From Collinsella tanakaei YIT 12063 (GTDB lineage: Bacteria; Actinomycetota; Coriobacteriia; Coriobacteriales; Coriobacteriaceae), in the NCBI RefSeq assembly GCF_000225705.1, contig NZ_JH126469.1:1-64000 (forward strand): a DNA stretch of 64,000 nucleotides, read 5' to 3'. The notes under the pieces were generated by a model that was not told the origin of the DNA, did not search any database, and worked only from the letters and a program-made list of their open reading frames with translations. Every line of letters starts with the position of its first letter. Position 1 is the stretch's first letter. The translations under genes were made by a program, and so were the position numbers. This document shows positions 1-64,000 of this stretch, piece after piece.

Positions 1-440
1 GAAGAGAGGCTCTTGCCGGTGACGGTGAAGCCCGCGTAGGCCTTGCCGCCCTTGTAGTCGCCGCCCTTGGCCTCGACGCACACGAAGTAGGAGCCAGGCT
101 CCACGGCATCGGTGCGGGTGGTGGTGGGGCTGCCCTTCTCGTCGGCCTTGACGAAGTACACGCGGTAGTCGTCGTTGCCGGCGAGCTTGATTTCACCGGC
201 GGACACCGGGGTCACGGAAGTGGCCGTGATCTCGGCTTTCTTGCCAGTGTACTCGAGGGTGGCGTCGGTGTCGTTAAGGACGACCTTGCCCTGATTGAAC
301 GCCTCGACGGCGCCCTCGGCGAGCAGGTTCACGTTCGCGGCGAGCGCGACCGCAGGGGCGCCGATGGAGAGCGCGCCCACGAGGGAGGCGGTGACGACCG
401 CGGCTACCCTCTTGCTCTTCTTGTTGACGCAAGCTGTCAT
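1..440 (-). CDS. Secreted surface protein, N-terminal part (cut by window edge)
   Basis: Reading leftward from an ATG at 438-440, an open frame runs to base 1 without a stop, so only about the first 146 residues are present. The start is set by a strong ribosome site (GGAAGGAGAAAG) just upstream. Residues 1-32 form a signal peptide: a Lys/Arg-rich start, a hydrophobic Val/Ala/Leu core and an Ala-rich cleavage region (AVALAAN). The rest looks like a beta-rich adhesin or bacterial Ig-like/MBG-type region (DATLEYTGKKAEI, then GGKAYAGFTVTG). I do not recognise the family. By analogy with the other secreted proteins here it may end in SLH modules, but that part lies outside the window. Real gene very likely; role unknown. 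Confidence 0.75.
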   Translation of the reverse strand, partial: MTACVNKKSKRVAAVVTASLVGALSIGAPAVALAANVNLLAEGAVEAFNQGKVVLNDTDATLEYTGKKAEITATSVTPVSAGEIKLAGNDDYRVYFVKADEKGSPTTTRTDAVEPGSYFVCVEAKGGDYKGGKAYAGFTVTGKSLS

Positions 441-723
441 ACGTCTTTCTCCTTCCAAAGGAACAGATAATCGCCAGTTATCGAGAGAAGCGCAGGTAGC
501 GGTGTTTTACGGGTTTTGCGACCTGGCAAACCTTGGATGATCAGCGGGCGATCTTTGGGTTGCGCGTGCTTGGAAGGGCCGGTTGCGGCGTGCGGGGGTC
601 TCACTTTGGGGGCTTATCGTCCAAAAAAGAGCGATACGGATGTGTAGGGGCTCTGTTATTTGGTATGGGCGGTTTCTGCACGCCGGCGCGTGCGGGGCGG
701 ATCTTTTCAGCCGTTCCTCGTCC

Positions 724-770
724 AAAAAAGAGAGGGCAACCCCTAGTTGAATGGGGCTGCCCTCTCTTTG
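724..770 (-). terminator. Rho-independent terminator after the L,D-transpeptidase gene
   Basis: A 14-bp stem (730-743 with 753-766, one mismatch) closes a 9-base loop and is followed on the minus strand by six Ts (724-729). It sits about 100 bases past the transpeptidase stop. In the rest of the gap 441-864 I see the leader of the gene to the left and two copies of a CGTCCAAAAAAGAG word (about 619 and 720), but no gene. Confidence 0.85.
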
Positions 771-864
771 TCTTGGCTGCGCGCTGTGCGGCTGGCGCTA
801 TGCGAATGGTGCTGGGCGGACGCGGCGGGGCCGCGGATGATCGCGCTGCCGGCGCGTAACCGCG

Positions 865-3729
865 CTACCGGTACGTGACCACCTTGGTGCCGTAGGGAAT
901 GTTGTCGTAGATCCACTTGGCCTGGTCGATGCTCATGCGGACGCATCCGTTGGAGACGTGGACGCCCAGGCGGCCGTCCATTACGCGGAAGCTGTTGGCG
1001 TAGTACTGGATGGAGTGGATAAGGTAGTCGCCGTAGAACTGGGTGTAGTAATAGCAGCTATAGCCGTGGTTCTCGCCAAAGGAATAGCCCTTACCGGTGA
1101 CGGTGAACTCGCCCACAACGGTGGGCGTGCTGGGCTTGCCGGTGCTGCAGGTCCAGTAGGCGTCCATGTTCCAGTACCCCATGCCGCCGGAGAAGATGCC
1201 CACGCGGCAGTTGGTGGTGTCTACCATGATGAGGCGGTTGGTGGCGCTAAAGCGTCCCTGCGCGCGCGTGTACATGGACAGCTGCGTTGGGGGCATGGGC
1301 GGCACGTAGGTGGTGGGCTGCAGGGTAAAACGCTGGGCGGCGGAGTTGTTGGACTGGTACACCTGCAGGTTTCCGCCGTTTGCGGCGCTTCCGTTGGAGG
1401 TGATGCCGCCGGAGACGTCGAGCACGCAGGCGCCGCCCGCGCCCGCCGCGCTGGCGATTTTGTAGCCGCCTGCATCGAACGTGATGCTCCAGCGCTGGGC
1501 GGCGCTGCCGTTGGGTTGGTACTGCTGCACGTTGGCGCCGGAGTATGCCGACCCGCCCGCGACGTCGAGCGCCTTGCCGCTGGCGGCGTTGACTATGGTG
1601 TAGGTTCCGTCTGCGTTGCGGGCGACGTTCCACTTCTGTGCGCCGGAGTTGTTGGACTGGAATACCTGCACGTTGGCGCCGCTGGCATAGGATGCGTTCG
1701 CCACATCGATGGCCAGGCTGGTGTTAGCGACGGTAAGGGTGTAGGTGCCGTTTGGCAGGGTGTCCGTGGTGGACGCGAGCGCGAAGGCCTGCGCGGGGCT
1801 GCCGTTTGCCTGCCACAGCTGCAGGCGGGTGCCGTTGGCGGTGCTGCCTGCAGTGAGGTCGAGCACGCGGCCGGGGTGGGCGACGGACTCGAACGCAATG
1901 CCGTGCGCGGTGATGACGGGGGTCCACTGTTGGGCGGGGTTCGCGGCGGTCGCGCCTGCTGCGGCGCTGGTGCCCGTTGCTGCGCCGGTGCCCGTTGCTG
2001 CGCTGGTACCCGCTGCTGAGCCTGTTGCTGAGCCCGACGCGGCGCGCTGGCTCACCGTGCCGGCGGAGTCCGCGGTAAGGAACTTGGCCGATCCCAGGTT
2101 CTGGATGGTGTAGGTGTTCTCCGCTCCCGGAACAAGCGCGATGCGCCAGCGTTGGGCCAGGGTGCCGTTGGATGCGTAGGCCTGCACGGAGGCTCCGGCC
2201 GCCTGGCTTGCGCCCGAGACCTCGAGCACGCTGTTGGTGGCCGCGCTTGCGCCCAGGGTGTAGATGCCCTCTGCCAAAAGGTTGGTCTGCTTGGCAAGGG
2301 TAAAGCGCTGGGCCGCGCTGCCGTTGGGGGTGTAGGCGTTGACGTTGGCGCCGTTGTAGGATGCCGCGCCATCGATGTTGAGCGCCATGCCCGTCGCTTT
2401 GTTGATAAAGGTGTAGCTGCCGTCCGCATTGGCTACGGGCGCCCACAGCTGCGCGGGGTTGACCTCGCTCGCCTGGTACTGCTGCACGTTGGTACCGGGA
2501 ACAACGTCTGCCGTCTCGACGTCGAGCGCCTTGCCGCTGCCGGCGTTGACTATGAGGTAGTAGCCGTTGCAGTACTTAAAGGTGAACAGCTGGGCAAAGG
2601 TGCCGTTGGCGCTCCACAGCTGCGCGTTGGCGTTGTTGTTGCGCGACGCGTTGTAGATGTCCACGCCGCTTGCGGGGGCGCACTGCGGCTTGAGGCTGAA
2701 CCAGCCCTGGGGCAGGGTGCCGTCTTCCACCGCGGCGGGTGCTGCGGGCGAGGCGTCGATAAAGGTAAAGGTTTGCGCCGCGCTGTGGTTGGAGTCCCAA
2801 ATCTGCACCGGGGTGGTACTTGCGATTGAGCCTCCGCGCAGGTCAAGAGCGATGTTGGGCGCCAGGGCGGAGACAATGATGCAACGCGTTGGGAACGCGG
2901 TGGCGGTGGTGTCGCTACCGGATTCCTCGTCCAAAGAAATCACGATCCACTTTTGCGACCAGCTGCCGTTGGGGGCGTACTGCTGCACCGGGGTTCCCGC
3001 GGCGGAGTTGCCCCACTGCACGTCGAGCGCCAGGCCGGATGCGACGTTGATGAACGTGACGTAGCCCGCGTCATCATGCGTGACGCGCCAGCGCTGGGCC
3101 CCCGTGCCGTTGCTGGCGTAGAGCTGGATGGTCGCGCCACCTGCCGCGGATGCTCCCTGAACGTCGAGCACGCCGCGCTGGTTGGCTGCCTGCGACGCGG
3201 AAGACGCGATGGCGTAGGTGCCATCGGCCACGGCTGCGGCGTGCTGGGCGGCGAGGGCGTCCAGGGCGGCGCGGTCGTTGTCCGGCGCGGGGGTTTCTTC
3301 TGCGGGGGCGTCTTGGGTTGTGATGTTATTCGGGGTTGCGGGGGTGGTTACGTTGCCCGCGGTACTGTCGGCGGTACTGTCTGTGGCGGTGCCTGGGGCG
3401 GTGGGGTCCGTTGGATCCGCGGGGGCTGCGGTGTTGTCGGAGTCTGAGCCGCCCGTGGAGTTGCCGGAGGTTGCGTCACCGCCGGTGCCGTCAGCGGTGC
3501 CGTCTGCATTGGGCGTGCTGGGCGCTGCGGTGCTTTGGTCTGCGGTATCCGCGGCTGCTGCCTGCGAAGGCGCCGGCGAAGACGTTGACGACGTGGTTTG
3601 CGCCATGGCGACCAGGGCGGGCGGCATGGCCAGCGAGCACACCAGGGACGCGCAGGCGAGTCCGGCCATAACGCTTGCCCGGGCACCGGGGCGCCAGGTG
3701 CGGGAGAGTTTGTTCATGGTATCGACCAT
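865..3729 (-). CDS. Secreted L,D-transpeptidase (YkuD) with ricin-type lectin repeats
   Basis: Predicted peptidoglycan cross-linking or wall-anchoring enzyme outside the cell. The ATG at 3717 (MNKLSRTW) is a better start than 3729, because an AGGA lies upstream of it while the 3729 ATG has its AGG directly adjacent. Layout (954-residue numbering): signal peptide to about residue 44; Thr/Ala/Asp/Pro-rich linker to about 150; many beta-trefoil (ricin B, QxW) repeats of the type AQRW/AQLW followed by ALDV or VLDV, about 155-800; YkuD domain from about 810 to the end with HSI and the signature HVSNGCVRM, whose Cys (about 929) would be the nucleophile. The lectin repeats probably bind wall or host glycans. 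A terminator follows. Its promoter region and first codons are duplicated at 4310-4485. Family call is secure; substrate is inferred. Confidence 0.9.
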   Translation of the reverse strand: MVDTMNKLSRTWRPGARASVMAGLACASLVCSLAMPPALVAMAQTTSSTSSPAPSQAAAADTADQSTAAPSTPNADGTADGTGGDATSGNSTGGSDSDNTAAPADPTDPTAPGTATDSTADSTAGNVTTPATPNNITTQDAPAEETPAPDNDRAALDALAAQHAAAVADGTYAIASSASQAANQRGVLDVQGASAAGGATIQLYASNGTGAQRWRVTHDDAGYVTFINVASGLALDVQWGNSAAGTPVQQYAPNGSWSQKWIVISLDEESGSDTTATAFPTRCIIVSALAPNIALDLRGGSIASTTPVQIWDSNHSAAQTFTFIDASPAAPAAVEDGTLPQGWFSLKPQCAPASGVDIYNASRNNNANAQLWSANGTFAQLFTFKYCNGYYLIVNAGSGKALDVETADVVPGTNVQQYQASEVNPAQLWAPVANADGSYTFINKATGMALNIDGAASYNGANVNAYTPNGSAAQRFTLAKQTNLLAEGIYTLGASAATNSVLEVSGASQAAGASVQAYASNGTLAQRWRIALVPGAENTYTIQNLGSAKFLTADSAGTVSQRAASGSATGSAAGTSAATGTGAATGTSAAAGATAANPAQQWTPVITAHGIAFESVAHPGRVLDLTAGSTANGTRLQLWQANGSPAQAFALASTTDTLPNGTYTLTVANTSLAIDVANASYASGANVQVFQSNNSGAQKWNVARNADGTYTIVNAASGKALDVAGGSAYSGANVQQYQPNGSAAQRWSITFDAGGYKIASAAGAGGACVLDVSGGITSNGSAANGGNLQVYQSNNSAAQRFTLQPTTYVPPMPPTQLSMYTRAQGRFSATNRLIMVDTTNCRVGIFSGGMGYWNMDAYWTCSTGKPSTPTVVGEFTVTGKGYSFGENHGYSCYYYTQFYGDYLIHSIQYYANSFRVMDGRLGVHVSNGCVRMSIDQAKWIYDNIPYGTKVVTYR

Positions 3730-3846
3730 CCTATTGCAGGGGTTGCATACAGGTTGAATGATACCGTTGCGGTGGCCGCACTTTTGCCTGGTATCTGCCA
3801 GCGGTTGGGTGTTAACAGAGGCAGCCCGCGCCGCACGGATTTCAAT

Positions 3847-4138
3847 CGCTGAAAACGCCCTCTAGTTGGGCTTGGCACTCTGCTAAAAAACGCCTCCAGT
3901 TTGACTCGATTGCTAAAAATGAGCTTCAGTTGGAGTTACGCAAGAAGGCCCTTGGATGCGCCGGGCTATCTACCAGCTGCTTCCCCGAGGCGTCTCTTCG
4001 TGCGGGGTGGGGCAAGTCCAACTGAAGGCTAAAAGTAGCAGCGCCAAGTCCAACTGGAGCTCGAAAATAGCAACGCGATGCAAACGAAGGCTGATTTCAG
4101 CAGAACGCCAAGTCCAACTGGAGGTCAAAAACAGCAGA
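3847..4138 (-). repeat. Dispersed 0.3-kb inverted multi-unit repeat, copy A
   Basis: About 30-bp units built from CCAAGTCCAACTGGAG, a few variable bases, then a GTTTTCAGCAG-like tail. Three units at 3847-3940 lie in one orientation and four at 4013-4138 in the other, around a 72-base centre. The two arms are roughly reverse complements. Read as its reverse complement, it aligns along its length with copies B (29811-30138) and C (47839-48130), including a diverged unit containing GTTTGCATC (4077-4107). No credible coding frame. Function unknown. Confidence 0.85.
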
Positions 4139-4149
4139 GAGCGCGATGG

Positions 4150-4284
4150 GGGTTACCCGTCAAGCAGGCCTACCTGTGCAACCTGCGCGAGCAGCGATCT
4201 GGTGACGTGGAGGTCAACGGTTGCGAGGTCACGCTCAAGCCGCTGGGTCACTGCAAGTTTGCAACCGTGTATATTGAGGCGTAG
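4150..4284 (+). pseudogene. Remnant of a glycosidase C-terminus (GH38 alpha-mannosidase-like)
   Basis: An open frame ending at a TAG at 4282-4284 encodes about 44 residues, including AYLCNLREQ, a short beta-strand pattern, and the ending LKPLGHCKFATVYIEA. This resembles the last beta-sandwich strands of GH38 alpha-mannosidases, which close with a cysteine/leucine-rich strand and a K-P-F/L-x-x-x-T-x-x-x pattern. Nothing upstream continues the gene: repeat A begins within a few bases. I read it as the surviving 3' end of a deleted gene. The GH38 assignment is from pattern memory and is tentative. Confidence 0.4.
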
Positions 4285-4309
4285 CCGTCGCGGCGTTGCT
4301 GCAAGGGGC

Positions 4310-4485
4310 GCGCAGGCGACCCCGGCCATAACGCTTGCCCGGGCGCCGGGGCGCCGGGTGCGGGGGAATTAGTTCATGGTAACGACCATCCTATTGCAGG
4401 GGTCGCATACAGGTTGAATGATACCGTTGCGGTGGTCGCACTTTAGTCTGGCATCTGCCGGCGGTTGGGTGTTAACAGAGGCAGC
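4310..4485 (-). pseudogene. Duplicated promoter and start region of the L,D-transpeptidase gene
   Basis: Bases 4310-4485 match 3650-3825 without gaps and with 14 mismatches by my count, exactly 660 bases apart. The copied part covers about 100 bases upstream of the transpeptidase start and about 20 codons. In this copy the start ATG (4375-4377 on the minus strand) is followed at once by AAC and TAA, so it cannot make the signal peptide. Repeat A and the glycosidase remnant lie between the two copies, which suggests a duplication followed by decay. Confidence 0.8.
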
Positions 4486-4617
4486 TGGCATCAAGTAAAA
4501 AAGTGGCTTTATTCTGACGCAGTTTTTCTTAGTGGGCTGCATCCATCGCTGGTGTATTATCGAGAGGCTTGCGGAATGCATCTATGGGCTTAATCCTATA
4601 AAAGGAAAGGTCTTAAG

Positions 4618-5958
4618 ATGCAAACATACAATTATGCTGGGCGAGAGGTCTCGTCCTACGGTCGCTATGACACCGTCATTGTTGGTGGTGGCACTGCTGG
4701 TTCTTCGGCGGGAATTAGCTGTGCTCGTGGGGGTAACTCCACTTTAATTATTGAGAAGGGCCTATATCTTGGCGGAGCTGCTGTTGGCGCCCTGGTGACC
4801 CCCATGATGGAGTCGTTTGTTCCTCATGATGAGAATTTCCATTTAATAGAGAAGCGCTTGATATCTTATGGCGTGCCTACTCGCAGCAAACAAATGTCGG
4901 AGTATGTTTGGTCGACGCCTGAAAGTAAATCCAGGGCTTTGGAAGAGCTGTATCTGGAATCGGGTGGTGAGATTCTCTACGATGCGACGGTTGTTGATTG
5001 CATCGTAGACCGTAATCGTATTATTGCGGTCATAGTTCTTACATCGGGTGGCTTCGTGGCGGTGGAGGCGGAGCAATTTGTCGATGCTTCTGGTGATGCA
5101 TGGCTTTCAAGGATGTCTGGAGTTCCCGTTGCCCACGGTGATGATCAAGGAAACGACCAGATGTCCTCCCTCAGATTCGAAATGGGCGGCATTGATGTCG
5201 AGAAGTATCGTGATTACTGTCTGAGCATCGATGACCATTTTTCTCCTTTGGTCGAAGGTCCTTTTTGGGAATCGGCTATGGTTGCAGGGAAGTCTTTTAA
5301 GCTCGAGCCTCTTTTTCGAAAAGGCGTAGAGGACGGCGTATTGAAAGAGCGGGACCTCGTTTACTATCAGTGCTTCTCGATTCCCGGTCAACCCGGTTGC
5401 ATGTCCTTCAATTGTCCGCACCTTGTAGAGCTCAAGGACAATACCGATCCAAAGATGCGGTCCGTGGAAGTGACTGAAGCGCATAGGATGATTGATCGGC
5501 TCGTAAGATTCTTAAAGCGGTGTATGCCGGGATTCGAGGATTCGTATTTGATTCGGTCTGCATCGGCTCTTGGTGTTAGAGAGTCCTATCGTATAAAGGG
5601 CAAATACACGCTTACGGAAAACGACTATATCGGTCGAGCGAGGTTCGATGACGCCGTTGCAAGGGCAGACTGGTACATCGATGTCCATTCGGCTACCGAC
5701 GGCCTTGTTCACATGGATAAGTTCAACAAGGGGGAGTATTACGAAATACCATATCGATGCCTTGTTAATGATTACGTATTAAACCTGATGACCATTGGTC
5801 GTTGTATCTCGACTACGTTTTTGGTGCAAGCCAGCATACGCATTCAGCCCACGCTTATCGATTTGGGCGATGCGGCAGGTCGCGCTTGCGCTGTCGCTTT
5901 GGGAGAGAAGGTTGATTTGGCGGAATATCGTCCAAGCAAAGTGGTGCAGGTGGATTAA
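4618..5958 (+). CDS. FAD-dependent oxidoreductase (FAD_oxidored family)
   Basis: A 446-residue flavoprotein. A dinucleotide-binding Rossmann motif lies at about residues 20-45 (VIVGGGTAGSSAGISCARGG, then an acidic strand end LIIEKG), followed by YLGGAAVGAL, typical of the FAD_oxidored group. The middle has EQFVDASGDAWLSRMSGVP and a substrate-domain RESYRIKGKYTL; the C-terminus has NLMTIGRCIST and DLGDAAGRACAVAL, the second FAD contact. Start ATG follows AAAGGAAAGG. It opens a lower-GC cluster running to 12870 and has a paralogue at 11491-12870 with the same landmarks. No signal peptide or heme motif is visible, so it is probably cytoplasmic. Substrate unknown. Confidence 0.85.
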   Translation: MQTYNYAGREVSSYGRYDTVIVGGGTAGSSAGISCARGGNSTLIIEKGLYLGGAAVGALVTPMMESFVPHDENFHLIEKRLISYGVPTRSKQMSEYVWSTPESKSRALEELYLESGGEILYDATVVDCIVDRNRIIAVIVLTSGGFVAVEAEQFVDASGDAWLSRMSGVPVAHGDDQGNDQMSSLRFEMGGIDVEKYRDYCLSIDDHFSPLVEGPFWESAMVAGKSFKLEPLFRKGVEDGVLKERDLVYYQCFSIPGQPGCMSFNCPHLVELKDNTDPKMRSVEVTEAHRMIDRLVRFLKRCMPGFEDSYLIRSASALGVRESYRIKGKYTLTENDYIGRARFDDAVARADWYIDVHSATDGLVHMDKFNKGEYYEIPYRCLVNDYVLNLMTIGRCISTTFLVQASIRIQPTLIDLGDAAGRACAVALGEKVDLAEYRPSKVVQVD

Positions 5959-6096
5959 CGACTGGTTAACGTTCGCGAAAGTAAAACAACCGCTGAGCCG
6001 ATTGGTAGGAGGGGGATCCTATAATTCAACTTGACGGAGATATACTTAACCTGCTTATTTCGAACTCCGTAAAAAGGTAGTAAGGGGTGATTGGGA

Positions 6097-7140
6097 ATGC
6101 GCCTTAAGGACCTCAAAACAGCGAATCGGCGAAAGGTCGTCGACGTCGTTCTCAATCACGGCCCCTTGTCTCGAATCGAGATATCTAAAGCTGCTGGCTT
6201 GTCTCCGAGCACAGTGACTGGTCTTGTATCAAGTTTGCTAGAGGATGGCCTGTTTATTGAGACGGGTAACAAGGCTCTTACGGCAGGGCGTAGCAGGACT
6301 GAATTGTCGGTTAATCGCAATCTTGGAGTGATTGCAACTTTGGAGGTTGGCCGTCGCAGCGTTCTTCTGACGTTTTTCGACCTCATGCTTGAGCCCGTGC
6401 ATTCTGAGGCTATTTCGCGCGATTCACTCGAGGGCAACGCGCTGCTTGTGGCGGTGTGCAATGCCGTGGACCGTGCGCTTGAAAACTCCTCCATGGTGGG
6501 TGACTTACTCGGCATGGGGCTACTATACCAAGAGGGCATTCGTGCCGAAGATTGCACGGTAATGTATTCCACCGGTATTCAGGATGCAACGATTTCTCTG
6601 AAAGATGCCCTGTTCACGCAGTATAAGATTCCAATCAGGGAAGAGCACTCGCAAGGCTATACCATTACTCAGGTCCTGGATGAGGCTGATCAGGACGTGT
6701 CGAATGCCGCCGTTATTTCTATTGGCTCTGAAGTTGTCGTTAGCGTCAAGGTAGACGATGCGCTTGTATCGCTAAAGGGTGGTGCTACGGCTGATATTAC
6801 GCCGATGGTGTGCGGCGAGGCATATTGCGACAAATCGGATGAGTATGAGGGCGGATGCATCGAGTTCTTGCTATCGCTTGGCGAAGAAGACCGAATTGCT
6901 TGCGTATCGCGCGCGGTTGTGTCCCTGTGCTCCCTTTTTTCCTTGGATCGCATGTTGATTTTTGGCCCCGATGAAATTGTGACGGACAAGTTTGTCCAAG
7001 GAATCGAACACGTACTGACAGCCGTTTTTGGCCCGGAATCTCCGTGGCTAGAGTGGTTGCGAGGACGACAGCTTGCTTCTTCCGATGTATCCAAAACGTG
7101 CGCTGCCGACATACGACGAGCAACGCTTCTTCTAGAATGA
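6097..7140 (+). CDS. ROK/NagC-type transcriptional regulator
   Basis: 347 residues. Residues 1-70 are a winged helix of the MarR/ROK type (LKDLKTANRRKVVDVVLNHG, SRIEISKAAGLSPSTVTGLV). The rest has the length and layout of a ROK domain, but the kinase signatures are eroded: I see no DxGGT phosphate loop and no clear CGCGxxGC zinc cluster, so a sensor role is more likely than sugar phosphorylation. Of two in-frame starts, ATG at 6097 sits 7 bases from AAGGGGTG and is preferred to the TTG at 6091, which abuts it. It lies 138 bases after the first FAD oxidoreductase and ahead of the permease, and is the likely local regulator. Confidence 0.8.
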   Translation: MRLKDLKTANRRKVVDVVLNHGPLSRIEISKAAGLSPSTVTGLVSSLLEDGLFIETGNKALTAGRSRTELSVNRNLGVIATLEVGRRSVLLTFFDLMLEPVHSEAISRDSLEGNALLVAVCNAVDRALENSSMVGDLLGMGLLYQEGIRAEDCTVMYSTGIQDATISLKDALFTQYKIPIREEHSQGYTITQVLDEADQDVSNAAVISIGSEVVVSVKVDDALVSLKGGATADITPMVCGEAYCDKSDEYEGGCIEFLLSLGEEDRIACVSRAVVSLCSLFSLDRMLIFGPDEIVTDKFVQGIEHVLTAVFGPESPWLEWLRGRQLASSDVSKTCAADIRRATLLLE

Positions 7141-7286
7141 TGCTTGTTCAGATTATCTGCTCAGATTATTAACCAAGATTCAAATAAATATCTAAGCAGG
7201 CCGTTGGGCTTGCCCTCTAAACGTAGCAACGCTCACTAGCTGCATTCCGCAAGCATGCTGGTGTTCGTGGGAACGTAAGGGTCAAC

Positions 7287-7304
7287 CTGCCTCTTGCGAG
7301 GCAG
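7287..7304 (+). promoter_or_regulatory. Hairpin directly before the permease ribosome site
   Basis: CTGCCTC, a TTGC loop, and GAGGCAG form a perfect 7-bp stem that ends against the AGAAAGGAGG ribosome site of the gene at 7320. It could influence translation or mark a processed 5' end. No U-tract, so not a terminator. The rest of 7141-7286 shows nothing I can name. Confidence 0.4.
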
Positions 7305-7319
7305 AGAAAGGAGGATGGC

Positions 7320-8621
7320 ATGGTACAGGGGTCCCTGATTATCGTGACATTCGTCATCATCGCCGCGTTGATGATGACCAAAAAGCTACCGACTTTGGTG
7401 GCGCTTCCGCTTATGGCGGTGGCAATCTGCATCATTGCGGGTGTTCCCGCGGTGGGGGTAGACGAGGATGGAGTGGCGATAGGTTGGCTCGCGTCTGTGC
7501 TTGAAGCGGGCACAGTTCGAATGGGCAGCGCAATTATGGCCGTTATCTTCGGTGCATGGTTGGGCCAGTTGATGAATAAGACTGGCGTTACTGAAACGAT
7601 TATTAAGAAGAGCGCTGAGCTTGGCGGCGACCGCCCTTTGATCATCACTCTTGTCATGGCTGTTGCATGCGCTGTTCTGTTTACAACTCTTTCCGGTCTC
7701 GGCTCCATCATCATGGTTGGCTCTATCGTGCTGCCGATTTTGGTGTCCGTTGGCGTTCCCGCAATGAGCGCTGCATGCATCTTCCTTATGGCATTTACAA
7801 CGGGTCTTACGTTTAATATTGCTAACTGGAATACTTTTGCATCGATTTTCTCGGTTGATGTTGAGGTCATCAAGGGATTTGAGACCTATATGCTTGTGGC
7901 AACGGCAGTGGCCACGCTTGTCCTGATCTTTGTTGAGTTCAAGCGCAATGGTGTGAAGTTCGCATTCTCTGCTCCGGTTGAGTCTGCAAAGAGCGGCACT
8001 CAGATCGGTGGCGTACGTGGCGCTATGGCGATGTGCTCCCCGTTGATCTCTATCATCTTGGTTGCAGTTTTCAAGTGTCCGGTTTGCCCGGCTTTTATGG
8101 CGGGCATCATTTGGATTCTCGTTTGGACGTCCACGGGCTTCCAGAAATCTATGAACCTGCTTGTCAAGACTTGCTACGATGGAATTACCGACAGCGGCCC
8201 CGCAATTATCCTGATGGTCGGAATCGGCATTCTGTTCCTTGCGGTTAGCCATCCGATGGTGACGGCGGTGCTCAATCCGTTCCTTGAAGCCATTATTCCG
8301 TCCGGCAAGATCGGCTTCATCATTTTCTTCTCGCTGCTTGCTCCTCTTTCGCTTTACCGCGGTCCCATGAATTTGTTTGGACTTGGTAGCGGCATCGCTG
8401 CGTTGATTAGCGGCCTTGGAACCATTAATCCGCTTGCTGTTATGGGTGCATTCCTGTCGGCTGAGCGTATCCAGGGATGCGGCGACCCCACAAACACCCA
8501 GAATGTTTGGACGGCCAACTTTGTCGAGGTCGATGTCAATTCGATCACGAAGCGCCTCCTCCCGTATCTGTGGGCCATTTCCATCATCGGCGTTATCGTT
8601 TCTGCTGTTGTGTATTACTAG
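7320..8621 (+). CDS. Permease of the ion-transporter superfamily (GntP/citrate-transporter-like)
   Basis: 433 residues with roughly 11-12 hydrophobic segments in two halves. It begins with LIIVTFVIIAALMMTKKLPTLVALPLMAV, a layout seen in Na+- or H+-coupled organic-acid carriers of the GntP/CitMHS/ArsB-NhaD kind. Each half has a small-residue hairpin (FTTLSGLGSIIMVGSIVLP; YRGPMNLFGLGSGIAALI) where such proteins bind substrate. AAGGAGG lies upstream of the ATG. Placed between the regulator and the hydantoinase-like gene, it probably imports the compound the cluster degrades. Subfamily and substrate are uncertain. Confidence 0.75.
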   Translation: MVQGSLIIVTFVIIAALMMTKKLPTLVALPLMAVAICIIAGVPAVGVDEDGVAIGWLASVLEAGTVRMGSAIMAVIFGAWLGQLMNKTGVTETIIKKSAELGGDRPLIITLVMAVACAVLFTTLSGLGSIIMVGSIVLPILVSVGVPAMSAACIFLMAFTTGLTFNIANWNTFASIFSVDVEVIKGFETYMLVATAVATLVLIFVEFKRNGVKFAFSAPVESAKSGTQIGGVRGAMAMCSPLISIILVAVFKCPVCPAFMAGIIWILVWTSTGFQKSMNLLVKTCYDGITDSGPAIILMVGIGILFLAVSHPMVTAVLNPFLEAIIPSGKIGFIIFFSLLAPLSLYRGPMNLFGLGSGIAALISGLGTINPLAVMGAFLSAERIQGCGDPTNTQNVWTANFVEVDVNSITKRLLPYLWAISIIGVIVSAVVYY

Positions 8622-8653
8622 TCGTAAAGACGTTTCGTCAAAGTAGGTTCGCA

Positions 8654-8682
8654 GGCGCGGCAGGCTTGCTTTCTGCCGCGCC
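8654..8682 (+). promoter_or_regulatory. Intercistronic hairpin before the hydantoinase-like gene
   Basis: GGCGCGGCAG and CTGCCGCGCC form a perfect 10-bp GC-rich stem over a 9-base loop, in the 146-base gap between permease and ATPase. No T-run follows, so it more likely stabilises mRNA or causes partial attenuation than fully terminates. Confidence 0.5.
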
Positions 8683-8767
8683 GGCGAGGGGCATTGCTTT
8701 GAGAATAATGTCCGTCGCCGGCGCAAGACAATCATCTTCGTCAGAGGAATGTGAATTAGGAGGAGCT

Positions 8768-10915
8768 ATGAAGGTTCGCATTGGCATCGATGTGGGCGGT
8801 ACATTTACAGACGCGGTTGCAATTGATAACGAGACATTCGAGCTGGTGGGTTCGGTAAAGGTGCCGACCACGCATAAGGCAGCGGAGGGGGTCGCCGCTG
8901 GTATCGTGCAGGCCCTTCATCGTGTTATGGATGAGTGCAGCATCAAGCCCGAGGATGTTGTGTTTATTGCCCACGGTACCACCCAGGCGACCAATGCTAT
9001 GCTTGAGGGCGACGTCGCCAAAGTTGGAATCGTCACTTTGGGCAGCGGCCTTCAGGGGGCGAAGAGCAAGAGCGATACGGACATGGGCAAGATCGAGCTT
9101 GCTCAGGGTAAGTTCTTGCCCACCGGCAACGAGTATATCGACACAAGCGGCTCTGATCTGAGCACGCAAATTGATTGCGCGCTCGATGCCTTGCAGAAAG
9201 ATGGCTGCACAAGTTTTGTTGCCGCTGAGGCATTTTCGGTTGATGACCCTGCAAATGAGAACGAGGTTGTTGAAGCCTGTCGCCGTCGTGGGGTGCCGGG
9301 GACCGCAACCAACGATATTTCAAAGCTGTATGGCTTAAAAATCAGGACGCGGACGGCGGTTGTCAACGCTTCCATCATGCCGAAGATGCTTGAAGCGGCA
9401 AACATGACCGAGGAGAGTATTAAGGGGGCCCATATCGAGAGCCCCTTGATGGTCATGCGTTGTGATGGCGGCGTTATGACTGTTGACGAGGTGCGCAGCC
9501 GACCTATTTTGACAATTCTTAGTGGACCTGCGGCGGGTGTTGCAGGAGCCCTTATGTATGAGAAGCTGACAGACGGCCTGTTTTTTGAGGTTGGTGGAAC
9601 CTCTACGGATATCTCATGCGTTAAAGACGGCAAGGTGATGATTCAATACGCTGAGGTGGGAGGCCATAAGACGTACCTCAACAGTCTCGATGTGCGCACG
9701 GTGGGAATCGGCGGCGGTTCGATGGTCCAAATCGAGAACGGAAAGGCGGTGAGCACTGGTCCGCGTAGCGCGCATATTGCCAATCTGGATTACGAAGTGT
9801 ATACGGATCCGAGCAAGATAGTGAATCCCCGTTTGGTAGCTGTGAGGCCGATGGAGGGAGACCCCGAATACGCTTGCATCGAGTGCGATGGGGGGCTCCG
9901 AGTATCGTTGACTATGGCGGGCGCGGCAAATATCGCGGGTTACGTTCGTCCTGAAGACTATGCTTACGGAAATGTAGAAGCCGCTAAGTTGGCGTGGAAG
10001 CCCTTGGCAGACAATATGGGCTGCACGGTGGAAGAGGCGGCGCGAAAGGTGATGGATTTCGCTGCCGAGAAGAACGCGCGCGTGGCCTCTCAGCTTATGA
10101 AAGATTATAAAATGGACACGCGTACGACGGTATTTGTCGGCGGTGGCGGAGGAGCTGCAAGTGTAGTTCCCCATCTGGCGGAATTCATGGGACATTCTCA
10201 GCATATCGCCAAGAACGGTGCCGTTATTTCCACTATCGGTGTTGCGCTGGCTATGGTTCGAGATATGGTCGAACGTAGCGTTTCTGATCCGACTCAGGAC
10301 GACATTATTGCCGTGCGACGTGAAGCAGAGTTGAAGGCAATTGCTTCTGGCGCCGCTCCGGATTCCATCGAGGTTAGCGTTGAAGTTGACACGCAAAGGA
10401 ACGTTGTTAGGGCAATTGCTGTCGGCACTACGGAGATGCGCAGCAAGGACCGACTTCAGAAGCGCCTGACGGAAGACGAGAGGCTTTCAATCGTTGCCGA
10501 TAACCTAAATGTTCCGGTGAGCGAGCTGTCCATTGTTGCCAGAACCGAGCAGATGATGGCCGTGCGACACGAGCGCGTGGAGAAGCGGTTGTTCGGCTTG
10601 GTCAAAAAGAGTACGTCCCAAGTTAGACTTGTTGATTCTGAAGGGGTTATTCGACTCCAAAAGACAAACGCGCTTGTTTGCGAGGAGACGGTAGCCACAT
10701 GGAAAAAGTCGCTCTCTTGGTTGCTCGATGAGCTGACTATTTACAACGACGGTGGCACAAACCTGCCGAATGTGTACATCGTTCTCGGAACGCGCATCAT
10801 CGATCTCTCCGGGTTGCCTACACCAGAGCAGATTGAGGGCTTGGGCTCGGTAGAGCTATCAAGCTGCGGGGCGGATGAACGAGTGATTCTTGTAGGTACA
10901 AAACGAGTCGAATAG
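8768..10915 (+). CDS. Hydantoinase/oxoprolinase-family ATPase (HyuA-like)
   Basis: 715 residues. The ATG at 8768 follows TTAGGAGGAGCT; the frame is open further upstream but has no better start. The N-terminus MKVRIGIDVGGTFTDAV is the ATP phosphate-1 loop of the HyuA family. Further landmarks: FIAHGTTQATNAMLEG (about 60), GPAAGVAGAL and FFEVGGTSTDISCVKDG (about 255-290), VGIGGGS (about 315) and VFVGGGGGAASVVPHLAEF (about 455-475), the second nucleotide-binding half. Family members drive ATP-dependent opening of cyclic amides such as N-methylhydantoin or 5-oxoproline, usually with a HyuB partner. No hyuB is present here. A 7-base gap ties it to the next gene. The family is secure; the substrate is unknown. 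Confidence 0.85.
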   Translation: MKVRIGIDVGGTFTDAVAIDNETFELVGSVKVPTTHKAAEGVAAGIVQALHRVMDECSIKPEDVVFIAHGTTQATNAMLEGDVAKVGIVTLGSGLQGAKSKSDTDMGKIELAQGKFLPTGNEYIDTSGSDLSTQIDCALDALQKDGCTSFVAAEAFSVDDPANENEVVEACRRRGVPGTATNDISKLYGLKIRTRTAVVNASIMPKMLEAANMTEESIKGAHIESPLMVMRCDGGVMTVDEVRSRPILTILSGPAAGVAGALMYEKLTDGLFFEVGGTSTDISCVKDGKVMIQYAEVGGHKTYLNSLDVRTVGIGGGSMVQIENGKAVSTGPRSAHIANLDYEVYTDPSKIVNPRLVAVRPMEGDPEYACIECDGGLRVSLTMAGAANIAGYVRPEDYAYGNVEAAKLAWKPLADNMGCTVEEAARKVMDFAAEKNARVASQLMKDYKMDTRTTVFVGGGGGAASVVPHLAEFMGHSQHIAKNGAVISTIGVALAMVRDMVERSVSDPTQDDIIAVRREAELKAIASGAAPDSIEVSVEVDTQRNVVRAIAVGTTEMRSKDRLQKRLTEDERLSIVADNLNVPVSELSIVARTEQMMAVRHERVEKRLFGLVKKSTSQVRLVDSEGVIRLQKTNALVCEETVATWKKSLSWLLDELTIYNDGGTNLPNVYIVLGTRIIDLSGLPTPEQIEGLGSVELSSCGADERVILVGTKRVE

Positions 10916-10922
10916 GCATAAG

Positions 10923-11504
10923 ATGTCCAAATCAAAGTTCCCATTTCCGGGCAAGAGCTTGGCATTGCGCGAGCTCAAGGCCGATCCATGTTATGTAAAA
11001 ATTCCTCCAAAGGAGAGAAGGGGCATTGTTGAGCAGGCTTGGAGCATAGGCGAGCTTGCGGCGTGCGACGAGTATCAAAAAACAATGGGATCTAATGATT
11101 TTCGAAGCATCTTTGAAGACCGTGGTGTGAGCGTTGAGACTCGGAACGTTGATTACGTGGTGGGAAAGCAGCGGTATTTCAGTGATTATTTGTCAGGGAA
11201 AAACCGGGTGACTCTATACGAGAAGTCTATTCGTCTTTGGGCGGAGGAGAACTCTCTTGAATATGAGAACGCCTGCAATCTCATTCTTAGTCACGAGTAC
11301 TTTCACTACCTCGAATGTAATGGATTGGGCCTAACAAGCCGTATCTATCAAGTTCCGATGTTGCGTATCGGAAGTTTGTCTCTGGGGCGCACGGGAATTC
11401 ATGCTTTGTCAGAAATTGGTGCGCATGCTTTTGCACGTACGTATTTTGATTTGGTGAACAATAGATCTTCTTGCAAGGAGGGACCTGCCCGTGAGCGTCG
11501 TTAA
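10923..11504 (+). CDS. Uncharacterised HExxH protein (possible metallopeptidase)
   Basis: 193 residues with no family I recognise. Near residues 123-127 there is HEYFH, a zinc-metalloprotease HExxH motif on a predicted helix (CNLILSHEYFHYLECNG). About 35 residues later comes ALSEIGAHAFARTYFD, whose Glu could be a third metal ligand as in gluzincins. No signal peptide or membrane segment, so a cytoplasmic enzyme or scaffold is expected. It lies 7 bases after the hydantoinase-like gene and overlaps the following FAD oxidoreductase by 14 bases, so the three are almost surely co-translated. Peptidase activity is an inference from the motif only. Confidence 0.65.
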   Translation: MSKSKFPFPGKSLALRELKADPCYVKIPPKERRGIVEQAWSIGELAACDEYQKTMGSNDFRSIFEDRGVSVETRNVDYVVGKQRYFSDYLSGKNRVTLYEKSIRLWAEENSLEYENACNLILSHEYFHYLECNGLGLTSRIYQVPMLRIGSLSLGRTGIHALSEIGAHAFARTYFDLVNNRSSCKEGPARERR

Positions 11505-12870
11505 CGAATACGATGTCGTTGTAGTGGGCGGTGGGCCTGCAGGCTCTGTGGCGGCAATAGCCGCGGCGCGCAGCGGGGCAACCGTGCTGTTGGTTGAGCA
11601 AAACGGCTATTTGGGAGGAGCCCTTACGGCGGCCGGCGTTGGGCCTCAGATGACTTATCATGCTGGAGACACGCAGGTGGTGCGTGGCATTCCAGAGGAA
11701 ATAGTCCAACGTTTATGTGCCCTGGGTGCCTCGCCGGGTCATATGGCAGATTTTGTGGGATATGCAAGCAGCGTTACTCCATTCAATCCTGAAGGGATGA
11801 AGTATGTGCTTGAATCTATGGCTTTAGATGCTGGCGTTACCTTGCTTTACCATACCGTGTTCGTTGATTGCGAAGCAGATTCATGCGAAGGCGGAGAGAT
11901 TGCGTCGCTACGCTTGTTGAGCAAAAAAGGCTTTATGCGTGTTCAGGCAAAAGTGGTGGTTGACTGTAGCGCAGATGCCGACGTCGCAACCAGTGCAGGC
12001 GTGCCTTCATGCTATGGAAGGGAGTCTGACCATCTCGCACAGCCAATGACCATGAACCTTCGAGTGGGGAATGTCGATCGAGACAGGCTGATGGATTTCG
12101 TTAAGAGCAATCGTAGCGACATGCTTCCGTCTATTCCGTTTGATGATCTGCGGATTATCCCACGCTCTGGTATCCAAGGTGCCTACTCCATAGTCAAGGC
12201 GGCACGCGGTGCTGGAGAGCTGAGCATTGATCGCGATATGGTTCTATGCTTCGAGACCAACACCTTGGGCGAGTACATCGTCAATATGTCTCGAATCATA
12301 CATCGCTCTGCGGTCGACCCGATTGATCTTACCTATGCGGAGGTCGAGGGCAGGCGGCAGGCGTGGGAGATATACGCCTTCTTAAAGAAACACATCCCAG
12401 GTTTTTCCGAGAGTCATATTGTGTCGACTGGTCCCAACATCGGCGTCCGCGAGAGCAGAAAAATAGAAGGTGTGTATAAGTTGACCGCTGACGATCTTTT
12501 GAGTAACACGATGTTTGAAGATGCAATTGCCATGGGCGGCTATCCAATCGATGTTCATTCGCCTGATGGTGAGGAGACGAATCATCGATTCCTCAAGAGC
12601 GGGAGCTGGTATTCCGTTCCGTATCGCTGCCTGGTGACCCGCGAAGTCTCAAATCTGATCGTTGCCGGCCGATGCGTAAGCGCTACGCATGAGGCGTGTG
12701 CTGCGATTCGCGTTACGCCAATTGTTATGGCGATGGGGCAAGCGGCGGGTACGGCTGCGGCGCAAGCTGCCCTAAATAAGGAGCCTGCAAACAGTTTGGA
12801 TACGAGCGCCCTGCGAGCTCAATTGCGTGCTGATGGAGTATTTTTGGACGAGTATCCATCCGAGAATTAG
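11491..12870 (+). CDS. FAD-dependent oxidoreductase (FAD_oxidored family), second copy
   Basis: 459 residues, GTG start preceded by CAAGGAGGG, overlapping the HExxH gene. The Rossmann FAD motif VVVVGGGPAGSVAAIAAARSG is at residues 8-28, then LLVEQNGYLGGALTAAGVGP; FAD contacts return at NLIVAGRCVSATHEACAAIR and AMGQAAGTAAAQAAL near the end. It shares with the protein at 4618-5958 the middle signatures VVDCSADADVATSAGVP and VRESRKIEGVYKLT, so the cluster carries two distant paralogues, one at each end. They may act as a pair or on successive intermediates. Substrate unknown. Confidence 0.85.
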   Translation: MSVVNEYDVVVVGGGPAGSVAAIAAARSGATVLLVEQNGYLGGALTAAGVGPQMTYHAGDTQVVRGIPEEIVQRLCALGASPGHMADFVGYASSVTPFNPEGMKYVLESMALDAGVTLLYHTVFVDCEADSCEGGEIASLRLLSKKGFMRVQAKVVVDCSADADVATSAGVPSCYGRESDHLAQPMTMNLRVGNVDRDRLMDFVKSNRSDMLPSIPFDDLRIIPRSGIQGAYSIVKAARGAGELSIDRDMVLCFETNTLGEYIVNMSRIIHRSAVDPIDLTYAEVEGRRQAWEIYAFLKKHIPGFSESHIVSTGPNIGVRESRKIEGVYKLTADDLLSNTMFEDAIAMGGYPIDVHSPDGEETNHRFLKSGSWYSVPYRCLVTREVSNLIVAGRCVSATHEACAAIRVTPIVMAMGQAAGTAAAQAALNKEPANSLDTSALRAQLRADGVFLDEYPSEN

Positions 12871-12898
12871 ATGCTGCGCTTTGCGAAAGGGGTCAACC

Positions 12899-13858
12899 AT
12901 GAACCAGGCAACCACCCGACAGAGCTCCGAGCCCGCTGCCGACCAGGCCACGGCCGCACCCGCTGCCGACCGCCCGCTCATAGGCGCGATTGAGGCCGGA
13001 GGCACCAAGATGGTGCTGGCCTGCGGTTACGCCGATGGAACCATAACGGAGCGCACGAGCATTCCCACGCAGGATCCGGTGCAGACCGTGCCGGTCATGG
13101 TCGAGTGGTTCGCCAGCAAGGGCATCGCGGCCCTGGGCATCGCCGCGTTTGGTCCCACGGGCGTCACCCCGTCCTTGTCCACATACGGCCATATTCTGCA
13201 AACGCCCAAGCTGGCCTGGCGAAACTTTGACTTCTTGGGTGCCATGAGCCGCGGCCTCAACGTGCCCTGCGGATACGATACGGACGTCAACGGGGCATGT
13301 CTGGGCGAGGTCATGTACGGCGCCGCCAAGGGGCTGGATTCGGCCATGTACATCACCGTGGGTACGGGCATTGGCGCCGGCATCTACGCGGGCGGCCAGC
13401 TGGTCCACGGCATGCTGCACCCGGAGGCCGGCCACATCACCTTGCCGCGCGTGTCCGGCGACCAGGACTTTAAGTGCGTCTGCCCCACGCATGACAGCTG
13501 CTTTGAGGGCCTTGCCGCCGGTCCGGCCGTGGTGAAGCGCTACGGCGTTGAGCGCGCGTCTGATATGGCGGACGATGAGGGCTTTCTTGAGCTTGAAGGC
13601 ACCTACATTGCCCAGGGTATTCTCAACTACCTGTACGTGGCGTCGCCCCAGCGCATCATTCTGGGTGGCGGCGTGCCGGATCACGCTCCCAAGTTGATGG
13701 ATCGCGTGCGCGCCAAGGTGCTACAGCTCAACAACGGCTACATCTCCACGCCGGAGTTGGACGATATCGACTCCTACATTGTTCCGCCCGCCTGCGACGG
13801 CAACCAAGGCGTGCTTGGCGCCATTGCGTTGGGAGCCCAGGCGCTGCAACAGGCATAG
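12899..13858 (+). CDS. scrK: Fructokinase (ROK family)
   Basis: 319 residues from the ATG after GAAAGGGG. After a 30-residue Ala/Thr/Pro-rich leader comes IGAIEAGGTKMVLACG, the phosphate-1 motif in the EAGGTK form used by fructokinases. FGPTGVTP, the catalytic-type YDTDVNGACLGE, and VGTGIGAGIYAGGQLVHGMLHPEAGH follow. The zinc cluster is in the fructokinase pattern: the His of PEAGH, then CVCPTHDSCFEGLAAGPA, supplying Cys-His-Cys. It would phosphorylate fructose to fructose 6-phosphate. It is 28 bases past the FAD gene, but its codon use returns to high GC, so it probably does not belong to that cluster by origin. The symbol is by family analogy. Confidence 0.85.
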   Translation: MNQATTRQSSEPAADQATAAPAADRPLIGAIEAGGTKMVLACGYADGTITERTSIPTQDPVQTVPVMVEWFASKGIAALGIAAFGPTGVTPSLSTYGHILQTPKLAWRNFDFLGAMSRGLNVPCGYDTDVNGACLGEVMYGAAKGLDSAMYITVGTGIGAGIYAGGQLVHGMLHPEAGHITLPRVSGDQDFKCVCPTHDSCFEGLAAGPAVVKRYGVERASDMADDEGFLELEGTYIAQGILNYLYVASPQRIILGGGVPDHAPKLMDRVRAKVLQLNNGYISTPELDDIDSYIVPPACDGNQGVLGAIALGAQALQQA

Positions 13859-13997
13859 CGCCGCCGCCTGCCGCGGCTGCCGGTTTTCCGTCTTTAGTAG
13901 CCGCGCGTGCCGTTGTCGCCGCCCCGCCGCGGAAGCCCCCTCGCAGTTGCCGCGCTCCGCCGCGGGCGCTGCCAACGTTACATCGAGCTTGCTTTCA

Positions 13998-14030
13998 GGT
14001 CGCTTTCCACCACGGAAGGCGGCCGTTTTT
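13998..14030 (+). terminator. Terminator after the fructokinase gene
   Basis: An 11-bp stem (13998-14008 with 14014-14024, two G-T pairs) has a 5-base loop and is followed by GTTTTTG. The remainder of the gap to 14238 is AT-richer leader of the next gene; an in-frame ATG at 14206 with GGAGG lies there. Confidence 0.7.
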
Positions 14031-14238
14031 GTTAAGAGGGGGCACTGGTTTTTGAAAGAAACGATAACGATTTTGGAAAGATATGGATAACCGTTCAGCG
14101 GAGAAACTGCAGCTAAACGGCCAATTCAAGATTGTAAAAAGTGATAGTGAGGGATAACCTAAAACTATGCGTGAAGGAATTGCCTTTCTAGAAATGGGAG
14201 GAACTATGAGCGTTTTGCAATTAGGAAGGAGCCGTCCA

Positions 14239-17200
14239 ATGAAGAGTGCTGTTCCAAAGCTGTTGCTGGGAATTGCGCTTGCGTTGTTTGCTGCGCCTCT
14301 TTCGGCGTTTGCAGACGGGCAAGCCGAGCCAAGCGTTAGCGACAAATCGTTCTTTGCTAATGGAACCCCAATTTCCATTACCAAGGATGCTCCTAGCGAT
14401 GCCACTCAGTCTACTATTAGCGGAACGGACAACATTGCTGGAACGAGTGCTTACGTCTCTTGGGAGTACGAGGGCGCTACTTATTATCTGGGGATTTCCA
14501 AGGACGCTACGGTTTACGGCGGTAGTGATGGCAGTGCCGGCAAGGTTGTTGTTCCCAATACGAATATCGTAATGACTGGCGGACGAATCTGGAACCTGTT
14601 TGGTGGCAACCTTGGTAAAAAGTCCAAGGTTGCGGATGAGTGCTCTGAGGTAACTGGAGACGTATCTATCAAGGTTTCTGGCAAAGATTCGTATGTGTCC
14701 AACCTGTTCCATGGAGGCGGCGCCTTTAATTCGTGCGTAAAAGGCGCGGTTGCCATGGAGTTCGATGATGTCGATTTCTGTGATGACAGCAATCCTGCCG
14801 CCTTGAGTCCTTATGTAAACGGCGGAGTTTACGGTAACGGCTCGGAGGGTTCTCGCGATATTGATAACGGGGCAATGCAGACCTATGCCGTTGCGAATGA
14901 GGTTGAGATAAGCGCAAAGGATAGCGAGTTCTATCTTTTGGGCGCGGGAGGATCTGGCAGCACCAAGGTTGACTCTGGGTCAGTAAAGCTGAATGGCTGC
15001 GGAGTTGATTCGCTGTATTTGGGTGGAATCAATGGCGAGGTTTGCCATTCCAATCTCGAACTAAGCGGTTGCACCGTAGCGAACCTAAGTGGCACCAACA
15101 GGGGTTTCGTTGGAAATGCGAACGTGGAGATCAGGAACACGACGATTTCGCAGCTGAACACCGGGGCAGAGCCTTATTGCATGCAAAGCGATTCTGGCAC
15201 GCCTGATGCCGCCGGCGTAACTGGGAAGATGGCCATCTCTATCGATGCAGGCTCCACTGTTACCTCTGCTGCGCTGACCCCGCTTGTCACTCGTAAAAAA
15301 GACAGTACTACGGCGGTTTATCCTGGCCTTATCATTAAGGCGCCCGCCGAGAGCCCTTTGGCGCTCTCGATGAAGCCTTTCGAGGCGAATTCCACAACAA
15401 AGATCGCTGAGGCCGCACTTCCCGAGGGCAGTGTGCTCGATATGGAAAACGTTAAGCTGTCTATTGCGGCTGAATCTGTGTTTGTAAACGCCGGCACCAT
15501 TCAGATGGATGGCTCCTCTTCTATTACCGTTGACGAGAACGCAACGTTCTCTGACGCAGGCGGAACCGTTAGTGGCGGAACCCTTACCGGAGAGGTGAGC
15601 AAGCCTGTAGTGAGGATTGGCAATCGGGTATTCAGCTCTCTCCAGAATGCGATTAATGCTGCAGTCGCAGGCGAGAAGGTTGTCCTGCTCGTTGATACCG
15701 AAGAGAACGTTGAGGTTGGTGCCAATTCCAACATTACAATCAATCTGAACGGCTGCACGCTCAATGGTAAAAAGGTCAATAAGAAGCCTGCCATAAAGAA
15801 TGCCGGTACGTTGATCATCGAAGATTCCAGCGCTGATAAGACGGGCGTGATTAAGCGTGAGGAAAACGGGGAAACGAGTGCGTACTACGTAATTGACAAT
15901 GCGGGCACTCTGACTATCGATGGCGGAACTATTTACAACAATTCTGGCGACAATGCGGGCGGCGCCTCGCTTATCAGGAACTGTGGTGATGCGAGTAAGT
16001 CCGCAAAGCTTGTTGTAAACGGTGGCAAGCTTCAGCAGGATAACTTCATCTGCATTAAAAATGATGATTTCAGCATTCTGGAGGTAAACGGAGGAGAAAT
16101 TGTTTCTGCTTCCAATCAGGCCATCCAGAATTGGGATGAAGCTAAGATCACGGGCGGTCAGATTAAAGGCCAAGTTATTACCTGGAGCTACACGACAGTT
16201 CCAAACAATGCAACGATGGCAATAACGGGCGGGCATATTGACGGTCCTGTGCAGGCGATTAACTACTACGAAAATGGGACTGCCGCCCAGACGGCTCCGA
16301 AGGTCACCATTTCTGGAGAGGCCGAGATTCTGGGTCGGCTTGGGACATATACCCATAACGGTGGCAAAGTGACCGCGACGCAGGACGAGTCTCTTGCGAA
16401 GATGACGGTTTCTGGCGGACGGTTTGCCATTAGCGTTGCCGAGCGCTATCTGTCAGATGATATTAAGGCTGAACTGAAGAGCGCTGCCAACACCGTTACT
16501 CCCTATAGCTACTATACGGATATGAACCAGGCAATCGAAAAGGCGGCTCCCGGGGACAGCATCACTGCCGTCAATAATTCCGAAGATGCCGCCTTGGTTA
16601 CGATCGCCTTTAAGTTCAATGACGGCAAAACACCTGACGCTGCGTATAAGGTGCTAAAGGGCGCTAGCGGGATAAGCCTTCCCATGCCCGAGCGTTCTGG
16701 TTATACGTTCGGCGGGTGGTTTGACGGCACAACAAAGGTAAGTGATCCGTATACCGCTAATGCAGATGTTGAGCTGACCGCAAAGTGGTCTTCTAATTCC
16801 GTTGTTGTTCCTCCGACCCCGTCCGACAAGACCGAGGTCGAGAAGAACCCCGACGGCTCCACCACCACCACGGTGACCAAGCCCGACGGCTCGCAGACCA
16901 TCACCCACGAGACCGCGACCGGTACCTCGTCGACCGTGACCAAGGACGAGGACGGCAACGTCACGTCCACCGAGGTGACGGTCTCGAAGAAGGACGCCGA
17001 GTCCGGCAAGGTGGAGCTGCCGCTCGCCGACGCCAAACCCGCGACGGACGTCGACAAGGCCCCCGAGGTCGAGGTGAAGGTCCCCGCGACCGTCACCGCG
17101 GACAAGCCCGTCCAGGTGACGGTGCCCGTGGCCAAGGGCGATGACTCCGAGCCGAACTACGGCATCGTGGTGTTCGCCGTGGACGCCGAGGGCAACGAGA

Positions 17201-17868
17201 CCGTCATCCCCAAGTGCGCCGTGGACGACGACGGCAACGTCGTCTTCGAGGCCATCGGCGACGTCACCATCAAGGTGGTCGACAACGCCAGGGACATGCC
17301 CGACGTGACCGACGCCGACTGGTTCGCGGGCGACGTCGTGGACTTCGCCACGGCCCGCGGCATCGTCAACGGCGTCGACATGCCCGACGGCACCAGGCAG
17401 TTCAAGGGTTATGACAAGACCTCCCGCGGCATGTTCGTCGCCATGCTGCACAACCTGGAGTCGAACCCCGAGGCGGCCTCCGAGGGCTCCCTCGCGGACG
17501 TCCCCGAGGGCGCCTTCTACGCGGACGCCGCCGCGTGGGCGCTGGGGGAGGGCATCCTCTCCGGCGTCGACATGCCCGACGGCTCCAAGCAGTTCCAGGG
17601 CGACACGGACGTCACCCGCGAGCAAGTGGCCGTCTTCCTGATGCGCTACGCCGACCACCTGGGCATGGACGTCTCCGAGCGCGCCGAGATCGACTTCCCG
17701 GACGCATCCGAGGTGTCCGGCTTCGCCAAGGACGCCATGTCCTGGGCCGTGGCCGAGGGCCTGTTCACCGGCGACGACGTGACCGGCGAGCTCAACCCCA
17801 CCGACGGCGCCGCCCGCGCGGAGGTGGCGACGGTCCTCATGCGCTTCATCAACCTGATGTACGCGTAA
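14239..17868 (+). CDS. Secreted surface protein: beta-helix-like region, InlB-type repeat, SLH modules
   Basis: 1209 residues from ATG 14239, chosen because AAGGAG sits 7 bases before it and the signal peptide (MKSAVPKLLLGIALALF, AAPLSAFA) begins there; 14206 and 14167 are in-frame alternatives. Residues about 30-780 are a long repetitive beta region with many short Gly/Asn/Asp turns, like a right-handed beta-helix (VNGGKLQQDN, ITGGHIDGPVQ). About 790-850 is an InlB/Listeria-Bacteroides-type repeat (GYTFGGWFDGTTKVSDPYTANADVELTAKW region). Then come a Thr-rich linker (GSTTTTVTKPDGSQT), a beta domain and three SLH-like repeats (DWFAGDVVDFATARGIVNGV; AAAWALGEGILSGVDM; AMSWAVAEGLFTGD). The last ~350 residues use almost only G/C at third positions, unlike the first ~850. 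Likely S-layer-anchored adhesin. Confidence 0.85.
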   Translation: MKSAVPKLLLGIALALFAAPLSAFADGQAEPSVSDKSFFANGTPISITKDAPSDATQSTISGTDNIAGTSAYVSWEYEGATYYLGISKDATVYGGSDGSAGKVVVPNTNIVMTGGRIWNLFGGNLGKKSKVADECSEVTGDVSIKVSGKDSYVSNLFHGGGAFNSCVKGAVAMEFDDVDFCDDSNPAALSPYVNGGVYGNGSEGSRDIDNGAMQTYAVANEVEISAKDSEFYLLGAGGSGSTKVDSGSVKLNGCGVDSLYLGGINGEVCHSNLELSGCTVANLSGTNRGFVGNANVEIRNTTISQLNTGAEPYCMQSDSGTPDAAGVTGKMAISIDAGSTVTSAALTPLVTRKKDSTTAVYPGLIIKAPAESPLALSMKPFEANSTTKIAEAALPEGSVLDMENVKLSIAAESVFVNAGTIQMDGSSSITVDENATFSDAGGTVSGGTLTGEVSKPVVRIGNRVFSSLQNAINAAVAGEKVVLLVDTEENVEVGANSNITINLNGCTLNGKKVNKKPAIKNAGTLIIEDSSADKTGVIKREENGETSAYYVIDNAGTLTIDGGTIYNNSGDNAGGASLIRNCGDASKSAKLVVNGGKLQQDNFICIKNDDFSILEVNGGEIVSASNQAIQNWDEAKITGGQIKGQVITWSYTTVPNNATMAITGGHIDGPVQAINYYENGTAAQTAPKVTISGEAEILGRLGTYTHNGGKVTATQDESLAKMTVSGGRFAISVAERYLSDDIKAELKSAANTVTPYSYYTDMNQAIEKAAPGDSITAVNNSEDAALVTIAFKFNDGKTPDAAYKVLKGASGISLPMPERSGYTFGGWFDGTTKVSDPYTANADVELTAKWSSNSVVVPPTPSDKTEVEKNPDGSTTTTVTKPDGSQTITHETATGTSSTVTKDEDGNVTSTEVTVSKKDAESGKVELPLADAKPATDVDKAPEVEVKVPATVTADKPVQVTVPVAKGDDSEPNYGIVVFAVDAEGNETVIPKCAVDDDGNVVFEAIGDVTIKVVDNARDMPDVTDADWFAGDVVDFATARGIVNGVDMPDGTRQFKGYDKTSRGMFVAMLHNLESNPEAASEGSLADVPEGAFYADAAAWALGEGILSGVDMPDGSKQFQGDTDVTREQVAVFLMRYADHLGMDVSERAEIDFPDASEVSGFAKDAMSWAVAEGLFTGDDVTGELNPTDGAARAEVATVLMRFINLMYA

Positions 17869-17968
17869 GCGGCGGAAGGGCGCCGCGGGCAAGGCGGACC
17901 AGCCGGACCAGCAAGACCGGCTGGGCCAAGCAGACATGTTGATTGGCCGATAAACAATTGACCGCCAC

Positions 17969-18002
17969 GCGGGGCCGGTGCCGCTGCAGGTGCCGGCCCC
18001 GT
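17969..18002 (+). terminator. Hairpin terminator after the SLH surface protein
   Basis: GCGGGGCCGG pairs with CCGGCCCCGT across a 14-base loop, about 100 bases past the stop. The T-run is poor (GTTGC), so strength is uncertain. Confidence 0.5.
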
Positions 18003-18064
18003 TGCATGGGGTGGTGGGCTTTCGCGTGTATTGACCAAGAAGGGCTTGCAGCAGGCCGGGGCGC

Positions 18065-18136
18065 CCACCGGCTTATCTAAGGGATGTTCTGAGCCGTGCA
18101 AAGCACGGCGAACACATCCCGTGATAAGTCCGGTGG
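18065..18136 (+). other. 72-base near-complete hairpin upstream of folP, possible structured RNA
   Basis: Nested complementary blocks: 65-71 with 130-136 (CCACCGG/CCGGTGG), 72-77 with 123-128, 81-87 with 114-120, and 93-99 with 103-109 (GCCGTGC/GCACGGC), capped by an AAA loop; numbers are the last digits of 18065-18136. Only a 3/2-base internal loop, a bulge and one larger internal loop interrupt it. No T-run follows, so it is not a plain terminator. It lies about 160 bases before the folP-folK start and about 200 after the surface protein. A TACAAT box at 18259-18264 suggests the folP promoter is downstream of it. Confidence 0.7.
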
Positions 18137-18296
18137 AGCCCCGACCGAACGTCAGCCCCTCCTCGTCCAAATACTCGTCCAAACCCACCACACGCGAACC
18201 GCCCGTGCATTACTGGTGCACCCCGCAGACATGTGCCGCCAAACCCGCTCAGTCTGGATACAATAGGGGGAGCTGTACGCGCACGAAAGGGTACTC

Positions 18297-20042
18297 ATGG
18301 CAAACGATTCGAAGACATGGCGTTGCGGTAAGTTCGAGCTCAAGTTCGATCGACCCCGCATCATGGGTGTTCTCAACGTCACGCCCGATAGTTTTAGCGA
18401 CGGCGGCGAGCACTTTGACGCCGACGCCGCCATTGCATACGGCCTGCAGATGCTGGACGAGGGCGCCGACATCATCGATGTTGGCGGGGAGTCCACGCGT
18501 CCGGGCTTTACTCCGGTGAGTGCGGACGAGGAGGCTCGTCGCGTGCTGCCGGTGGTGCGCGCGCTGGCGCAGAAGGGCGCCATCGTATCGATCGACACGC
18601 GTCACGTGGACGTGGCCAAGGCCGCGGTACGCGTGGGCGCCTCGATTGTGAACGACGTCACCGGTTTTACCGATCCCAAGATGGTGGAGTTTGTTAAGGG
18701 CAGCAACTGCGGCGTGATCGTCATGCACGCGGGCGAGCCCACGGAGGAGGCTCCCAAGAGGCATACCGCGGTGCAGCTGGACACCAGCGCCGCCGCGTTT
18801 GTGGCCGAGAAGGCCCGCGCCGCTGCTGCCGCTGCTGAGGCTGAGGCCGCGGCAAAGGCCGCCAAGGCCGCGAAGGGTCGTCGCCCCGGCTTGAAGCTGG
18901 GCGGCCTGGTTCAGCCGCAGCTTCCCTTTGGCGACTTGCCCAATGGCAGCGAGGCTGCCGAGCAGGAGGCTGCTGCCAAGGCCGCCGCGCTGGCAGCCGC
19001 CGAGGCCGAGAAGAAAGCCGCCGAGGCCGAAGCCGCTGCCAAGGCCGCCGAGGAAGAGGCCCGCGCCGTACCCGCTAACGACGAGCTCGCCGCCATCATG
19101 GCCCGCAGCGCGCGCCGCGATGCCGCCACGGGGTCGACCTCGCAGCTGCGTCGTTTCACCCTGCCGGATTCCGCACCCATTATGCGCCGCGTCATGGGCT
19201 TCCTTTCTGACCAGGCCCGCGCGCTGGTTCACGCCGGCGTGGCCCGCGAGCGCATCTGCATCGACCCCGGCGCGGGTTTTGGCAAAGACGCGAACGAGGA
19301 CATTGTTATCCAGCGCGAGACCGCCAAGCTGGCCTCGCTGGGCTATCCGCTGCTGTGCGCCGTGAGCCGCAAGCGCTTTGTTGGCGCGGTGTCCGGCGTG
19401 GGCGACGTGCACGAGCGCGACGCCGCCACCTACGGCGTGTGCCTGGGCGCCATCCAGCTTGGCGCCAACATTGTCCGCGTGCATGACGTGCGCGGCTTCT
19501 CGCAGTTCTTGAACGGCTTTTGGGCCATCGCCCGCCCGCAGCCCCGCCGCGCCTTTGTGGCCCTGGGATCCAACCTGGGCAAGCGCGCGGAGAACATCCG
19601 TGCCGCCAAGGCCCTGATCGCGGAGATCCCCATGACCTGCGTTAGCAGCTGCTCGCGCATTTACGAGAGCGAGCCTGCCTACGAGAACCGCCAGGACCCG
19701 TTCGCCAACGCGGTGATAGAGATCAAGACCGAGCTGGCCCCGCTGATCTTGCTGGACGAGCTAATGAAGATCGAGAACACCATGGGGCGCAACCGTACCA
19801 AGAGCGCCCGCCCCAACGGTCCGCGCATCATCGATTTGGACCTGCTGTGGATGGACGGCGAGGTGCACGGCGGCGACAAGCTGCGCCTGCCCCACCCGTA
19901 CCTTGGCGAGCGCGACTTTGTGCTGGTGCCGCTCGAGGACCTTATGCATGACCCTGCGCGCTTCTTCCGCTACGAGGGTGTGGACGTGAAGGAGCCCGAG
20001 GACCGCGTGGGACACGTGGTGGGCGAGCTGGGCTCGCTGTAG
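18297..20042 (+). CDS. folP-folK: Fused dihydropteroate synthase / HPPK with an alanine-rich insert
   Basis: 581 residues. The N-terminal half is dihydropteroate synthase, which joins pterin pyrophosphate and p-aminobenzoate: MGVLNVTPDSFSDGG (23-37), DVGGESTRPG (61-70), VSIDTRH, SIVNDVTGF, VIVMHAG (140-146), CIDPGAGFGKD (321-331), AVSRKRFVG, VRVHD. Residues about 418-575 are HPPK (FVALGSNLGKRAENI, RIYESEPAY, GPRIIDLDLL), which pyrophosphorylates the pterin, so one chain does two successive folate steps. Between VIVMHAG and the next barrel helix (IMRRVMGFL) lies a ~145-residue insert (about 148-294) rich in Ala, Glu and Lys with coiled-coil character. ATG follows AAAGGG. Enzyme identity is secure; the insert's role is unknown. 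Confidence 0.92.
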   Translation: MANDSKTWRCGKFELKFDRPRIMGVLNVTPDSFSDGGEHFDADAAIAYGLQMLDEGADIIDVGGESTRPGFTPVSADEEARRVLPVVRALAQKGAIVSIDTRHVDVAKAAVRVGASIVNDVTGFTDPKMVEFVKGSNCGVIVMHAGEPTEEAPKRHTAVQLDTSAAAFVAEKARAAAAAAEAEAAAKAAKAAKGRRPGLKLGGLVQPQLPFGDLPNGSEAAEQEAAAKAAALAAAEAEKKAAEAEAAAKAAEEEARAVPANDELAAIMARSARRDAATGSTSQLRRFTLPDSAPIMRRVMGFLSDQARALVHAGVARERICIDPGAGFGKDANEDIVIQRETAKLASLGYPLLCAVSRKRFVGAVSGVGDVHERDAATYGVCLGAIQLGANIVRVHDVRGFSQFLNGFWAIARPQPRRAFVALGSNLGKRAENIRAAKALIAEIPMTCVSSCSRIYESEPAYENRQDPFANAVIEIKTELAPLILLDELMKIENTMGRNRTKSARPNGPRIIDLDLLWMDGEVHGGDKLRLPHPYLGERDFVLVPLEDLMHDPARFFRYEGVDVKEPEDRVGHVVGELGSL

Positions 20043-20211
20043 GCGTCGCGGGTGCTGCCGCGGGCGCGGGCGGCGCGGGCGACGCGGGTGCCGTGGCGGC
20101 GCGGGCAACGTTTCGGGCGTTGGCTTGATGTGCTGATGCGGGGCGGCTCGACGGGTTCGGGTCGCCCTGATTTGTTGGACGGGGATAGCCCTCCGGAAAG
20201 GTTGGTGTGCT

Positions 20212-20880
20212 GTGGCCGAGGTCGACCAGCTGTGCTGCGAGCTTGAGCTTACGCCCAAGGTGAAGATGATGGAGTTTATCGCCCTGCCGCAGGTGTGCGC
20301 CATGGGCGTGGTCGAGTGCCTGCGCCAGCTGGGCCTGGGCGAGCAGGTGGGCATTGGCTGGCCTGCGGACCTGGTGGCGCGCCGCGAGCACCCCGCGGTG
20401 CCGGGTGGCGCCAAGCCGCGTGAGGCCATGAGCGCGGATACCTCGTCCTTTGACTTTGACCTGTTTATGGGCAAGGTGGGCGTGCATGCCCACGCGGGCG
20501 AAAACGGGCCGGCTGCGAGCGTGACCGTGACGGTCGACATGCCCGTGCTCGAGGGGGCGGCTGCGCGTTGCGGTGCTGCGTTGCCCGCGCGCGAGGAGTT
20601 GCGCCGCGCCCTTGCCGCCGCCGTTGAAGCCAAGGTGGACCAGTGGGCGCAGATGCTGGCGACCCGCCCCAGCCCCGGTCCCATGGCTCCTGTGCTTTCC
20701 GACTACTTTGACATGGTGCCGCTGCTGGGCCACCAGGTTGCCGCGCTGTCTCCCAACGGGCTGCCCATGGCGATCGGCGCGTTCTCCGGCCTGGATATTT
20801 GGGGTCGCGCGTGCGTGACGGCGGCCGACGGCTCCGAGAAGGAGCTGCCCTGCGAGGCCGTGATCATTCGAGCCGTGTAG
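20212..20880 (+). CDS. Biotin-protein ligase-like protein lacking the ATP loop
   Basis: 222 residues, GTG start after GGAAAGG. It lines up with the second half of BirA: a helix VVECLRQLGLG, then VGIGWPADLVARRE in place of the lysine-containing KWPNDLL strand, a GIL-type strand (GKVGVHAHAGENG), a helical stretch ending in VDQWAQML, and a final SH3-like barrel (LLGHQVAAL, PMAIGAFSGLDIWGRACVTAADG). The biotinyl-adenylate loop (GRGRxGR) and the usual N-terminal DNA-binding domain are absent, and the catalytic Lys-Trp-Pro-Asn-Asp is WPAD. It may be a degenerate or repurposed ligase. It lies 170 bases after folP-folK, across a GC-rich gap with nothing else recognisable. Confidence 0.55.
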   Translation: MAEVDQLCCELELTPKVKMMEFIALPQVCAMGVVECLRQLGLGEQVGIGWPADLVARREHPAVPGGAKPREAMSADTSSFDFDLFMGKVGVHAHAGENGPAASVTVTVDMPVLEGAAARCGAALPAREELRRALAAAVEAKVDQWAQMLATRPSPGPMAPVLSDYFDMVPLLGHQVAALSPNGLPMAIGAFSGLDIWGRACVTAADGSEKELPCEAVIIRAV

Positions 20881-20887
20881 CGTTGGG

Positions 20888-22201
20888 CTATGCGCCTAGT
20901 GCGCGGATGGGGATGACGTAGACGCCGTCACTGCGGCGATAAGCCACCTCGCCCATGCCCGTAATCACTGCGAGGAACGATGGCTTGCGTACCTGCGACT
21001 TATCATTGCCGCAAACTTTGTTGGACAGCCTTATGAGGTTGGCGGCTGCTTGATCCGCCTTTTCAATACTCACCTTGATTTCGAACGCGGCCCATCGTCC
21101 ATCTGCGCGCTCTACAATCGCATCGGCTTCGAGGCCGGAATCATCATGGTAATAGCGCACGGGGTTTGAGACCGCGTAGTCAAGCGCGCGTGCGTAGACG
21201 TCCAAGTCGCGCATGACAAGATTCTCGAAGACCAGGCCAAACGTTTGCCAGTCTTGCAGCAGCGCGTCCGGAGAGAGGCCCAGCAGTGCCGCGGCGAGCG
21301 AGGGGTCAGCAAAGTAGCGCTTGGGTTTGACGCGCATGCGCTTGGGGGAGCGCGACGCCGGCACCCAGCCGGGGACCTCATCGATAAGGTACGTGCTGCG
21401 GAGGACGTCGACGCATTGGGACACCGCCTTACGATCGCCTTCCGTTGCCATGTCCTCGGATTCATATGCGTAAACGTCGCGGACAAGCGTGTCCACTTTG
21501 GTTGATTGTCCTACATTGCGCGCGATGGAGGCGGCGGCGCGGCGCGTGAGCTCCTCATTGCCGCCAAGCTGGGGAACACTTTGCGTGAATACGGATTCCA
21601 GGTATTCGCGAACAACTATCTGCGCATTGGCCGCGGTCTGCAGACGTTCTTCTGGCCAGCCTCCGCGAACGGCCACGTGAGCAAGGTCCTCAATGCCGGA
21701 GTCACACGCGCACGGCGTGAACTCGTCCTCGAACAGGCCTGCCAAACTGACCTTTGCGTTGGATTCGCCGGTTTCTGCAAGCGTCATGGGATGCATGCGA
21801 ACGCGACCGATGCGCCCCGCACCGCTGTGTGCTTTTGACATGTTGCGCGGGGTTGATGAACCCGTGAGAATCCAAGCGCCCTTTTCTCCGCCAAGGTCAT
21901 CGACCGCATGGCGCACGGTGTCCCAGATTACGGGCACACGCTGCCATTCATCGATGACGTGGGGGCGGTCGCCGGCGAGCACATAGGACGGGTCGGCAGA
22001 GGCGATCTGCAGGTTTGACCCGCGATCCACGTAGAGCACCGACGAGCCATGGGCTAGGGACGACCATGTTTTGCCGCACCATTTGGTGCCCGACACCTCA
22101 ACGGCTCCAAACAGGTTGAGATATGCCTCTATTTGGGTGTCGACAATGCGGGGTTGATATGCTGCGGGGCATGTTGTTCGATGCGTTTGAGAAGTGGCCA
22201 T
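20888..22201 (-). CDS. DUF4143-type AAA ATPase
   Basis: 437 residues. ATG 22201 is chosen because AAAGGCAG lies just before it; the frame extends to a TTG at 22231 that overlaps the likely -10 region (TATAAT on the minus strand, about 22234-22239). Residues about 25-50 carry the variant Walker A VSGTKWCGKTWSS, then Walker B-like HVIDEWQRVP and sensor ILTGSST: the hallmarks of the accessory ATPases with a C-terminal DUF4143 nuclease-like domain (SVFTQSVPQLGG; EADAIVERADGRWAAFEIKVS). Such proteins are common on genomic islands; their biochemical role is poorly defined. It converges on the biotin-ligase-like gene with 7 bases between stops. Three direct repeats lie upstream. Confidence 0.85.
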   Translation of the reverse strand: MATSQTHRTTCPAAYQPRIVDTQIEAYLNLFGAVEVSGTKWCGKTWSSLAHGSSVLYVDRGSNLQIASADPSYVLAGDRPHVIDEWQRVPVIWDTVRHAVDDLGGEKGAWILTGSSTPRNMSKAHSGAGRIGRVRMHPMTLAETGESNAKVSLAGLFEDEFTPCACDSGIEDLAHVAVRGGWPEERLQTAANAQIVVREYLESVFTQSVPQLGGNEELTRRAAASIARNVGQSTKVDTLVRDVYAYESEDMATEGDRKAVSQCVDVLRSTYLIDEVPGWVPASRSPKRMRVKPKRYFADPSLAAALLGLSPDALLQDWQTFGLVFENLVMRDLDVYARALDYAVSNPVRYYHDDSGLEADAIVERADGRWAAFEIKVSIEKADQAAANLIRLSNKVCGNDKSQVRKPSFLAVITGMGEVAYRRSDGVYVIPIRALGA

Positions 22202-22260
22202 GCGCTGCCTTTCGCGTCCGTGCTTTGCCAAACATTATACAAGGTAGATATACCCACATT

Positions 22261-22320
22261 CCAGAATCCGAATGTTTGGTGTACCAAAATCCGAATGATT
22301 TAGGTACCAAAATCCGAATG
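22261..22320 (-). promoter_or_regulatory. Three 14-bp direct repeats at a 23-bp period upstream of the ATPase
   Basis: CCAGAATCCGAATG (22261), CCAAAATCCGAATG (22284) and CCAAAATCCGAATG (22307) recur every 23 bases. They begin about 20 bases upstream of the TATAAT box of the ATPase gene, so the nearest overlaps its -35 position. Likely operator array for a regulator, possibly the ATPase itself. The 23-bp period is about two helical turns. Confidence 0.65.
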
Positions 22321-22405
22321 TGAGCTGCTGCTTCAAGCTGCGGGCTGGCGGCTGTGCGGGCTGGAGACCCGGTGGGCGCAGCGTGAAAGCCACCCCTGCG
22401 GTTTT

Positions 22406-22790
22406 TTAGCCGGTGATCTTGTGCCTTCTGTTTCTGCTGCTCGCCGATGACATGGGCAGCACCTCGCCCATATCGATGAGGTTTCGAATGCGGTTGCGCA
22501 CTTGGTTGACGTTCATGCCGGTGAGATCCTGCAGTTGCTGCGTGCTTAGCCCCATATTCGATGAGGCAGTCCTTGATGTACTGCTCGCCCAGCTTGGCGC
22601 TTATTCGCCGTGTACCGGGGATTGGCTTCTGGTCCACGTTACCGATGCCTTCGATTTTTGGGTTCATGCTTGCGCCCGGCCTGTGCAGAATAACCTTGAA
22701 CTGGTCGAGTCCCGGGCGGAAATGAGCACCGCACTGGGCCTTTTCATGTTGATATGCCTTGCTGGATGCGTGGTAGATGGGGAGGGCGCA
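22406..22790 (-). pseudogene. C-terminal remnant of an AlbA/Schlafen-type ATP-binding regulator, frameshifted
   Basis: On the minus strand one frame reads AHFRPGLDQFKVILHRPGAS and GEQYIKDCLIEYG. At about 22560 the homology continues in the next frame as GLSTQQLQDLTGMNVNQVRN, then NLIDMGEVLPMSS and a TAA stop at 22406-22408. A hydrophobic FKV-strand followed by a winged helix is the usual end of AlbA_2/RecG-like ATP-binding proteins (COG2865 type). The N-terminal three quarters are missing: an inverted-repeat element begins at the broken 5' edge. Family call is from motif memory. Confidence 0.6.
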
Positions 22791-22940
22791 TGCGGTTCTT
22801 ACGGATAATTGCATCGATTTTAGATTTAGGCGAGTAGCCAGGATTTTTGGATGCCATTTCCGCAGGCAATGGCTAACCCACCATTCTGGTGTACAAAGGA
22901 AAACTCAGAATTGATGCAATTATCCTCAAGAACTGCGCAA
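22791..22940. mobile_element. MITE-like inverted-repeat element, copy 1 (diverged)
   Basis: The ends are imperfect inverted repeats: GTTCTTACGGATAATTGCAT on the left (from 22795) and ATGCAATTATCCTCAAGAAC on the right (to 22933), the latter followed by TGCGCA. The 90-base interior has no gene. It resembles, in opposite orientation, the element at 62492-62646, sharing the termini and an internal GCGAGTAGCC and GTGTACA. It abuts the truncated regulator on one side and the coaX stop on the other. Confidence 0.65.
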
Positions 22941-22947
22941 GGGAGGG

Positions 22948-23715
22948 CTATGCCTGCAGCCTGCGGCAGATCTCGCAGATGCCCTTGAGCGTGAGCTGCT
23001 GGTCGATCACGTCGAACACGTTGGTGCATGCCGCGACCAATCCGGCGAGGCCCCCGGTGGCGATGACGCGCGCGGACGGCTCGCCCAGCTCATCTTTGAT
23101 GCGCGCGACCAGGCCTTCTGCCATGGCGGCGGCTCCTACCACGGTGCCGCTGCGAACCGCCTCGACGGTGTTGCGGCCAATGGTGTGCTGCGGGGCCTCG
23201 AGCGAGATGCTGGAGAGCTTGGCGGCGCGCGCGGTGAGGGCGTCCATGGAGATGCGGATGCCGGGGGCGATGGCGCCGCCGATGTAGTAGCCGCGCGGGT
23301 CAACCACGTCCACGTTGGTGGCGGTGCCAAAGTCCACCACAATAGCGGGCGCGCCGTAGAGGGCCTCAGCCGCCACGGCGTTGGCGATGCGGTCGGCCCC
23401 CACCTCTGCGGGGTTGGGGGCGTCTACCTTGGTGACCATCTGCGTGTCCGGGCCCACCTGGATCATGCGCACGCCCAGCTGGGTGGCCACGGCGCGCCAC
23501 TCGCGCGTGAGCTGCGGAACCACGCCGGCAAAGCAGATGGTGTCCACGCAAGAAAGCGCGAGGCCGCTCATCTGGAAGTAGCCCAGCAAGCGGACCAGGA
23601 TCTCGTCCTTAGTAAAGGTGCGGTCCGTGGGCATGCGCCAAGATTGGAGCAGCTGGTCTTGGTCAAAAAGGCCCAGGGCGGTCTGCGTGTTTCCCATGTC
23701 GATAGCGAGCAGCAT
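22948..23715 (-). CDS. coaX: Type III pantothenate kinase
   Basis: 255 residues, ATG after CTGGAGACAC. The phosphate loop MLLAIDMGNTQTALGLF is at the N-terminus, as in CoaX. GADRIANAVAA (about 106-116), IVVDFGTATNVDVVDPRGYYIGGAIAPG (125-155) with the catalytic-region Asp, and IATGGLAG near the end complete the acetate/sugar-kinase fold signature. It phosphorylates pantothenate in the first step of coenzyme A synthesis, typically needs a monovalent cation, and escapes CoA feedback. Cytoplasmic, usual family length. Transcribed away from ccmE with a 132-base shared promoter gap. Confidence 0.95.
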   Translation of the reverse strand: MLLAIDMGNTQTALGLFDQDQLLQSWRMPTDRTFTKDEILVRLLGYFQMSGLALSCVDTICFAGVVPQLTREWRAVATQLGVRMIQVGPDTQMVTKVDAPNPAEVGADRIANAVAAEALYGAPAIVVDFGTATNVDVVDPRGYYIGGAIAPGIRISMDALTARAAKLSSISLEAPQHTIGRNTVEAVRSGTVVGAAAMAEGLVARIKDELGEPSARVIATGGLAGLVAACTNVFDVIDQQLTLKGICEICRRLQA

Positions 23716-23847
23716 ATGTGTCTCCAGCCTGTGGCTAAGCTATGCCCGTGACCGTGAATCACGAGCGTGTGATAACGTGACTTGCAGCGCTCATTGTATA
23801 CTGAGACATTGCATATACTGCCAGATAACTGCATGTGGAGAGACAAT

Positions 23848-24525
23848 ATGAACAAGTCTGCAAAGCGTCGCCTTGTGGTGGTTGGCGGCATTGTGGTCAT
23901 TGCCATGCTGGTGATCGTTGCGATCGCCGGGTCGGGTGGCTCTGCCAGCTCGCTTTCTATCGCCGACGTGCTGGGCGGCAACTATGACGGCAAGAAGGTC
24001 CAGGTCTCCGGTGCCGTGGTGGCCGACTCGCTAACCAGCGAGGGTTCCACCGCGGTGTTCAAGATCGCGCCCGAGGGCGTTGACGCGGCCGATTCCGAGC
24101 AGGCACTTACCGTTCAATACAACGGCGCCCTGCCCGCGACCTTTGGCACCGGCGTGGTGGCCATCTGCACCGGCACCGTGGACGGTAAGACCCTTGAGGC
24201 GTCCGAGATGGTGACCAAGTGCCCGTCCAAGTATGAGAGCGCCGAGGGCTCGTTGACCGTCAAGGGACTGCTTGACCAGCAGGATTCCATGATGTTCAAG
24301 GACACCAAGGTGTGCGGCTACGTCAAGGGCGAGATCAACGACGCTCAGGCGGACTTCCGTTTCACCATCGAGTCTCAGGGCGAGACCCTAAAGGTTGTGT
24401 ACGACGGCGGCCTGGACGAGGCCATCACCGACGGTACCGCCCTGGTGATCTCCGGTCACCTGGATTCCGACGGCGTCTTTGTTGCGACCGAGCAGCCGTC
24501 CATCGACTCGTCCATTAAGGTGTAA
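23848..24525 (+). CDS. ccmE: CcmE-type heme chaperone with Cys-x3-Tyr motif and a second OB-like domain
   Basis: 225 residues from ATG 23848 (GTGGAGAGACAAT upstream). Residues 8-30 are a single membrane anchor (LVVVGGIVVIAMLVIVAIAG). Residues about 36-128 form the CcmE OB fold (VQVSGAVVADSL, AVFKIAPEG, LTVQYNGALPATFGTGVVAICTG). At the position of the heme-binding His-x3-Tyr there is CPSKY (Cys125, Tyr129), the form described for the variant System I of archaea and some anaerobes that lack CcmH. A second OB-like region follows (about 138-225: VCGYVKGEI, LKVVYDGGL, ALVISGHLD), which ordinary CcmE lacks. It is followed 110 bases later by ccmF and should pass heme to apocytochromes on the outer face. 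Confidence 0.85.
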   Translation: MNKSAKRRLVVVGGIVVIAMLVIVAIAGSGGSASSLSIADVLGGNYDGKKVQVSGAVVADSLTSEGSTAVFKIAPEGVDAADSEQALTVQYNGALPATFGTGVVAICTGTVDGKTLEASEMVTKCPSKYESAEGSLTVKGLLDQQDSMMFKDTKVCGYVKGEINDAQADFRFTIESQGETLKVVYDGGLDEAITDGTALVISGHLDSDGVFVATEQPSIDSSIKV

Positions 24526-24635
24526 CGCCATCCCATACCGTTTTGGCGCCCCGTGTCGCGTGTGCGAGCGGGGCGCATCTACGTGCATGCTAGTGTGCAC
24601 GCCAACGTATTATCAATCCCAAAGGAGATACGCGT

Positions 24636-26855
24636 ATGATTCCAACCCTTGGTAACGGGCTGCAAGTCTTTGCGATGGTGCTGTCGCTGCTAAGCGCTGC
24701 GGTGCTGATTGGCGCCACCAAGGCTCGCGGGCTTGAGAGCGGCCGCCGCGAGTCGCTGATCAACGCCGGCTACCTTATGGTGTTTGGCACCACCATCGCC
24801 CTCACGTTGTGCATCGTCATCATTCTGGTGTGCTTTGTGACCAGCAACTTTAGCCTGGCGTACGTGGTGAGCAACTATCCCAATACGGATAGCGCACTCA
24901 AGCCCCTGTACGAGGTATCCGCCGTGTGGGCGGGTCGCCAGGGATCGCTTCTGCTGTGGACCTGGCTCATCTCCGTCTTTACCAGCGTGGTCGCATGGCG
25001 TCGCATGCGCGTGACGGACGACCTCTCCAACGCCGCCCTGGGCGTGGCGCAGATCATCGTGGCGCTGTTCGCGGCGACCCTGGTGTTCTCCGATTCCAAC
25101 AATCCCTTCATGGCGACCGCGCCGGAGTTCCTCAACGCCGACGGCACCCTTGCCGGCACCATTGGCGGCATGAACCCGCTGTTGATGCATTGGGCCATGA
25201 TCTTGCATCCGCCCGCGACCTTTATAGGCTACGCCGGCATGACCCTGCCGTTCGCCTACGCCATGGCGGCCCTTATTTGCGGCGACATGTCCGCCCGCTG
25301 GGTCGAGCTGTGCGACCGCATCGCCGTGTTCAGCTTCATCTTCCTCACCATTGGCATGGCGCTGGGCGCCGTGTGGGCCTACGTGGTGCTGGGCTGGGGC
25401 GGCTTCTGGGCGTGGGACGCCGTGGAGAACGCGAGCCTCATGAGCTGGCTCACCGGCGTGGCCATGATCCACAGCTTCACCCTGTACCGCAAGCGCGGCT
25501 GCTTCAAGCGCTGGAGCATGTTCAGCGCCACCATCACGTTCATCTTTGTTGTTCTGGGCACCTTCATCACTCGTTCCGGTCTTGTGCAGTCCGTCCACGC
25601 CTTTGCGGAGGACCCCGTCTCCACGTATTTCTTCCTCGCCATCATGGTTGCGGCGGGCATGGCGTTCCTTATCGGCATCCTGTATCGCCACGGTCAGATT
25701 GTGGAGGACGATGAGATCGAGTCGCTGCTCTCCAAGAACGGCTCGTACTACATCACCAACCTGGTGATGTGCGTATCCGCCGTGCTGGTGGCCTACCTTA
25801 CGGTCTCCAGCGCGCTGCCCACGTGGATGCCCCTGGGCGGCAGCGTGATCGCGGCGGGCGCCTTCAACGCGGTCGCCCGTCCGGTGGGAACGCTGTTCTG
25901 CCTGCTTATGGCCGTGTGCCCCATGCTTGGCTGGCGCAAGACCGATGGCGCCGCCTTCGCTCGCAACATGCGCGTGCCTGCAATCGCGGGCGCGGTGGTG
26001 TTTGCGGGGCTGATGTTCTTGTTCGTCACCAAGTTTGTCCCTGAGTACGATGCCATCGTCACCGCGGGCGGTGCTGCCGCCACCGCGCTGACCGAGCAGG
26101 GCCCCAAGGTGTACTACTTCGCCCTGACCGTGCTCGCGTTTGCCACGGCGTCGCTGCTGCTTACCAGTAGCGCTTACCTGCTTGTTCGTGGCGTCTCCGT
26201 CCGCATGCGCAACAAGGGCGAGAACCCCGTTGTGGCGCTTGCCCAGCTGTTCCGCCACTCGCCCGCGCAGGCTGGCGGGTACCTGACCCATCTTGGCGTC
26301 GCGGTTGTGCTGGTTGGCCTGGTGGGATCTTCCATGTACGTGCAGGAGCAGACGCTTAATCTGTCCGCGGACCAGGGCCAGGGCGGCCAGGTGGGCTCCT
26401 ACGTGCTCACCGTGACGGGCACGCGCGAGTACACGGATTCCGCGTCCGACATGTTTAAGGAAGTACAGCTCTCTGTGACCGATGCCGCGACCGGCCGCGA
26501 GCTGGGCACGCTTGCGCCCTCCATGGAGGTGAGCGCCACCAACTCCGGCCAGCAGACCCTGCACGCCGGCGTGCTGAGCTTTCCGCTGGAAGACCTGTTT
26601 GTGGCGTTCCAGGGCCTTAACGCGGACGGCACGCTTTCCATCAACGTGAAGATCAACCCGTTGATCATGCTCAACTGGATTGGCGCCGGCATCTCTATCG
26701 TGGGCATCATCCTGGCGTTCGCCCCGCGCCGTGCCACGCCGCTGCTGGCTGCGGATGAACGCGCTGCCGCTGAGGGTGCCGGGCGCGCGGCGGGCAAGGC
26801 GGGCCGCGGCCGGTCCTCGTCCAAAAAGGCAAAGGGGGCGAAGCACCGTGGCTAG
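24636..26855 (+). CDS. ccmF: Cytochrome c heme lyase subunit CcmF
   Basis: 739 residues, ATG after AAAGGAGA, with about 14-15 membrane segments. The tryptophan-rich periplasmic heme loop is clear: WGGFWAWDAVENASLMSWL at about 254-272, flanked by conserved His positions in MIHSFTLYRKRG. Other CcmF marks are WAGRQGSLLLWTW (about 96-108), LMHWAMILHPPATFIGYAG (about 183-201) and a long periplasmic beta region near the end. It would ligate heme to CxxCH cysteines. The C-terminus carries an unusual Lys/Gly/Ala-rich cytoplasmic tail (GRGRSSSKKAKGAKHRG). The stop overlaps the ccmA start by 8 bases, so the two are translationally coupled. Confidence 0.93.
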   Translation: MIPTLGNGLQVFAMVLSLLSAAVLIGATKARGLESGRRESLINAGYLMVFGTTIALTLCIVIILVCFVTSNFSLAYVVSNYPNTDSALKPLYEVSAVWAGRQGSLLLWTWLISVFTSVVAWRRMRVTDDLSNAALGVAQIIVALFAATLVFSDSNNPFMATAPEFLNADGTLAGTIGGMNPLLMHWAMILHPPATFIGYAGMTLPFAYAMAALICGDMSARWVELCDRIAVFSFIFLTIGMALGAVWAYVVLGWGGFWAWDAVENASLMSWLTGVAMIHSFTLYRKRGCFKRWSMFSATITFIFVVLGTFITRSGLVQSVHAFAEDPVSTYFFLAIMVAAGMAFLIGILYRHGQIVEDDEIESLLSKNGSYYITNLVMCVSAVLVAYLTVSSALPTWMPLGGSVIAAGAFNAVARPVGTLFCLLMAVCPMLGWRKTDGAAFARNMRVPAIAGAVVFAGLMFLFVTKFVPEYDAIVTAGGAAATALTEQGPKVYYFALTVLAFATASLLLTSSAYLLVRGVSVRMRNKGENPVVALAQLFRHSPAQAGGYLTHLGVAVVLVGLVGSSMYVQEQTLNLSADQGQGGQVGSYVLTVTGTREYTDSASDMFKEVQLSVTDAATGRELGTLAPSMEVSATNSGQQTLHAGVLSFPLEDLFVAFQGLNADGTLSINVKINPLIMLNWIGAGISIVGIILAFAPRRATPLLAADERAAAEGAGRAAGKAGRGRSSSKKAKGAKHRG

Positions 26856-27645
26856 TGCCGGGGCTGGTACCGTGTCTGGTGCCGTGGCTGGTGCTGTGCC
26901 TGGTGCCGGGGCTTTGGGGGCTTCCGGTGGCAGCGAGTTGGCGATCGACGCGCGCGGCCTGGTGAAGCAGTTTGGGTCGCGCCGCGGCCTGGACGGCGTT
27001 GATTTGCAACTGCCTGCGGGGGCGTTCTTGTCGATCTTTGGTCCCAACGGCGCGGGCAAGACCACGCTGCTGCGCATGCTGGCGCTGCTCTCCCGGCCCA
27101 CGCGCGGGTCGCTTACCATGCTGGGAGTCGACGCTTTGGAGGAGCCGGACGCGCTGCGCTCGCGCGTTGGGCTGATCTCGCACAAGTCCATGCTGTACGG
27201 GGATTTGACCGCGCGGGAGAACCTGGAGTTCTTTAGCTCGCTGTACCCGGGCGGGCCGGATTGCGCGCGCATCGACGAGTTGCTGCGCTTGGTTGAGCTG
27301 GACCATCGCCGCAACGACCCCGTGCGCACCTTTTCGCGCGGCATGCAGCAGAGGCTGTCCATCGCTCGCGCGCTGGTGAACGATCCCGACCTGGTGCTTT
27401 TGGATGAGCCGTATTCCGGCTTGGATCCTCACGCGGCGGAGCTGTTCGACCAGCTTATCGACCGTGTTCGCGACGGGCGCACCTTTGTGATGGTGAGCCA
27501 TGACCTGCAGAAGGGTTATGAGATGTGCACCCACGCGCTCATTTTGGCTCGGGGCCAGGTGGTGGTGTGCGCCGAGCGCGCTCAGATTGACGCCGCGGCG
27601 TTTCGCGACCTGTATCTGGCGACTGTTGGCGTGGGGGTGGCGTGA
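26848..27645 (+). CDS. ccmA: Heme exporter ATP-binding protein CcmA
   Basis: 265 residues from GTG 26848 (AAAGGGGGCG upstream), overlapping ccmF. After a ~30-residue Gly/Ala/Val-rich leader comes an ABC ATPase: Walker A FGPNGAGKTTLLRML (about 65-79), Q-loop region RVGLISHKSMLYGDLTARENL, signature FSRGMQQRLSIARAL, Walker B DLVLLDEPYSGLD, and switch His in VMVSHD. The DLTARENL stretch and coupling to ccmF/ccmB mark it as CcmA, which powers release of heme-bound CcmE rather than heme export as such. The poorly conserved leader suggests the start could lie nearer the ABC core. Confidence 0.92.
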   Translation: MASAGAGTVSGAVAGAVPGAGALGASGGSELAIDARGLVKQFGSRRGLDGVDLQLPAGAFLSIFGPNGAGKTTLLRMLALLSRPTRGSLTMLGVDALEEPDALRSRVGLISHKSMLYGDLTARENLEFFSSLYPGGPDCARIDELLRLVELDHRRNDPVRTFSRGMQQRLSIARALVNDPDLVLLDEPYSGLDPHAAELFDQLIDRVRDGRTFVMVSHDLQKGYEMCTHALILARGQVVVCAERAQIDAAAFRDLYLATVGVGVA

Positions 27646-28382
27646 TGGCGCGCGTGCAGAAAAAACTCGTCCAGAAAAAGCAGGCGCAAAGCAAGTTTGT
27701 CCAATACAAGGCCCTGCTCATGAAAGACGTGAGGCAGGAACTGCGCACGCGCGAGATGCTTACGTCCATGGTGGTCTACGCGCTGCTGGTATTGACCATC
27801 TACGGCGCGGCGCTGGCGCAGGTGGGCGATAAGCTGCAGGTGGTCTCCTTCGCCGGAGGCCTGCTGTGGGCGCTCATCATCTTTACCAGCCTGCTGGGGC
27901 TGAACCGCAGCTTTAGCCATGAGACGGAATCGGGCTGCCTGGAGGGCATTTTGCTGGCGCCCGTGGACCGTGCGGTGGTGTTTCTGGCCAAGGCGACCAG
28001 CAACCTGCTGTTCTTGGTCGCGGTCGAGGTTGTGGTAATCCCGCTGTTCTTTTTGTTCTTCTTGTCCGGTGCGCAGCTGGCGGCCACTACGCCCATGATC
28101 GCGCTGCCGCTGCTGGTGGGCACGGTGGGCGTGGCAGGCGTGGGCACGCTGCTCTCGACCATGACCATCGATACGCGTGGGCGCGACGTGTTGCTGGCGA
28201 TTCTGTTCATTCCCGTGGCGTTTCCGCTGCTCTATGCGTGCGTCTCTGCGACTACCGTGGCGTTTATGGGGGTCGAGGGCACGTTTGGAACGTTTTGGAG
28301 CTCGTGCGGCATGGCCGCGGCGTACGACGTGATCATGATCGCGGCTGCTTGGGGCCTGTACGAGTTCGCGTTGGACGCGTAA
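27645..28382 (+). CDS. ccmB: Heme exporter permease CcmB
   Basis: 245 residues; the ATG overlaps the ccmA TGA (TGATG). A basic N-terminus (VQKKLVQKKQAQSK) is followed by LLMKDVRQELRTREMLTSMVV, the typical CcmB start, and six hydrophobic segments. The FRLLGLNRSF-like GLNRSFSHETESGCLEG loop (about 83-100) is a family hallmark, as is the LLAPVDR turn after it. With CcmA and CcmC it forms the ABC complex that loads and releases holo-CcmE. Slightly longer than usual because of the basic leader. A terminator follows immediately. Confidence 0.92.
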   Translation: MARVQKKLVQKKQAQSKFVQYKALLMKDVRQELRTREMLTSMVVYALLVLTIYGAALAQVGDKLQVVSFAGGLLWALIIFTSLLGLNRSFSHETESGCLEGILLAPVDRAVVFLAKATSNLLFLVAVEVVVIPLFFLFFLSGAQLAATTPMIALPLLVGTVGVAGVGTLLSTMTIDTRGRDVLLAILFIPVAFPLLYACVSATTVAFMGVEGTFGTFWSSCGMAAAYDVIMIAAAWGLYEFALDA

Positions 28383-28450
28383 GGGCATTGCGGGTGCTGC
28401 GGGCGCGAGGACTGTTGGTGCGGTTGGCGCTCTGTTGTGCTTGGTTTGAT

Positions 28451-28484
28451 ACGGCGTTGTCCCTTTCGGGCGGCGCCGTTTTTT
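28451..28484 (+). terminator. Terminator ending the ccmEFAB operon
   Basis: A 12-bp stem with three G-T pairs (28451-28462 with 28468-28479), a 5-base loop and six Ts. It touches the stop codon of the convergent gene, marking a hard boundary between ccmB and the inserted minus-strand block. Confidence 0.8.
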
Positions 28485-29591
28485 CTAGCGCTTCTCGTCC
28501 CGGGCCTCTTCTGTTTCCGAGGCATCCGCACTCTCATTAGAGGGCTTCTCGTCCGTAGAGTTCTCGTCCGTAGAGTTCTCGTCCGTTGCTTTGGTTGTCG
28601 CAGGTTTAGGAAAGAGGGCGTTCCACAGGCTGGTTCGGCGCGCTTCGAAATCATCGATTTGGATATGAATGGGGCGCCCTTGGATCCGCGCCAAGCGCAT
28701 CATCGCGATATGGAAGAGCTTGGGGTCTCTCAGCTCTTTACTTGTGATGTTTACGACGCTGACGCCAAGGGCCTCGAGTTCGTTGGTTCGCCGGGAATCT
28801 TCTTGCATCGCTTTTGCGGAGGCGTGGTGGAGCGTGCTGCCATATTCAACGTCGACTTTTCCAATCTCAAGGTACACGTCGCAACGGCGCAGGCCGCTTG
28901 TTCCGTCTACAAGGTAATCCATGTGTAGGGGGCCTCGATTGTATCCTCCCAAGCGATAGGGGAGGCGCATGACGATTGCCATCTTTGCCTCCTCGGGAGA
29001 TCGGGCGTTGTCAGCGACGTACCGGAGTGCCTTGAGCGCGATGCCCGCCCCGCGGATGTGACGGTTTGCCTGGGCAAAGTTGGTGAGCTTTTCGACCGTG
29101 GTCAGCGGAGATCTAGGTGCTGCGACGGTCTTGAAGGCCGTTTTTCCCTGCTGTACCTCGTCCTCATATTTTGGATTTGGAACAATGGCGTACCAGCCGC
29201 AAAGCTCAAATCCCAACTGCAATCGTTGGATGAACGTAAGCCTGCTGCATATGGAGACGTAGAAGTGCTCTATGGAAAGCCCTGTTACGCCCGCACCGAA
29301 ATCGATGAATTGCTCAACCCCTTTGGGTTCGACGTATCGATGGAACACGATATTTTTGATATGCGGCCGCTTTGCATCCTTTGGAAGAACGATATGCAGG
29401 CGGGGCGATGTGGCACCGCAGCTCCTGATTCGCTTGATTGCCGTGGGTCCGTACGTGTTGCCAGCGGGTATGGACAGCTGAGTCTCCTTTGATTGGACAG
29501 ACCCGGCTGTTCCTGGCGCGGCGAGGGCGCGAAGGCATTCAAGTTCCGTTATGTCGCTTACACAAATATCCATGCACATACCGTAGCGCAT
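28485..29591 (-). CDS. Protein with C-terminal DUF559/Vsr-like nuclease domain
   Basis: About 368 residues if started at the ATG at 29591; 29579 and 29573 are in-frame alternatives, and none has a good ribosome site, so the start is open. The N-terminal half (DITELECLRALAAPG, SPRLHIVLPKDAKRP, RLTFIQRLQLGFELCGWYA) resembles the AbiEi-like/hypothetical proteins common in Coriobacteria. The C-terminal part has CDVYLEIGKVDVEYGSTLHH, then DSRRTNELEALGVSVVNIT, matching the D-x-E-Y-G...D-x-x-R-x-x-x-L-x-x-x-G-x-x-V-x-x-x-T pattern of DUF559/Vsr endonuclease-fold proteins. The tail is low-complexity (TDENSTDENSTDEK) from a DNA tandem repeat. Repeat copy B begins about 220 bases upstream. Defence or DNA-processing role is inferred only. 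Confidence 0.6.
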   Translation of the reverse strand: MRYGMCMDICVSDITELECLRALAAPGTAGSVQSKETQLSIPAGNTYGPTAIKRIRSCGATSPRLHIVLPKDAKRPHIKNIVFHRYVEPKGVEQFIDFGAGVTGLSIEHFYVSICSRLTFIQRLQLGFELCGWYAIVPNPKYEDEVQQGKTAFKTVAAPRSPLTTVEKLTNFAQANRHIRGAGIALKALRYVADNARSPEEAKMAIVMRLPYRLGGYNRGPLHMDYLVDGTSGLRRCDVYLEIGKVDVEYGSTLHHASAKAMQEDSRRTNELEALGVSVVNITSKELRDPKLFHIAMMRLARIQGRPIHIQIDDFEARRTSLWNALFPKPATTKATDENSTDENSTDEKPSNESADASETEEARDEKR

Positions 29592-29810
29592 GCAAGTGGG
29601 TGGGTAGGGGGCCGGAAGAAGAAAAGTGGAACGCTGTCTTTCAAAAGTATTACAGGAATCTATCAAGCGCTGGTAGGGGCGCGAGTGCTGCGAGTTGCGC
29701 TGGGGGTTGCCCGGTTTTTTAAGGGCGGTGGCCGGGTCCGTGCGGCTTGGTGGGGCTTGCCGCGTGGTTTTACTTGCGTTTTGGCGCGGTCCTGTCTGCG
29801 GTCTTGCCCG

Positions 29811-30138
29811 CGCGCTGTTTTTGGCCTCCGGTTTGACTTGGGGTCTCTGCTGAAAACAGGCTCCGTTTGCATCCGTCATCTACTTTTTGGGTCCAGTTGG
29901 ACTTGACGATGCTGAAAATGCGGTCCAGTTGGACTTGGGCTCGGAAGGCCCCGAGGGGTCGTGAGAAAAAGCGCTGGATAGGAGCCCGGAGCACCAGGCT
30001 CCCGGCGGCGCCAAGTTTAACTGGAGGTCATTTTTAGCGTCGGAGGTAAACTGGAGCCCGTTTTCAGCAGAACGCCAAGTCCAACTGGAGCCCGTTTTCA
30101 GCAGAACGCCAAGTCCAACCGGACCGCGTTTTCAGCAG
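29811..30138 (+). repeat. Dispersed 0.3-kb inverted multi-unit repeat, copy B
   Basis: Left arm 29811-29939 has four units in one direction (CTGCTGAAAA..., TCCAGTTGGACTTG...). Right arm 30010-30138 has four in the other (CCAAGTCCAACTGGAG, then GTTTTCAGCAGAACG), two of them nearly identical. The 70-base centre holds a GGAGCC/GGCTCC hairpin and shares GCTGGATAGGAGCCCGG-like sequence with copy A. It lies 5' of the DUF559-like gene and 3' of the subtilase. It is the least decayed of the three copies. Confidence 0.9.
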
Positions 30139-30207
30139 TGGCCCGCGTGCGGCCGACGAGGAGCCCATACTGGGAGTGCGCGCGGACGCGAGAAGGGGCG
30201 AATAGCA

Positions 30208-30238
30208 GAGAAGGAGGGGTGCAAGGCCCCTCCTTCTC
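30208..30238 (-). terminator. Terminator after the subtilase gene
   Basis: GAGAAGGAGGGG pairs with CCCCTCCTTCTC (12 bp, 7-base loop), 75 bases past the subtilase stop. The T-run on the minus side is weak (TGCTATTC), so it may act in both directions. Confidence 0.65.
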
Positions 30239-30313
30239 ACGTGAAGCTATGTTCCGCGTGGCTTGAACGCGTGGTCCGGGCGCGGGGTCCGGGCGCGGGG
30301 CCCGAAGTGCGTG

Positions 30314-32428
30314 CTAGATCAGGCCAAACTTGATCGCGCTCGAGAGCAGGGCGGCCATCATGCCGCGCGAGCAGTTGACGTCGGGTTGGATCTGGCGCCC
30401 GCCATCGACGTCGACGCCGTTGATAAGCTCTTTGTTGATGCACCAGGCGACGGACTTGCGCGCCCACGAGCTGGTCTTGTCCGCATCAGGCATGGCTTCG
30501 AACTTGGTCATGTCGACGTTTTCCACCTCGTCCTCAGAAGCGAGGATGTTGGCGAAGATGCAGCACAGTTGCTCGCGCGTAAGGGGCTGGCCAACGCCAA
30601 AGACCTCGTCCGAGAAACCGTTGATGTAACCCTTGTCATATGCCCAGTTGACGCCGACGGTGTACCAGTCGTCCAGGACGTCTTTGTGAGGGGCGCGTGG
30701 TGCAGAGGTGTCGCTCTTGCCCAGGTAGTTGTAGAACACGGCGGCGGCCTGCTCGCGCAGGAGGTCGTTGTTGGGACCAAAGGTGCCGGTGCCGTCGTCG
30801 TAGCCGTGCATGATGCCGCGGCGGGTGATGTCGAGCACGGCGTCGTAGAACCAGTCGTCCGGCTTGACGTCGGGGAACTGGGCGGCGTCGATGATATTTT
30901 GCAGCTCGACCAGGGCGGCCGCGACGTTGAGGGCGCCGTGGCTACCGCTCAGTTCGCTTCGGTCGTTTTCGGCGTCCACCACGGGCTCGGCGGTGGCGTA
31001 GAGGGCCTGGCATACCTGGTCAACGGTGGCGTCCGGGTTTTGGGCAAACATCAGCGCGGCGGCGGCAGAGACCATGGGCGACGCCATGGACGTGCCGGTC
31101 ATGCGGTTGTACTTGCCGTACTTGACGTTGCCGATGGTGGTGTCGCGCGGGTAGGTAGACCAGATGGATGCGCCGGGTGCGGAGATGTCCTTGGCCTTGT
31201 TGTAGTCCGAGAACGCCACGTTTGAACCGGTGGGGGTGAGGGCCGTAACGGCGATGCACTCCTCAAAGTCCGCGGGGTAGATGTTCTCGGTATAGGCGGT
31301 GTCGACCTTGTTGCCGTTGCCGGCGGCGCACACGGTGGCGATGCGGTAGTCGTTGCGGGCGGTGCGGATGGTTTCCTCAAGCAGGCGGTCGTTGATGTCG
31401 CTGCCGTAGTAGCCCAGGCTCATATTGATAACGTGCAGGTTGTCAACGGCGCCGGAGCTCACCAGCGTCATGATGTACTGGTACGCGGAGATGATCGCGG
31501 TGGTGTTGGACTTGGGCGAGGCGTCGTCGCTAAAGACCTTGACGGGCAGGATTTTCGCGTTGTAAGAACCGCCGGCGATGCCGATGGAGTTGTTGGCGGT
31601 CGCGGCGATGATGCCCGCGACGTGCGTGCCGTGACCCACGTTGTCGCCGTCACCGGTAAGGGCCTTGTTGTAGTAAGAGTCCCATGCAAGCGAGGTTAGG
31701 ACGTTCGCCTTGAGGTCGTCATGGTTCAGCATCACGCCGGAGTCCAGCACGGCGACGGTGACATCGGCGTCCGCCTTGGCCATGTTCCACGCCTCGACAA
31801 AGTGGGACGAGTACAGGTAGTACTGGTTGGGGTCCTCGTCCGGATTAGAGTTCTTGGCCCAGGGATCGTTGGGCATTTGGTCGACGGCCAAGGTGGACAC
31901 CTCGCTGGCGGACGTCGCGGCGCGGGCGGCGTCGGTGCTTGCGGCAGAGGCCAGCGGCTCGTCGATCACGGGCTCGATGAGGTTGTACACGTAGTTGAGC
32001 TGGGCGGATTCAACGCTGTCCAGCTCAAGGGCGTCTTCAAGCGCCTCCTGGTCAGAGACTCCCTGCTCTGGCTGCACTTCAAGGGCGATGTCGCCGTCGG
32101 CGGTGGTGATCTGCTGGGTCACGTTCAGGCCTGCTTGGTCAAGCTCTTGGAATGTGGACGAGGAGTCGAGCATGGAGATGTCGCCGTTTGCGCGCCCGTC
32201 GCCCAGGGACTGCAGTTCGCGTTCCGCTGTGTTTGTCAGCGTAACGATGACGCCGTCGGTCTCGGGCGAGGTGGATGCCTGGCCTGCAGCGGCTGAGGCA
32301 GCGGTTGAGGGGGCTGCGGCTGCCGCGCCGGTGCCTCCGTTGTCCGCGCGCGCGGAGAGCGGCGCCAGGCCAATGCTCAGGGCGAGCGCGGCGGTCGCAA
32401 GGAGGCGGATGTGGGTGAATTGCTTCAT
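30314..32428 (-). CDS. Secreted subtilisin-like protease with SLH modules
   Basis: 704 residues. Signal peptide 1-29 (MKQFTHIRLLATAALALSIG, then ADN). Residues about 55-155 resemble an I9-type propeptide. The S8 catalytic triad is complete: Asp229 in VAVLDSGVMLNHDDL, His266 in GHGTHVAGII, Ser447 in GTSMASPM; the oxyanion Asn is in AAGNGN. From about residue 498 come three SLH-like repeats (FPDVKPDDWFYDAVLDITRRG; DDWYTVGVNWAYDKGYINGF; SSWARKSVAWCINKELINGV) that would hold the protease at the S-layer or wall. These repeats differ from the DWFAxxVV type in the two large surface proteins here. Minus-strand gene inside the split ccm region. Confidence 0.93.
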   Translation of the reverse strand: MKQFTHIRLLATAALALSIGLAPLSARADNGGTGAAAAAPSTAASAAAGQASTSPETDGVIVTLTNTAERELQSLGDGRANGDISMLDSSSTFQELDQAGLNVTQQITTADGDIALEVQPEQGVSDQEALEDALELDSVESAQLNYVYNLIEPVIDEPLASAASTDAARAATSASEVSTLAVDQMPNDPWAKNSNPDEDPNQYYLYSSHFVEAWNMAKADADVTVAVLDSGVMLNHDDLKANVLTSLAWDSYYNKALTGDGDNVGHGTHVAGIIAATANNSIGIAGGSYNAKILPVKVFSDDASPKSNTTAIISAYQYIMTLVSSGAVDNLHVINMSLGYYGSDINDRLLEETIRTARNDYRIATVCAAGNGNKVDTAYTENIYPADFEECIAVTALTPTGSNVAFSDYNKAKDISAPGASIWSTYPRDTTIGNVKYGKYNRMTGTSMASPMVSAAAALMFAQNPDATVDQVCQALYATAEPVVDAENDRSELSGSHGALNVAAALVELQNIIDAAQFPDVKPDDWFYDAVLDITRRGIMHGYDDGTGTFGPNNDLLREQAAAVFYNYLGKSDTSAPRAPHKDVLDDWYTVGVNWAYDKGYINGFSDEVFGVGQPLTREQLCCIFANILASEDEVENVDMTKFEAMPDADKTSSWARKSVAWCINKELINGVDVDGGRQIQPDVNCSRGMMAALLSSAIKFGLI

Positions 32429-32680
32429 ACGGTACTCCTAAAAGTGGCAAGCTCAAGGCAAGTAAAAGCAGCGTGCAATTAGGATTATTGTAGCAACATT
32501 AGCCTTTTAAGCGCCCTTGCGAACAGGGATTGACGTGCGGGTGCAACCCGGCGCGACTGCGACCCGGCATGCCGCCTGCAAAGCGGGTCTTCGAAACGCT
32601 CGACACGTTTCGGTATCGCAACGCAGGACGAATCGGCTACCATAGGGAACGTTCTTATATATATGAGAGGGGAGAGATAC

Positions 32681-33625
32681 GTGAGAGGGGAGAGAACGTT
32701 GCAATCAAAGGCAGATAGGCTCGTCCCAATACTGCTGGTACTTGGTGCGCTGCTTACCGCAGTCGACGTAGCATGGACCTTTACCCTGGCGCCGCTGGTG
32801 CAGGGCGCGGTTCTGTCCGAGCCCACTGTGATCGCGGGGCAGGTTGTCACCACCAAGCTGTTGCTGAGCCAAAAGATCTTCTACCTGCACGTGCCGGTGG
32901 CGATCGCGTCGTTCGCGATCATGTTCTTTGTGGCGTACTACGGCGTGAGGTTCTTGATGACCAAGGATCGCAAGTACGACCTTCGTTCGCAGACCGCGGC
33001 GCAGGTTACGTTGGTGTTTATCATCGCCACCATGGTTTCCGGTGATCTGTGGACCCGCTTTGAGTGGGGCGTGTGGTGGGTGTGGGAGCCGCGGCTTACC
33101 ACGTACTTCATCTTGATGTTGCTGGTCATTGGCTACTTTATCCTGCGCAACGCCATCGAGGACCCGGAGCGCCGCGCCCGCTTCTGCGCGGTCTTTGGCA
33201 TTGTGGCGTTCATCGATGCGCCCATCTCGTTCCTCATCACGCGCATGGTGCCCTCGTCGATTCACCCCGTGGTGTTCCGCACGGACAGCGGCCTGCCGCC
33301 CATGATGCTCATTCCGTTTTTGCTGGGCCTGTTTGGCATGCTCATGATCGGGTTCGCCCTGTACCGTTACGCGCTGCGCGTCCATACGGATGCGCTAGTG
33401 GTGGACGAGCTTAAAGAACAGCTGGAAGAAATGGACGCCCGCTCTACCCGCGTTGCCGCGGACGATGCCCTGGCACGCCTACGCGCCGCCGCCAGCTCTG
33501 TCGCCCCCGCTGTAGCCGACGCCTCGCCCGCAGCTCCTGCCGCGTCTTCCGGCTCGACTGCTGCGGCCCTTGACTCGGCGTCCGCGACCGCCAGCCCCGC
33601 CCATTCCGCATCTTTGGAGGACTAG
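32681..33625 (+). CDS. ccmC: Heme transporter subunit CcmC
   Basis: About 314 residues from GTG 32681. The ribosome site GAGAGGGGAGAGA is tandemly duplicated, so TTG 32699 is equally well placed, and ATG 32663 is possible. Six membrane segments, with the tryptophan-rich heme motif WGVWWVWEPRLTTYF (Glu where proteobacterial CcmC has Asp) and the flanking His residues in YLHVPVAI and SSIHPVV. CcmC loads heme onto CcmE. A ~70-residue Ala/Ser/Pro-rich C-terminal tail is extra to the family. It is followed 2 bases later by ccmD and is separated from ccmEFAB by 4.3 kb of opposite-strand genes. Confidence 0.92.
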   Translation: MRGERTLQSKADRLVPILLVLGALLTAVDVAWTFTLAPLVQGAVLSEPTVIAGQVVTTKLLLSQKIFYLHVPVAIASFAIMFFVAYYGVRFLMTKDRKYDLRSQTAAQVTLVFIIATMVSGDLWTRFEWGVWWVWEPRLTTYFILMLLVIGYFILRNAIEDPERRARFCAVFGIVAFIDAPISFLITRMVPSSIHPVVFRTDSGLPPMMLIPFLLGLFGMLMIGFALYRYALRVHTDALVVDELKEQLEEMDARSTRVAADDALARLRAAASSVAPAVADASPAAPAASSGSTAAALDSASATASPAHSASLED

Positions 33626-33627
33626 CC

Positions 33628-33819
33628 ATGGATTCCATCTTGTCCGAGGTCTACTCGACCGTACTGCCCGCCGCCCCCTACGTGCTGGCCGCCTACATTG
33701 GCATTTGGCTGGTTTTGTTCATCTTTGTCCTGGCGCTGTGGCGTAAATCCAAGCGCACCAGCGAAGACATCGAAGCCCTCAAGCAGGCGCTCGAGGACCG
33801 CAAAGACAGCCAGCGCTAG
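33628..33819 (+). CDS. ccmD: Small CcmD-like membrane protein
   Basis: 63 residues: one membrane helix (APYVLAAYIGIWLVLFIFVLA) followed by a positive stretch and an amphipathic helix (RKSKRTSEDIEALKQALEDR). Size, topology and position right after ccmC fit CcmD, which helps release holo-CcmE from CcmABC. Sequence identity in this family is always low, so the call rests on context. ATG follows TTGGAGGACTAGCC. Confidence 0.8.
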   Translation: MDSILSEVYSTVLPAAPYVLAAYIGIWLVLFIFVLALWRKSKRTSEDIEALKQALEDRKDSQR

Positions 33820-33847
33820 CACTCAAGCAGCGTTAACAACAAGCAAA

Positions 33848-33893
33848 GCGCCGGTCGCGCGGATCCCCGTGGGGGAGCGCGGCCGGCGCTTTT
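33848..33893 (+). terminator. Terminator after ccmCD
   Basis: GCGCCGG...CCGGCGC with an inner GCGC/GCGC and CCCC/GGGG extension, then TTTTATATT; 28 bases past the ccmD stop. Confidence 0.85.
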
Positions 33894-34016
33894 ATATTAA
33901 GTGCGTGGACGATGAGCGTATCTGGACGATGAACTGCTGAGTGGAGGGTTTCCGGGCGCAAGAGCGTTTGACTAAAGCTTTTCGCCCCTCAGCGCGACTG
34001 CCGCCAGTCGCAGCCG

Positions 34017-34514
34017 CTACTTGGCGTTGCCGGCGGCGTCGTTTGCCGCCTTGAGCTCCTCTCCCTTGCGGTTAAGGTCCTCGATGGCGCGATCGACAAA
34101 ATCGGCGAACTGCTGGATCTCCTCGTCCGAAAAATCATCAAAGCAATCAATGTCGCCGTGTCTGTCAACGCGCTTGCGTCCCGCATCCGTTATGGAAACG
34201 GAAAGCGTGTGAGCGCCGGCGCCCGTGGCTTCGCGCGTAATGTATCCGGCACGCTCGAGCTTGACCAGCATCTCGCCAAGCGATTGCGGCGTGATGCCCA
34301 GGCGCGAGCTCATGGTGCGCTGCGGCATGTCGCCGGTCTCTGCGAGCACGGAGAGCACGCGGCCCTGGCCCGTGATGGGGTTGGCTGCGATGTCGCCGGT
34401 CTGGCGGCGCAGCGCGTTGTGCCACTTCTGTATGGCTCGCTGGAGCTCCGCGAGCTTAAGGAGCAGCTCTTGGCGACTTGTTTGTTGAGTGCTCTCTGGC
34501 GTTTGCTGGGACAA
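34017..34514 (-). CDS. MarR-family transcriptional regulator
   Basis: 165 residues. After a Gln/Ser/Thr-rich start, an alpha helix precedes a winged helix typical of MarR: NPITGQGRVLSVLAETGDMP, QRTMSSRLGITPQSLGEMLVKLERAGYITRE, and wing TLSVSITDAGRKRV. The C-terminal helix closes the dimer. Two adjoining palindromes at 34544-34574 lie directly upstream and are the likely autoregulatory site. Its neighbours (ccmCD, tRNA) give no clear target, though an 11-base part of the palindrome (TAGCAACATTA) recurs at 32491-32501 between the subtilase and ccmC. Confidence 0.9.
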   Translation of the reverse strand: MSQQTPESTQQTSRQELLLKLAELQRAIQKWHNALRRQTGDIAANPITGQGRVLSVLAETGDMPQRTMSSRLGITPQSLGEMLVKLERAGYITREATGAGAHTLSVSITDAGRKRVDRHGDIDCFDDFSDEEIQQFADFVDRAIEDLNRKGEELKAANDAAGNAK

Positions 34515-34543
34515 GGTCGGCCTCCGAAAGGATGGTTACGAAT

Positions 34544-34574
34544 GTTGCTATTTTCTAGCAACATTATCGATAAT
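34544..34574. promoter_or_regulatory. Adjoining palindromes upstream of the MarR gene
   Basis: GTTGCTA-TTTTC-TAGCAAC (34544-34562) is directly followed by ATTATCGATAAT (34563-34574), both perfect palindromes, 30-60 bases before the MarR start. Typical of MarR autoregulation. Confidence 0.7.
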
Positions 34575-34696
34575 AGCGTGGCGCGAAGCGATATGGTTTG
34601 AAAACAGGATAAAACCTGACACATTTAAGCAAATTAAGGGATATATGAAGGAAATGTAAAGACCACTCACGGGTTTTAATTCACGCAAGATTTCTC

Positions 34697-34725
34697 TTGC
34701 TTTGGATGAGAAGCCTGCGTAATAT
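34697..34725 (+). promoter_or_regulatory. Promoter of the initiator tRNA gene
   Basis: TTGCTT (34697-34702), a 17-base spacer and TAATAT (34720-34725), about 32 bases before the tRNA 5' end. Good sigma-70-type match and the only one in the gap. Confidence 0.7.
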
Positions 34726-34756
34726 ACTTTCTTGCGCACACGGTGCGTCCAGACAT

Positions 34757-34833
34757 TGCGGGGTGGAGCAGTCTGGTAGCTCGCCGGGCTCATAACCCGG
34801 AGGTCGTAGGTTCAAATCCTGCCCCCGCGACCA
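34757..34833 (+). tRNA. Initiator tRNA-fMet (CAU)
   Basis: 77 bases with encoded CCA. The anticodon loop CTCATAA is closed by CCGGG/CCCGG, giving the three consecutive G-C pairs that mark initiator tRNA. The first base pair of the acceptor is the weak T1-G72, also an initiator trait. The T arm (GTAGG TTCAAAT CCTGC) is intact. A promoter precedes it and a terminator follows. Confidence 0.95.
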
Positions 34834-34843
34834 AGAACTTGCA

Positions 34844-34872
34844 GCTCGTCGGCTTAGTCGGCGAGCTTTTTT
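34844..34872 (+). terminator. Terminator of the initiator tRNA
   Basis: GCTCGTCG and CGGCGAGC pair (one G-T) with a 7-base loop, followed by TTTTTT; 11 bases after the tRNA. Confidence 0.85.
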
Positions 34873-35054
34873 CATGCGTATTGATTGGGTGCCTTTTGGG
34901 TGTTAAGGCCATGGGCGCTCGAGCTACCCGATTTCGTTTTACGAGAGCCGGCTCGGGACGGCGCTTTCTCCGGTGCGTGGCGTGACTTGTTGGGTCACTT
35001 GGGTGATGAATCATGCTGTAAAGCGACAATGTCGCGACAGGAAAACGACGCTGT

Positions 35055-35131
35055 CGCATTGAGGATTGCGATGGCATCTCGCCGTACTCATAACGTGGAG
35101 GTTGCAGGCTCAAATCCTGCTCCTTCGATCA
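35055..35131 (+). pseudogene. Decayed duplicate of the initiator tRNA
   Basis: It aligns base for base with the tRNA at 34757-34833 at an offset of 298. The T arm (GCAGG CTCAAAT CCTGC, with one compensatory change) and anticodon loop CTCATAA survive. The anticodon stem (CCGTA/CGTGG) and acceptor (CGCATTG/TCCTTCG) no longer pair, and CCA has become TCA. Its downstream GAACTTGCAGCTCG and a terminator are also copied, so the whole tRNA-terminator unit was duplicated and then decayed. Confidence 0.8.
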
Positions 35132-35141
35132 GGAACTTGCA

Positions 35142-35172
35142 GCTCGGAGATCTAACGGTCTCCGAGCTTTTT
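35142..35172 (+). terminator. Terminator copied with the pseudo-tRNA
   Basis: GCTCGGAGA pairs perfectly with TCTCCGAGC over an 8-base loop, then TTTTT. It is stronger than the original, so the duplicate unit may still be expressed or this stem has been kept for another reason. The remaining bases to 35391 show nothing I recognise. Confidence 0.8.
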
Positions 35173-35391
35173 CGCATTCGTGCTACGCGCGGGGCCATAT
35201 CCCTTTCAATGACCTTTTCAACAGATGAGGCGCTCTCAAGAAGGGTGTTGCTATTAGAAGAATGTGGCCATGAAATTACAAAGAGCGATGCGTAATGGCC
35301 GGAACCTCATGCAAATAGCGGCCATCTATGCGTGGCAAAGCGCAGGTTGGGCGTGCGAGCCATGCCGCAACGAGGCTCCCGGCCAAGGCCA

Positions 35392-36300
35392 TCATGCCTC
35401 GCGGCTCGGGAGGGCTTGCGGTTGGGAGGCCCCGTCGGTCGCCGCGTACACCGCATCGCGCAGAAAGCGAGCGGCACCTTCTCCGCAAGGTCCGTCATAG
35501 TAGGCGGTAAAGCGCTCGTCCGCTACGTACATGTCCGCCATGTTGCGGTGCGCCTGCGCAGAGTAGATGCCGTCCGGCCAAAACGCGCGCAGCCAGGTCG
35601 CGTGCATCTGCGCCAGGCGCCGGGCCGCGGCATCGGCTGGGTCGCCCTGCTCCATCGCGCGAGAGAGCTGCTTTAAAATCTCCTCGCCCAGCTCATTGAC
35701 GTCATCCCATTCTTGCTGATCCATCTGCAACAGCTTCTCATTGGCGGCATTCACGGTTTTGTCGCCGTACCTAGCACGAACCTCCTGGCCGTACACGCGC
35801 TCGTTCTCGTCCACGGCTTGCTGCTTCAAGGCCTCAAACTTCTGCCTGTCGCTCTGCTGCTTGCCCAACTTGTTCTGGTTCTTCATGTCGCGGTGCCCTT
35901 CTAATCGGTCGATGGTATTTTCCACGGTGAGGATAAGCTGGTCTAACTCATGGCGCCTGCGGTGCAGGGCGGAGAGGTGCTCGCGCATAGCGGACGCCTG
36001 ATCGCGGCCATCCGCATCCAGAAGCGTCGCGATGTTCGCCAGCTCAATGCCAAGGCCTCGGAAGATCAGGATCTGCTGCAGGCGCTCGACGTCCGCTGGG
36101 CGATATACGCGGTAGCCGTTTTCACGCCGCGCCGGCACTAGCAGGCCAATCTGGTCGTAATGGTGGAGCGTCCGCACGCTCACTCCGCTGATGCGCGCCA
36201 GCTGCGCGGGCGTGTAGCCGCCGCCGTGAAGCTCGCCGCCCCCGTCGACGTTGCTACCGTTATGGCGAGCGGCGTCGTAATCCTCAAAGTTCCCAATCAT
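35392..36300 (-). CDS. MerR-family regulator, TipA-like, with drug-sensing domain
   Basis: 302 residues. After a 25-residue leader comes a MerR helix-turn-helix (YTPAQLARISGVSVRTLHHYDQIGLLVPARRENGYRVY, residues about 29-66) and its long dimer helix. Residues about 165-290 are a TipAS-type ligand domain (YGQEVRARYGDK, HATWLRAFWPDGIYSAQAHRNMADMYVADERFTAYYDG), which in TipA binds thiopeptides and other hydrophobic drugs and activates efflux genes. No target gene is adjacent; the divergent 65-residue membrane protein is a candidate. Start ATG has AGGTAACGCC upstream. Confidence 0.9.
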   Translation of the reverse strand: MIGNFEDYDAARHNGSNVDGGGELHGGGYTPAQLARISGVSVRTLHHYDQIGLLVPARRENGYRVYRPADVERLQQILIFRGLGIELANIATLLDADGRDQASAMREHLSALHRRRHELDQLILTVENTIDRLEGHRDMKNQNKLGKQQSDRQKFEALKQQAVDENERVYGQEVRARYGDKTVNAANEKLLQMDQQEWDDVNELGEEILKQLSRAMEQGDPADAAARRLAQMHATWLRAFWPDGIYSAQAHRNMADMYVADERFTAYYDGPCGEGAARFLRDAVYAATDGASQPQALPSREA

Positions 36301-36464
36301 GGCGTTACCTCCTTGCTATGGCAGTATGCGCTATGACGCGGCGAAAGGGTCAAGGCTTGCGCAAAAGTTTGTCCGCACGAATAGCTACCATATAAGTAAG
36401 TTATATCCGCACGCGCCACATTGGTGCGGGCAAGCGCGTTCAAGAAGCTTCAAGGGGGCGTCTT

Positions 36465-36662
36465 ATGGGTTTGGGGGACGATATTTTCAAGCGCACGTTC
36501 GACAACTTTTTTTACGAGGAACAAGGGCGCGATACGCATGCAGCGGGCGGCAGCAACAGCGATCTTGGTTGCGGCAGCGTTCTCATGGCGATGGTGCTGA
36601 TCATAGGTGCCATCGTGATCGGGTTCATGCTGATCATCTGGTTCCTGGAGAGCAGGGGCTAG
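36465..36662 (+). CDS. Small single-span membrane protein
   Basis: 65 residues; ATG after CAAGGGGGCGTCTT. An amphipathic start (LGDDIFKRTFDNFFYEEQG), a short polar linker and a C-terminal membrane helix (SVLMAMVLIIGAIVIGFMLIIWF). Likely cytoplasmic N-terminus. Divergent from the TipA-like regulator, with TTGTCC and TATAAG boxes in the shared gap (about 36369-36396). No known family. Confidence 0.65.
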   Translation: MGLGDDIFKRTFDNFFYEEQGRDTHAAGGSNSDLGCGSVLMAMVLIIGAIVIGFMLIIWFLESRG

Positions 36663-36891
36663 GGGGTCCGCGTCCAACAACCCCCATCCTTCCACGTACG
36701 AGTCCATCCGTGGTCCCACCTGCGACCCTGCCTGCGCGCCCGTCCGCGTGCCCGACCGCGATTGCGTCTGCGAGCCGGGGGCTACCAGCGGCAGATGCGT
36801 TGCAATAAACCCCTATTCCAGAGGATAGAATGATGCAAGTGTGCACACGCCGCGGCGGGTCCTCCGCTGCGGATTTCGGGAAGGAATCAAC

Positions 36892-37851
36892 ATGAAGCGC
36901 GTTTTTGGTGTCGACCTGGGCGGCACAACCATCAAGTTCTCCATCATTGACCAAGCTGGCAATTTCATCGACCGTTGGGCCATCCCTACCAATACGGAGA
37001 ATGGCGGCGCGAGCATTCCGGGCGACATCATCGAGTCCCTTAAGAGCAAGATGGCGACCCTGTTCGAGCGCGGCGAGACCATCGAAGCCATTGGCGTGGG
37101 TGTCCCCGGCCCCGTGAATGGCGACGTCGTGGAAGTCGCCGTCAACCTTGGTTGGAACAACATGCCCCTGGGCCACCTGCTGCAGGAGGGCACGGGCCTG
37201 CCCGTCACCCTGCTCAACGACGCTAACGCAGCGGCGCTGGGCGAAGCCTGGATGGGCGGCGACTCCGCGTTCCGTGCCAGCACGGTTGTCTTTGTGACGC
37301 TGGGCACCGGCGTGGGCGGCGGCGTTATCGTGGACGGCAAGGTTCTCAACGGCCAGCACGGCTGCGCGGGCGAGGTTGGCCACATGCCCGTTATGGCGGC
37401 GGATACCCGCCAGTGCGGTTGCGGAAAAACCAACTGCCTTGAGTGCTACTGCTCTGCCACCGGTTTTGTGAAGACCGCCAATGATCTCTATGAGGCGGCC
37501 GGCGACACGCGCGCCTACACCGAGGGCAAGGACGTTTTTGACCAGGTGGCTGCGGGCGATGAGATCGCCATCCAAGCGCGCGATATCACGGTTGATTATC
37601 TCGCGCGCGGCTTGGCGGCGATCATGAGCACCGTCGACCCGCAGGAGGTCATTGTGGGTGGCGGCCTGTCGCATGCGGGCGATTTGCTTATGGGGCCCTT
37701 GGCAGAGAAGTTGGACGAGTACGTGTTCCCCGGCACGCGCGGCAAGTACGTGCTGCGTCGCGCCACGCTTGGCAACGACGCGGGTGCTCTGGGCGCAGCC
37801 TTCCAAGCGTTCCAGATGCTTGCGGCGGGTGCTGGCGAGCAGATGATCTAA
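36892..37851 (+). CDS. glk: Glucokinase (ROK family)
   Basis: 319 residues; ATG after GGGAAGGAATCAAC. Phosphate-1 loop VFGVDLGGTTIKFSI, then IGVGVPGPVNGD, catalytic-region LNDANAAALGE, ATP loop VFVTLGTGVGGGVIVDGKV, and the ROK zinc site HMPV...QCGCGKTNCLECYCSATGF with His and three Cys. It converts glucose to glucose 6-phosphate with ATP. Single-gene unit with its own terminator. Distinct from the fructokinase at 12899, which has the EAGGTK loop and a Cys-His-Cys pattern. Confidence 0.92.
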   Translation: MKRVFGVDLGGTTIKFSIIDQAGNFIDRWAIPTNTENGGASIPGDIIESLKSKMATLFERGETIEAIGVGVPGPVNGDVVEVAVNLGWNNMPLGHLLQEGTGLPVTLLNDANAAALGEAWMGGDSAFRASTVVFVTLGTGVGGGVIVDGKVLNGQHGCAGEVGHMPVMAADTRQCGCGKTNCLECYCSATGFVKTANDLYEAAGDTRAYTEGKDVFDQVAAGDEIAIQARDITVDYLARGLAAIMSTVDPQEVIVGGGLSHAGDLLMGPLAEKLDEYVFPGTRGKYVLRRATLGNDAGALGAAFQAFQMLAAGAGEQMI

Positions 37852-37950
37852 GGCGTCTGGCTTCGCGGTGAAGTTCTGCGGTGCCTCCGTAAAACGCTGA
37901 GACTGACATTTCATTCGCAGTCGTTATTGTTGCTGCCATCTACGTGAAAA

Positions 37951-37994
37951 AGCCCGGGTGCTCATTGCCTTTATAAGTGAGTGCCCGGGCTTGT
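37951..37994 (+). terminator. Terminator after glucokinase
   Basis: GCCCGGGTGCTCA pairs with TGAGTGCCCGGGC (two mismatches, 13-base loop), then TTGTTGT. Around 100 bases past the stop. Confidence 0.7.
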
Positions 37995-38169
37995 TGTGTA
38001 ACGTAGCCGCATGCTGCTGGCTTGCCGCCATATGGGGTAACGCGGAATTTGCCTCTTTAAGGGCAGGGAAGGTCGCCGTGGTCCTTATGCGCCACACTGA
38101 TTAAAATGATATAAATCTGAAAGAATATGCATATCATGAGAACGGTTACAGATGGCTCTATGATTATCT

Positions 38170-38247
38170 ACTGGTATGTAACCAGTAATACCAAGTTGTT
38201 ATTTATGCAGGTACAATGTTGTAAACATATTATCTGGTAGGTACCAG
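38170..38247 (+). promoter_or_regulatory. Two ACTGGT/ACCAGT inverted repeats upstream of the surface glycosidase
   Basis: ACTGGT-N5-ACCAGT at 38170-38186 and CTGGT-N4-ACCAG at 38234-38247, centres about 62 bases (six helical turns) apart, in an AT-rich 350-base leader. The half-sites match the binding pattern of GntR/HutC-family amino-sugar regulators (DasR/NagR type). Two AACCGTTTG words follow at about 38253 and 38275. No cognate regulator gene is in the window. Confidence 0.6.
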
Positions 38248-38441
38248 TGAGCAACCGTTTGGCGCTAATTTGGAACCGTTTGCCTATGGAATTAATTGTA
38301 TTTTCCTTTCCTTCTGTAGGATGTGCACGTTCTATATGGGTGGATTTTATCTAACGGATGTCAGCGACTTCTTTCTCCAAAGTTTTGCTTTGCACGCTAG
38401 GGGGACATCCAAAAATCCCAAACATGGAAAGGGAGGTATGG

Positions 38442-41400
38442 ATGAAGAAGTCTAGGTTGGCTTCAGCTGCCGTTGCGGCGGTTGTGGTTGGAGCCATCGG
38501 TTTCTCCGTCCCCGCGTTTGCGGCGTCCGGATATGGCGCCGTTAACGTGGAAAAGAACGACAACGTCGTAACCATCGGTAACGACGCTCTGTCTCGTACG
38601 TTTAGCATCAAAGACAACAAGCTGAAGCCTGGCAAGATCGACAACAAGCTTGCGGGTAAGGGCACTGCTTTCGATCCTCAAAGCGGTTCCGAAGAGTTTG
38701 TCATTCAGCAAATGGTGACCGCCGAGCGCCTGGAGCCCAAGCCGGGTGACCTGACCAGCATCATGCCTGGTGCTTCTTCTGTTCGTGTGGAGGTTGGTTC
38801 ATCGACTTCAGGCGAAGGGGCTTCTGCTGCGAACGCTATCGATGGAGATGCAGACACGTACTGGTGTTCAAGCGAGGAGGCCTCGAATCTCGATGGCCAG
38901 TATCTGCTAATTGATTTCGGGTCGAATAAGTCCGTCAAAAAAGTCGAATACACTCCGCGATGCGATGCGACCGAAAAATATGACTGCACGGGACGTATTC
39001 TTGAGTATGTTCTTGAGTATTGGAACGGCTCGGAATGGGCAGAGGCTAAAAAGGGTTCTTTCTCCAGCGAAAAAGAGGTCGGGAAACAGACGATCGAGCT
39101 GGAAAATGAGGTAAAGACTACCAAGCTGCGCCTTCGTGCAACAAGCAGCTACCATTGGCAAAATGAGAATCGAAACAAGGCGATGAACGTCGCTGAGCTT
39201 GATGCTTTCGATGCAAAGGGTTCGTCTCTTGTTAGGGGTCAGGCTGCAGAGGCTTGGGAGATAAAGGCGTCCTCCAATCAGCCTGGCGACGGCAGCGGGC
39301 CGAGTGCGCTTATCGACGGAAAGACCAATACGTATTGGCATTCCGGCTATCAGGCGGGCAATGAGGGCACAGTTAACAAGATGCCCGTTGATGTGACTAT
39401 CGACCGCGGCGATGCGGGCAAGAATGTTGCGTTCCAGACTATCGGCTATACGGGCCGACAGGCTACAAATGGCGCAAACACCAACGGTAACGCAAAGAAG
39501 TTTGAGGTTTACGCTTCGAACGATGAGGGCAAGCTTTTCGAGAAAGAGAACAAGAAGGGCTCTTTCAAAGTTAACTATGCCGGTGCTTACGATGGCTCAA
39601 ATCCCAAGATGATCTACTTCGGCCTCAACGAAAAGGTCGAAGATGCTCGCTACGTCGGCATTCGCTTCACTGAGGGCACTGGTGGTTCCTTCGCCGCCGG
39701 TTCCGAAATCGCTCTCTACGATGGTAAATTCACCTCTGTTCCCGAGTCGGACAAGGGTGCTATCAAGGCAAGCGATCTTGAGATTGAAAACGTTGAGATC
39801 GGAGAGGCCGAAGGCGAATCCGGTAAGATGGTGACCTTCGATTTCAAGCCGTTCCAGTTCGGATCCGACGCCGATGCTGAGCTTGAGATGAAGGTCGTCA
39901 TGAACGATGGCGATCACTACATGCGCAAGTGGCTCGAGCTCAAGACTGACGACGAGGATACCCGCATCAGCTATATCGATGGCGAGCATCTTGCCGTTGA
40001 TGAGGGCGAGAAGGACTGGACTGTCCCCAACACGCAGGGCATCGTGGCTATGGAGGCTGCTAAGGCGGTTCTTGGTCAGCCGTTCTACGTCAACGGAATG
40101 TTCTTCGGATCTGAATTCCCCGAGACGGACACGCAGATTGTCGAAGAAATGGGTCGTTCTCGCTATTGGACTGGCAAGAACTTTGCTGATTTCAAGCGCG
40201 ATAATCAGCTGACAAAAGACGGCGAATATGTGACCTGGCAGACCGTTTGTGGCGCCACGCATGATGACGGCGATGACATGAACGTCATCCAGGCAGACTT
40301 CTTCGATTACATCGATGATATTTCCAAGCCCAGCGAGTTCCGCATCCAGTACAACTCCTGGTTCGACAACATGATGTTCATCGATGACGAGAACATCATC
40401 GAATCCTTCAAGGCTGTTGATAAGCAGCTTTCTGAGACCGGCGTTCGTCCGCTCGAGTCCTATGTTGTGGATGACGGCTGGAACAACTATCGTCCGGCCG
40501 AGGGGCAGTTGACCAGCGATGCCGATAATCGTAGGAACGGCGAGGGCATCAACAAAGATGGCTTCTGGACGTTTAATACTAAGTTCCCTCAGGGCCTTAC
40601 GCCCTCCAGCAGCCTGGTGCAGAAGCTGGGCTCTAACTTCGGCGTTTGGATTGGTCCGCGCGGCGGCTACAACTATTACGGCGAACTTGCTGACATCATG
40701 ACCAAAGCGGGCAAGGGCTCCAAGGCCGGCGGCTCTATCGATGTTGCTGACCAGCGCTATGTCACCGAGTTTGGCAACATGGCTGTCAAGTGGATGCAGG
40801 ACTACGGTGTTAATTACTGGAAATGGGACGGCTTTGCTGACAATGGCCAGTATCATGCGTTCGCTTCCGGTGAGGATTATGCTGCATATAATGAGGAGCA
40901 CCATCATATGGTGGGTGGTCCTAGCAACTTCTATCACTCTACCGACCTGTGGGAGAAGTGGATCGTTCTGTTCGAGCGCGTGTGGGAGACCGCCAGCGAG
41001 GAGGAGATCAACGATCTCTGGATTTCGCTGACCTGCTACGTCAACCCGAGCCCCTGGTTCCTCCAGTGGTCCAACTCCGTGTGGATGCAGTGCGTCGCTG
41101 ACCGTGGCGAGCGCACCAATGGCACGCTTGATGACAAAATGAACGCCATGCTCACCTATCGTGATGGCGCGTATTGGGACTTTGTTAAGAATCACGAGTT
41201 CCAGTTCCCGCTGGCGAACATCTACAACCATGACCCCATCTACGGCAAGCAAGATACGGGCATCAACGCCGACTCCATGGATGGTGAGCAGTTCCGCAAC
41301 TACCTGTATATGATGGGCACCCGCGGCACCGCATTCTGGGAGCTCTACTACTCCGATTCCATCTTCGATACGGAGAAGTACCTGGTTAACGCCGACTTCC

Positions 41401-44400
41401 TCAAGTGGGAAGAGGAGAACTTCGACATGCTTCGCAACGCGAAGATGTTCGGTGGCACCCCCTCTTCTACCGCGACGCTTTCTGGTGATCCTACCGGTGC
41501 TGCCGGTGAGCAGAACGCCTACGGCTTCGCTGGCTTCAACACTGCGGGCACCGAGGGCATCATCTCCATGCGTAACCCTGCCGCAACCACCAAGACCATC
41601 AAGTTCAAGCTGGACGAGAGCATCGGTGCAAAGGCCAATGGCACTTGGTTCCGTTCCATCGACCATTCTTATGGCCATAATGGTGCGAAGATCACCGAGT
41701 CCAAAGAGACTTATGCCGCCGGTGAAGAGGTGAGCATCGAGCTTCAGCCGGGTGAGGTCCAGATCTGGCATCTGTCTCAGAAGAAGGACACGACGGCCCC
41801 CGAACTCGAGAAGCTGTACGCTGAGAACAACAAGACTCTGCGCGTTCAGACCTCCGAGCATGTTCAGGGAGCCTCCTTCGAGGTGACCGTAGACAATGAG
41901 AAGGTCGCTCTGTCCGACGATGCTGTAAAGGCTTATGCCGATCTCAAGACCTTCGACATCACTCTGCCTAGGGCCTATAAGGACGGCGCTAAGGTCAAGG
42001 TTAAGGCCGTAGCCGGTGCCGATTCCGTTGGCAACAAAATTAAGGGTTCTGTCACTCGCGTTGCCTACACCGATGGTGTGGTTGTGTCCGCTGATTCCAT
42101 CACCGACACTCAGATTTCCTCCGCCAAGCGCTCCGTTGAGGGCAAGAACGGCTTCTCCGTTGCTGCCATCGCTGAGACCGTGACCCCTGGTGCCACCGTT
42201 GCGCAGGGCAATGCCTGGAGTCTCTCCATCAACAACGACAGCAAGGTCGTCTTTACGGTTAACGGTGTCTCCGCCGTCTCCGATACTGTCGTTAAGGAGC
42301 TCTCCACCATCACCGGTGTTCGCGAGAACAATGGCATGCTGAAGGTCTACGTCAATGGCGAGATCTCCGGCAACGGTTACGACGCAAAGAAGACGCTCGA
42401 TTACGGCGTGAAGGCAGCTGCCATCACCGTTTCCGATGCTTCCGCGTTCAGCAGCGTTAAGGTCTACGACAAGTCCCTGGGCTACGACGAGGTTCCGGCT
42501 TCTCCGCTGGCTGACCTTATCAAGACCGTCGAGGGCGTTAAGGACCGCGTTACCGGTGACTCCTGGACCAAGGCAGGCATGGACAGCCTGATCACTGCTG
42601 CAAAGGAAGCTCTCAAGAGCGATGCCGCTGCACAGAAGGTCGCTTACGAGGCTCTGCTTAAGGGTTATAAGTCTCTGATTCCTGGCCAGGGCGACACTTC
42701 TGCTAAGAACATCGCCAAGGGCATTGCTCCGACGGCTTCTTGGCTGCCCGGCAGCGATGAGACCAGCAGCGTTGTTAACGCTGGCTCCCCGCTGGCAAAG
42801 GCGACGGACGGTGCATACAACTCGAGCGAAAACGGACAGTATGCAATCTTTGGTAACGACGCTGCCAAAGAGCCTGCGTACATGCAGGTCGATTTGGGTG
42901 CCGAGTGCGTAATCAACGATGTCCAGCTTTGGCGCTATTGGAAGGACGGCAGGACCTATGCCGATACCGCTCTGGTTGTTTCCGACAGCGCGGACTTCGA
43001 GAGCAAGCAGGTTCTGTATTACTCCCACTCGGGTGAGGACAAGGATCCCTTCGGTCTCGATGTTGACGCTTCCGACGAGCTCTACGCAGAGACTTCCGCT
43101 GGGAAGAGCATCTTCACTGCGAACGGCGAGAAGGCTGTGACCGCCCGTTATATCCGTCTGTATGGCAATGGTAGGGTTGGAGACACTGGAGCCACTGGTG
43201 GTGATAACCACGTCATCGAGCTGCAGGTCAACGGCTACAAGAAAGCTGACCTCAAGGATCCGTACGGCATGGAGAAGCTCGAGGCCCTCATGGCTGATGC
43301 CAAGAAGGCTGTCGACAGCGGCAAGTACACTGATGCCTCAATTGCCAAGGTCAAGACCGCTCTCGACGTCCTCGAGCCCATGGTCGAGAAGATCAAGGCT
43401 GAGCAGAAGACTGGCAACTACACCCAGACCCTGGGTGAGGTGAGCGATGCCCGCGCCGCGCTTGAGCTGGCCATCAAGCAGCTTGAGACTCGTCCCGTCG
43501 CTCCCGCACCGGATCAGGGCGAGGACAAGGTGACGGTTGAGAAGCACCCCGACGGATCCCAGACCGTGACCACCACCACTAAGGACGGCACCAGCACCAA
43601 GGTGGACGTAGACGCCAAGGGCAACGTGACCGCTGTTGACGTGACCGTTTCCAAGGACGCGGCCAAGGACGGCTCCGTTACCCTGCCCATGGATGCTCTG
43701 GAGCAGACCTCGTCCAAAAAGGCGCCGGTCATCTCCGTTAAGGTTCCCGCTTCCGTGAACAAGGATTCCCAGCTTGTCGTGACCATTCCCGTTGCCAAGG
43801 ACAAGGGTGACAAGACCGTCGATCCCGGCTTGGTTGTTGTGATGGTGGACAAGGGCGGCAAGGAGACCGTGCTGCCCAAGACCGCGGTGGGTGCAGACGG
43901 CGTGACCGTTGCCATTGACGGCAGCTGCGACCTTAAGGTTGTGGACAACGCCAAGAAGATGTCCGACGTGTCGGCTTCTGACTGGTTCGCCGAGGGCGTT
44001 GTTCCGTTTGCGACCGCCCGCGGCATTGTGAACGGCGTGGAGCTTGCGGACGGCACCCGCGTGTTCGATGGCTACGGCAAGACGTCGCGCGGCATGTTTG
44101 TGGCCATGCTCCACAACCTGGAACTCAACCCCAAGGCTGCCACCGAGGATAGCCTGGCCGATGTTCCGGCCGACGCGTTCTACGCTGGCGCTGCCGCATG
44201 GGGCGTTGAGAACGGGCTGCTTTCCGGCGTGGATATGCCCGATGGCTCCAAGCAGTTCCAGGGCAACGCCGACGTTACCCGCGAGCAGGTGGCCGTGTTC
44301 TTGATGCGCTACGCTGAGTACCTGGGTATGGATGTTTCCGCGCGTGCCAAGGTGGACTTCCCGGATGCTAACGAGCTTTCCGACTTCGCTAAGGTCGCCA

Positions 44401-44531
44401 TGAGCTGGGCTGTGGCAGAGGGCTTGTTTACGGGCGATGACACCACGGGCGAGCTCAACCCCACCGACGGCGCCGCGCGCGCAGAGGTGGCGACCGTGCT
44501 GATGCGCTTCATCAACCTGATGTACGCGTAA
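38442..44531 (+). CDS. Giant secreted GH36-type (clan GH-D) glycosidase with CBM32-like and SLH modules
   Basis: 2029 residues; ATG 38442 follows GGGAGGTATGG and starts the signal peptide (MKKSRLASAAVAAVVVGAIG, cleaved near AFAA). Layout: beta-sandwich start; two F5/8-type C (CBM32-like) domains (about 108-265 and 270-430); an (alpha/beta)8 core with YVVDDGWNNY (about 673-682), NTKFPQGL, GVWIGPRGG, NYWKWDGF with likely nucleophile Asp796, and CVADRGER with candidate acid Asp887; a lectin-like region (about 1205-1350); FIVAR-like helices; a third CBM32-like domain (about 1415-1600); a beta linker domain; and three SLH repeats ending RFINLMYA. The core pattern fits GH36 alpha-galactosidase or alpha-N-acetylgalactosaminidase, plausibly on mucin or blood-group glycans. 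Anchored at the S-layer. Confidence 0.88.
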   Translation: MKKSRLASAAVAAVVVGAIGFSVPAFAASGYGAVNVEKNDNVVTIGNDALSRTFSIKDNKLKPGKIDNKLAGKGTAFDPQSGSEEFVIQQMVTAERLEPKPGDLTSIMPGASSVRVEVGSSTSGEGASAANAIDGDADTYWCSSEEASNLDGQYLLIDFGSNKSVKKVEYTPRCDATEKYDCTGRILEYVLEYWNGSEWAEAKKGSFSSEKEVGKQTIELENEVKTTKLRLRATSSYHWQNENRNKAMNVAELDAFDAKGSSLVRGQAAEAWEIKASSNQPGDGSGPSALIDGKTNTYWHSGYQAGNEGTVNKMPVDVTIDRGDAGKNVAFQTIGYTGRQATNGANTNGNAKKFEVYASNDEGKLFEKENKKGSFKVNYAGAYDGSNPKMIYFGLNEKVEDARYVGIRFTEGTGGSFAAGSEIALYDGKFTSVPESDKGAIKASDLEIENVEIGEAEGESGKMVTFDFKPFQFGSDADAELEMKVVMNDGDHYMRKWLELKTDDEDTRISYIDGEHLAVDEGEKDWTVPNTQGIVAMEAAKAVLGQPFYVNGMFFGSEFPETDTQIVEEMGRSRYWTGKNFADFKRDNQLTKDGEYVTWQTVCGATHDDGDDMNVIQADFFDYIDDISKPSEFRIQYNSWFDNMMFIDDENIIESFKAVDKQLSETGVRPLESYVVDDGWNNYRPAEGQLTSDADNRRNGEGINKDGFWTFNTKFPQGLTPSSSLVQKLGSNFGVWIGPRGGYNYYGELADIMTKAGKGSKAGGSIDVADQRYVTEFGNMAVKWMQDYGVNYWKWDGFADNGQYHAFASGEDYAAYNEEHHHMVGGPSNFYHSTDLWEKWIVLFERVWETASEEEINDLWISLTCYVNPSPWFLQWSNSVWMQCVADRGERTNGTLDDKMNAMLTYRDGAYWDFVKNHEFQFPLANIYNHDPIYGKQDTGINADSMDGEQFRNYLYMMGTRGTAFWELYYSDSIFDTEKYLVNADFLKWEEENFDMLRNAKMFGGTPSSTATLSGDPTGAAGEQNAYGFAGFNTAGTEGIISMRNPAATTKTIKFKLDESIGAKANGTWFRSIDHSYGHNGAKITESKETYAAGEEVSIELQPGEVQIWHLSQKKDTTAPELEKLYAENNKTLRVQTSEHVQGASFEVTVDNEKVALSDDAVKAYADLKTFDITLPRAYKDGAKVKVKAVAGADSVGNKIKGSVTRVAYTDGVVVSADSITDTQISSAKRSVEGKNGFSVAAIAETVTPGATVAQGNAWSLSINNDSKVVFTVNGVSAVSDTVVKELSTITGVRENNGMLKVYVNGEISGNGYDAKKTLDYGVKAAAITVSDASAFSSVKVYDKSLGYDEVPASPLADLIKTVEGVKDRVTGDSWTKAGMDSLITAAKEALKSDAAAQKVAYEALLKGYKSLIPGQGDTSAKNIAKGIAPTASWLPGSDETSSVVNAGSPLAKATDGAYNSSENGQYAIFGNDAAKEPAYMQVDLGAECVINDVQLWRYWKDGRTYADTALVVSDSADFESKQVLYYSHSGEDKDPFGLDVDASDELYAETSAGKSIFTANGEKAVTARYIRLYGNGRVGDTGATGGDNHVIELQVNGYKKADLKDPYGMEKLEALMADAKKAVDSGKYTDASIAKVKTALDVLEPMVEKIKAEQKTGNYTQTLGEVSDARAALELAIKQLETRPVAPAPDQGEDKVTVEKHPDGSQTVTTTTKDGTSTKVDVDAKGNVTAVDVTVSKDAAKDGSVTLPMDALEQTSSKKAPVISVKVPASVNKDSQLVVTIPVAKDKGDKTVDPGLVVVMVDKGGKETVLPKTAVGADGVTVAIDGSCDLKVVDNAKKMSDVSASDWFAEGVVPFATARGIVNGVELADGTRVFDGYGKTSRGMFVAMLHNLELNPKAATEDSLADVPADAFYAGAAAWGVENGLLSGVDMPDGSKQFQGNADVTREQVAVFLMRYAEYLGMDVSARAKVDFPDANELSDFAKVAMSWAVAEGLFTGDDTTGELNPTDGAARAEVATVLMRFINLMYA

Positions 44532-44617
44532 GACCGCGAGGCGTCGTGTGTAATCGCGCTTCACGCAAGGCAAGCGCTTTGGCAGGTAGACCCCGCCTGT
44601 CATAGGGGCAAAAAGGC

Positions 44618-44657
44618 AACGGGCCGGTTCCGCATCGCGCGGGGCCGGCCCGTTTGC
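44618..44657 (+). terminator. Terminator after the surface glycosidase
   Basis: AACGGGCCGG pairs perfectly with CCGGCCCGTT across a 17-base loop, then TGCTGTTT; about 90 bases past the stop. Confidence 0.7.
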
Positions 44658-44744
44658 TGTTTGGCGGGTTGTGGCGGCGCCGTGGCACGCGGGGCGCCAC
44701 CGGCGCGTGGGGTGCCGCTGGCCGGCGCGCCGCTGCTTGCGTGG

Positions 44745-45584
44745 CTACGCGTTCATGGCTCCGCTGCGGTAGAGGCGCGCCGTGGGATCGATCGAGGCTA
44801 CGGGCGAGGCATCGTCCAAAGACGCAACCGCTTCAAGCTGGGCGAGCACTTGGGAGGGAAGCGAGACGCAGTCGCCGTCGCGCGTGCCGCCAAGACTGCT
44901 AAGCAGGTCTAAGTCGTGGGCGCAGGCGTCGATGCGCAGCGAGGACCCGTTGACGCGGGCGCGAACCTGGATGAGCCCAAGGCTGGACAGCAGGTCCTCG
45001 CAGCGGCGGATGGTGCTCAGCAGCGCAGGCGTAAGGGCCTGCCCGCGGGCGACGCGTGTGGCGAGGCATGCTCCGGAGGGCAGGCTCCATACGGGATAGC
45101 CCCATTCGCGGAGCAGGTGCCGCTCCTCGTCCTTATGCCAGCCGGTCTCCAGAAGGGGCGAGCGTACGCCCAACTGGGCGATGGCACGCATGCCGGGGCG
45201 ATAATCGTGCGCGTCGTCGGCGTTGCTGCCCTCGACCACCGTGGCGGCGCCCAGTTGGCGGGCGGCCTGGACAATGCTTGTGAACCCGGCGAGCTTGCAG
45301 TGGTAGCAGCGCTCTTGCGGGTTGGCGGCAACTTGGGGATTTGCAAAGGGGTCCAGCTTGATCACGGTCACGGGCAGCCCCAGCTGGGCGACGGCCGCGT
45401 TGAACGACTCGCGTTCCGGCGTGCCCAAAAACGGCGTATCAAGGTGGATGAGCTGTGCGTTGTTAGGTATGAATCGTGCGCAGGCGGCGGCGAGAAACGT
45501 GCTATCGACCCCGCCGGAGAACCCGACGGCGACGGTCCCCATGCTTTGCAGCAGATCTTTGAGTGCGTTCAACTTGTTTTGCAT
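44745..45584 (-). CDS. larE: LarE-type ATP-dependent sacrificial sulfur transferase
   Basis: 279 residues from ATG 45584, preferred because AGAGGACCC lies 6 bases upstream (frame open to 45623). PP-loop VAVGFSGGVDSTFLA at about 17-31 adenylates the substrate. NPQERCYHCKLAGF carries a CxxC pair, and the LarE-type motif PSGACLATRVARG holds the cysteine that corresponds to the sacrificial or cluster-binding residue. LarE supplies sulfur for the nickel-pincer cofactor of lactate racemase and related LarA enzymes. No larA, larB or larC is in the window. Cytoplasmic. It may belong to a scattered lar set or serve another thiolation. Confidence 0.82.
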   Translation of the reverse strand: MQNKLNALKDLLQSMGTVAVGFSGGVDSTFLAAACARFIPNNAQLIHLDTPFLGTPERESFNAAVAQLGLPVTVIKLDPFANPQVAANPQERCYHCKLAGFTSIVQAARQLGAATVVEGSNADDAHDYRPGMRAIAQLGVRSPLLETGWHKDEERHLLREWGYPVWSLPSGACLATRVARGQALTPALLSTIRRCEDLLSSLGLIQVRARVNGSSLRIDACAHDLDLLSSLGGTRDGDCVSLPSQVLAQLEAVASLDDASPVASIDPTARLYRSGAMNA

Positions 45585-45752
45585 GGTGGGTCCTCTATTC
45601 ATTGGATGAACGAGTGCGAGCACGCAGCGGTGCGTGAACGCTGGGCGCTTGATGTAACGGATTGGGTGGCGTCCAATTGTTGGTGCGCATTATGGCACAA
45701 TGGCGCCAACGCGTGGACAATGCGACGAGAATTTAAGAAGGGGTGTGACCGC

Positions 45753-46400
45753 ATGGTCAAGGCAGTCATTTTCGATATGGATGGAACGCTGGTTGATAGC
45801 GAGCGCCTGGGACGTAAGGCGTGGGCGATGGCTGCGGAGCGTCTTGGATTTGAGGGCGTGACAGAGCAGGTTATCTACTCTTTTATTGGTAGAACCAGGC
45901 CGGATGTTTTGGCGAGCTTGACGGATGTACTGGGAAACGCCCAGGATGCGCAGCGCGTGTTCTTCTTGTCGCGCGAGATTCGCCATGGCGAGCTGGGCGA
46001 CCAGCTTGAGCTTAAACCCGGCGCCATCGAGTGCCTTGAGGCCTTGCGCGCGGCGGGCGTGTCCTGCAGCGTGGCGACGTCGACCTTTAGGGATTTGGCC
46101 GAGCCCACGTTGGAGCGCATGGGCCTTCTTGGCTACTTTAACCATGTGACCTGCGGTGGCGATGTGGAAAACGGCAAGCCCGCGCCAGACATCTTCCTGC
46201 GCGCCATGGAGCTTGAAGGGGTCGACCCCGCGGAGTGCGCGGTGGTGGAGGACTCGCCCAACGGCGTGCGCGCGGGCTTTGCGTCGGGCGCGAGCGTGTA
46301 TTTGGTGCCAGACTTGATCGAGCCCAGCCAGGAGATCCTTGGCATGTGCCGCCGAGTCTTGGGCAGCCTGGCAGAGCTGCCGGCAGCGTTGTCGATCTAG
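45753..46400 (+). CDS. HAD-superfamily phosphatase / phosphoglucomutase-like hydrolase
   Basis: 215 residues; ATG after AGAAGGGGTG. HAD motif I FDMDGTLVDSE (residues 7-17), a helical cap, motif II SVATST, motif III Lys in ENGKPAPDIFLRAM and motif IV VVEDSPNGVRAG. The cap and the GKPAPDIF and EDSxxGxxAG stretches are those of subfamily IA (beta-phosphoglucomutase, phosphoglycolate and sugar-phosphate phosphatases). It acts on a small phosphorylated metabolite in the cytoplasm; the substrate cannot be read from sequence. Divergent from larE. Confidence 0.85.
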   Translation: MVKAVIFDMDGTLVDSERLGRKAWAMAAERLGFEGVTEQVIYSFIGRTRPDVLASLTDVLGNAQDAQRVFFLSREIRHGELGDQLELKPGAIECLEALRAAGVSCSVATSTFRDLAEPTLERMGLLGYFNHVTCGGDVENGKPAPDIFLRAMELEGVDPAECAVVEDSPNGVRAGFASGASVYLVPDLIEPSQEILGMCRRVLGSLAELPAALSI

Positions 46401-46457
46401 CGCTGGACCGCGGTTGGCCCGCGGTGGCCCGGCGCCGGACGCGATGGCTCCGGTCTG

Positions 46458-47555
46458 CTACAGGTACGTGCCCAGGTTGAGTGCCGTCTCTGCCGACTGC
46501 TGGTGCGCGGTCTTTGCCACAGTGCTTTGGCGGGCAAGCAGAAACGGGCGGATCATGGTTTGATGGCATGGGTCCTCGTTCGCGAAATCTTCTGGCTTAG
46601 CCTCGCCGGACGCCAAGGCGCGCCTGCGTTCGATTTGGTCGATAAGGAACTGCACGCCGCGGCGGCCAATCTCATAGCCCGGAGGAGCGCAGGTGGTAAG
46701 CGGCACGCTGCCGCTCCATGCCAGCGGGTTGCCGTCGCAGCCCGCCACCGCAATGTCGTTGGGAACGTTAAGGCCCGCGTCCTGCACGCCTGCGATAACG
46801 CCGGTTGCCAGCACGTCGGTAAGGGCGAGGATAAAGTCCGGTCGACGGTCCGCGGGCAGCTTGGCGAGGCGCTGGGCGATCATGAAGCCGTCGCGCGCAA
46901 GGTTCCACTCGCCCTCGTCCAAAAACTCAAAGGAAGCCTGGGGGTTCGCTGCCGCCACGCGCTCTATGCCCTTAACGCGAAGCGCCAGCTGCATGTATTC
47001 GCTTGTGCCTATGACCGCGACGCGCTGCGATCCGCATGAGATGGCGTGCTCGGCGATGAGCTGCCCTTGCGCCAGGTTGTCCGCCGCTACAAAGTAGCCG
47101 GGCTGGTCGCTGTGGATGTCCAGGTAGACCGTTGGCACGGGGAAGGCCTCGCTGTAGGGGCTCCAGTCGCCAATTGCCATGGGCTGCACCAGCACGCCGG
47201 ACATCTGCGTGCCCATAAAATAGCGAAGGTAGTTGTTTTCCAAGATCTCGTCGTTGTCTGCGTTGGCGATCAGCAGGCCGTATCCGTGGCGGCGGGCCTC
47301 GCTGTGGGCGCCGTTGGCGATCTGCAGGCTAAAGCCGTGATCAAGGCGCGGCAGCACCAGGCCAAACGAGGCGTTGTGGCCACCGGCGAGCATGCGCGCG
47401 CTTTGGTTGGGCATGAATCCCAGGCGGCTCATGGCCTGCCGTACCGCGTCGAGCGTGCTGGGCTTGAGCTTGTCGGGGTGGTTGAGCGCGTTGGAGACGG
47501 TTCCCAGCGAGACGCCTGCCTCGTTGGCGACATCTTGGATAGTGACTTTAGCCAT
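46458..47555 (-). CDS. LacI-family transcriptional regulator
   Basis: 365 residues. N-terminal HTH VTIQDVANEAGVSLGTVSNALNHPDKLKPSTLDAV with hinge NQSARMLAGG (about 50-60), followed by a periplasmic-binding-protein core (FGLVLPRLDHGFSLQIANG, SGVLVQPMAI, VAVIGTSEY, ALTDVLATGVI, VAGCDGNPLA). The C-terminal ~40 residues (TVAKTAHQQSAETALNLGTYL) extend past the family norm. A 10-bp inverted repeat 75-100 bases upstream is a good candidate for its own operator. Divergent from glmS with repeat copy C between, so sugar or amino-sugar genes are possible targets. Confidence 0.92.
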   Translation of the reverse strand: MAKVTIQDVANEAGVSLGTVSNALNHPDKLKPSTLDAVRQAMSRLGFMPNQSARMLAGGHNASFGLVLPRLDHGFSLQIANGAHSEARRHGYGLLIANADNDEILENNYLRYFMGTQMSGVLVQPMAIGDWSPYSEAFPVPTVYLDIHSDQPGYFVAADNLAQGQLIAEHAISCGSQRVAVIGTSEYMQLALRVKGIERVAAANPQASFEFLDEGEWNLARDGFMIAQRLAKLPADRRPDFILALTDVLATGVIAGVQDAGLNVPNDIAVAGCDGNPLAWSGSVPLTTCAPPGYEIGRRGVQFLIDQIERRRALASGEAKPEDFANEDPCHQTMIRPFLLARQSTVAKTAHQQSAETALNLGTYL

Positions 47556-47628
47556 GGCGGTCCTTGTGCAGAGGCGCGCGGCGGTTTGGATGTGTCTTCG
47601 CGCGCGGTTTGACGCGTATATGCAGCGG

Positions 47629-47653
47629 TTGATGCGTAATTGATACGCTTCAA
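47629..47653. promoter_or_regulatory. Candidate LacI-type operator
   Basis: TTGATGCGTA and TACGCTTCAA form an inverted repeat (9 of 10) around ATTGA. A partial third arm, TTGACGCGTATA, lies at about 47609. Position is 75-100 bases before the LacI-family start. Confidence 0.65.
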
Positions 47654-47838
47654 TCTTGCTTGCTAGTCTATCACGTTTGCCTGGGGAGTTGCTGCGCGGG
47701 GGCGCACGTTACATGGATGGGGGCGGCGCTGGGCGCTTGGCGTGAGGCCTGGCGCGGGGTTGGGCACTGGTTGGGTGCGGGATTGGGAACGGGTTGGGCG
47801 CTGGTTGGGCGCGGGTTGGGCGCGGGGTTGGGCGCTGG

Positions 47839-48130
47839 TGCTGTTTTTGGCCTCCGGTTGGACTTGGGCTTCTGCTGAAAATGGCCTCCGGTTGCGCTCG
47901 ACTTCTACTTTTTGGGTTCAGTTGGACTTGGCAATGCTGAAAACGCGGTTCAGTTGGACTTGGGCGTGGAGGCCTTAAGGGACTGTGCGGGGAAACGCGA
48001 GGTAGGGGCCTTGTTCGCCCGGAGGGCTGACCGCGCCAAGTCCAACTGGAGCTTATTTTCAGCACCCGGCGTGAACTGGACCTCTTTTTTAGCAGAGCGC
48101 CAACTCTAACTGGAGGGCGATTTTAGCAGT
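47839..48130 (+). repeat. Dispersed 0.3-kb inverted multi-unit repeat, copy C
   Basis: Left arm 47839-47962 has four units (ending TTCAGTTGGACTTGGGC) and aligns through its length with copy B. Right arm 48034-48130 has three units that match copy A in reverse complement (AACTGGAGCTTATTTTCAGC, then TTTTTTAGCAGAG). A 70-base centre contains GCCCGGAGGGC. It lies between the divergent LacI-family gene and glmS. The GGTTGGGCG-rich stretch just before it (47750-47838) is a simple tandem repeat. Confidence 0.88.
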
Positions 48131-48436
48131 TGCCCTGCAAGAACCTGAACGTGGCTTCGTATTGGGAGGGTGCACGGGGGGCAAGAGGGGCGGATGGCAT
48201 GGAAGGAGGCGAAACCGCCATCGCGCACAACTGATATTTAATATGTGTAACCAGACGTTAATAAAAGCGCGCGGCTTTCTTTTTACAATAATACGCCGGC
48301 ATTGAAAAAGCGCGCGAGCCCTCGCCCGGTCAGCCTTCCAGAAGCACGCGGTCGCCGCCCTCCAAAGGGGTGCGGTGGTGCCAGGGCGGCCTTGGCGGCG
48401 ATGGCTGGCGCGCCTTCTATTGTTGGAGAGAACGCT

Positions 48437-50323
48437 ATGTGTGGAATTGTGGGCTATACCGGAACTGCCGGCGCGGCTGCCATTTTGACCAGCGGGTTGT
48501 CTAAGTTGGAGTACCGCGGGTATGACTCGGCGGGCGTTGCGCTCGAGCGGCCGGACGGATCTGGCCTTGAGGTGGTGCGCCGCGTTGGAAAGGTCGCCAT
48601 GATGGGGCAGGCGCTGGCGGCGGCGGGCGAGATCGACCAGACGGGCGCCGCTGTTCCCGGCTGTGCTACCTGCGGCATCGGCCACACTCGCTGGGCTACG
48701 CACGGCCGTCCTACAGAGGAGAACGCGCATCCGCACACCAGCTGCGACGGGCGCATCGCCATTGTGCACAACGGCATTATCGAGAACTTTGCAGAGCTGC
48801 GCGAGGAGCTTGTCGCCCGCGGCCACGTCTTTAAGAGCGAGACGGATACCGAGGTTTTGGCCCACCTGCTTGAGGAGGCATACTACGGTTGTGACGGCAA
48901 GCCGGGCTCGCATGACTTGGTTTCCGCGCTGCGCCAGGCGTGCGAGTGCCTGGTGGGCGCCTATGGCGTGGCGGCTGTGTGCGAGGACGAGCCGGGCGTG
49001 ATCGCCGTGGCGCGCAAGGACTCGCCCATTGTGATCGGTTGCTGCGAGCAGGGCAGCTACGTGGCATCGGACGCCATCGCGATCATGGACGCCACGCGCG
49101 ACGTGGTGGTGCTGGAGGACGGCGTGTTCGCGCGACTCACCCCGCAGGGCGCAACCTTCACCAACGCTGCGGGCGAGGCCGTCGAGCCGCCGGTGACGCA
49201 CATCGACTGGAGTGCGGATGCCGCAGAGAAGGGCGGCTATCCGGATTTTATGCTCAAGGAGATTTACGAGCAGCCGCGCGTGGTGCGCGATACGCTGGCG
49301 GGCCGTCTTGCCGGCGGTGCGCTGGCTATTGACGAGCTGGGCCTGACGCTTGAGGAGCTCAACCTTATCGACCGCGTGTACGTGATCGCATGCGGCACCA
49401 GCTACCACGCGGGCCTTGTTGCGAAGAACCTTATCGAGGGCTGGGCGCGCATTCCTTGCGAGGTGGAGGCTGCCAGCGAGTTCCGCTACCGCAACCCCAT
49501 TATCACCACGTCTACCCTGGTGGTTGCGGTAAGTCAGTCCGGTGAGACTGCCGACACCCTGGCCGCCATTCGCGACGCGCGCATCAAGGGGGCCAAGGTC
49601 TTTGGTATCACCAACGTGGTGGGCAGCCCCGTGGCGCGCGAAAGCGACGGCGTCATCTATACCAAGGCAAACAAAGAGGTGGCCGTTGCGTCTACCAAGA
49701 GCTTTATTGGCCAGGTGGTGTCTTTGACGCTGCTGGCCATGCTGCTGGGCCAGGTAAAGGGTCGCCTGAGCCAGGCACAGGTACGTCTGCTGTTCCGCGA
49801 GCTGGGCGATACCGTGCAGCAGATCCAGCGCATTTTGGACCAGCAGCGGCCGGCGATCCACGATGCCGCGTTGGCTTGCAAGGATGCCTCGTCCGCTTTA
49901 TTTGTTGGACGAGGAATGGGCGCCGCAATTAGCTATGAGGGCGCGCTCAAGCTCAAAGAGGTGAGCTACCTGCATGCAGAGGCATACGCCGCGGGCGAGA
50001 TGAAGCACGGTCCCATCGCTTTGATTGAGCCCGGGTTCCCCGTGATCGCCGTAGCGACCAAGAGCCCCACGTATGACAAGACCGTCTCCAACCTTAAGGA
50101 GTGCGAGGCCCGAGGCGCGTCCCTTATTGTGGTCGCCACGGAAGGGGATAAGGACATTTGCGCGATCGCCGACCATGTGATCTACGTGCCCGCCGTGCGC
50201 GATGCGTTTAGCCCCATTACCGCGACGGTTCCGCTGCAGCTGCTGGCGCGCGAGGTCGCCCTGCTGCGCGGATGCGACGTGGACCAGCCGCGCAACCTTG
50301 CCAAGAGCGTGACGGTGGAGTAG
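48437..50323 (+). CDS. glmS: Glutamine-fructose-6-phosphate aminotransferase
   Basis: 628 residues; ATG after TTGGAGAGAACGCT. Cys2 in MCGIVGYTG is the glutaminase nucleophile. LEYRGYDSAG, HTRWATHGRPTEENAHPH and HNGIIENFAEL complete the N-terminal amidotransferase. From about 290, two SIS domains bind fructose 6-phosphate (ACGTSYHAGLVAKNLIE; SQSGETADTLAA; FVGRGMGAAISYEGALKLKE; HAEAYAAGEMKHGPIALI), ending KSVTVE. It makes glucosamine 6-phosphate for wall and glycan synthesis. About 300 bases of leader separate it from repeat copy C. The leader is GC-rich and could fold, but I see no glmS ribozyme core. Confidence 0.96.
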   Translation: MCGIVGYTGTAGAAAILTSGLSKLEYRGYDSAGVALERPDGSGLEVVRRVGKVAMMGQALAAAGEIDQTGAAVPGCATCGIGHTRWATHGRPTEENAHPHTSCDGRIAIVHNGIIENFAELREELVARGHVFKSETDTEVLAHLLEEAYYGCDGKPGSHDLVSALRQACECLVGAYGVAAVCEDEPGVIAVARKDSPIVIGCCEQGSYVASDAIAIMDATRDVVVLEDGVFARLTPQGATFTNAAGEAVEPPVTHIDWSADAAEKGGYPDFMLKEIYEQPRVVRDTLAGRLAGGALAIDELGLTLEELNLIDRVYVIACGTSYHAGLVAKNLIEGWARIPCEVEAASEFRYRNPIITTSTLVVAVSQSGETADTLAAIRDARIKGAKVFGITNVVGSPVARESDGVIYTKANKEVAVASTKSFIGQVVSLTLLAMLLGQVKGRLSQAQVRLLFRELGDTVQQIQRILDQQRPAIHDAALACKDASSALFVGRGMGAAISYEGALKLKEVSYLHAEAYAAGEMKHGPIALIEPGFPVIAVATKSPTYDKTVSNLKECEARGASLIVVATEGDKDICAIADHVIYVPAVRDAFSPITATVPLQLLAREVALLRGCDVDQPRNLAKSVTVE

Positions 50324-50403
50324 GGGGAGCGCCTCTGCGGTTGCGCAGCTGCTGCGGCGCGCACAATAAGTCTTGGTTTTGGATTTGTCATAATGAGAAA
50401 CGT

Positions 50404-50440
50404 AAAGGGGAGGGGCTGCATCTGCCACCTCCCCTCTTTT
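50404..50440. terminator. Bidirectional terminator between glmS and the XRE gene
   Basis: AGGGGAGG and CCTCCCCT pair across a 14-base loop. TCTTTTAT follows on the plus strand, and the stem lies directly past the convergent gene's stop on the minus strand. Confidence 0.75.
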
Positions 50441-51044
50441 ATAGCATGACCCAGGGTAAACGAGACCCGGGCTCGATAATCGCGAGAAGCGTGATAAGCA
50501 AGAAGGCAAGGACGACGCCAAGGACGAATTGCAAAGCAACCAGCTTGGGGCTTTTCCCTGCCTTACGCTTTAGCACAAAGGCCGAATGAGAGCCGTCTGC
50601 CGCTTCAAGCGCCTCTCGATATGCCTTTGCCCTAAGAGAAGTCTTACTCCTTCTAGAAGCCACGAGTACCAAGAAAATGGCGAGCAGCAGAGCTTTGACC
50701 ACGTTTGCCGCGGCGGGAACGCTATCGGGAGAGAGCTGCGAGGTTGCGACGAGGCCCGCGGTGCAAACAAGTGCGAGAGCGGTAAGTGTTGCCATGCAGA
50801 GGGTCTCCCGTGTCTCTGCGACATGGATCGCCGCCATCATTGCATCGATATCTTTGTCGATAATGGATGAGATTTTAACCCGCAGCGCAGTGGCGACTGC
50901 TGTGAGATGAAATTTGCTCGGGTAGTCCGAGCAGGATTCCCAGCTCAATATGTCCTCGGGGGAGACGCCAATCGTGCTGGCGAGCTCTTCCTGCGTCATA
51001 CCTCGGTCCAATCTGAACTCAGCTAGTTTCCGACCGTATTCCAT
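50439..51044 (-). CDS. XRE-type DNA-binding protein with membrane segments
   Basis: 201 residues. Residues 1-60 are a Cro/C1-type helix-turn-helix (LAEFRLDRGMTQEELASTIG, VSPEDILSWE). Residues about 82-103, 112-127 and 170-190 are hydrophobic and should span the membrane (TLTALALVCTAGLVATS; VKALLLAIFLVLVA; ALQFVLGVVLAFLLITLLAI), with a basic loop between the second and third. Membrane-tethered XRE regulators are common in Firmicutes and Coriobacteria; targets are unknown. It faces away from the sugar-acid operon across an AT-rich gap and is the nearest candidate regulator of it. Confidence 0.75.
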   Translation of the reverse strand: MEYGRKLAEFRLDRGMTQEELASTIGVSPEDILSWESCSDYPSKFHLTAVATALRVKISSIIDKDIDAMMAAIHVAETRETLCMATLTALALVCTAGLVATSQLSPDSVPAAANVVKALLLAIFLVLVASRRSKTSLRAKAYREALEAADGSHSAFVLKRKAGKSPKLVALQFVLGVVLAFLLITLLAIIEPGSRLPWVML

Positions 51045-51445
51045 GATGCCTCCGTAAGCTAACGATTTGATTCATACATTTTGAGCCATACATGTGAAGA
51101 AATAGTGGAGAAATAAGTGGATTAGTGTAAGAAATATACAAAAGATAGCGAAATATATACATAATGAAATTACCCCAACAATAAGGGATTAACTAAGTGA
51201 AATAAGCTGTTTCAAAATACGTAATAAAAGAAGATACAGATATATATAGCTATACTACCTGCGTAAATAAGAAAAAACTTGTAGGAATAGCAGGTTTAAT
51301 AGCAAAGTCTCTATCTATGTAATCGAGACAAAATAGGCGATTTGTAATATGTAGAAACAGTGCAAATAGTCCTAAGTTGGAAAACAAAAAAATACGTATT
51401 AATATCTGCGGCGTACAGACGATAAGCGTCGAAAGGAAGATATCA
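51045..51445. other. AT-rich divergent intergenic region
   Basis: About 400 bases with no gene and strikingly low GC (roughly 30% from 51060 to 51440) against a GC-rich background. It holds many A/T runs and TATA-like boxes (for example TATATATAGCTATACTACC at 51239-51257), so several promoters could fit; I cannot single one out. It would serve both the XRE gene and the operon starting at 51446, whose ribosome site GAAAGGAAG ends it. Confidence 0.6.
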
Positions 51446-52066
51446 ATGAGCGGGATGCTACTTCCAAAAGTTACCGTCATTTTGAGGGGATACGAGACAG
51501 AGCAGGTTCTGTGCGTTGTGGAGCAGCTGGTTGGGACAAAGGTGAACTCCATTGAGGTGGCAAGCAATTCTCCGCATGCCATGCAATCTATTGCTGCGGC
51601 TCGCAAAGAGTTTGGAGCAGAGGTTCGCGTAGGAGCAGGCACTGTTACCAATCTTGATTTGGCAAAGCAGGCGGTTGATGCTGGAGCCGAATTCATGCTG
51701 TCTCCCGTCATGTTTACTAAAGAGATGTTTGACTTTGCTAAGAAGAATGAGGTTATTACGGTGCCCGCCGCGTTCAGTCCCAGCGAGATCAAGATGATGT
51801 TCGATATGGGTGCCGACATTGTTAAGGTGTTCCCGGCGGGGCAGCTGGGTCCCGATTATGTCAAAGCTGTGCAGGCGCCCCTTGGGAAGCTTCCGCTTAT
51901 GGTTGTGGGTGGCGTCGGAACGGGCAACGTCCAGAGCTTTTTCGACAAGGGCGCCACATACGCTGGTATCGGTTCGGGCATTTTTGATCCGGAAGATATC
52001 AAGACATGCAATAGCAAGAATCTTGCAGCCGCTATCAAGCGACTTGAAGAAAACGTTTGTTGGTAA
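51446..52066 (+). CDS. eda: 2-keto-3-deoxy-6-phosphogluconate (KDPG) aldolase family protein
   Basis: 206 residues; ATG after GAAAGGAAGATATCA. Class I aldolase of the Entner-Doudoroff route, cleaving KDPG or a related 2-keto-3-deoxy sugar acid phosphate to pyruvate and glyceraldehyde 3-phosphate. Landmarks: KVTVILRGYETEQV, SIEVASNSPHA with the base-type Glu, VGAGTVTNLDLA, FMLSPVMFTKEM, ITVPAAFSPSEI and VKVFPAGQLGP with the Schiff-base Lys. The usual LR(T) after the Glu is replaced by ASN, so substrate preference may differ from E. coli Eda. First gene of a seven-gene operon with PTS transporter and dehydratase. Confidence 0.9.
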   Translation: MSGMLLPKVTVILRGYETEQVLCVVEQLVGTKVNSIEVASNSPHAMQSIAAARKEFGAEVRVGAGTVTNLDLAKQAVDAGAEFMLSPVMFTKEMFDFAKKNEVITVPAAFSPSEIKMMFDMGADIVKVFPAGQLGPDYVKAVQAPLGKLPLMVVGGVGTGNVQSFFDKGATYAGIGSGIFDPEDIKTCNSKNLAAAIKRLEENVCW

Positions 52067-52095
52067 GCCGCGTGCGGCCTGAAGAAGGGAAAAGA

Positions 52096-52560
52096 ATGGC
52101 GGATCTGAGTCTCGATAGTTCATTGGTATTGCGTATCAAGGGAGACGACCTGACGACTGAGGACGTGGAGCGTGCCATGGCGGCGGAGCTCGAGCGTCAA
52201 GGCTATGCCAAGGACACGTTTACCAACGCGATTTTGGAGCGCGAAAAGATATTTCCGACCGCTTTGGACATGGGCGGCATCAACGTTGCTATGCCTCACT
52301 GCGATGTTGCGAACGTGAATAAGGCGGCGATCTGCATTGGTGTTCTCGAGCATCCGGTGGCGTGGTATCGCATGGATGATCCTGAGACGACGTGTGAGGT
52401 ATCGCTTGTGACCATGCTTGCCCTTACCGAGGCGCACGCTCACTTGGAAATGCTTCAGAAGGTCATTGCGCTTGTGCAAAACCAAGAGCTCATCGAAAAG
52501 GTTGTAAAGGCTGAGAGCGAAGAAGAGATTTTCGATTTGGTTCGCGATCAGCTCATCTAA
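52096..52560 (+). CDS. gatA: PTS EIIA component, galactitol/fructose type
   Basis: 154 residues; ATG after GAAGGGAAAAGA. The phosphorylated His lies in GINVAMPHCDVANV (about residue 67). GVLEHPVAWYRMDD and TEAHAHLEMLQKVIALVQN are usual for GatA-type EIIA. It accepts phosphate from HPr and passes it to the IIB encoded 61 bases on. The gat symbols reflect family, not substrate, since dehydratase and KDPG aldolase neighbours suggest an acid sugar. Confidence 0.9.
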   Translation: MADLSLDSSLVLRIKGDDLTTEDVERAMAAELERQGYAKDTFTNAILEREKIFPTALDMGGINVAMPHCDVANVNKAAICIGVLEHPVAWYRMDDPETTCEVSLVTMLALTEAHAHLEMLQKVIALVQNQELIEKVVKAESEEEIFDLVRDQLI

Positions 52561-52621
52561 TTCGAGTTTGGAATCATGCGCCCAAAGGGGGCGTTGAGAG
52601 AAAGATGGAAAGGAAACTCTC

Positions 52622-52909
52622 ATGGCTACGAAACGTGTTCTGATTGCATGCGGCAACGGCGTTGCGACTTCTACCGTGGTTGCATCCAAGGTTAAGGACT
52701 ACTGTGCTGACCATGGCGTTGATATTCAGGTCACTCAGTGCAAGATGCTTGAGCTTCACAGCAAGGCGAACGACTACGACCTGGTTGTTACCTCCGGCAA
52801 GTTCAAGGATCCCGATGTCACCACTCCGTGCATCATGGCCATTGCGTTGCTCACTGGCATTAACGAGGAGGCGACTCTCCAGAAGATCGTTGAGGCTCTT
52901 AAAGAGTAG
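52622..52909 (+). CDS. gatB: PTS EIIB component, galactitol type
   Basis: 95 residues, usual length; ATG after GGAAAGGAAACTC. The phospho-cysteine is in the N-terminal loop VLIACGNGVATSTVVASKV (Cys10), followed by the Rossmann-like IIB fold (VDIQVTQCKML; YDLVVTSGKF). It phosphorylates the sugar during passage through the IIC protein encoded next. Confidence 0.92.
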   Translation: MATKRVLIACGNGVATSTVVASKVKDYCADHGVDIQVTQCKMLELHSKANDYDLVVTSGKFKDPDVTTPCIMAIALLTGINEEATLQKIVEALKE

Positions 52910-52977
52910 AGAAGTCTAAATCTAGACACCCTCACTATTAGCCCCCAAAAGAGTAATTTCTATTTGGAAGGAGCGCT

Positions 52978-54357
52978 ATGGACGCATTCCTTAATGGCGC
53001 ATATGCAGTATTCCAGGCATTTATTGGTGCAGGTGCGTATGTAATGCTTCCCTTCATCATCATGGTGATCGGTTTGATTTTCCGCCTCCCCATTGCGAAG
53101 GCCTTCAAGAGCGGCATTACTATTACTTGCGGCTTTGTTGGCATTAACTTGCTGGTGAACCTGCTTAAGTCCGCTGTTAGCCCTGCGGCAGCAGCCATGG
53201 TCGCCAACTTTGGTCTCAACCTCGACGTTACCGATGTCGGCTGGGGTGCAATTTCTTCGGTGACGTGGGCGTCCCCAATCGTTGCTTTCCTGGTTTTCGA
53301 GATCCTCGGCATCAACATTTTGCTTCTGGTTCTCAAGAAGACGAATACTATGGACGTCGATATCTGGAACTACCATCATATGATGATCGTGGGCATCCTG
53401 GTTTTCTTTGTGACCCAGAATATCATTTGGGCAATAGTTGCTACCGCCATCACTGCGGTCATGACGTTCAAGTTCGCCGACTGGACCCAGCCTCTTATCG
53501 AGCATTTCTTCGGTATTCCCGATGTGACGCTTCCCACCATTTCCTATACTTCTTCAATTATTATCGCTGCTCCGCTGAACTGGCTTATCGACCGTATTCC
53601 GGGTCTCAACAAGGTCAACTTCTCCATCAAGGGGGTTCAAAAGTATCTTGGTGTTTTTGGCGACCCCATGATGCTGGGCTTCATCCTCGGTTGCGCGATG
53701 GGCGCTCTTGCACTGTTCCCGTTTGACCAGATTTTCCTTACTGGTATCAACGTAGCTGCCGTTATGGTTCTCATGCCCAAGATGACTGCTATGTTTGTTG
53801 AGGGTCTCATGCCCATCTCTTCTGCCGCTCAGAAGTTCACGAGCGAGAAGTTTGGCGGCCGCGCCCTTTCCATTGGTCTGGATGCTGCCGTTGTTGTCGG
53901 CAACCCCGAGGTCATCACCACCGCACTCATCATGATTCCGGTGACCATCCTGCTGGCCTTCATCCTTCCCGGCAATCGTATGATGCCCTTGGCGGACCTC
54001 GCAGTTGTGACCTTCCGTGTCGCTCTTGTTGTGGCCCTGTGCCGTGGTAACGTGTTCCGTTCCATTCTCATTTCCATTCCCGTTATGGCTGCGATTCTTT
54101 ATGCCGGCACGTTCGCCGCTCCGTTCATGACCGAGATGGCGCAGTCCGCTGGTCTGGCATTTGATGGCCAGATTGCTTCCATGGCGGGCCCCTCGCTTAC
54201 CCAGACTGCCATCATCTTCTGGAGCTGCATCTCTGAGAACGCGATTATCGTCGTTCCAGCTCTGGTTATCGCCTTCATCGCCATCTGGTATGTGGTCGAG
54301 AAGAAGATCACCATGGAGAAGATTGAAGCTTACGCTGCCGAATACGACGAGATGTAA
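52978..54357 (+). CDS. gatC: PTS EIIC permease, galactitol type
   Basis: 459 residues with about 10-12 membrane segments; ATG after TTGGAAGGAGCGCT. Typical GatC start (YAVFQAFIGAGAYVMLPFIIMVIGL) and AFKSGITITCGFVGINLLV. DAAVVVGNPEVITTALIMIPVTI (about 300-322) matches the conserved substrate region. It forms the membrane channel with the IIA and IIB above. Substrate is inferred to be a polyol or sugar acid. Confidence 0.92.
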   Translation: MDAFLNGAYAVFQAFIGAGAYVMLPFIIMVIGLIFRLPIAKAFKSGITITCGFVGINLLVNLLKSAVSPAAAAMVANFGLNLDVTDVGWGAISSVTWASPIVAFLVFEILGINILLLVLKKTNTMDVDIWNYHHMMIVGILVFFVTQNIIWAIVATAITAVMTFKFADWTQPLIEHFFGIPDVTLPTISYTSSIIIAAPLNWLIDRIPGLNKVNFSIKGVQKYLGVFGDPMMLGFILGCAMGALALFPFDQIFLTGINVAAVMVLMPKMTAMFVEGLMPISSAAQKFTSEKFGGRALSIGLDAAVVVGNPEVITTALIMIPVTILLAFILPGNRMMPLADLAVVTFRVALVVALCRGNVFRSILISIPVMAAILYAGTFAAPFMTEMAQSAGLAFDGQIASMAGPSLTQTAIIFWSCISENAIIVVPALVIAFIAIWYVVEKKITMEKIEAYAAEYDEM

Positions 54358-54430
54358 GAAGAGTACATACCTATAAGGGACGAAGGGCGGTTTGCTCTTC
54401 GTCCCATTACAAAGAAAGGAGGTGTCCTAT

Positions 54431-56071
54431 ATGGAGCGTGCAATTGATAAGCTCGAGCCGTTTCAGCGAGCGATTTCCAAAGCGCATCTTGCATCGGCGG
54501 GTATATCCATCGATTCTCTTCAGGACACCAACAAGCCTTTGATTGCAATTGCCAACAGCTGGAATGAGGTTTGCCCCGGACACGAGCCGTTGCGTCAACT
54601 CGCGGCCGAGGTAAAGAAAGGCGTTCTCGAGGCGGGTGGAGAACCGATCGAGTTCAACACCATTGCAATGTGCGATGGAATCGCTCAGGGGCATGCTGGA
54701 ATGCGCTACTGTCTTCCTCATCGCGAAATCATTGCTGATTCGTGCGAAGCTATGATTGTGGGAGAGGGGTGTTTCGATGGTGTTGTTTACCTAGGAAGCT
54801 GCGACAAGATTATTCCGGCAATGCTTATGGCTGCGGCGCGCATCAACCTTCCGTCTGCCCTGGTGACCTGTGGGCCTTGCTATGACGAAATTAAGCCTTC
54901 TGAGTCCAAAGCGCTCCGCGCGCGATTCCTTGCTGGCGAGGCAACTGAGCGTGAGGTTATCGAAGGCACGCTAAAATACTACACTGGTCCGGGCGTGTGC
55001 CCGTTCCTCGGAACCGCGAATACCATGGGCTGCCTAACCGAGGGCCTCGGCATGATGCTTCCCATGGGGGCTCTCTGGCCCTCCTCTACGAGTCAGAGGC
55101 GATTCAGTGCGCGCCGTACCGGTGCCGCCGTGGTGGATATGGTTCGCCGCAACATCAGGCCCTCCGATATTATGACCCAGGCCGCCCTTGACAATACGGT
55201 CAAGCTGCTTGCTTCCATCGGCGGTTCTCTCAACGCTTTGATTCACCTGCCCGCTTTGGCCAAAGAACTTGGTTTGAGCTGCACGTGGTCGCAGGTTGCT
55301 GAGATTACCTCCAGGACCCCGGTGATATGCAATGTGGTGCCGAACGGCGATATCTCTTGCATTAATCTATACAAAGCAGGAGGAATCCCCGCCGTTCTTA
55401 AGACCATCGAGGGCGACCTGGACACCTCAGTGATGACGGTGACGGGTAAGACTCTGGGAGAAAATCTTGAGGGCGACATCCTAATCGACCGCTCTGTTAT
55501 CCGAACCCAAGATGATTCTAATTCTGTTGCGAAGGGCATTCAGGTGCTTTACGGCAACCTTGCACCGGAGGGCGCACTGGTTAAAACGAGCGCTGTGCCC
55601 GCTGACCAGCATGTGTGGTCTGGCGTCGCACAGGTCTTCAATTCAGAAGAGGAAGCTTTCGTCGCATATAATGCTGGGGATATTAGGCCTGGAACTGGTG
55701 TGGTAATTCGCTATGAGGGTCCCAAGGGTGGTCCGGGAATGAAGGAGCTTCATCGCGTTACCGAGATTATGAAGGGCATCCCTAACTCCGCTGTCATAAC
55801 TGATGGCCGCTTCTCTGGAGCGTCTGGAGGTCTTTCAGTCGGATACCTTTGTCCCGAGGCGTACGAGGGGTCACCCATTGCTTTGGTGGAGAATGGCGAC
55901 GTGCTCAACATTGATCTTACCCGCGACTTGATTGAGGTTGAGGTAAGCGATGAGGAGCTTGCCAAGCGTAGAGAGAAATGGGCGCCGGTCGTTCATGAGA
56001 ACAACGGTGGGCTGCTCGAGCGCTACGCTAAGTCTGTAGGTTCTGCGAAAACGGGTGCCGTTGTTCGTTAA
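54431..56071 (+). CDS. IlvD/Edd-family dehydratase (sugar-acid dehydratase)
   Basis: 546 residues; ATG after AAAGGAGGTGTCCTAT. Iron-sulfur dehydratase with the family cysteines in TIAMCDGIAQGHAGM (region), LGSCDKIIPAMLMAA and GVCPFLGTANTMGCLTEGLGM; also GTGVVIRYEGPKGGPGM and ITDGRFSGASGGLSVGYLCPEA. It removes water from a 2,3-dihydroxy acid to give a 2-keto-3-deoxy acid. Beside KDPG aldolase and a PTS it more likely acts on a sugar acid or its phosphate than in valine/isoleucine synthesis. The WPSSTSQRR stretch is unusual where IlvD has a P/S-rich substrate loop. Confidence 0.88.
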   Translation: MERAIDKLEPFQRAISKAHLASAGISIDSLQDTNKPLIAIANSWNEVCPGHEPLRQLAAEVKKGVLEAGGEPIEFNTIAMCDGIAQGHAGMRYCLPHREIIADSCEAMIVGEGCFDGVVYLGSCDKIIPAMLMAAARINLPSALVTCGPCYDEIKPSESKALRARFLAGEATEREVIEGTLKYYTGPGVCPFLGTANTMGCLTEGLGMMLPMGALWPSSTSQRRFSARRTGAAVVDMVRRNIRPSDIMTQAALDNTVKLLASIGGSLNALIHLPALAKELGLSCTWSQVAEITSRTPVICNVVPNGDISCINLYKAGGIPAVLKTIEGDLDTSVMTVTGKTLGENLEGDILIDRSVIRTQDDSNSVAKGIQVLYGNLAPEGALVKTSAVPADQHVWSGVAQVFNSEEEAFVAYNAGDIRPGTGVVIRYEGPKGGPGMKELHRVTEIMKGIPNSAVITDGRFSGASGGLSVGYLCPEAYEGSPIALVENGDVLNIDLTRDLIEVEVSDEELAKRREKWAPVVHENNGGLLERYAKSVGSAKTGAVVR

Positions 56072-56089
56072 TTACATTTAGGAATAAAT

Positions 56090-56917
56090 ATGGTCAAGAT
56101 GGTCTTTTCCGATTTGGATGGAACGTTTTTAACGCCCGATAAGATCATTACGGCCGAAAACAGGAACATGCTGGACGTCGCGTATGCTCGTGGCGTCCAG
56201 TTTGTTCCTTGTACAGGCCGCAATCTAAGCGATATTCCTTCGGAGCTGCTGGCTCATCCAAGTGTTTCGTATGCGGTTTGTTGCAATGGCTCTCTCGTGG
56301 TGAATGCGAAAACTGGTCGCGTCTTGCAAGAGACTCCCATTGAAAAGCGCACAGTTTTGGGGCTGTACAACGAGCTGTCTAGCCTCCAAATAACTTTCGA
56401 TGTTTTTGCGGATAGGCGCGTTTATACCGAACGTAGTCGTTTTGGGTACATTGATACAGTGGAATTGTCGGGACCTACAAGGGACTTCATTAAAGCTGGT
56501 AGAACATTGTTCGATTGTTCAATGGAAGAGCTGATGACGCAGACGGGCCCCGTTTGTCGACTCAATATTTTTTACCATACCAAAGAAGATTGCGATCTTG
56601 TGTGGGATGCTGTTGACAGACGTGCTGAACTCAGGAGGAGCACGTCTCTCCCTTGCAACGTTGAGATAACTGACGCATGTGCTCACAAAGGAGCCGCCCT
56701 TGAATGGCTTTGTGGATTCTTAGGCGTTTCCACGGCTGATGTGGTGGCATTCGGTGACAATGAAAATGATACGACCATGTTGCGCGCTGCTGGAGACGGT
56801 GTGGCGATGGAGAATGCCGTTCATGCCTGCAAACTTGCTGCCGACCACCTCTGTGCGAGCTGCACGGAGTCCGGAGTGTCGCGATATCTAATGGGTCGTT
56901 TGGGCTGTTTAACGTAG
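56090..56917 (+). CDS. HAD-IIB (Cof-type) sugar phosphatase
   Basis: 275 residues, 18 bases after the dehydratase. Motif I MVFSDLDGTFLTPD (4-17), motif II PCTGRNLSDI, a C2B-type cap (about 85-190), motif III Lys in ACAHKGAALEWLCGFLGV, and motif IV VVAFGDNENDTTMLRAAGDGVAMENA, all Cof-type. It probably dephosphorylates a sugar phosphate, perhaps to relieve intermediate build-up in this operon. Substrate not readable. Confidence 0.9.
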   Translation: MVKMVFSDLDGTFLTPDKIITAENRNMLDVAYARGVQFVPCTGRNLSDIPSELLAHPSVSYAVCCNGSLVVNAKTGRVLQETPIEKRTVLGLYNELSSLQITFDVFADRRVYTERSRFGYIDTVELSGPTRDFIKAGRTLFDCSMEELMTQTGPVCRLNIFYHTKEDCDLVWDAVDRRAELRRSTSLPCNVEITDACAHKGAALEWLCGFLGVSTADVVAFGDNENDTTMLRAAGDGVAMENAVHACKLAADHLCASCTESGVSRYLMGRLGCLT

Positions 56918-56930
56918 GGAGGATTCGGGG

Positions 56931-57911
56931 TTGTCCTGCGGTTTGATCGTTGCGTCTTGCGCCGTTACGTTTGGTATTTTTAACAAGTTTCCTGTGGAGC
57001 GTCTTGAGGACGCAGGGTGTGAGGTCCGTTTGAATCCTTATGGACGCCCTTTGACTCCCGCCGAGATCGTTGAGCATGCTAAGGATGCCGACGTTATTAT
57101 TTTGGGTAACGACCGCCTCGACTCTGCCACTATTGGCAAGCTTTCCAATCTCAAGCTTGTCGTTCGCCATGGAGCGGGTTTAGATAATATCGACTTCTCT
57201 GAGCTTGGCAAGCGGGATATTACTGTGGCAAACACCCCTGGTGCCAACAAAGAGGAAACTGCTGACCTCACCTTTGCCCTCATTCTTGATTTAGCTCGCA
57301 TGGTGACTCAGAGCATTAATCAGCTCAAGGGTGGCGTATGGAATAAAATTCCAGGCAGAACTCTTTATGGTAAGACAATTGGCATTATTGGTGTAGGCGC
57401 TATAGGCATGGCGGTTGCCAGCCGTGCCATGGGGTTCGGGATGGATATCTTGGGCAACGACATCGTCCAACGTGATGAGGCCGCACGCTTCGGGCTTCTA
57501 TATACGAGCCTCAATGAGCTTCTCTCCGCTTCGGATGTTGTGACAATTCATGTGCCTCTGACTTCGGCGACCAAGAATTTGATCGGAGCTCGGGAGCTGA
57601 AAAGAATGAAGCCGGATGCGCTTCTGATTAACACGGCCCGTGCGGGGGTCGTTCGTGAGGCGGCTCTTGAGAAGGCTCTGATGTCTGGACATCTTGGCGG
57701 ATACGCGGTCGATGTTTACGTTAAGGAGCCGCCAGATCCTACTTCCTATATGAGCCTTCCAAATGTGCTCACTACTCCACATATTGGATCATCGACGATG
57801 GAGGCGAACCTTCGAATGGGCGACATGGCGGTCGACAATATTTTGGCATTCATGAACGGGGCCGTACTTCCCAATAAAGTTACGGTGGTTGATAGGCTGA
57901 GGTTCTCTTAG
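56931..57911 (+). CDS. D-isomer-specific 2-hydroxyacid dehydrogenase
   Basis: 326 residues from TTG 56931 with GGGAGG upstream; last gene of the operon. NAD motif TIGIIGVGAIGMAVASRAMG (about 144-163), substrate and catalytic landmarks VVRHGAGLDNID (Arg region), INTARAGVVREAAL with catalytic Arg, the Glu in AVDVYVKEPPDP and the His in LTTPHIGSST. Closest in pattern to phosphoglycerate or glyoxylate/hydroxypyruvate-type reductases. In this setting it could oxidise or reduce a sugar-acid-derived hydroxyacid. Confidence 0.88.
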   Translation: MSCGLIVASCAVTFGIFNKFPVERLEDAGCEVRLNPYGRPLTPAEIVEHAKDADVIILGNDRLDSATIGKLSNLKLVVRHGAGLDNIDFSELGKRDITVANTPGANKEETADLTFALILDLARMVTQSINQLKGGVWNKIPGRTLYGKTIGIIGVGAIGMAVASRAMGFGMDILGNDIVQRDEAARFGLLYTSLNELLSASDVVTIHVPLTSATKNLIGARELKRMKPDALLINTARAGVVREAALEKALMSGHLGGYAVDVYVKEPPDPTSYMSLPNVLTTPHIGSSTMEANLRMGDMAVDNILAFMNGAVLPNKVTVVDRLRFS

Positions 57912-57936
57912 GCGGTCGGCTGAATCGCTCGCGCAG

Positions 57937-58827
57937 CTATTGAGCCCAGGAGCGGGCGAGTTCCTGGTAGCGGCGCGCAGCCAGGCTGCCGCGCTGCCAG
58001 ATCAGGCGAAAGTCATGTTCTACAAAGAAGTCCGCAGGGGTGATGTCGCGCAGCTCGCCCTGATCAAGCTCGCGCTGCACGGCCGCGCGATACATAAACG
58101 TAATGCCAGCCCCCGCCTGAACGCAGAGTTTGATGGCGGGGATGCTGGCGACCTCGAGCGTGCCGGCAAAGTCGCCTACGGCGAGGTCGCGCGCTGCCAG
58201 GTGCTTTTCGAGAATCTCGCGCGTGCCGGATCCCTCTTCGCGCAGAATGAGCCTGCGACCAAGCAGGTCCGTCAGGGACGCGGGGCCGTCCGGCGCGTCA
58301 AACTCGTCCACGCACCCAACGGCAACATAGCGCTCTCGAGACACGGTGGCGAAGTCAAAGCGCTCCCGGTCAAAAGATCCCTCTACCAGGGCGAAATCTA
58401 TGTCGCCAGCCTCTAGGCGCATCACAAGTTCATGCGTGTTGCCCACGCTCATCCGCACCAGCTCGTCGGGGTGCTTCGCCATGTGGCGGGCCAGCACGCG
58501 CGGCATCCAATAGTCGCAAATGGTGCGCGTGCATCCAAAACGCAGCGGCGCTTTGGCAGGTTGCTCTTGTGACAGGGCTTCTGCTTGCGTTTTGAGGCGT
58601 CCCTCATCGTTTTCCATGGTCTCCAGCGCGCGAAACAGCATGGCTCCCGCCGGCGTAAGTTCGCCGCGCCGGCCGCCCCTGTAGAATAGGTCGCATCCGT
58701 AATGCGCTTCAAGCTGGCGGATGTGCTGCGATACGGCGGGCTGGGTGATGTGCAGCTCCGCGGCCGCCCGCGTAAAGCTGCCCAGCTTGCACACGGCCAA
58801 GAACGTGTGGGTTCGGTAGTCCAGCAT
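57937..58827 (-). CDS. LysR-family regulator (YeiE/CysB-like context)
   Basis: 296 residues. HTH at 1-60 (FLAVCKLGSFTRAAAELHITQPAVSQHIRQLEAHYG), then the LysR effector domain (LRFGCTRTICDYWMPRVLA; LILREEGSGTREILEKHL; VQAGAGITFMYR). It is divergent from a YeiH-family sulfate/sulfite-type exporter, the arrangement typical of a LysR protein that controls its neighbour. A TTAT-N6-ATAA palindrome lies at 58929-58942 in the 257-base shared gap. Confidence 0.9.
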   Translation of the reverse strand: MLDYRTHTFLAVCKLGSFTRAAAELHITQPAVSQHIRQLEAHYGCDLFYRGGRRGELTPAGAMLFRALETMENDEGRLKTQAEALSQEQPAKAPLRFGCTRTICDYWMPRVLARHMAKHPDELVRMSVGNTHELVMRLEAGDIDFALVEGSFDRERFDFATVSRERYVAVGCVDEFDAPDGPASLTDLLGRRLILREEGSGTREILEKHLAARDLAVGDFAGTLEVASIPAIKLCVQAGAGITFMYRAAVQRELDQGELRDITPADFFVEHDFRLIWQRGSLAARRYQELARSWAQ

Positions 58828-59084
58828 GGTGTCTCCTATGCTCAGATATCGTCCGCAGCCTCAACCACAGCGTCTAACGCGGCGTCGCCCGCGGCGTCGA
58901 CTGGGACATCGTCCATATATAACAAATATTTATGGAGTGATAACCAAATGGGTGAAAAGAATTATAAACCAAGGTAGTACCATCTCTTTGCACATTCACC
59001 CGGCGGCGGGCTGGGAATAGCTGCACCGCATACGATAGCCGGTGGCCCGGCACATGGGGCAGCGCCTAGGGAAAGGACGATGAC

Positions 59085-60140
59085 ATGGCGGGAAGAACGT
59101 GGAACAAGGTTCAAGATAGCTGGAGGGGCGTGGCGCTATGCCTGCTTATCGCTCTGCCGGCATGGTTTTTGGGCAAGCGCTTTGACGTGATCGGCGGGCC
59201 GGTCTTCGCCATCCTCATCGGTATGGTGCTGGCGCTGTTTATTAAGGACGACGCGGCGCTGCCGTTTGCGTCCGGTATCAAGTTCACCTCTAAGAAGGTC
59301 TTGCAGTACGCGGTCATCCTGTTGGGCTTTGGCCTCAACCTTTCCCAGATCGCGCGCGTGGGCGCCCGTTCGCTGCCTATTATCGTGGCGACCATCACCA
59401 CGTCGCTGGTGATTTCTTTCGCCCTGCATCGCGCTCTCAAGATCCCCACCAAGATTTCCACTCTGGTGGGCGTGGGGTCGTCAATCTGCGGCGGCTCGGC
59501 AATCGCGGCGACCGCTCCGGTTATCGATGCGGACGATGAGGAGATCGCGCAGGCCATCAGCGTCATCTTCTTGTTCAACATCATCGCCGCGCTTATTTTC
59601 CCGGCTCTTGGCGGCATGCTTGGCCTTTCAAACGAGGGCTTTGGCCTGTTTGCCGGCACCGCCGTCAACGACACCTCGTCCGTAACCGCCGCTGCTGCCG
59701 CGTGGGACGGCATGCACCCTGGCGCCAATACGTTGGACGAGGCGACCATTGTGAAGCTCACCCGCACGCTCGCCATCATCCCCATCACGCTGGCGCTGGC
59801 ATTTTGGCAGGTTCACAAGGCCAAGCGCGCCGCCGCGAACGGCGAGGGCGGCGAAGCTGCGGGCACGTTCGATATCAAGAAGATCTTCCCCTTCTTTATC
59901 CTCTTCTTTGTGCTTGCCAGCGTGATCACCACGGTCTTCGCGCTGCCTGCGGGCGTGACCGCACCCATAAAGGAGCTCTCCAAGTTCTTCATTGTTATGG
60001 CTATGGCGGCGATTGGTTTCAACACCAATATAGTCAAGCTGGTCAAGACGGGCGGCAAACCCATCTTTATGGGTCTGTGCTGCTGGATCGGCATCGCTCT
60101 GGTGAGCCTGGGCATGCAGCATCTGCTTGGCATTTGGTAG
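59085..60140 (+). CDS. YeiH-family (UPF0324) putative sulfate exporter
   Basis: 351 residues with about 10 membrane segments; ATG after GGGAAAGGACGATGAC. Family marks: [64 protein letters not shown]-like [33 protein letters not shown] and [19 protein letters not shown]. This group is annotated as sulfate or sulfonate exporters, with direct evidence limited. Expression probably depends on the divergent LysR protein. A strong terminator follows. Confidence 0.9.
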
Positions 60141-60152
60141 GCTGACCTTATT

Positions 60153-60188
60153 GGCGCCGGCGCTCGATGATGGGTGCCGGCGCCTTTT
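60153..60188 (+). terminator. Terminator after the YeiH-family gene
   Basis: GGCGCCGGC and GCCGGCGCC pair perfectly over a 13-base loop, then TTTTT, 12 bases past the stop. Confidence 0.9.
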
Positions 60189-60284
60189 TCTATGTCCACG
60201 TTTCGTTAGCATTCCGTACAAATTTCGTGGGCGGGCGCCCCTGCATATATGATGTAGCGCGCAGCAAATACGAAAGGTTCGGTT

Positions 60285-60920
60285 ATGCAAGAGGCATTCT
60301 TCTCGTTCATCAGCCAGTTTGGCTATTTCGCCGTCGCGGCGCTCATCTTGCTTGAGAACGTGTTTCCGCCCATTCCCAGCGAGGTCATCCTGCCGCTTTC
60401 CGGCGCCCTGGTTACCCAGACCGACATGCAGTTGCCCGGTGTCATCGCGTTCGCGACCGTCGGTTCCGTCGTCGGCGCCTTCTTCCTGTACGGCATTGGC
60501 CGCCTGCTGTCGCAGGAGCGCCTGGAGGGCTTTTTCGACACCAAACCCATGCGCATGCTGGGATTCCACTCCGGTGACGTTGCTAAGGCGATCGGTTGGT
60601 TTGATAAGCGCGGCCAGATCACCGTGCTCATCTGCCGCTGCATCCCCGTGGTCCGCAGCCTGATCTCTATTCCGGCGGGCACCGCCAAGATGGGCATCAT
60701 TCGCTTTACGCTGTACACCCTTGTGGGCTCACTGGTGTGGAACGCCGTGCTGTGCACGTTGGGCTTCTACGCCGGCAATGCGTGGGAGACCGTGTCTCAG
60801 CAGGTCGAGGGCTTCTCTGACATCGTGAAGATCGTTATCATCGTGATTGCCGTCGCCGTCATCGCCTGGTGGATTGTCAAGCGCATTATCCCCGCCATGA
60901 AGAAGGACCGCGCCGAGTAA
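60285..60920 (+). CDS. DedA-family membrane protein
   Basis: 211 residues; ATG after CGAAAGGTTCGGTT. DedA (SNARE-associated/VTT) marks: FGYFAVAALILLENVFPPIPSEVILPLSGAL with the conserved Glu and Pro residues near the start, a re-entrant helix, and CRCIPVVRSLISIPAG TAKM (about 124-142) with the family Arg residues. 4-5 membrane segments. Members move phospholipid or undecaprenyl phosphate across the membrane. Own terminator downstream. Confidence 0.93.
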   Translation: MQEAFFSFISQFGYFAVAALILLENVFPPIPSEVILPLSGALVTQTDMQLPGVIAFATVGSVVGAFFLYGIGRLLSQERLEGFFDTKPMRMLGFHSGDVAKAIGWFDKRGQITVLICRCIPVVRSLISIPAGTAKMGIIRFTLYTLVGSLVWNAVLCTLGFYAGNAWETVSQQVEGFSDIVKIVIIVIAVAVIAWWIVKRIIPAMKKDRAE

Positions 60921-61026
60921 ACCGAGCAAAGGCGCTCGAGCACCCTGCGCATGGGCCGGCGGCGGGCTGCCGATCGCTGGCGTTAGCGCCTCCGGGTCCC
61001 TTTCCAATCGACGAAACCAAAAGAAA

Positions 61027-61071
61027 GACCGCTTTCCCCGTTTCGCACAGCGGGAAAAGCGGCCTTTTTTT
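61027..61071 (+). terminator. Terminator after the DedA gene
   Basis: GACCGCTTTCCCC-type arm (61027-61039) pairs with CGGGAAAAGCGGCC (61051-61064, one mismatch/bulge), then a run of seven Ts. From here to 61469 I see no gene; two TTTTGCTCTTTT words lie at about 61100-61133 and AT-rich promoter-like sequence around 61360-61420. Confidence 0.85.
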
Positions 61072-61469
61072 GTTGGCTTCGTCAAAGATACTTTTACAAC
61101 TTTTGCTCTTTTTTATTTCTTTTGCTCTTTTGCGTGACGCTTGGGCGGCGGCGCCGATGGCGGATGCTCGAGGCGGTGCGCGGCAACAAGGCCCTATGGG
61201 CCAGGGGGTGCTTTGCCGTATGGCAAGCTGTATCAAAACAGTTTGGCACCTGCATAAATGAGAGCGTCACAAGAATAAAAAGCGGCAATGTGTTCATGCA
61301 CCTCGTATCAACACGCAATCGTCACGCTTCTTGCCCAATCTTTACCGCTGCTCGAATAGGTTGCCCGTCTACCTATTTAATCGTTTGGCGAACGGTATTT
61401 GGGGGTTTAACTGAGGGTAGCTATTACATCCGAGCGCCCGGCGGGGCGCGCGACGCCGAGGAGGCAGCC

Positions 61470-61781
61470 ATGGGACTGAAGGCAGACGACACTCTCACGT
61501 TTTCGTTTGAGGAGCTGCTGGCTTACCTGCGCTCCAAGACCCGTGTGTTCATGGATGTGGACGACCACGAGTACTACATCACCCACACCGACGGCTACTG
61601 GCGCGTGCAGGATTGCGAGAAGCTCAACCCCAAGGGTCGCTTCTCCGACTGCTCCGAGCTTGTTACCACCATGTCCGAGCTCGTCGAGCTCCCTTGGTTG
61701 GATGGCAAGAGCCTGCACGACCTGTTTGAAAACGCCACGTTCTACGAGTCGGTGCAGGAGGGTTGGGTTCGCCCCGAGTAG
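61470..61781 (+). CDS. Conserved-looking small hypothetical protein
   Basis: 103 residues from ATG 61470 with GAGGAGGCAGCC directly upstream; the frame is open further up but with no comparable start. Acidic and soluble: FSFEELLAYLRSKTRVFMDVDDHEYYITHTDGYWRVQD (residues about 9-46), then a mainly helical second half (CSELVTTMSELVELPWLDGKSLHDLFENATFY). Strong third-position GC bias supports coding. No recognised family. Single-gene unit. Confidence 0.7.
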   Translation: MGLKADDTLTFSFEELLAYLRSKTRVFMDVDDHEYYITHTDGYWRVQDCEKLNPKGRFSDCSELVTTMSELVELPWLDGKSLHDLFENATFYESVQEGWVRPE

Positions 61782-61874
61782 GCAATCCAACGGGGCGCGC
61801 GGCGCCCGAAGGCATTCGCACGCAATCAAATGAACGCTTTGTGGTTGGGGCGCTCCGTATGGGGCGTCCCTTCG

Positions 61875-62447
61875 TCATTTACTATGCGCGGCAGATTTTT
61901 TCCTTGCGAGCATCAATGCGTAGCCCAGCAGGTTTTGCCCACGCCATAGCGCGGGGTCGAGTCGGGCGTGATCTTTCATGGACAGCCCTATGCCCCAGAT
62001 GCGGTCTTTGACCGCGCATTCAGCCAGCATGGCGTTGCCGGTTTCGTCAAGCTGCGCGCAAAGGTCCGGGTTCTGCCCGAACTTGGCAACCAGCCCCTCG
62101 TACACCTCAATCTGCCACATGCCGCTCCATATGTGCTCGTTATAGTGTGCGACGAGTCGTCCCAATCGCTTGATTTCCCCAACATCGTCAATCTCGAGTA
62201 TGCGCGTGGCGACCTCTTCGTCGTTAAAGCACATTGCCTTGCGGTACATCATGTATTGCTCCATTGAAGAGAACGCTACCCCGCGTACCGTGAAGCGCGA
62301 TGGATGCCAGTTGCTTAGGTAGCCGTTTTCCTCATTTGGGTTATGGAAGCAGATAATCTCACTCAGATGTCTGTTCGAGTGTGACCTCCTGCAAATGTAC
62401 AGCATTTGCAGTGATGCTAGGTGGCTCTTTGCATTCTTGCGATCCAT
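61875..62447 (-). CDS. NADAR/YbiA-family protein (DUF1768)
   Basis: 190 residues from ATG 62447; ATG 62405 is a shorter choice. A GGAGG (62385-62389 region) lies inside the frame with no good in-frame start after it, so the start is open. Core: IICFHNPNEENGYLSNWHPSRFTVRGVAFSSMEQYMMYRKAMCF (about 31-75), WSGMWQIEVYEGLVAKFGQN and WGIGLSMKDHARLDPALWRGQNLLGYALM, matching the NADAR fold. Characterised members are N-glycosidases acting on riboflavin intermediates or ADP-ribosyl adducts on nucleic acid. It is flanked by an inverted-repeat element and uses lower-GC codons than its neighbours at its 5' end. Confidence 0.85.
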   Translation of the reverse strand: MDRKNAKSHLASLQMLYICRRSHSNRHLSEIICFHNPNEENGYLSNWHPSRFTVRGVAFSSMEQYMMYRKAMCFNDEEVATRILEIDDVGEIKRLGRLVAHYNEHIWSGMWQIEVYEGLVAKFGQNPDLCAQLDETGNAMLAECAVKDRIWGIGLSMKDHARLDPALWRGQNLLGYALMLARKKSAAHSK

Positions 62448-62491
62448 TTTGCAATCACATTGCCAGCAGGGTAGCGTCGGCTTTACATGTC

Positions 62492-62646
62492 GCTGCGCAG
62501 TTCTCGAGGATAATTGCATCAATATCGGATAGTGCTCTGTATAAAAAAACGGTAGCAATTCATTTTTCTAGTGTACGGACGAGCAGCGGGTGCGGCTACT
62601 CGGCTTTTTTCAAAATCGATGCAATTATCCTCGAGAACTGCGCAGC
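62492..62646. mobile_element. MITE-like inverted-repeat element, copy 2
   Basis: GCTGCGCAGTTCTCGAGGAT starts the left end (62492) and its exact complement ends the right (62646). The arms match for about 30 bases each, through ATAATTGCATC, around a ~95-base AT-rich interior without a gene. Same family as the diverged copy at 22791-22940, in opposite orientation. No transposase is visible in the window, so any mobility would be in trans. I see no clear target-site duplication. Confidence 0.75.
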
Positions 62647-62675
62647 GACGTGAGGAGAAGTGCCCGCAGGAGGGA

Positions 62676-62728
62676 TTGACTTGGGCACTAAAGGATTGTT
62701 AACCTCTAAGTTTGTCCGAAATCGGACA
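62676..62728 (+). promoter_or_regulatory. Promoter with MarR-type operator
   Basis: TTGACT (62676-62681) with a weak TTAACC or TAACCT -10 about 17-18 bases on, then the palindrome TGTCCG-AAAT-CGGACA at 62713-62728 over the expected start site. The gene 70 bases downstream is a MarR protein, so negative autoregulation of the MarR-ABC operon is likely. Confidence 0.7.
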
Positions 62729-62798
62729 GAATAGCACCGCGGACGGTGCATTTCGCGCGTCCGTGGGCAATCGGGTAGGACATGAAGAGGGGGTTTCA

Positions 62799-63329
62799 AT
62801 GTCAGGTACCTGCAACTTGCCGGTAGAGCTTGAGTATCTCTACAACGCGGCGGATCGGCTGTACGTGGACTTCGCGCGCAGCTGCGGCATCTCGAATTGC
62901 GCCTATTGGATGCTCTACGAGCTGGAACGCGCCGGGGGCGAGGCATCTCTGCGCGCCCTCAACGTGGACTGGGGCTATAGCAAGCAGACTATGAGCTCGG
63001 CGCTCAAGACCATGGAGTCGCGCGGGCTTATCGAACTCTCGTTTGAAGAGGGGAGTCGCAAAAGCAAGCGCGCTTCGTTGACGGACGCGGGCCGCGCATT
63101 CGTGGATAAGAACATCGTCCCCGCCATGCGCGCAGAGGAGCGGGCGTTCTTCAGCCTTGATCAGGAAGAGCGCGAAACGCTCATGACCTTGGCGAGACGC
63201 TACGCGGAGGCACTCACAAGGGAATTCGAAAACATGAACGGCTCGCGCTCGGAAGACGGGCGGTGCGAGAACGGCGCCAAGGGCGCGGCGAATGCCGCGG
63301 GCGCCGCAGAAGGGGAGGGGACTGCATGA
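62799..63329 (+). CDS. MarR-family regulator of an ABC exporter operon
   Basis: 176 residues; ATG after AGAGGGGGTTTCA. Winged helix: NCAYWMLYELERAGGEASLRALNVDWGYSKQTMSSALKTMESRGLIELSFEEGSRKSKRASLTDAGRAFV, with the wing Ser/Lys/Arg-rich. An Ala/Gly/Asn-rich low-complexity tail (about 150-176) follows. The stop overlaps the start of a multidrug-type ABC exporter (ATGA), a common MarR arrangement in which the regulator senses the exporter's substrate. A palindromic operator lies upstream. Confidence 0.9.
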   Translation: MSGTCNLPVELEYLYNAADRLYVDFARSCGISNCAYWMLYELERAGGEASLRALNVDWGYSKQTMSSALKTMESRGLIELSFEEGSRKSKRASLTDAGRAFVDKNIVPAMRAEERAFFSLDQEERETLMTLARRYAEALTREFENMNGSRSEDGRCENGAKGAANAAGAAEGEGTA

Positions 63330-64000
63330 AGCTGCTGCTAAAGTACATGAAGCCCTATCGGGGGCTTGCCATTATCACCGTGCTGGTGCTGATGGTCGAC
63401 ATCGCCGGCACGATGTTGGTGCCGACGCTGCTGGCGAATATGGTCAACATCGGCGTGGCCACCAAGAACTTCAACTACATCTTGCAAAACGGATTGGCCA
63501 TGCTGGGCGCTACGGCGCTGGCGAGCGGCGGCGCGCTACTGGGCAGCTATCTGTCCGCTAAGTTGGCGGCCAACGTGGGCCGTGACATTCGCAACGCCGT
63601 GTACGATAGCTCGCTGGCGTTCTCCGGCAGCGACTTCGAGCGCTTCGGCACCGGCTCTATGATTACCCGCACCCTCAACGACATCAATGTCATTCAGCAG
63701 TCCATCATCATGACCATCCAGATGGTGCTGCCCGTGCCCATCATGTGCGTCATGGGAATCGCGCTGGCAACTTCCATCGACTATCAAATGGGCATCCTGC
63801 TTGCGATCGTGGTCGCCGTGGTGCTGGTCATCGCCGCGATCACGGTGGCAAACGCCGCGCCCATCTTCACGCGACTGCAGCGCTTCATCGACCGCATGAA
63901 CGTGGTGTTGCGTGAAAACATCACCGGCGTCCGCGTGATCCGCGCCTTCAACAAGGAAGAGCATGAAAACGAGCGCCTGGACGACGTCTTCTCTCGCTAC
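63326..64000 (+). CDS. ABC exporter half-transporter, N-terminal part (cut by window edge)
   Basis: First 225 residues only. MKLLLKYMKPYRGLAIITVLVLMVDIAGTML begins an exporter-type transmembrane domain (ABC type-1). Five membrane segments are visible, with the coupling-helix context FERFGTGSMITRTLNDINVIQQS and VLRENITGVRVIRAFNKEEHE, typical of MdlA/LmrA/YfiB-YfiC-type pairs. The nucleotide-binding domain lies beyond the edge. Overlaps the MarR stop by 4 bases; probably exports a drug or peptide and may pair with a second half-transporter downstream. Confidence 0.9.
   Translation, partial: MKLLLKYMKPYRGLAIITVLVLMVDIAGTMLVPTLLANMVNIGVATKNFNYILQNGLAMLGATALASGGALLGSYLSAKLAANVGRDIRNAVYDSSLAFSGSDFERFGTGSMITRTLNDINVIQQSIIMTIQMVLPVPIMCVMGIALATSIDYQMGILLAIVVAVVLVIAAITVANAAPIFTRLQRFIDRMNVVLRENITGVRVIRAFNKEEHENERLDDVFSRY

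What the first reader, a model, noticed from the sequence alone, without database searches (positions are those of the whole stretch)
29811..30138. A 0.3-kb non-coding repeat with opposed arrays of a 30-bp unit occurs three times in 64 kb
Copies at 3847-4138 (reversed), 29811-30138 and 47839-48130 share one plan: 3-4 units of a ~30-bp module in one direction, a ~70-base centre with a GCCCGG-containing hairpin, then 3-4 units in the other. The module contains the near-palindrome TCCAACTGGA and a spaced TTTTCAGCAG tail. The arms could pair into a ~120-bp imperfect hairpin, or the units could be an array of protein sites. It is larger and more regular than REP/BIME elements and matches no family I know. 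All copies are intergenic, each near the 5' end of at least one gene. This is my main candidate for an undescribed element.
Basis: seen in the sequence. Interest (0 to 1): 0.75.

Follow-up and report, generated by a model that had tools for sequence, protein, structure and literature searches.

The report
Thirteen rigid opposed-array elements in Collinsella
A gut bacterium of the genus Collinsella carries thirteen scattered copies of an apparently undescribed 0.3-kb non-coding element, built of repeated sites facing each other across a core motif that recurs in related bacteria, with spacing kept almost to the base pair; its function is unknown.

Summary
The three window copies belong to a family of 13 in the 2.49-Mb genome, a Collinsella species. 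Unit matches (<=3 mismatches) lie only in those 13 copies and in none of 41 other genus genomes; no Rfam, phage or plasmid match.

Each copy has a left arm (site, degenerate unit, site), a centre, and a right arm (site, site, further unit and, in 11 of 13, an outer site). Inner sites lie 92 bp apart in 12 of 13 copies, 91 in one, although the centre is at background identity (0.33-0.34) against 0.84-0.86 for four of five sites. Only a core like TCTACCTGCGSTTTT is kept in the centre.

That core recurs genus-wide: 291 exact hits in 39 of 42 genomes, reversed control 0, often at the apex of long palindromes of several stem classes. It is also enriched in the order.

Best reading: an order-wide palindromic element whose arms, in this species, became arrays of binding sites for an unidentified protein that assembles a fixed-geometry DNA complex. 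A maintained RNA hairpin is not supported in own copies. REP/RAYT and target-duplication tests were negative. Function is unproven.

The parts
29811..30138 (-). Element copy C3b (canonical orientation, core reading CTACC, is the minus strand)
29827..29936 (-). C3b canonical right arm: sites at 29827-29839, 29892-29904, 29924-29936 plus one degenerate unit between the first two
29963..29981 (-). C3b core, minus strand CTATCCAGCGCTTTTTCTC, variant of the genus core TCTACCTGCGGTTTT (9 of 15 in the aligned columns)
   Evidence: coordinates read
30013..30138 (+). C3b canonical left arm: sites 30013-30025, 30077-30089, 30111-30123 and a degenerate unit near 30043
47839..48130 (-). Element copy C3c, between a lacI-type gene (minus) and glmS (plus); gene names from my reading of the translations
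47989..48006 (-). C3c core (minus strand CCTACCTCGCGTTTCCCC), 10 of 15
   Evidence: coordinates read
3847..4138 (+). Element copy C3a (canonical orientation is the plus strand), between a ricin-type-lectin/YkuD gene (minus) and an oxidoreductase-like ORF (plus)
3969..3986 (+). C3a core TCTACCAGCTGCTTCCCC, 11 of 15
   Evidence: coordinates read

Best explanation
Shown: a 13-copy dispersed, largely intergenic DNA element with arrays of a ~32-bp site unit facing each other across a centre that keeps its length and one core motif but not its sequence; the core belongs to a family of palindromic elements found through the genus and, in part, the order. Inferred: each TCCAACTGGA-centred unit is a binding site for a dimeric, so far unidentified DNA-binding protein; about three helical turns per unit put the proteins of an arm on one DNA face; proteins on both arms meet across the 92-bp centre and form a looped complex that presents the core. 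The element probably began as a non-autonomous palindromic mobile element (single-unit arms, as in genome G020) and its arms were amplified in this lineage. Because the copies are diverged yet geometrically intact, I think they are now kept in place by selection as chromosomal nucleoprotein sites (local DNA organisation or a gene-boundary function) rather than being actively transposing copies. The last step is the weakest.
For: Spacing: left inner site to core 43 bp and core to right inner site 49 in 12 of 13 (42 and 49 in the other), right inner to second site 32 and second site to next unit 31 in 13 of 13. Mean pairwise identity over 12 copies: four of five sites 0.84-0.86, right outer site 0.70, core 0.59, rest of centre 0.33-0.34, flanks 0.30-0.37. 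No unit match outside the copies. Every copy matches the genus core at the aligned columns with 9-14 of 15 (random windows mean 3.7, P(>=9) 0.004; the orientation of each copy had been chosen by this motif). CTACCTGCGSTTTT has 291 exact hits in 39 of 42 genus genomes, reversed control 0 (summed); 55 of 79 core segments have inverted arms above shuffles. G020 locus L111 shares 17 consecutive bases with an own copy, GCTGAAAACGGCCTTCA; over 55 palindromes the next best shared word is 13. Arms are not more complementary within than between copies. Apart from the C4b/C4c duplicate the closest copies are 84% identical by BLAST (76% with flanks).
Against: No protein was identified. No expression, binding or deletion data. 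Selection in situ is inferred from lack of indels, not measured on orthologues: no relative with the same elements was found. A mobile family whose transposition demands fixed geometry would look similar if source copies were diverse. Nine of 13 copies lie on two contigs, five within 91 kb (simulated P about 0.004 for 12 independent copies, part of the contig lengths guessed), which the model does not explain. The arms fold strongly, most of all in C4b and C4c (z -11 to -12), whose two outer units look matched to each other by eye. The register test used an alignment with a few gap columns, so the outermost units are tested less well.
Confidence: 0.45

Rival explanations
1. Still-mobile or recently mobile MITE/foldback element: arms are transposase (or recombinase) binding sites acting in trans, the core is the cleavage or synapsis site, copies are non-autonomous.
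For: Dispersed, largely intergenic, found in this species only; in the alaS gap seven aligned relatives lack the element; copies C4b and C4c are one ~0.6-kb duplicated segment including flank on both sides; in relatives one stem class occurs at several loci with unrelated flanks.
Against: No target-site duplications above control for 3-8 bp, though C3b alone has a 7-bp direct repeat at its ends (P 0.12 over the 13); apart from C4b/C4c no pair of copies above 84%; no Y1 transposase by Pfam PF01797 (other transposase families not searched); geometry intact over a randomised centre.
Confidence: 0.3
2. Long structured RNA (regulatory hairpin or sRNA) expressed from each locus.
For: Low folding energies, z -4.5 to -12.2. 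In relatives, 27 copies of stem classes A-C align without gaps; 92.6% of cells pair (0 of 500 shuffles), 15 of 23 pairs have double changes (4 of 500), covariation score 0 of 500, pair types 137 of 500 (rows had been chosen for complementary arms). At 15 of 16 compared pairs of relatives' copies, paired positions diverge less than the rest.
Against: Own copies show no within-copy excess of complementarity; A-tract and T-tract unit forms face each other unpaired in many copies (by eye); between relatives' copies 47 of 119 one-sided changes keep pairing, by my estimate near what transitions alone would give, and double changes are 3 kept, 8 broken; no Rfam family.
Confidence: 0.12
3. Bidirectional intrinsic terminator or transcription insulator whose core (CCGCAGG-loop-CCTGCGGTTTT in some relatives) stops transcription.
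For: Some relatives' cores form a perfect GC hairpin followed by T (L098, L103); two core loci look like plain terminators by eye (L106, L118).
Against: Own cores have no left half of that hairpin: 0 of 13 copies beat shuffles at 5%; copies C3a, C3c and C3e appear to lie between divergent genes; terminators do not need opposed arrays at fixed spacing.
Confidence: 0.08
4. REP/BIME element handled by a RAYT-type Y1 transposase.
For: Species-specific palindromes with a constant short motif (its complement contains GTAG, which I recall as a REP signature).
Against: No PF01797 match in the genome, while 5 of 14 control genomes ring; GTAG lies at the centre, not at the foot of the stem; 0.3 kb with arrays is far larger.
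Confidence: 0.03

Closest known systems
BrickBuilt MITE of Porphyromonas gingivalis (PMC4596501; outline with abstract and part 1 of the homology section seen)
   Same: Dispersed (19 copies), always intergenic, nearly species-restricted, built round short tandem units (23 nt), no internal transposase.
   Different: BrickBuilt has one tandem block between leader and tail with 12-bp terminal inverted repeats like those of IS5-family elements; here two opposed arrays face a core and spacing is fixed. Own ends were not compared with resident IS elements; target duplications were not above control.
Prokaryotic MITEs such as ERIC, BOX, RUP, Correia (review PMC10969869; outline, section 2 and passages seen)
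   Same: Under 500 bp, intergenic, palindromic, multi-copy.
   Different: No direct-repeat flanks above control; the constant part is central, stems change between classes and species; own copies have array arms.
REP/BIME with RAYT (from general knowledge)
   Same: Constant short motif with variable palindromic stems differing between species.
   Different: No Y1 transposase gene found; motif is apical; size and arrays.
Phage lambda attP-type sites and Tn7 ends (from general knowledge, analogy only)
   Same: Arrays of protein sites on both sides of a core or of a short span, fixed geometry.
   Different: No recombinase or transposase identified here; multi-copy; no evidence of recombination at the core.

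Membership tests
Prokaryotic MITE | Short (<500 bp), non-coding, intergenic, multi-copy | tested here: met
   13 copies of 254-349 bp, largely between predicted genes; five overlap ORFs of my own choice (C3b, C1, C3d, C4c, C8), of which the truncated ABC ORF at C4c is a real gene fragment
Prokaryotic MITE | Terminal inverted repeats shared with a resident IS | not tested
   Outer tails are inverted (TGCT...AGCA), but no resident IS ends were compared
Prokaryotic MITE | Target-site duplications in young copies | tested here: not met
   3-8 bp direct repeats at ends not above control (7 bp in C3b alone, P 0.12); the copies may be too old to tell
Prokaryotic MITE | Empty sites in relatives | tested here: inconclusive
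   Element absent from the alaS gap of seven aligned relatives, own gap longer by 364-540 bp, more than the element. At glmS and dnaK gap lengths vary, some relatives having longer gaps with other sequence. No clean junction; 3 of 13 loci looked at
REP/BIME with RAYT | Y1 (PF01797) transposase in the genome | tested here: not met
   0 matches in own genome; relatives not searched
REP/BIME with RAYT | GTAG/GGAG tetranucleotide at the foot of a 20-40 nt hairpin (recalled) | tested here: not met
   Core is at the centre of the palindrome
Rfam structured RNA | Match at gathering score | tested here: not met
   Window: only a tRNA at gathering score; the named copy and the hairpins of 20 relative loci give only hits far below gathering; one search did find a neighbouring SRP RNA and tRNA
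Structured RNA (any) | Compensatory change in the stem | tested here: inconclusive
   Own copies: no (0.493 within, 0.506 between). Relatives' classes A-C: covariation high, on rows chosen for complementarity; between orthologous or similar copies changes are mostly not compensated, yet paired positions diverge less in 15 of 16 pairs
BrickBuilt-like minisatellite MITE | Tandem units inside a MITE with leader and tail | tested here: not met
   Two opposed arrays round a core, no leader or tail seen
attP / Tn7-end type nucleoprotein site | Cognate recombinase or transposase | not tested
   Only PF01797 was searched for in the genome

The most novel reading that the evidence does not exclude
An order-wide class of chromosomal nucleoprotein sites in Coriobacteriales: a constant core with interchangeable palindromic arms that turn over between species and between loci of one genome, presumably co-evolving with an unknown DNA-binding protein or recombinase; in this Collinsella species the arms have become multi-site arrays held at almost base-pair-exact spacing.
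Probability: 0.3. Interest if true: 0.85.

Novelty: new variant of a known kind. Interest (0 to 1): 0.6.

Why it matters
Spacing that is conserved while the sequence between is randomised is a strong sign of a DNA-geometry function, which I know from few dispersed bacterial repeats. The same core with exchangeable arms across a genus of gut bacteria gives a natural series for asking whether such repeats are selfish, structural or regulatory, and makes the unknown partner protein findable by pull-down. For annotation, it marks a repeat family in Collinsella for which cmscan found no Rfam model.

Tried and rejected
RNA hairpin with compensation between arms: not supported for the own copies in a within-versus-between-copy test; the script scored every register with at least 40 compared columns and printed the best 12. 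REP/RAYT: no PF01797 in the genome. Target-site duplications: not above control. Search of relatives with the element itself: 0 of 42 other genus genomes. Degenerate unit in the species collection: one hit, a lone unit in an unrelated MAG contig; records of the own or a very near genome may be left out there. Viral contigs: none. Phage and plasmid records with the element: none; with a relative's hairpin: none in phages, one Collinsella aerofaciens record among plasmids, which also named the genus. Core as one half of a tyrosine-recombinase or terminator inverted pair: perfect in some relatives (AAAACCGCAGG-7-CCTGCGGTTTT), but no own copy has the left half above shuffles. Chromosome position: dnaA is on contig C8 near 13 kb; contig order is unknown, so position relative to origin or terminus could not be judged. 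Orientation relative to genes: no clear preference by eye. Literature: searches showed no description in the listings seen. PMC8040213 (passages and section 8 seen) lists palindromic candidate RNAs of the human microbiome; its tables could not be read, so relatives' hairpins may be in them. The name Collinsella-1 RNA, recalled from memory, was searched as text (no paper).

Limits of counts: the core segments used for hairpin tests were a convenience sample (79 distinct segments from 74 loci, orthologues included, own genome not). The genus pool held 43 genomes, of which searches drew 42. Gene calls were my own ORF choice plus Pfam for nine proteins; some neighbours are uncertain. output was cut in the middle. 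C4c was left out as a duplicate.

Full report
Observation. Copies at 3847-4138, 29811-30138 and 47839-48130 align over nearly their whole length. Clusters of unit matches across the genome (2,492,085 bases, 20 contigs) give 13 copies: C1 480.5 kb; C2 29.5 kb; C3 3.8, 29.8, 47.8, 67.0 and 94.3 kb; C4 83.4, 118.2, 127.2 and 150.0 kb; C6 49.7 kb; C8 128.9 kb. All 65 unit matches with up to 3 mismatches lie inside them, with none for the reversed pattern and none in 41 other genomes of the genus. The DNA query itself matches 1 of 43 genus genomes, the own one.

Anatomy. Oriented so that the centre reads CTACC, a copy is: outer site, degenerate unit, inner site | centre | inner site, second site, degenerate unit, outer site. 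C6 and C8 lack a recognisable right outer site; C4d and C8 have an ordinary unit in place of the right degenerate one; C3d, C4d, C3b and C6 carry extra units (read by eye). Units come in a T form (GATTTCAGC) and an A form (GAAAATAGC or AAAAAGTAG) tied to position: the second right site is A form in 12 of 13 copies, and all 26 units at the two degenerate positions are T form (by eye). Distances are left inner site to core 43 and core to right inner site 49 in 12 of 13 (42 and 49 in C4a), then 32 and 31 in all 13. Mean pairwise identity over 12 copies (C4c left out as a duplicate of C4b) is 0.84-0.86 in four of the five sites, 0.70 in the right outer site, 0.56-0.80 in tails, 0.52-0.57 in degenerate unit bodies, 0.59 in the core, 0.33-0.34 in the rest of the centre and 0.30-0.37 in the flanks. 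Outside the core the centre has lost its sequence but not its length. My inference is purifying selection on geometry.

Hairpin or sites. All 13 copies fold strongly on both strands (z -4.5 to -12.2, 40 shuffles each), as opposed arrays must. If pairing mattered, the arms of one copy should fit each other better than arms of other copies. In the 12 best registers printed they do not: 0.493 within against 0.506 between in the best, differences of -0.014 to +0.017. C4b and C4c, with z near -11 to -12, may be an exception: their outer units look matched by eye. A-form and T-form tracts often face each other unpaired. This favours protein sites in DNA.

Relatives. The centre motif derived from own copies (CTACCTGCGSTTYTYC, one mismatch) also hits other genomes, and there it often sits at the apex of long inverted repeats. 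The exact CTACCTGCGSTTTT occurs 291 times in 39 of 42 genus genomes (rows summed), 0 times reversed; only 2 of these are in the own genome. Of 79 distinct core segments, 55 have inverted arms that beat the best of 30 shuffles by more than 4; by left-arm motif they fall into classes A 23, B 8, C 8, E 5, D 4, other 7, where one 'other' (L154) looks like a variant of B. The other 24 of 79 did not pass; among the core loci are plain terminators and apparently coding matches (by eye). Different classes occur in one genome (G001: A, B, C, D). In the order, excluding the genus, 37 of 125 genomes have CTACCTGCGGTTTT, the reversed control 2 of 125 (counted from its rows); 4 of 12 such loci examined have inverted arms above the best of 50 shuffles, one marginally, and one has class-D-like arms in another family (L218). 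Twenty of the relative loci gave no Rfam match to their hairpins at gathering score. The genus is Collinsella: contig C6 of genome G007 has the exact length of NZ_OY725717.1, Collinsella aerofaciens, which also matches the hairpin.

Link between own elements and relatives. All 13 own copies match TCTACCTGCGGTTTT at the aligned columns with 9 to 14 of 15; random windows average 3.7 and reach 9 in 0.4%. The orientation of each copy had been chosen by this motif, which helps the match somewhat. Genome G020 (L111, L194) has a single-unit palindrome that shares 17 consecutive bases, GCTGAAAACGGCCTTCA, with an own copy; over 55 palindromes the next best shared word is 13 and most are 9 to 11. So the own element is best seen as an array-armed descendant of a core-plus-palindrome element. 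Other relatives seem to have repeated arm modules too (G029 L206, G037 L208, by eye).

How relatives' palindromes evolve. Twenty-seven copies of classes A-C align over 152 columns without a gap; 92.6% of cells pair and the covariation score exceeds all 500 shuffles, 15 of 23 pairs show double changes (4 of 500 shuffles reach this), and the number of pair types is ordinary (137 of 500). These rows had been chosen for complementary arms, so this shows that classes differ while each is palindromic. In 16 comparisons of copies (11 shown orthologous by flanks, 5 presumed; not independent), one-sided changes kept pairing in 47 of 119 cases and double changes in 3 of 11, by my estimate about what unselected transitions would give. 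Against that, paired positions diverged less than the rest in 15 of 16 comparisons, which may be a bias of taking the structure from one sequence or real constraint. On balance the palindrome seems to matter at birth or in DNA rather than as an RNA stem kept in place.

Mobility. In the alaS gap, seven aligned relatives lack the element and their gaps are 364-540 bp shorter. At glmS and dnaK gaps vary, many shorter and some longer with other sequence. No clean empty site was obtained. No target duplication stands out, though C3b has a 7-bp direct repeat. Copies C4b and C4c lie in a duplicated segment (594 aligned columns, 88.7%) that carries part of a truncated ABC-transporter gene. No Y1 transposase was found. 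Some relatives' hairpins persist at the same site between species.

Location. Neighbours include glmS, a lacI-type gene, alaS and dnaK (my reading of translations), and by Pfam a penicillin-binding protein, a YkuD/lectin protein and a subtilase with SLH domains. Divergent, tandem and convergent settings all seem to occur, so a promoter or terminator role for all copies is unlikely. Five copies lie within 91 kb of contig C3 (P about 0.004 in a rough simulation).

Judgement. The element is real, undescribed in what I could search, and its almost exact geometry over a randomised centre is unusual. Its kind, dispersed palindromic repeats between genes, is known, so I call it a new variant. The protein, the function and the mode of spread are open.

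Noticed in passing
window 3644-3825 and 4304-4485: A 182-bp direct repeat (92%) with the 5' region of the lectin/YkuD gene flanks element copy C3a, as if the gene start had been duplicated round the element.
   Followed up: partly
window 47740-47838: A run of imperfect GGGTTGGGCGC-type repeats lies directly beside element copy C3c.
   Followed up: no
L036:7991-8583 and L036:17057-17608 (own contig C4): Duplicated segment about 9 kb apart carrying a terminator-like hairpin, the element and a fragment of an ABC-transporter gene that is truncated at the element.
   Followed up: partly
L160, L177, L178, L181, L182, L186: A second repeat, about AAAATGATCCGTTTTCCTCCGTCCCC, recurs beside the hairpins in the C. 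aerofaciens group (by eye).
   Followed up: no
L177 (G007:C1:1094700-1095950): Three hairpin elements of different stem classes with cores within about 0.5 kb.
   Followed up: no
L191 and L167: A hairpin lies near an SRP RNA gene (L191), another near a partial, below-threshold tmRNA match (L167).
   Followed up: no
window 487-499: A lone core-like sequence CTACCTGCGCTTC on the minus strand, without the unit arrays.
   Followed up: no
L033 and L038: Copies C3d and C6 both lie beside similar ABC-exporter-like sequence (69% over 662 bp) in the same relative orientation, perhaps an old duplication of gene plus element.
   Followed up: no
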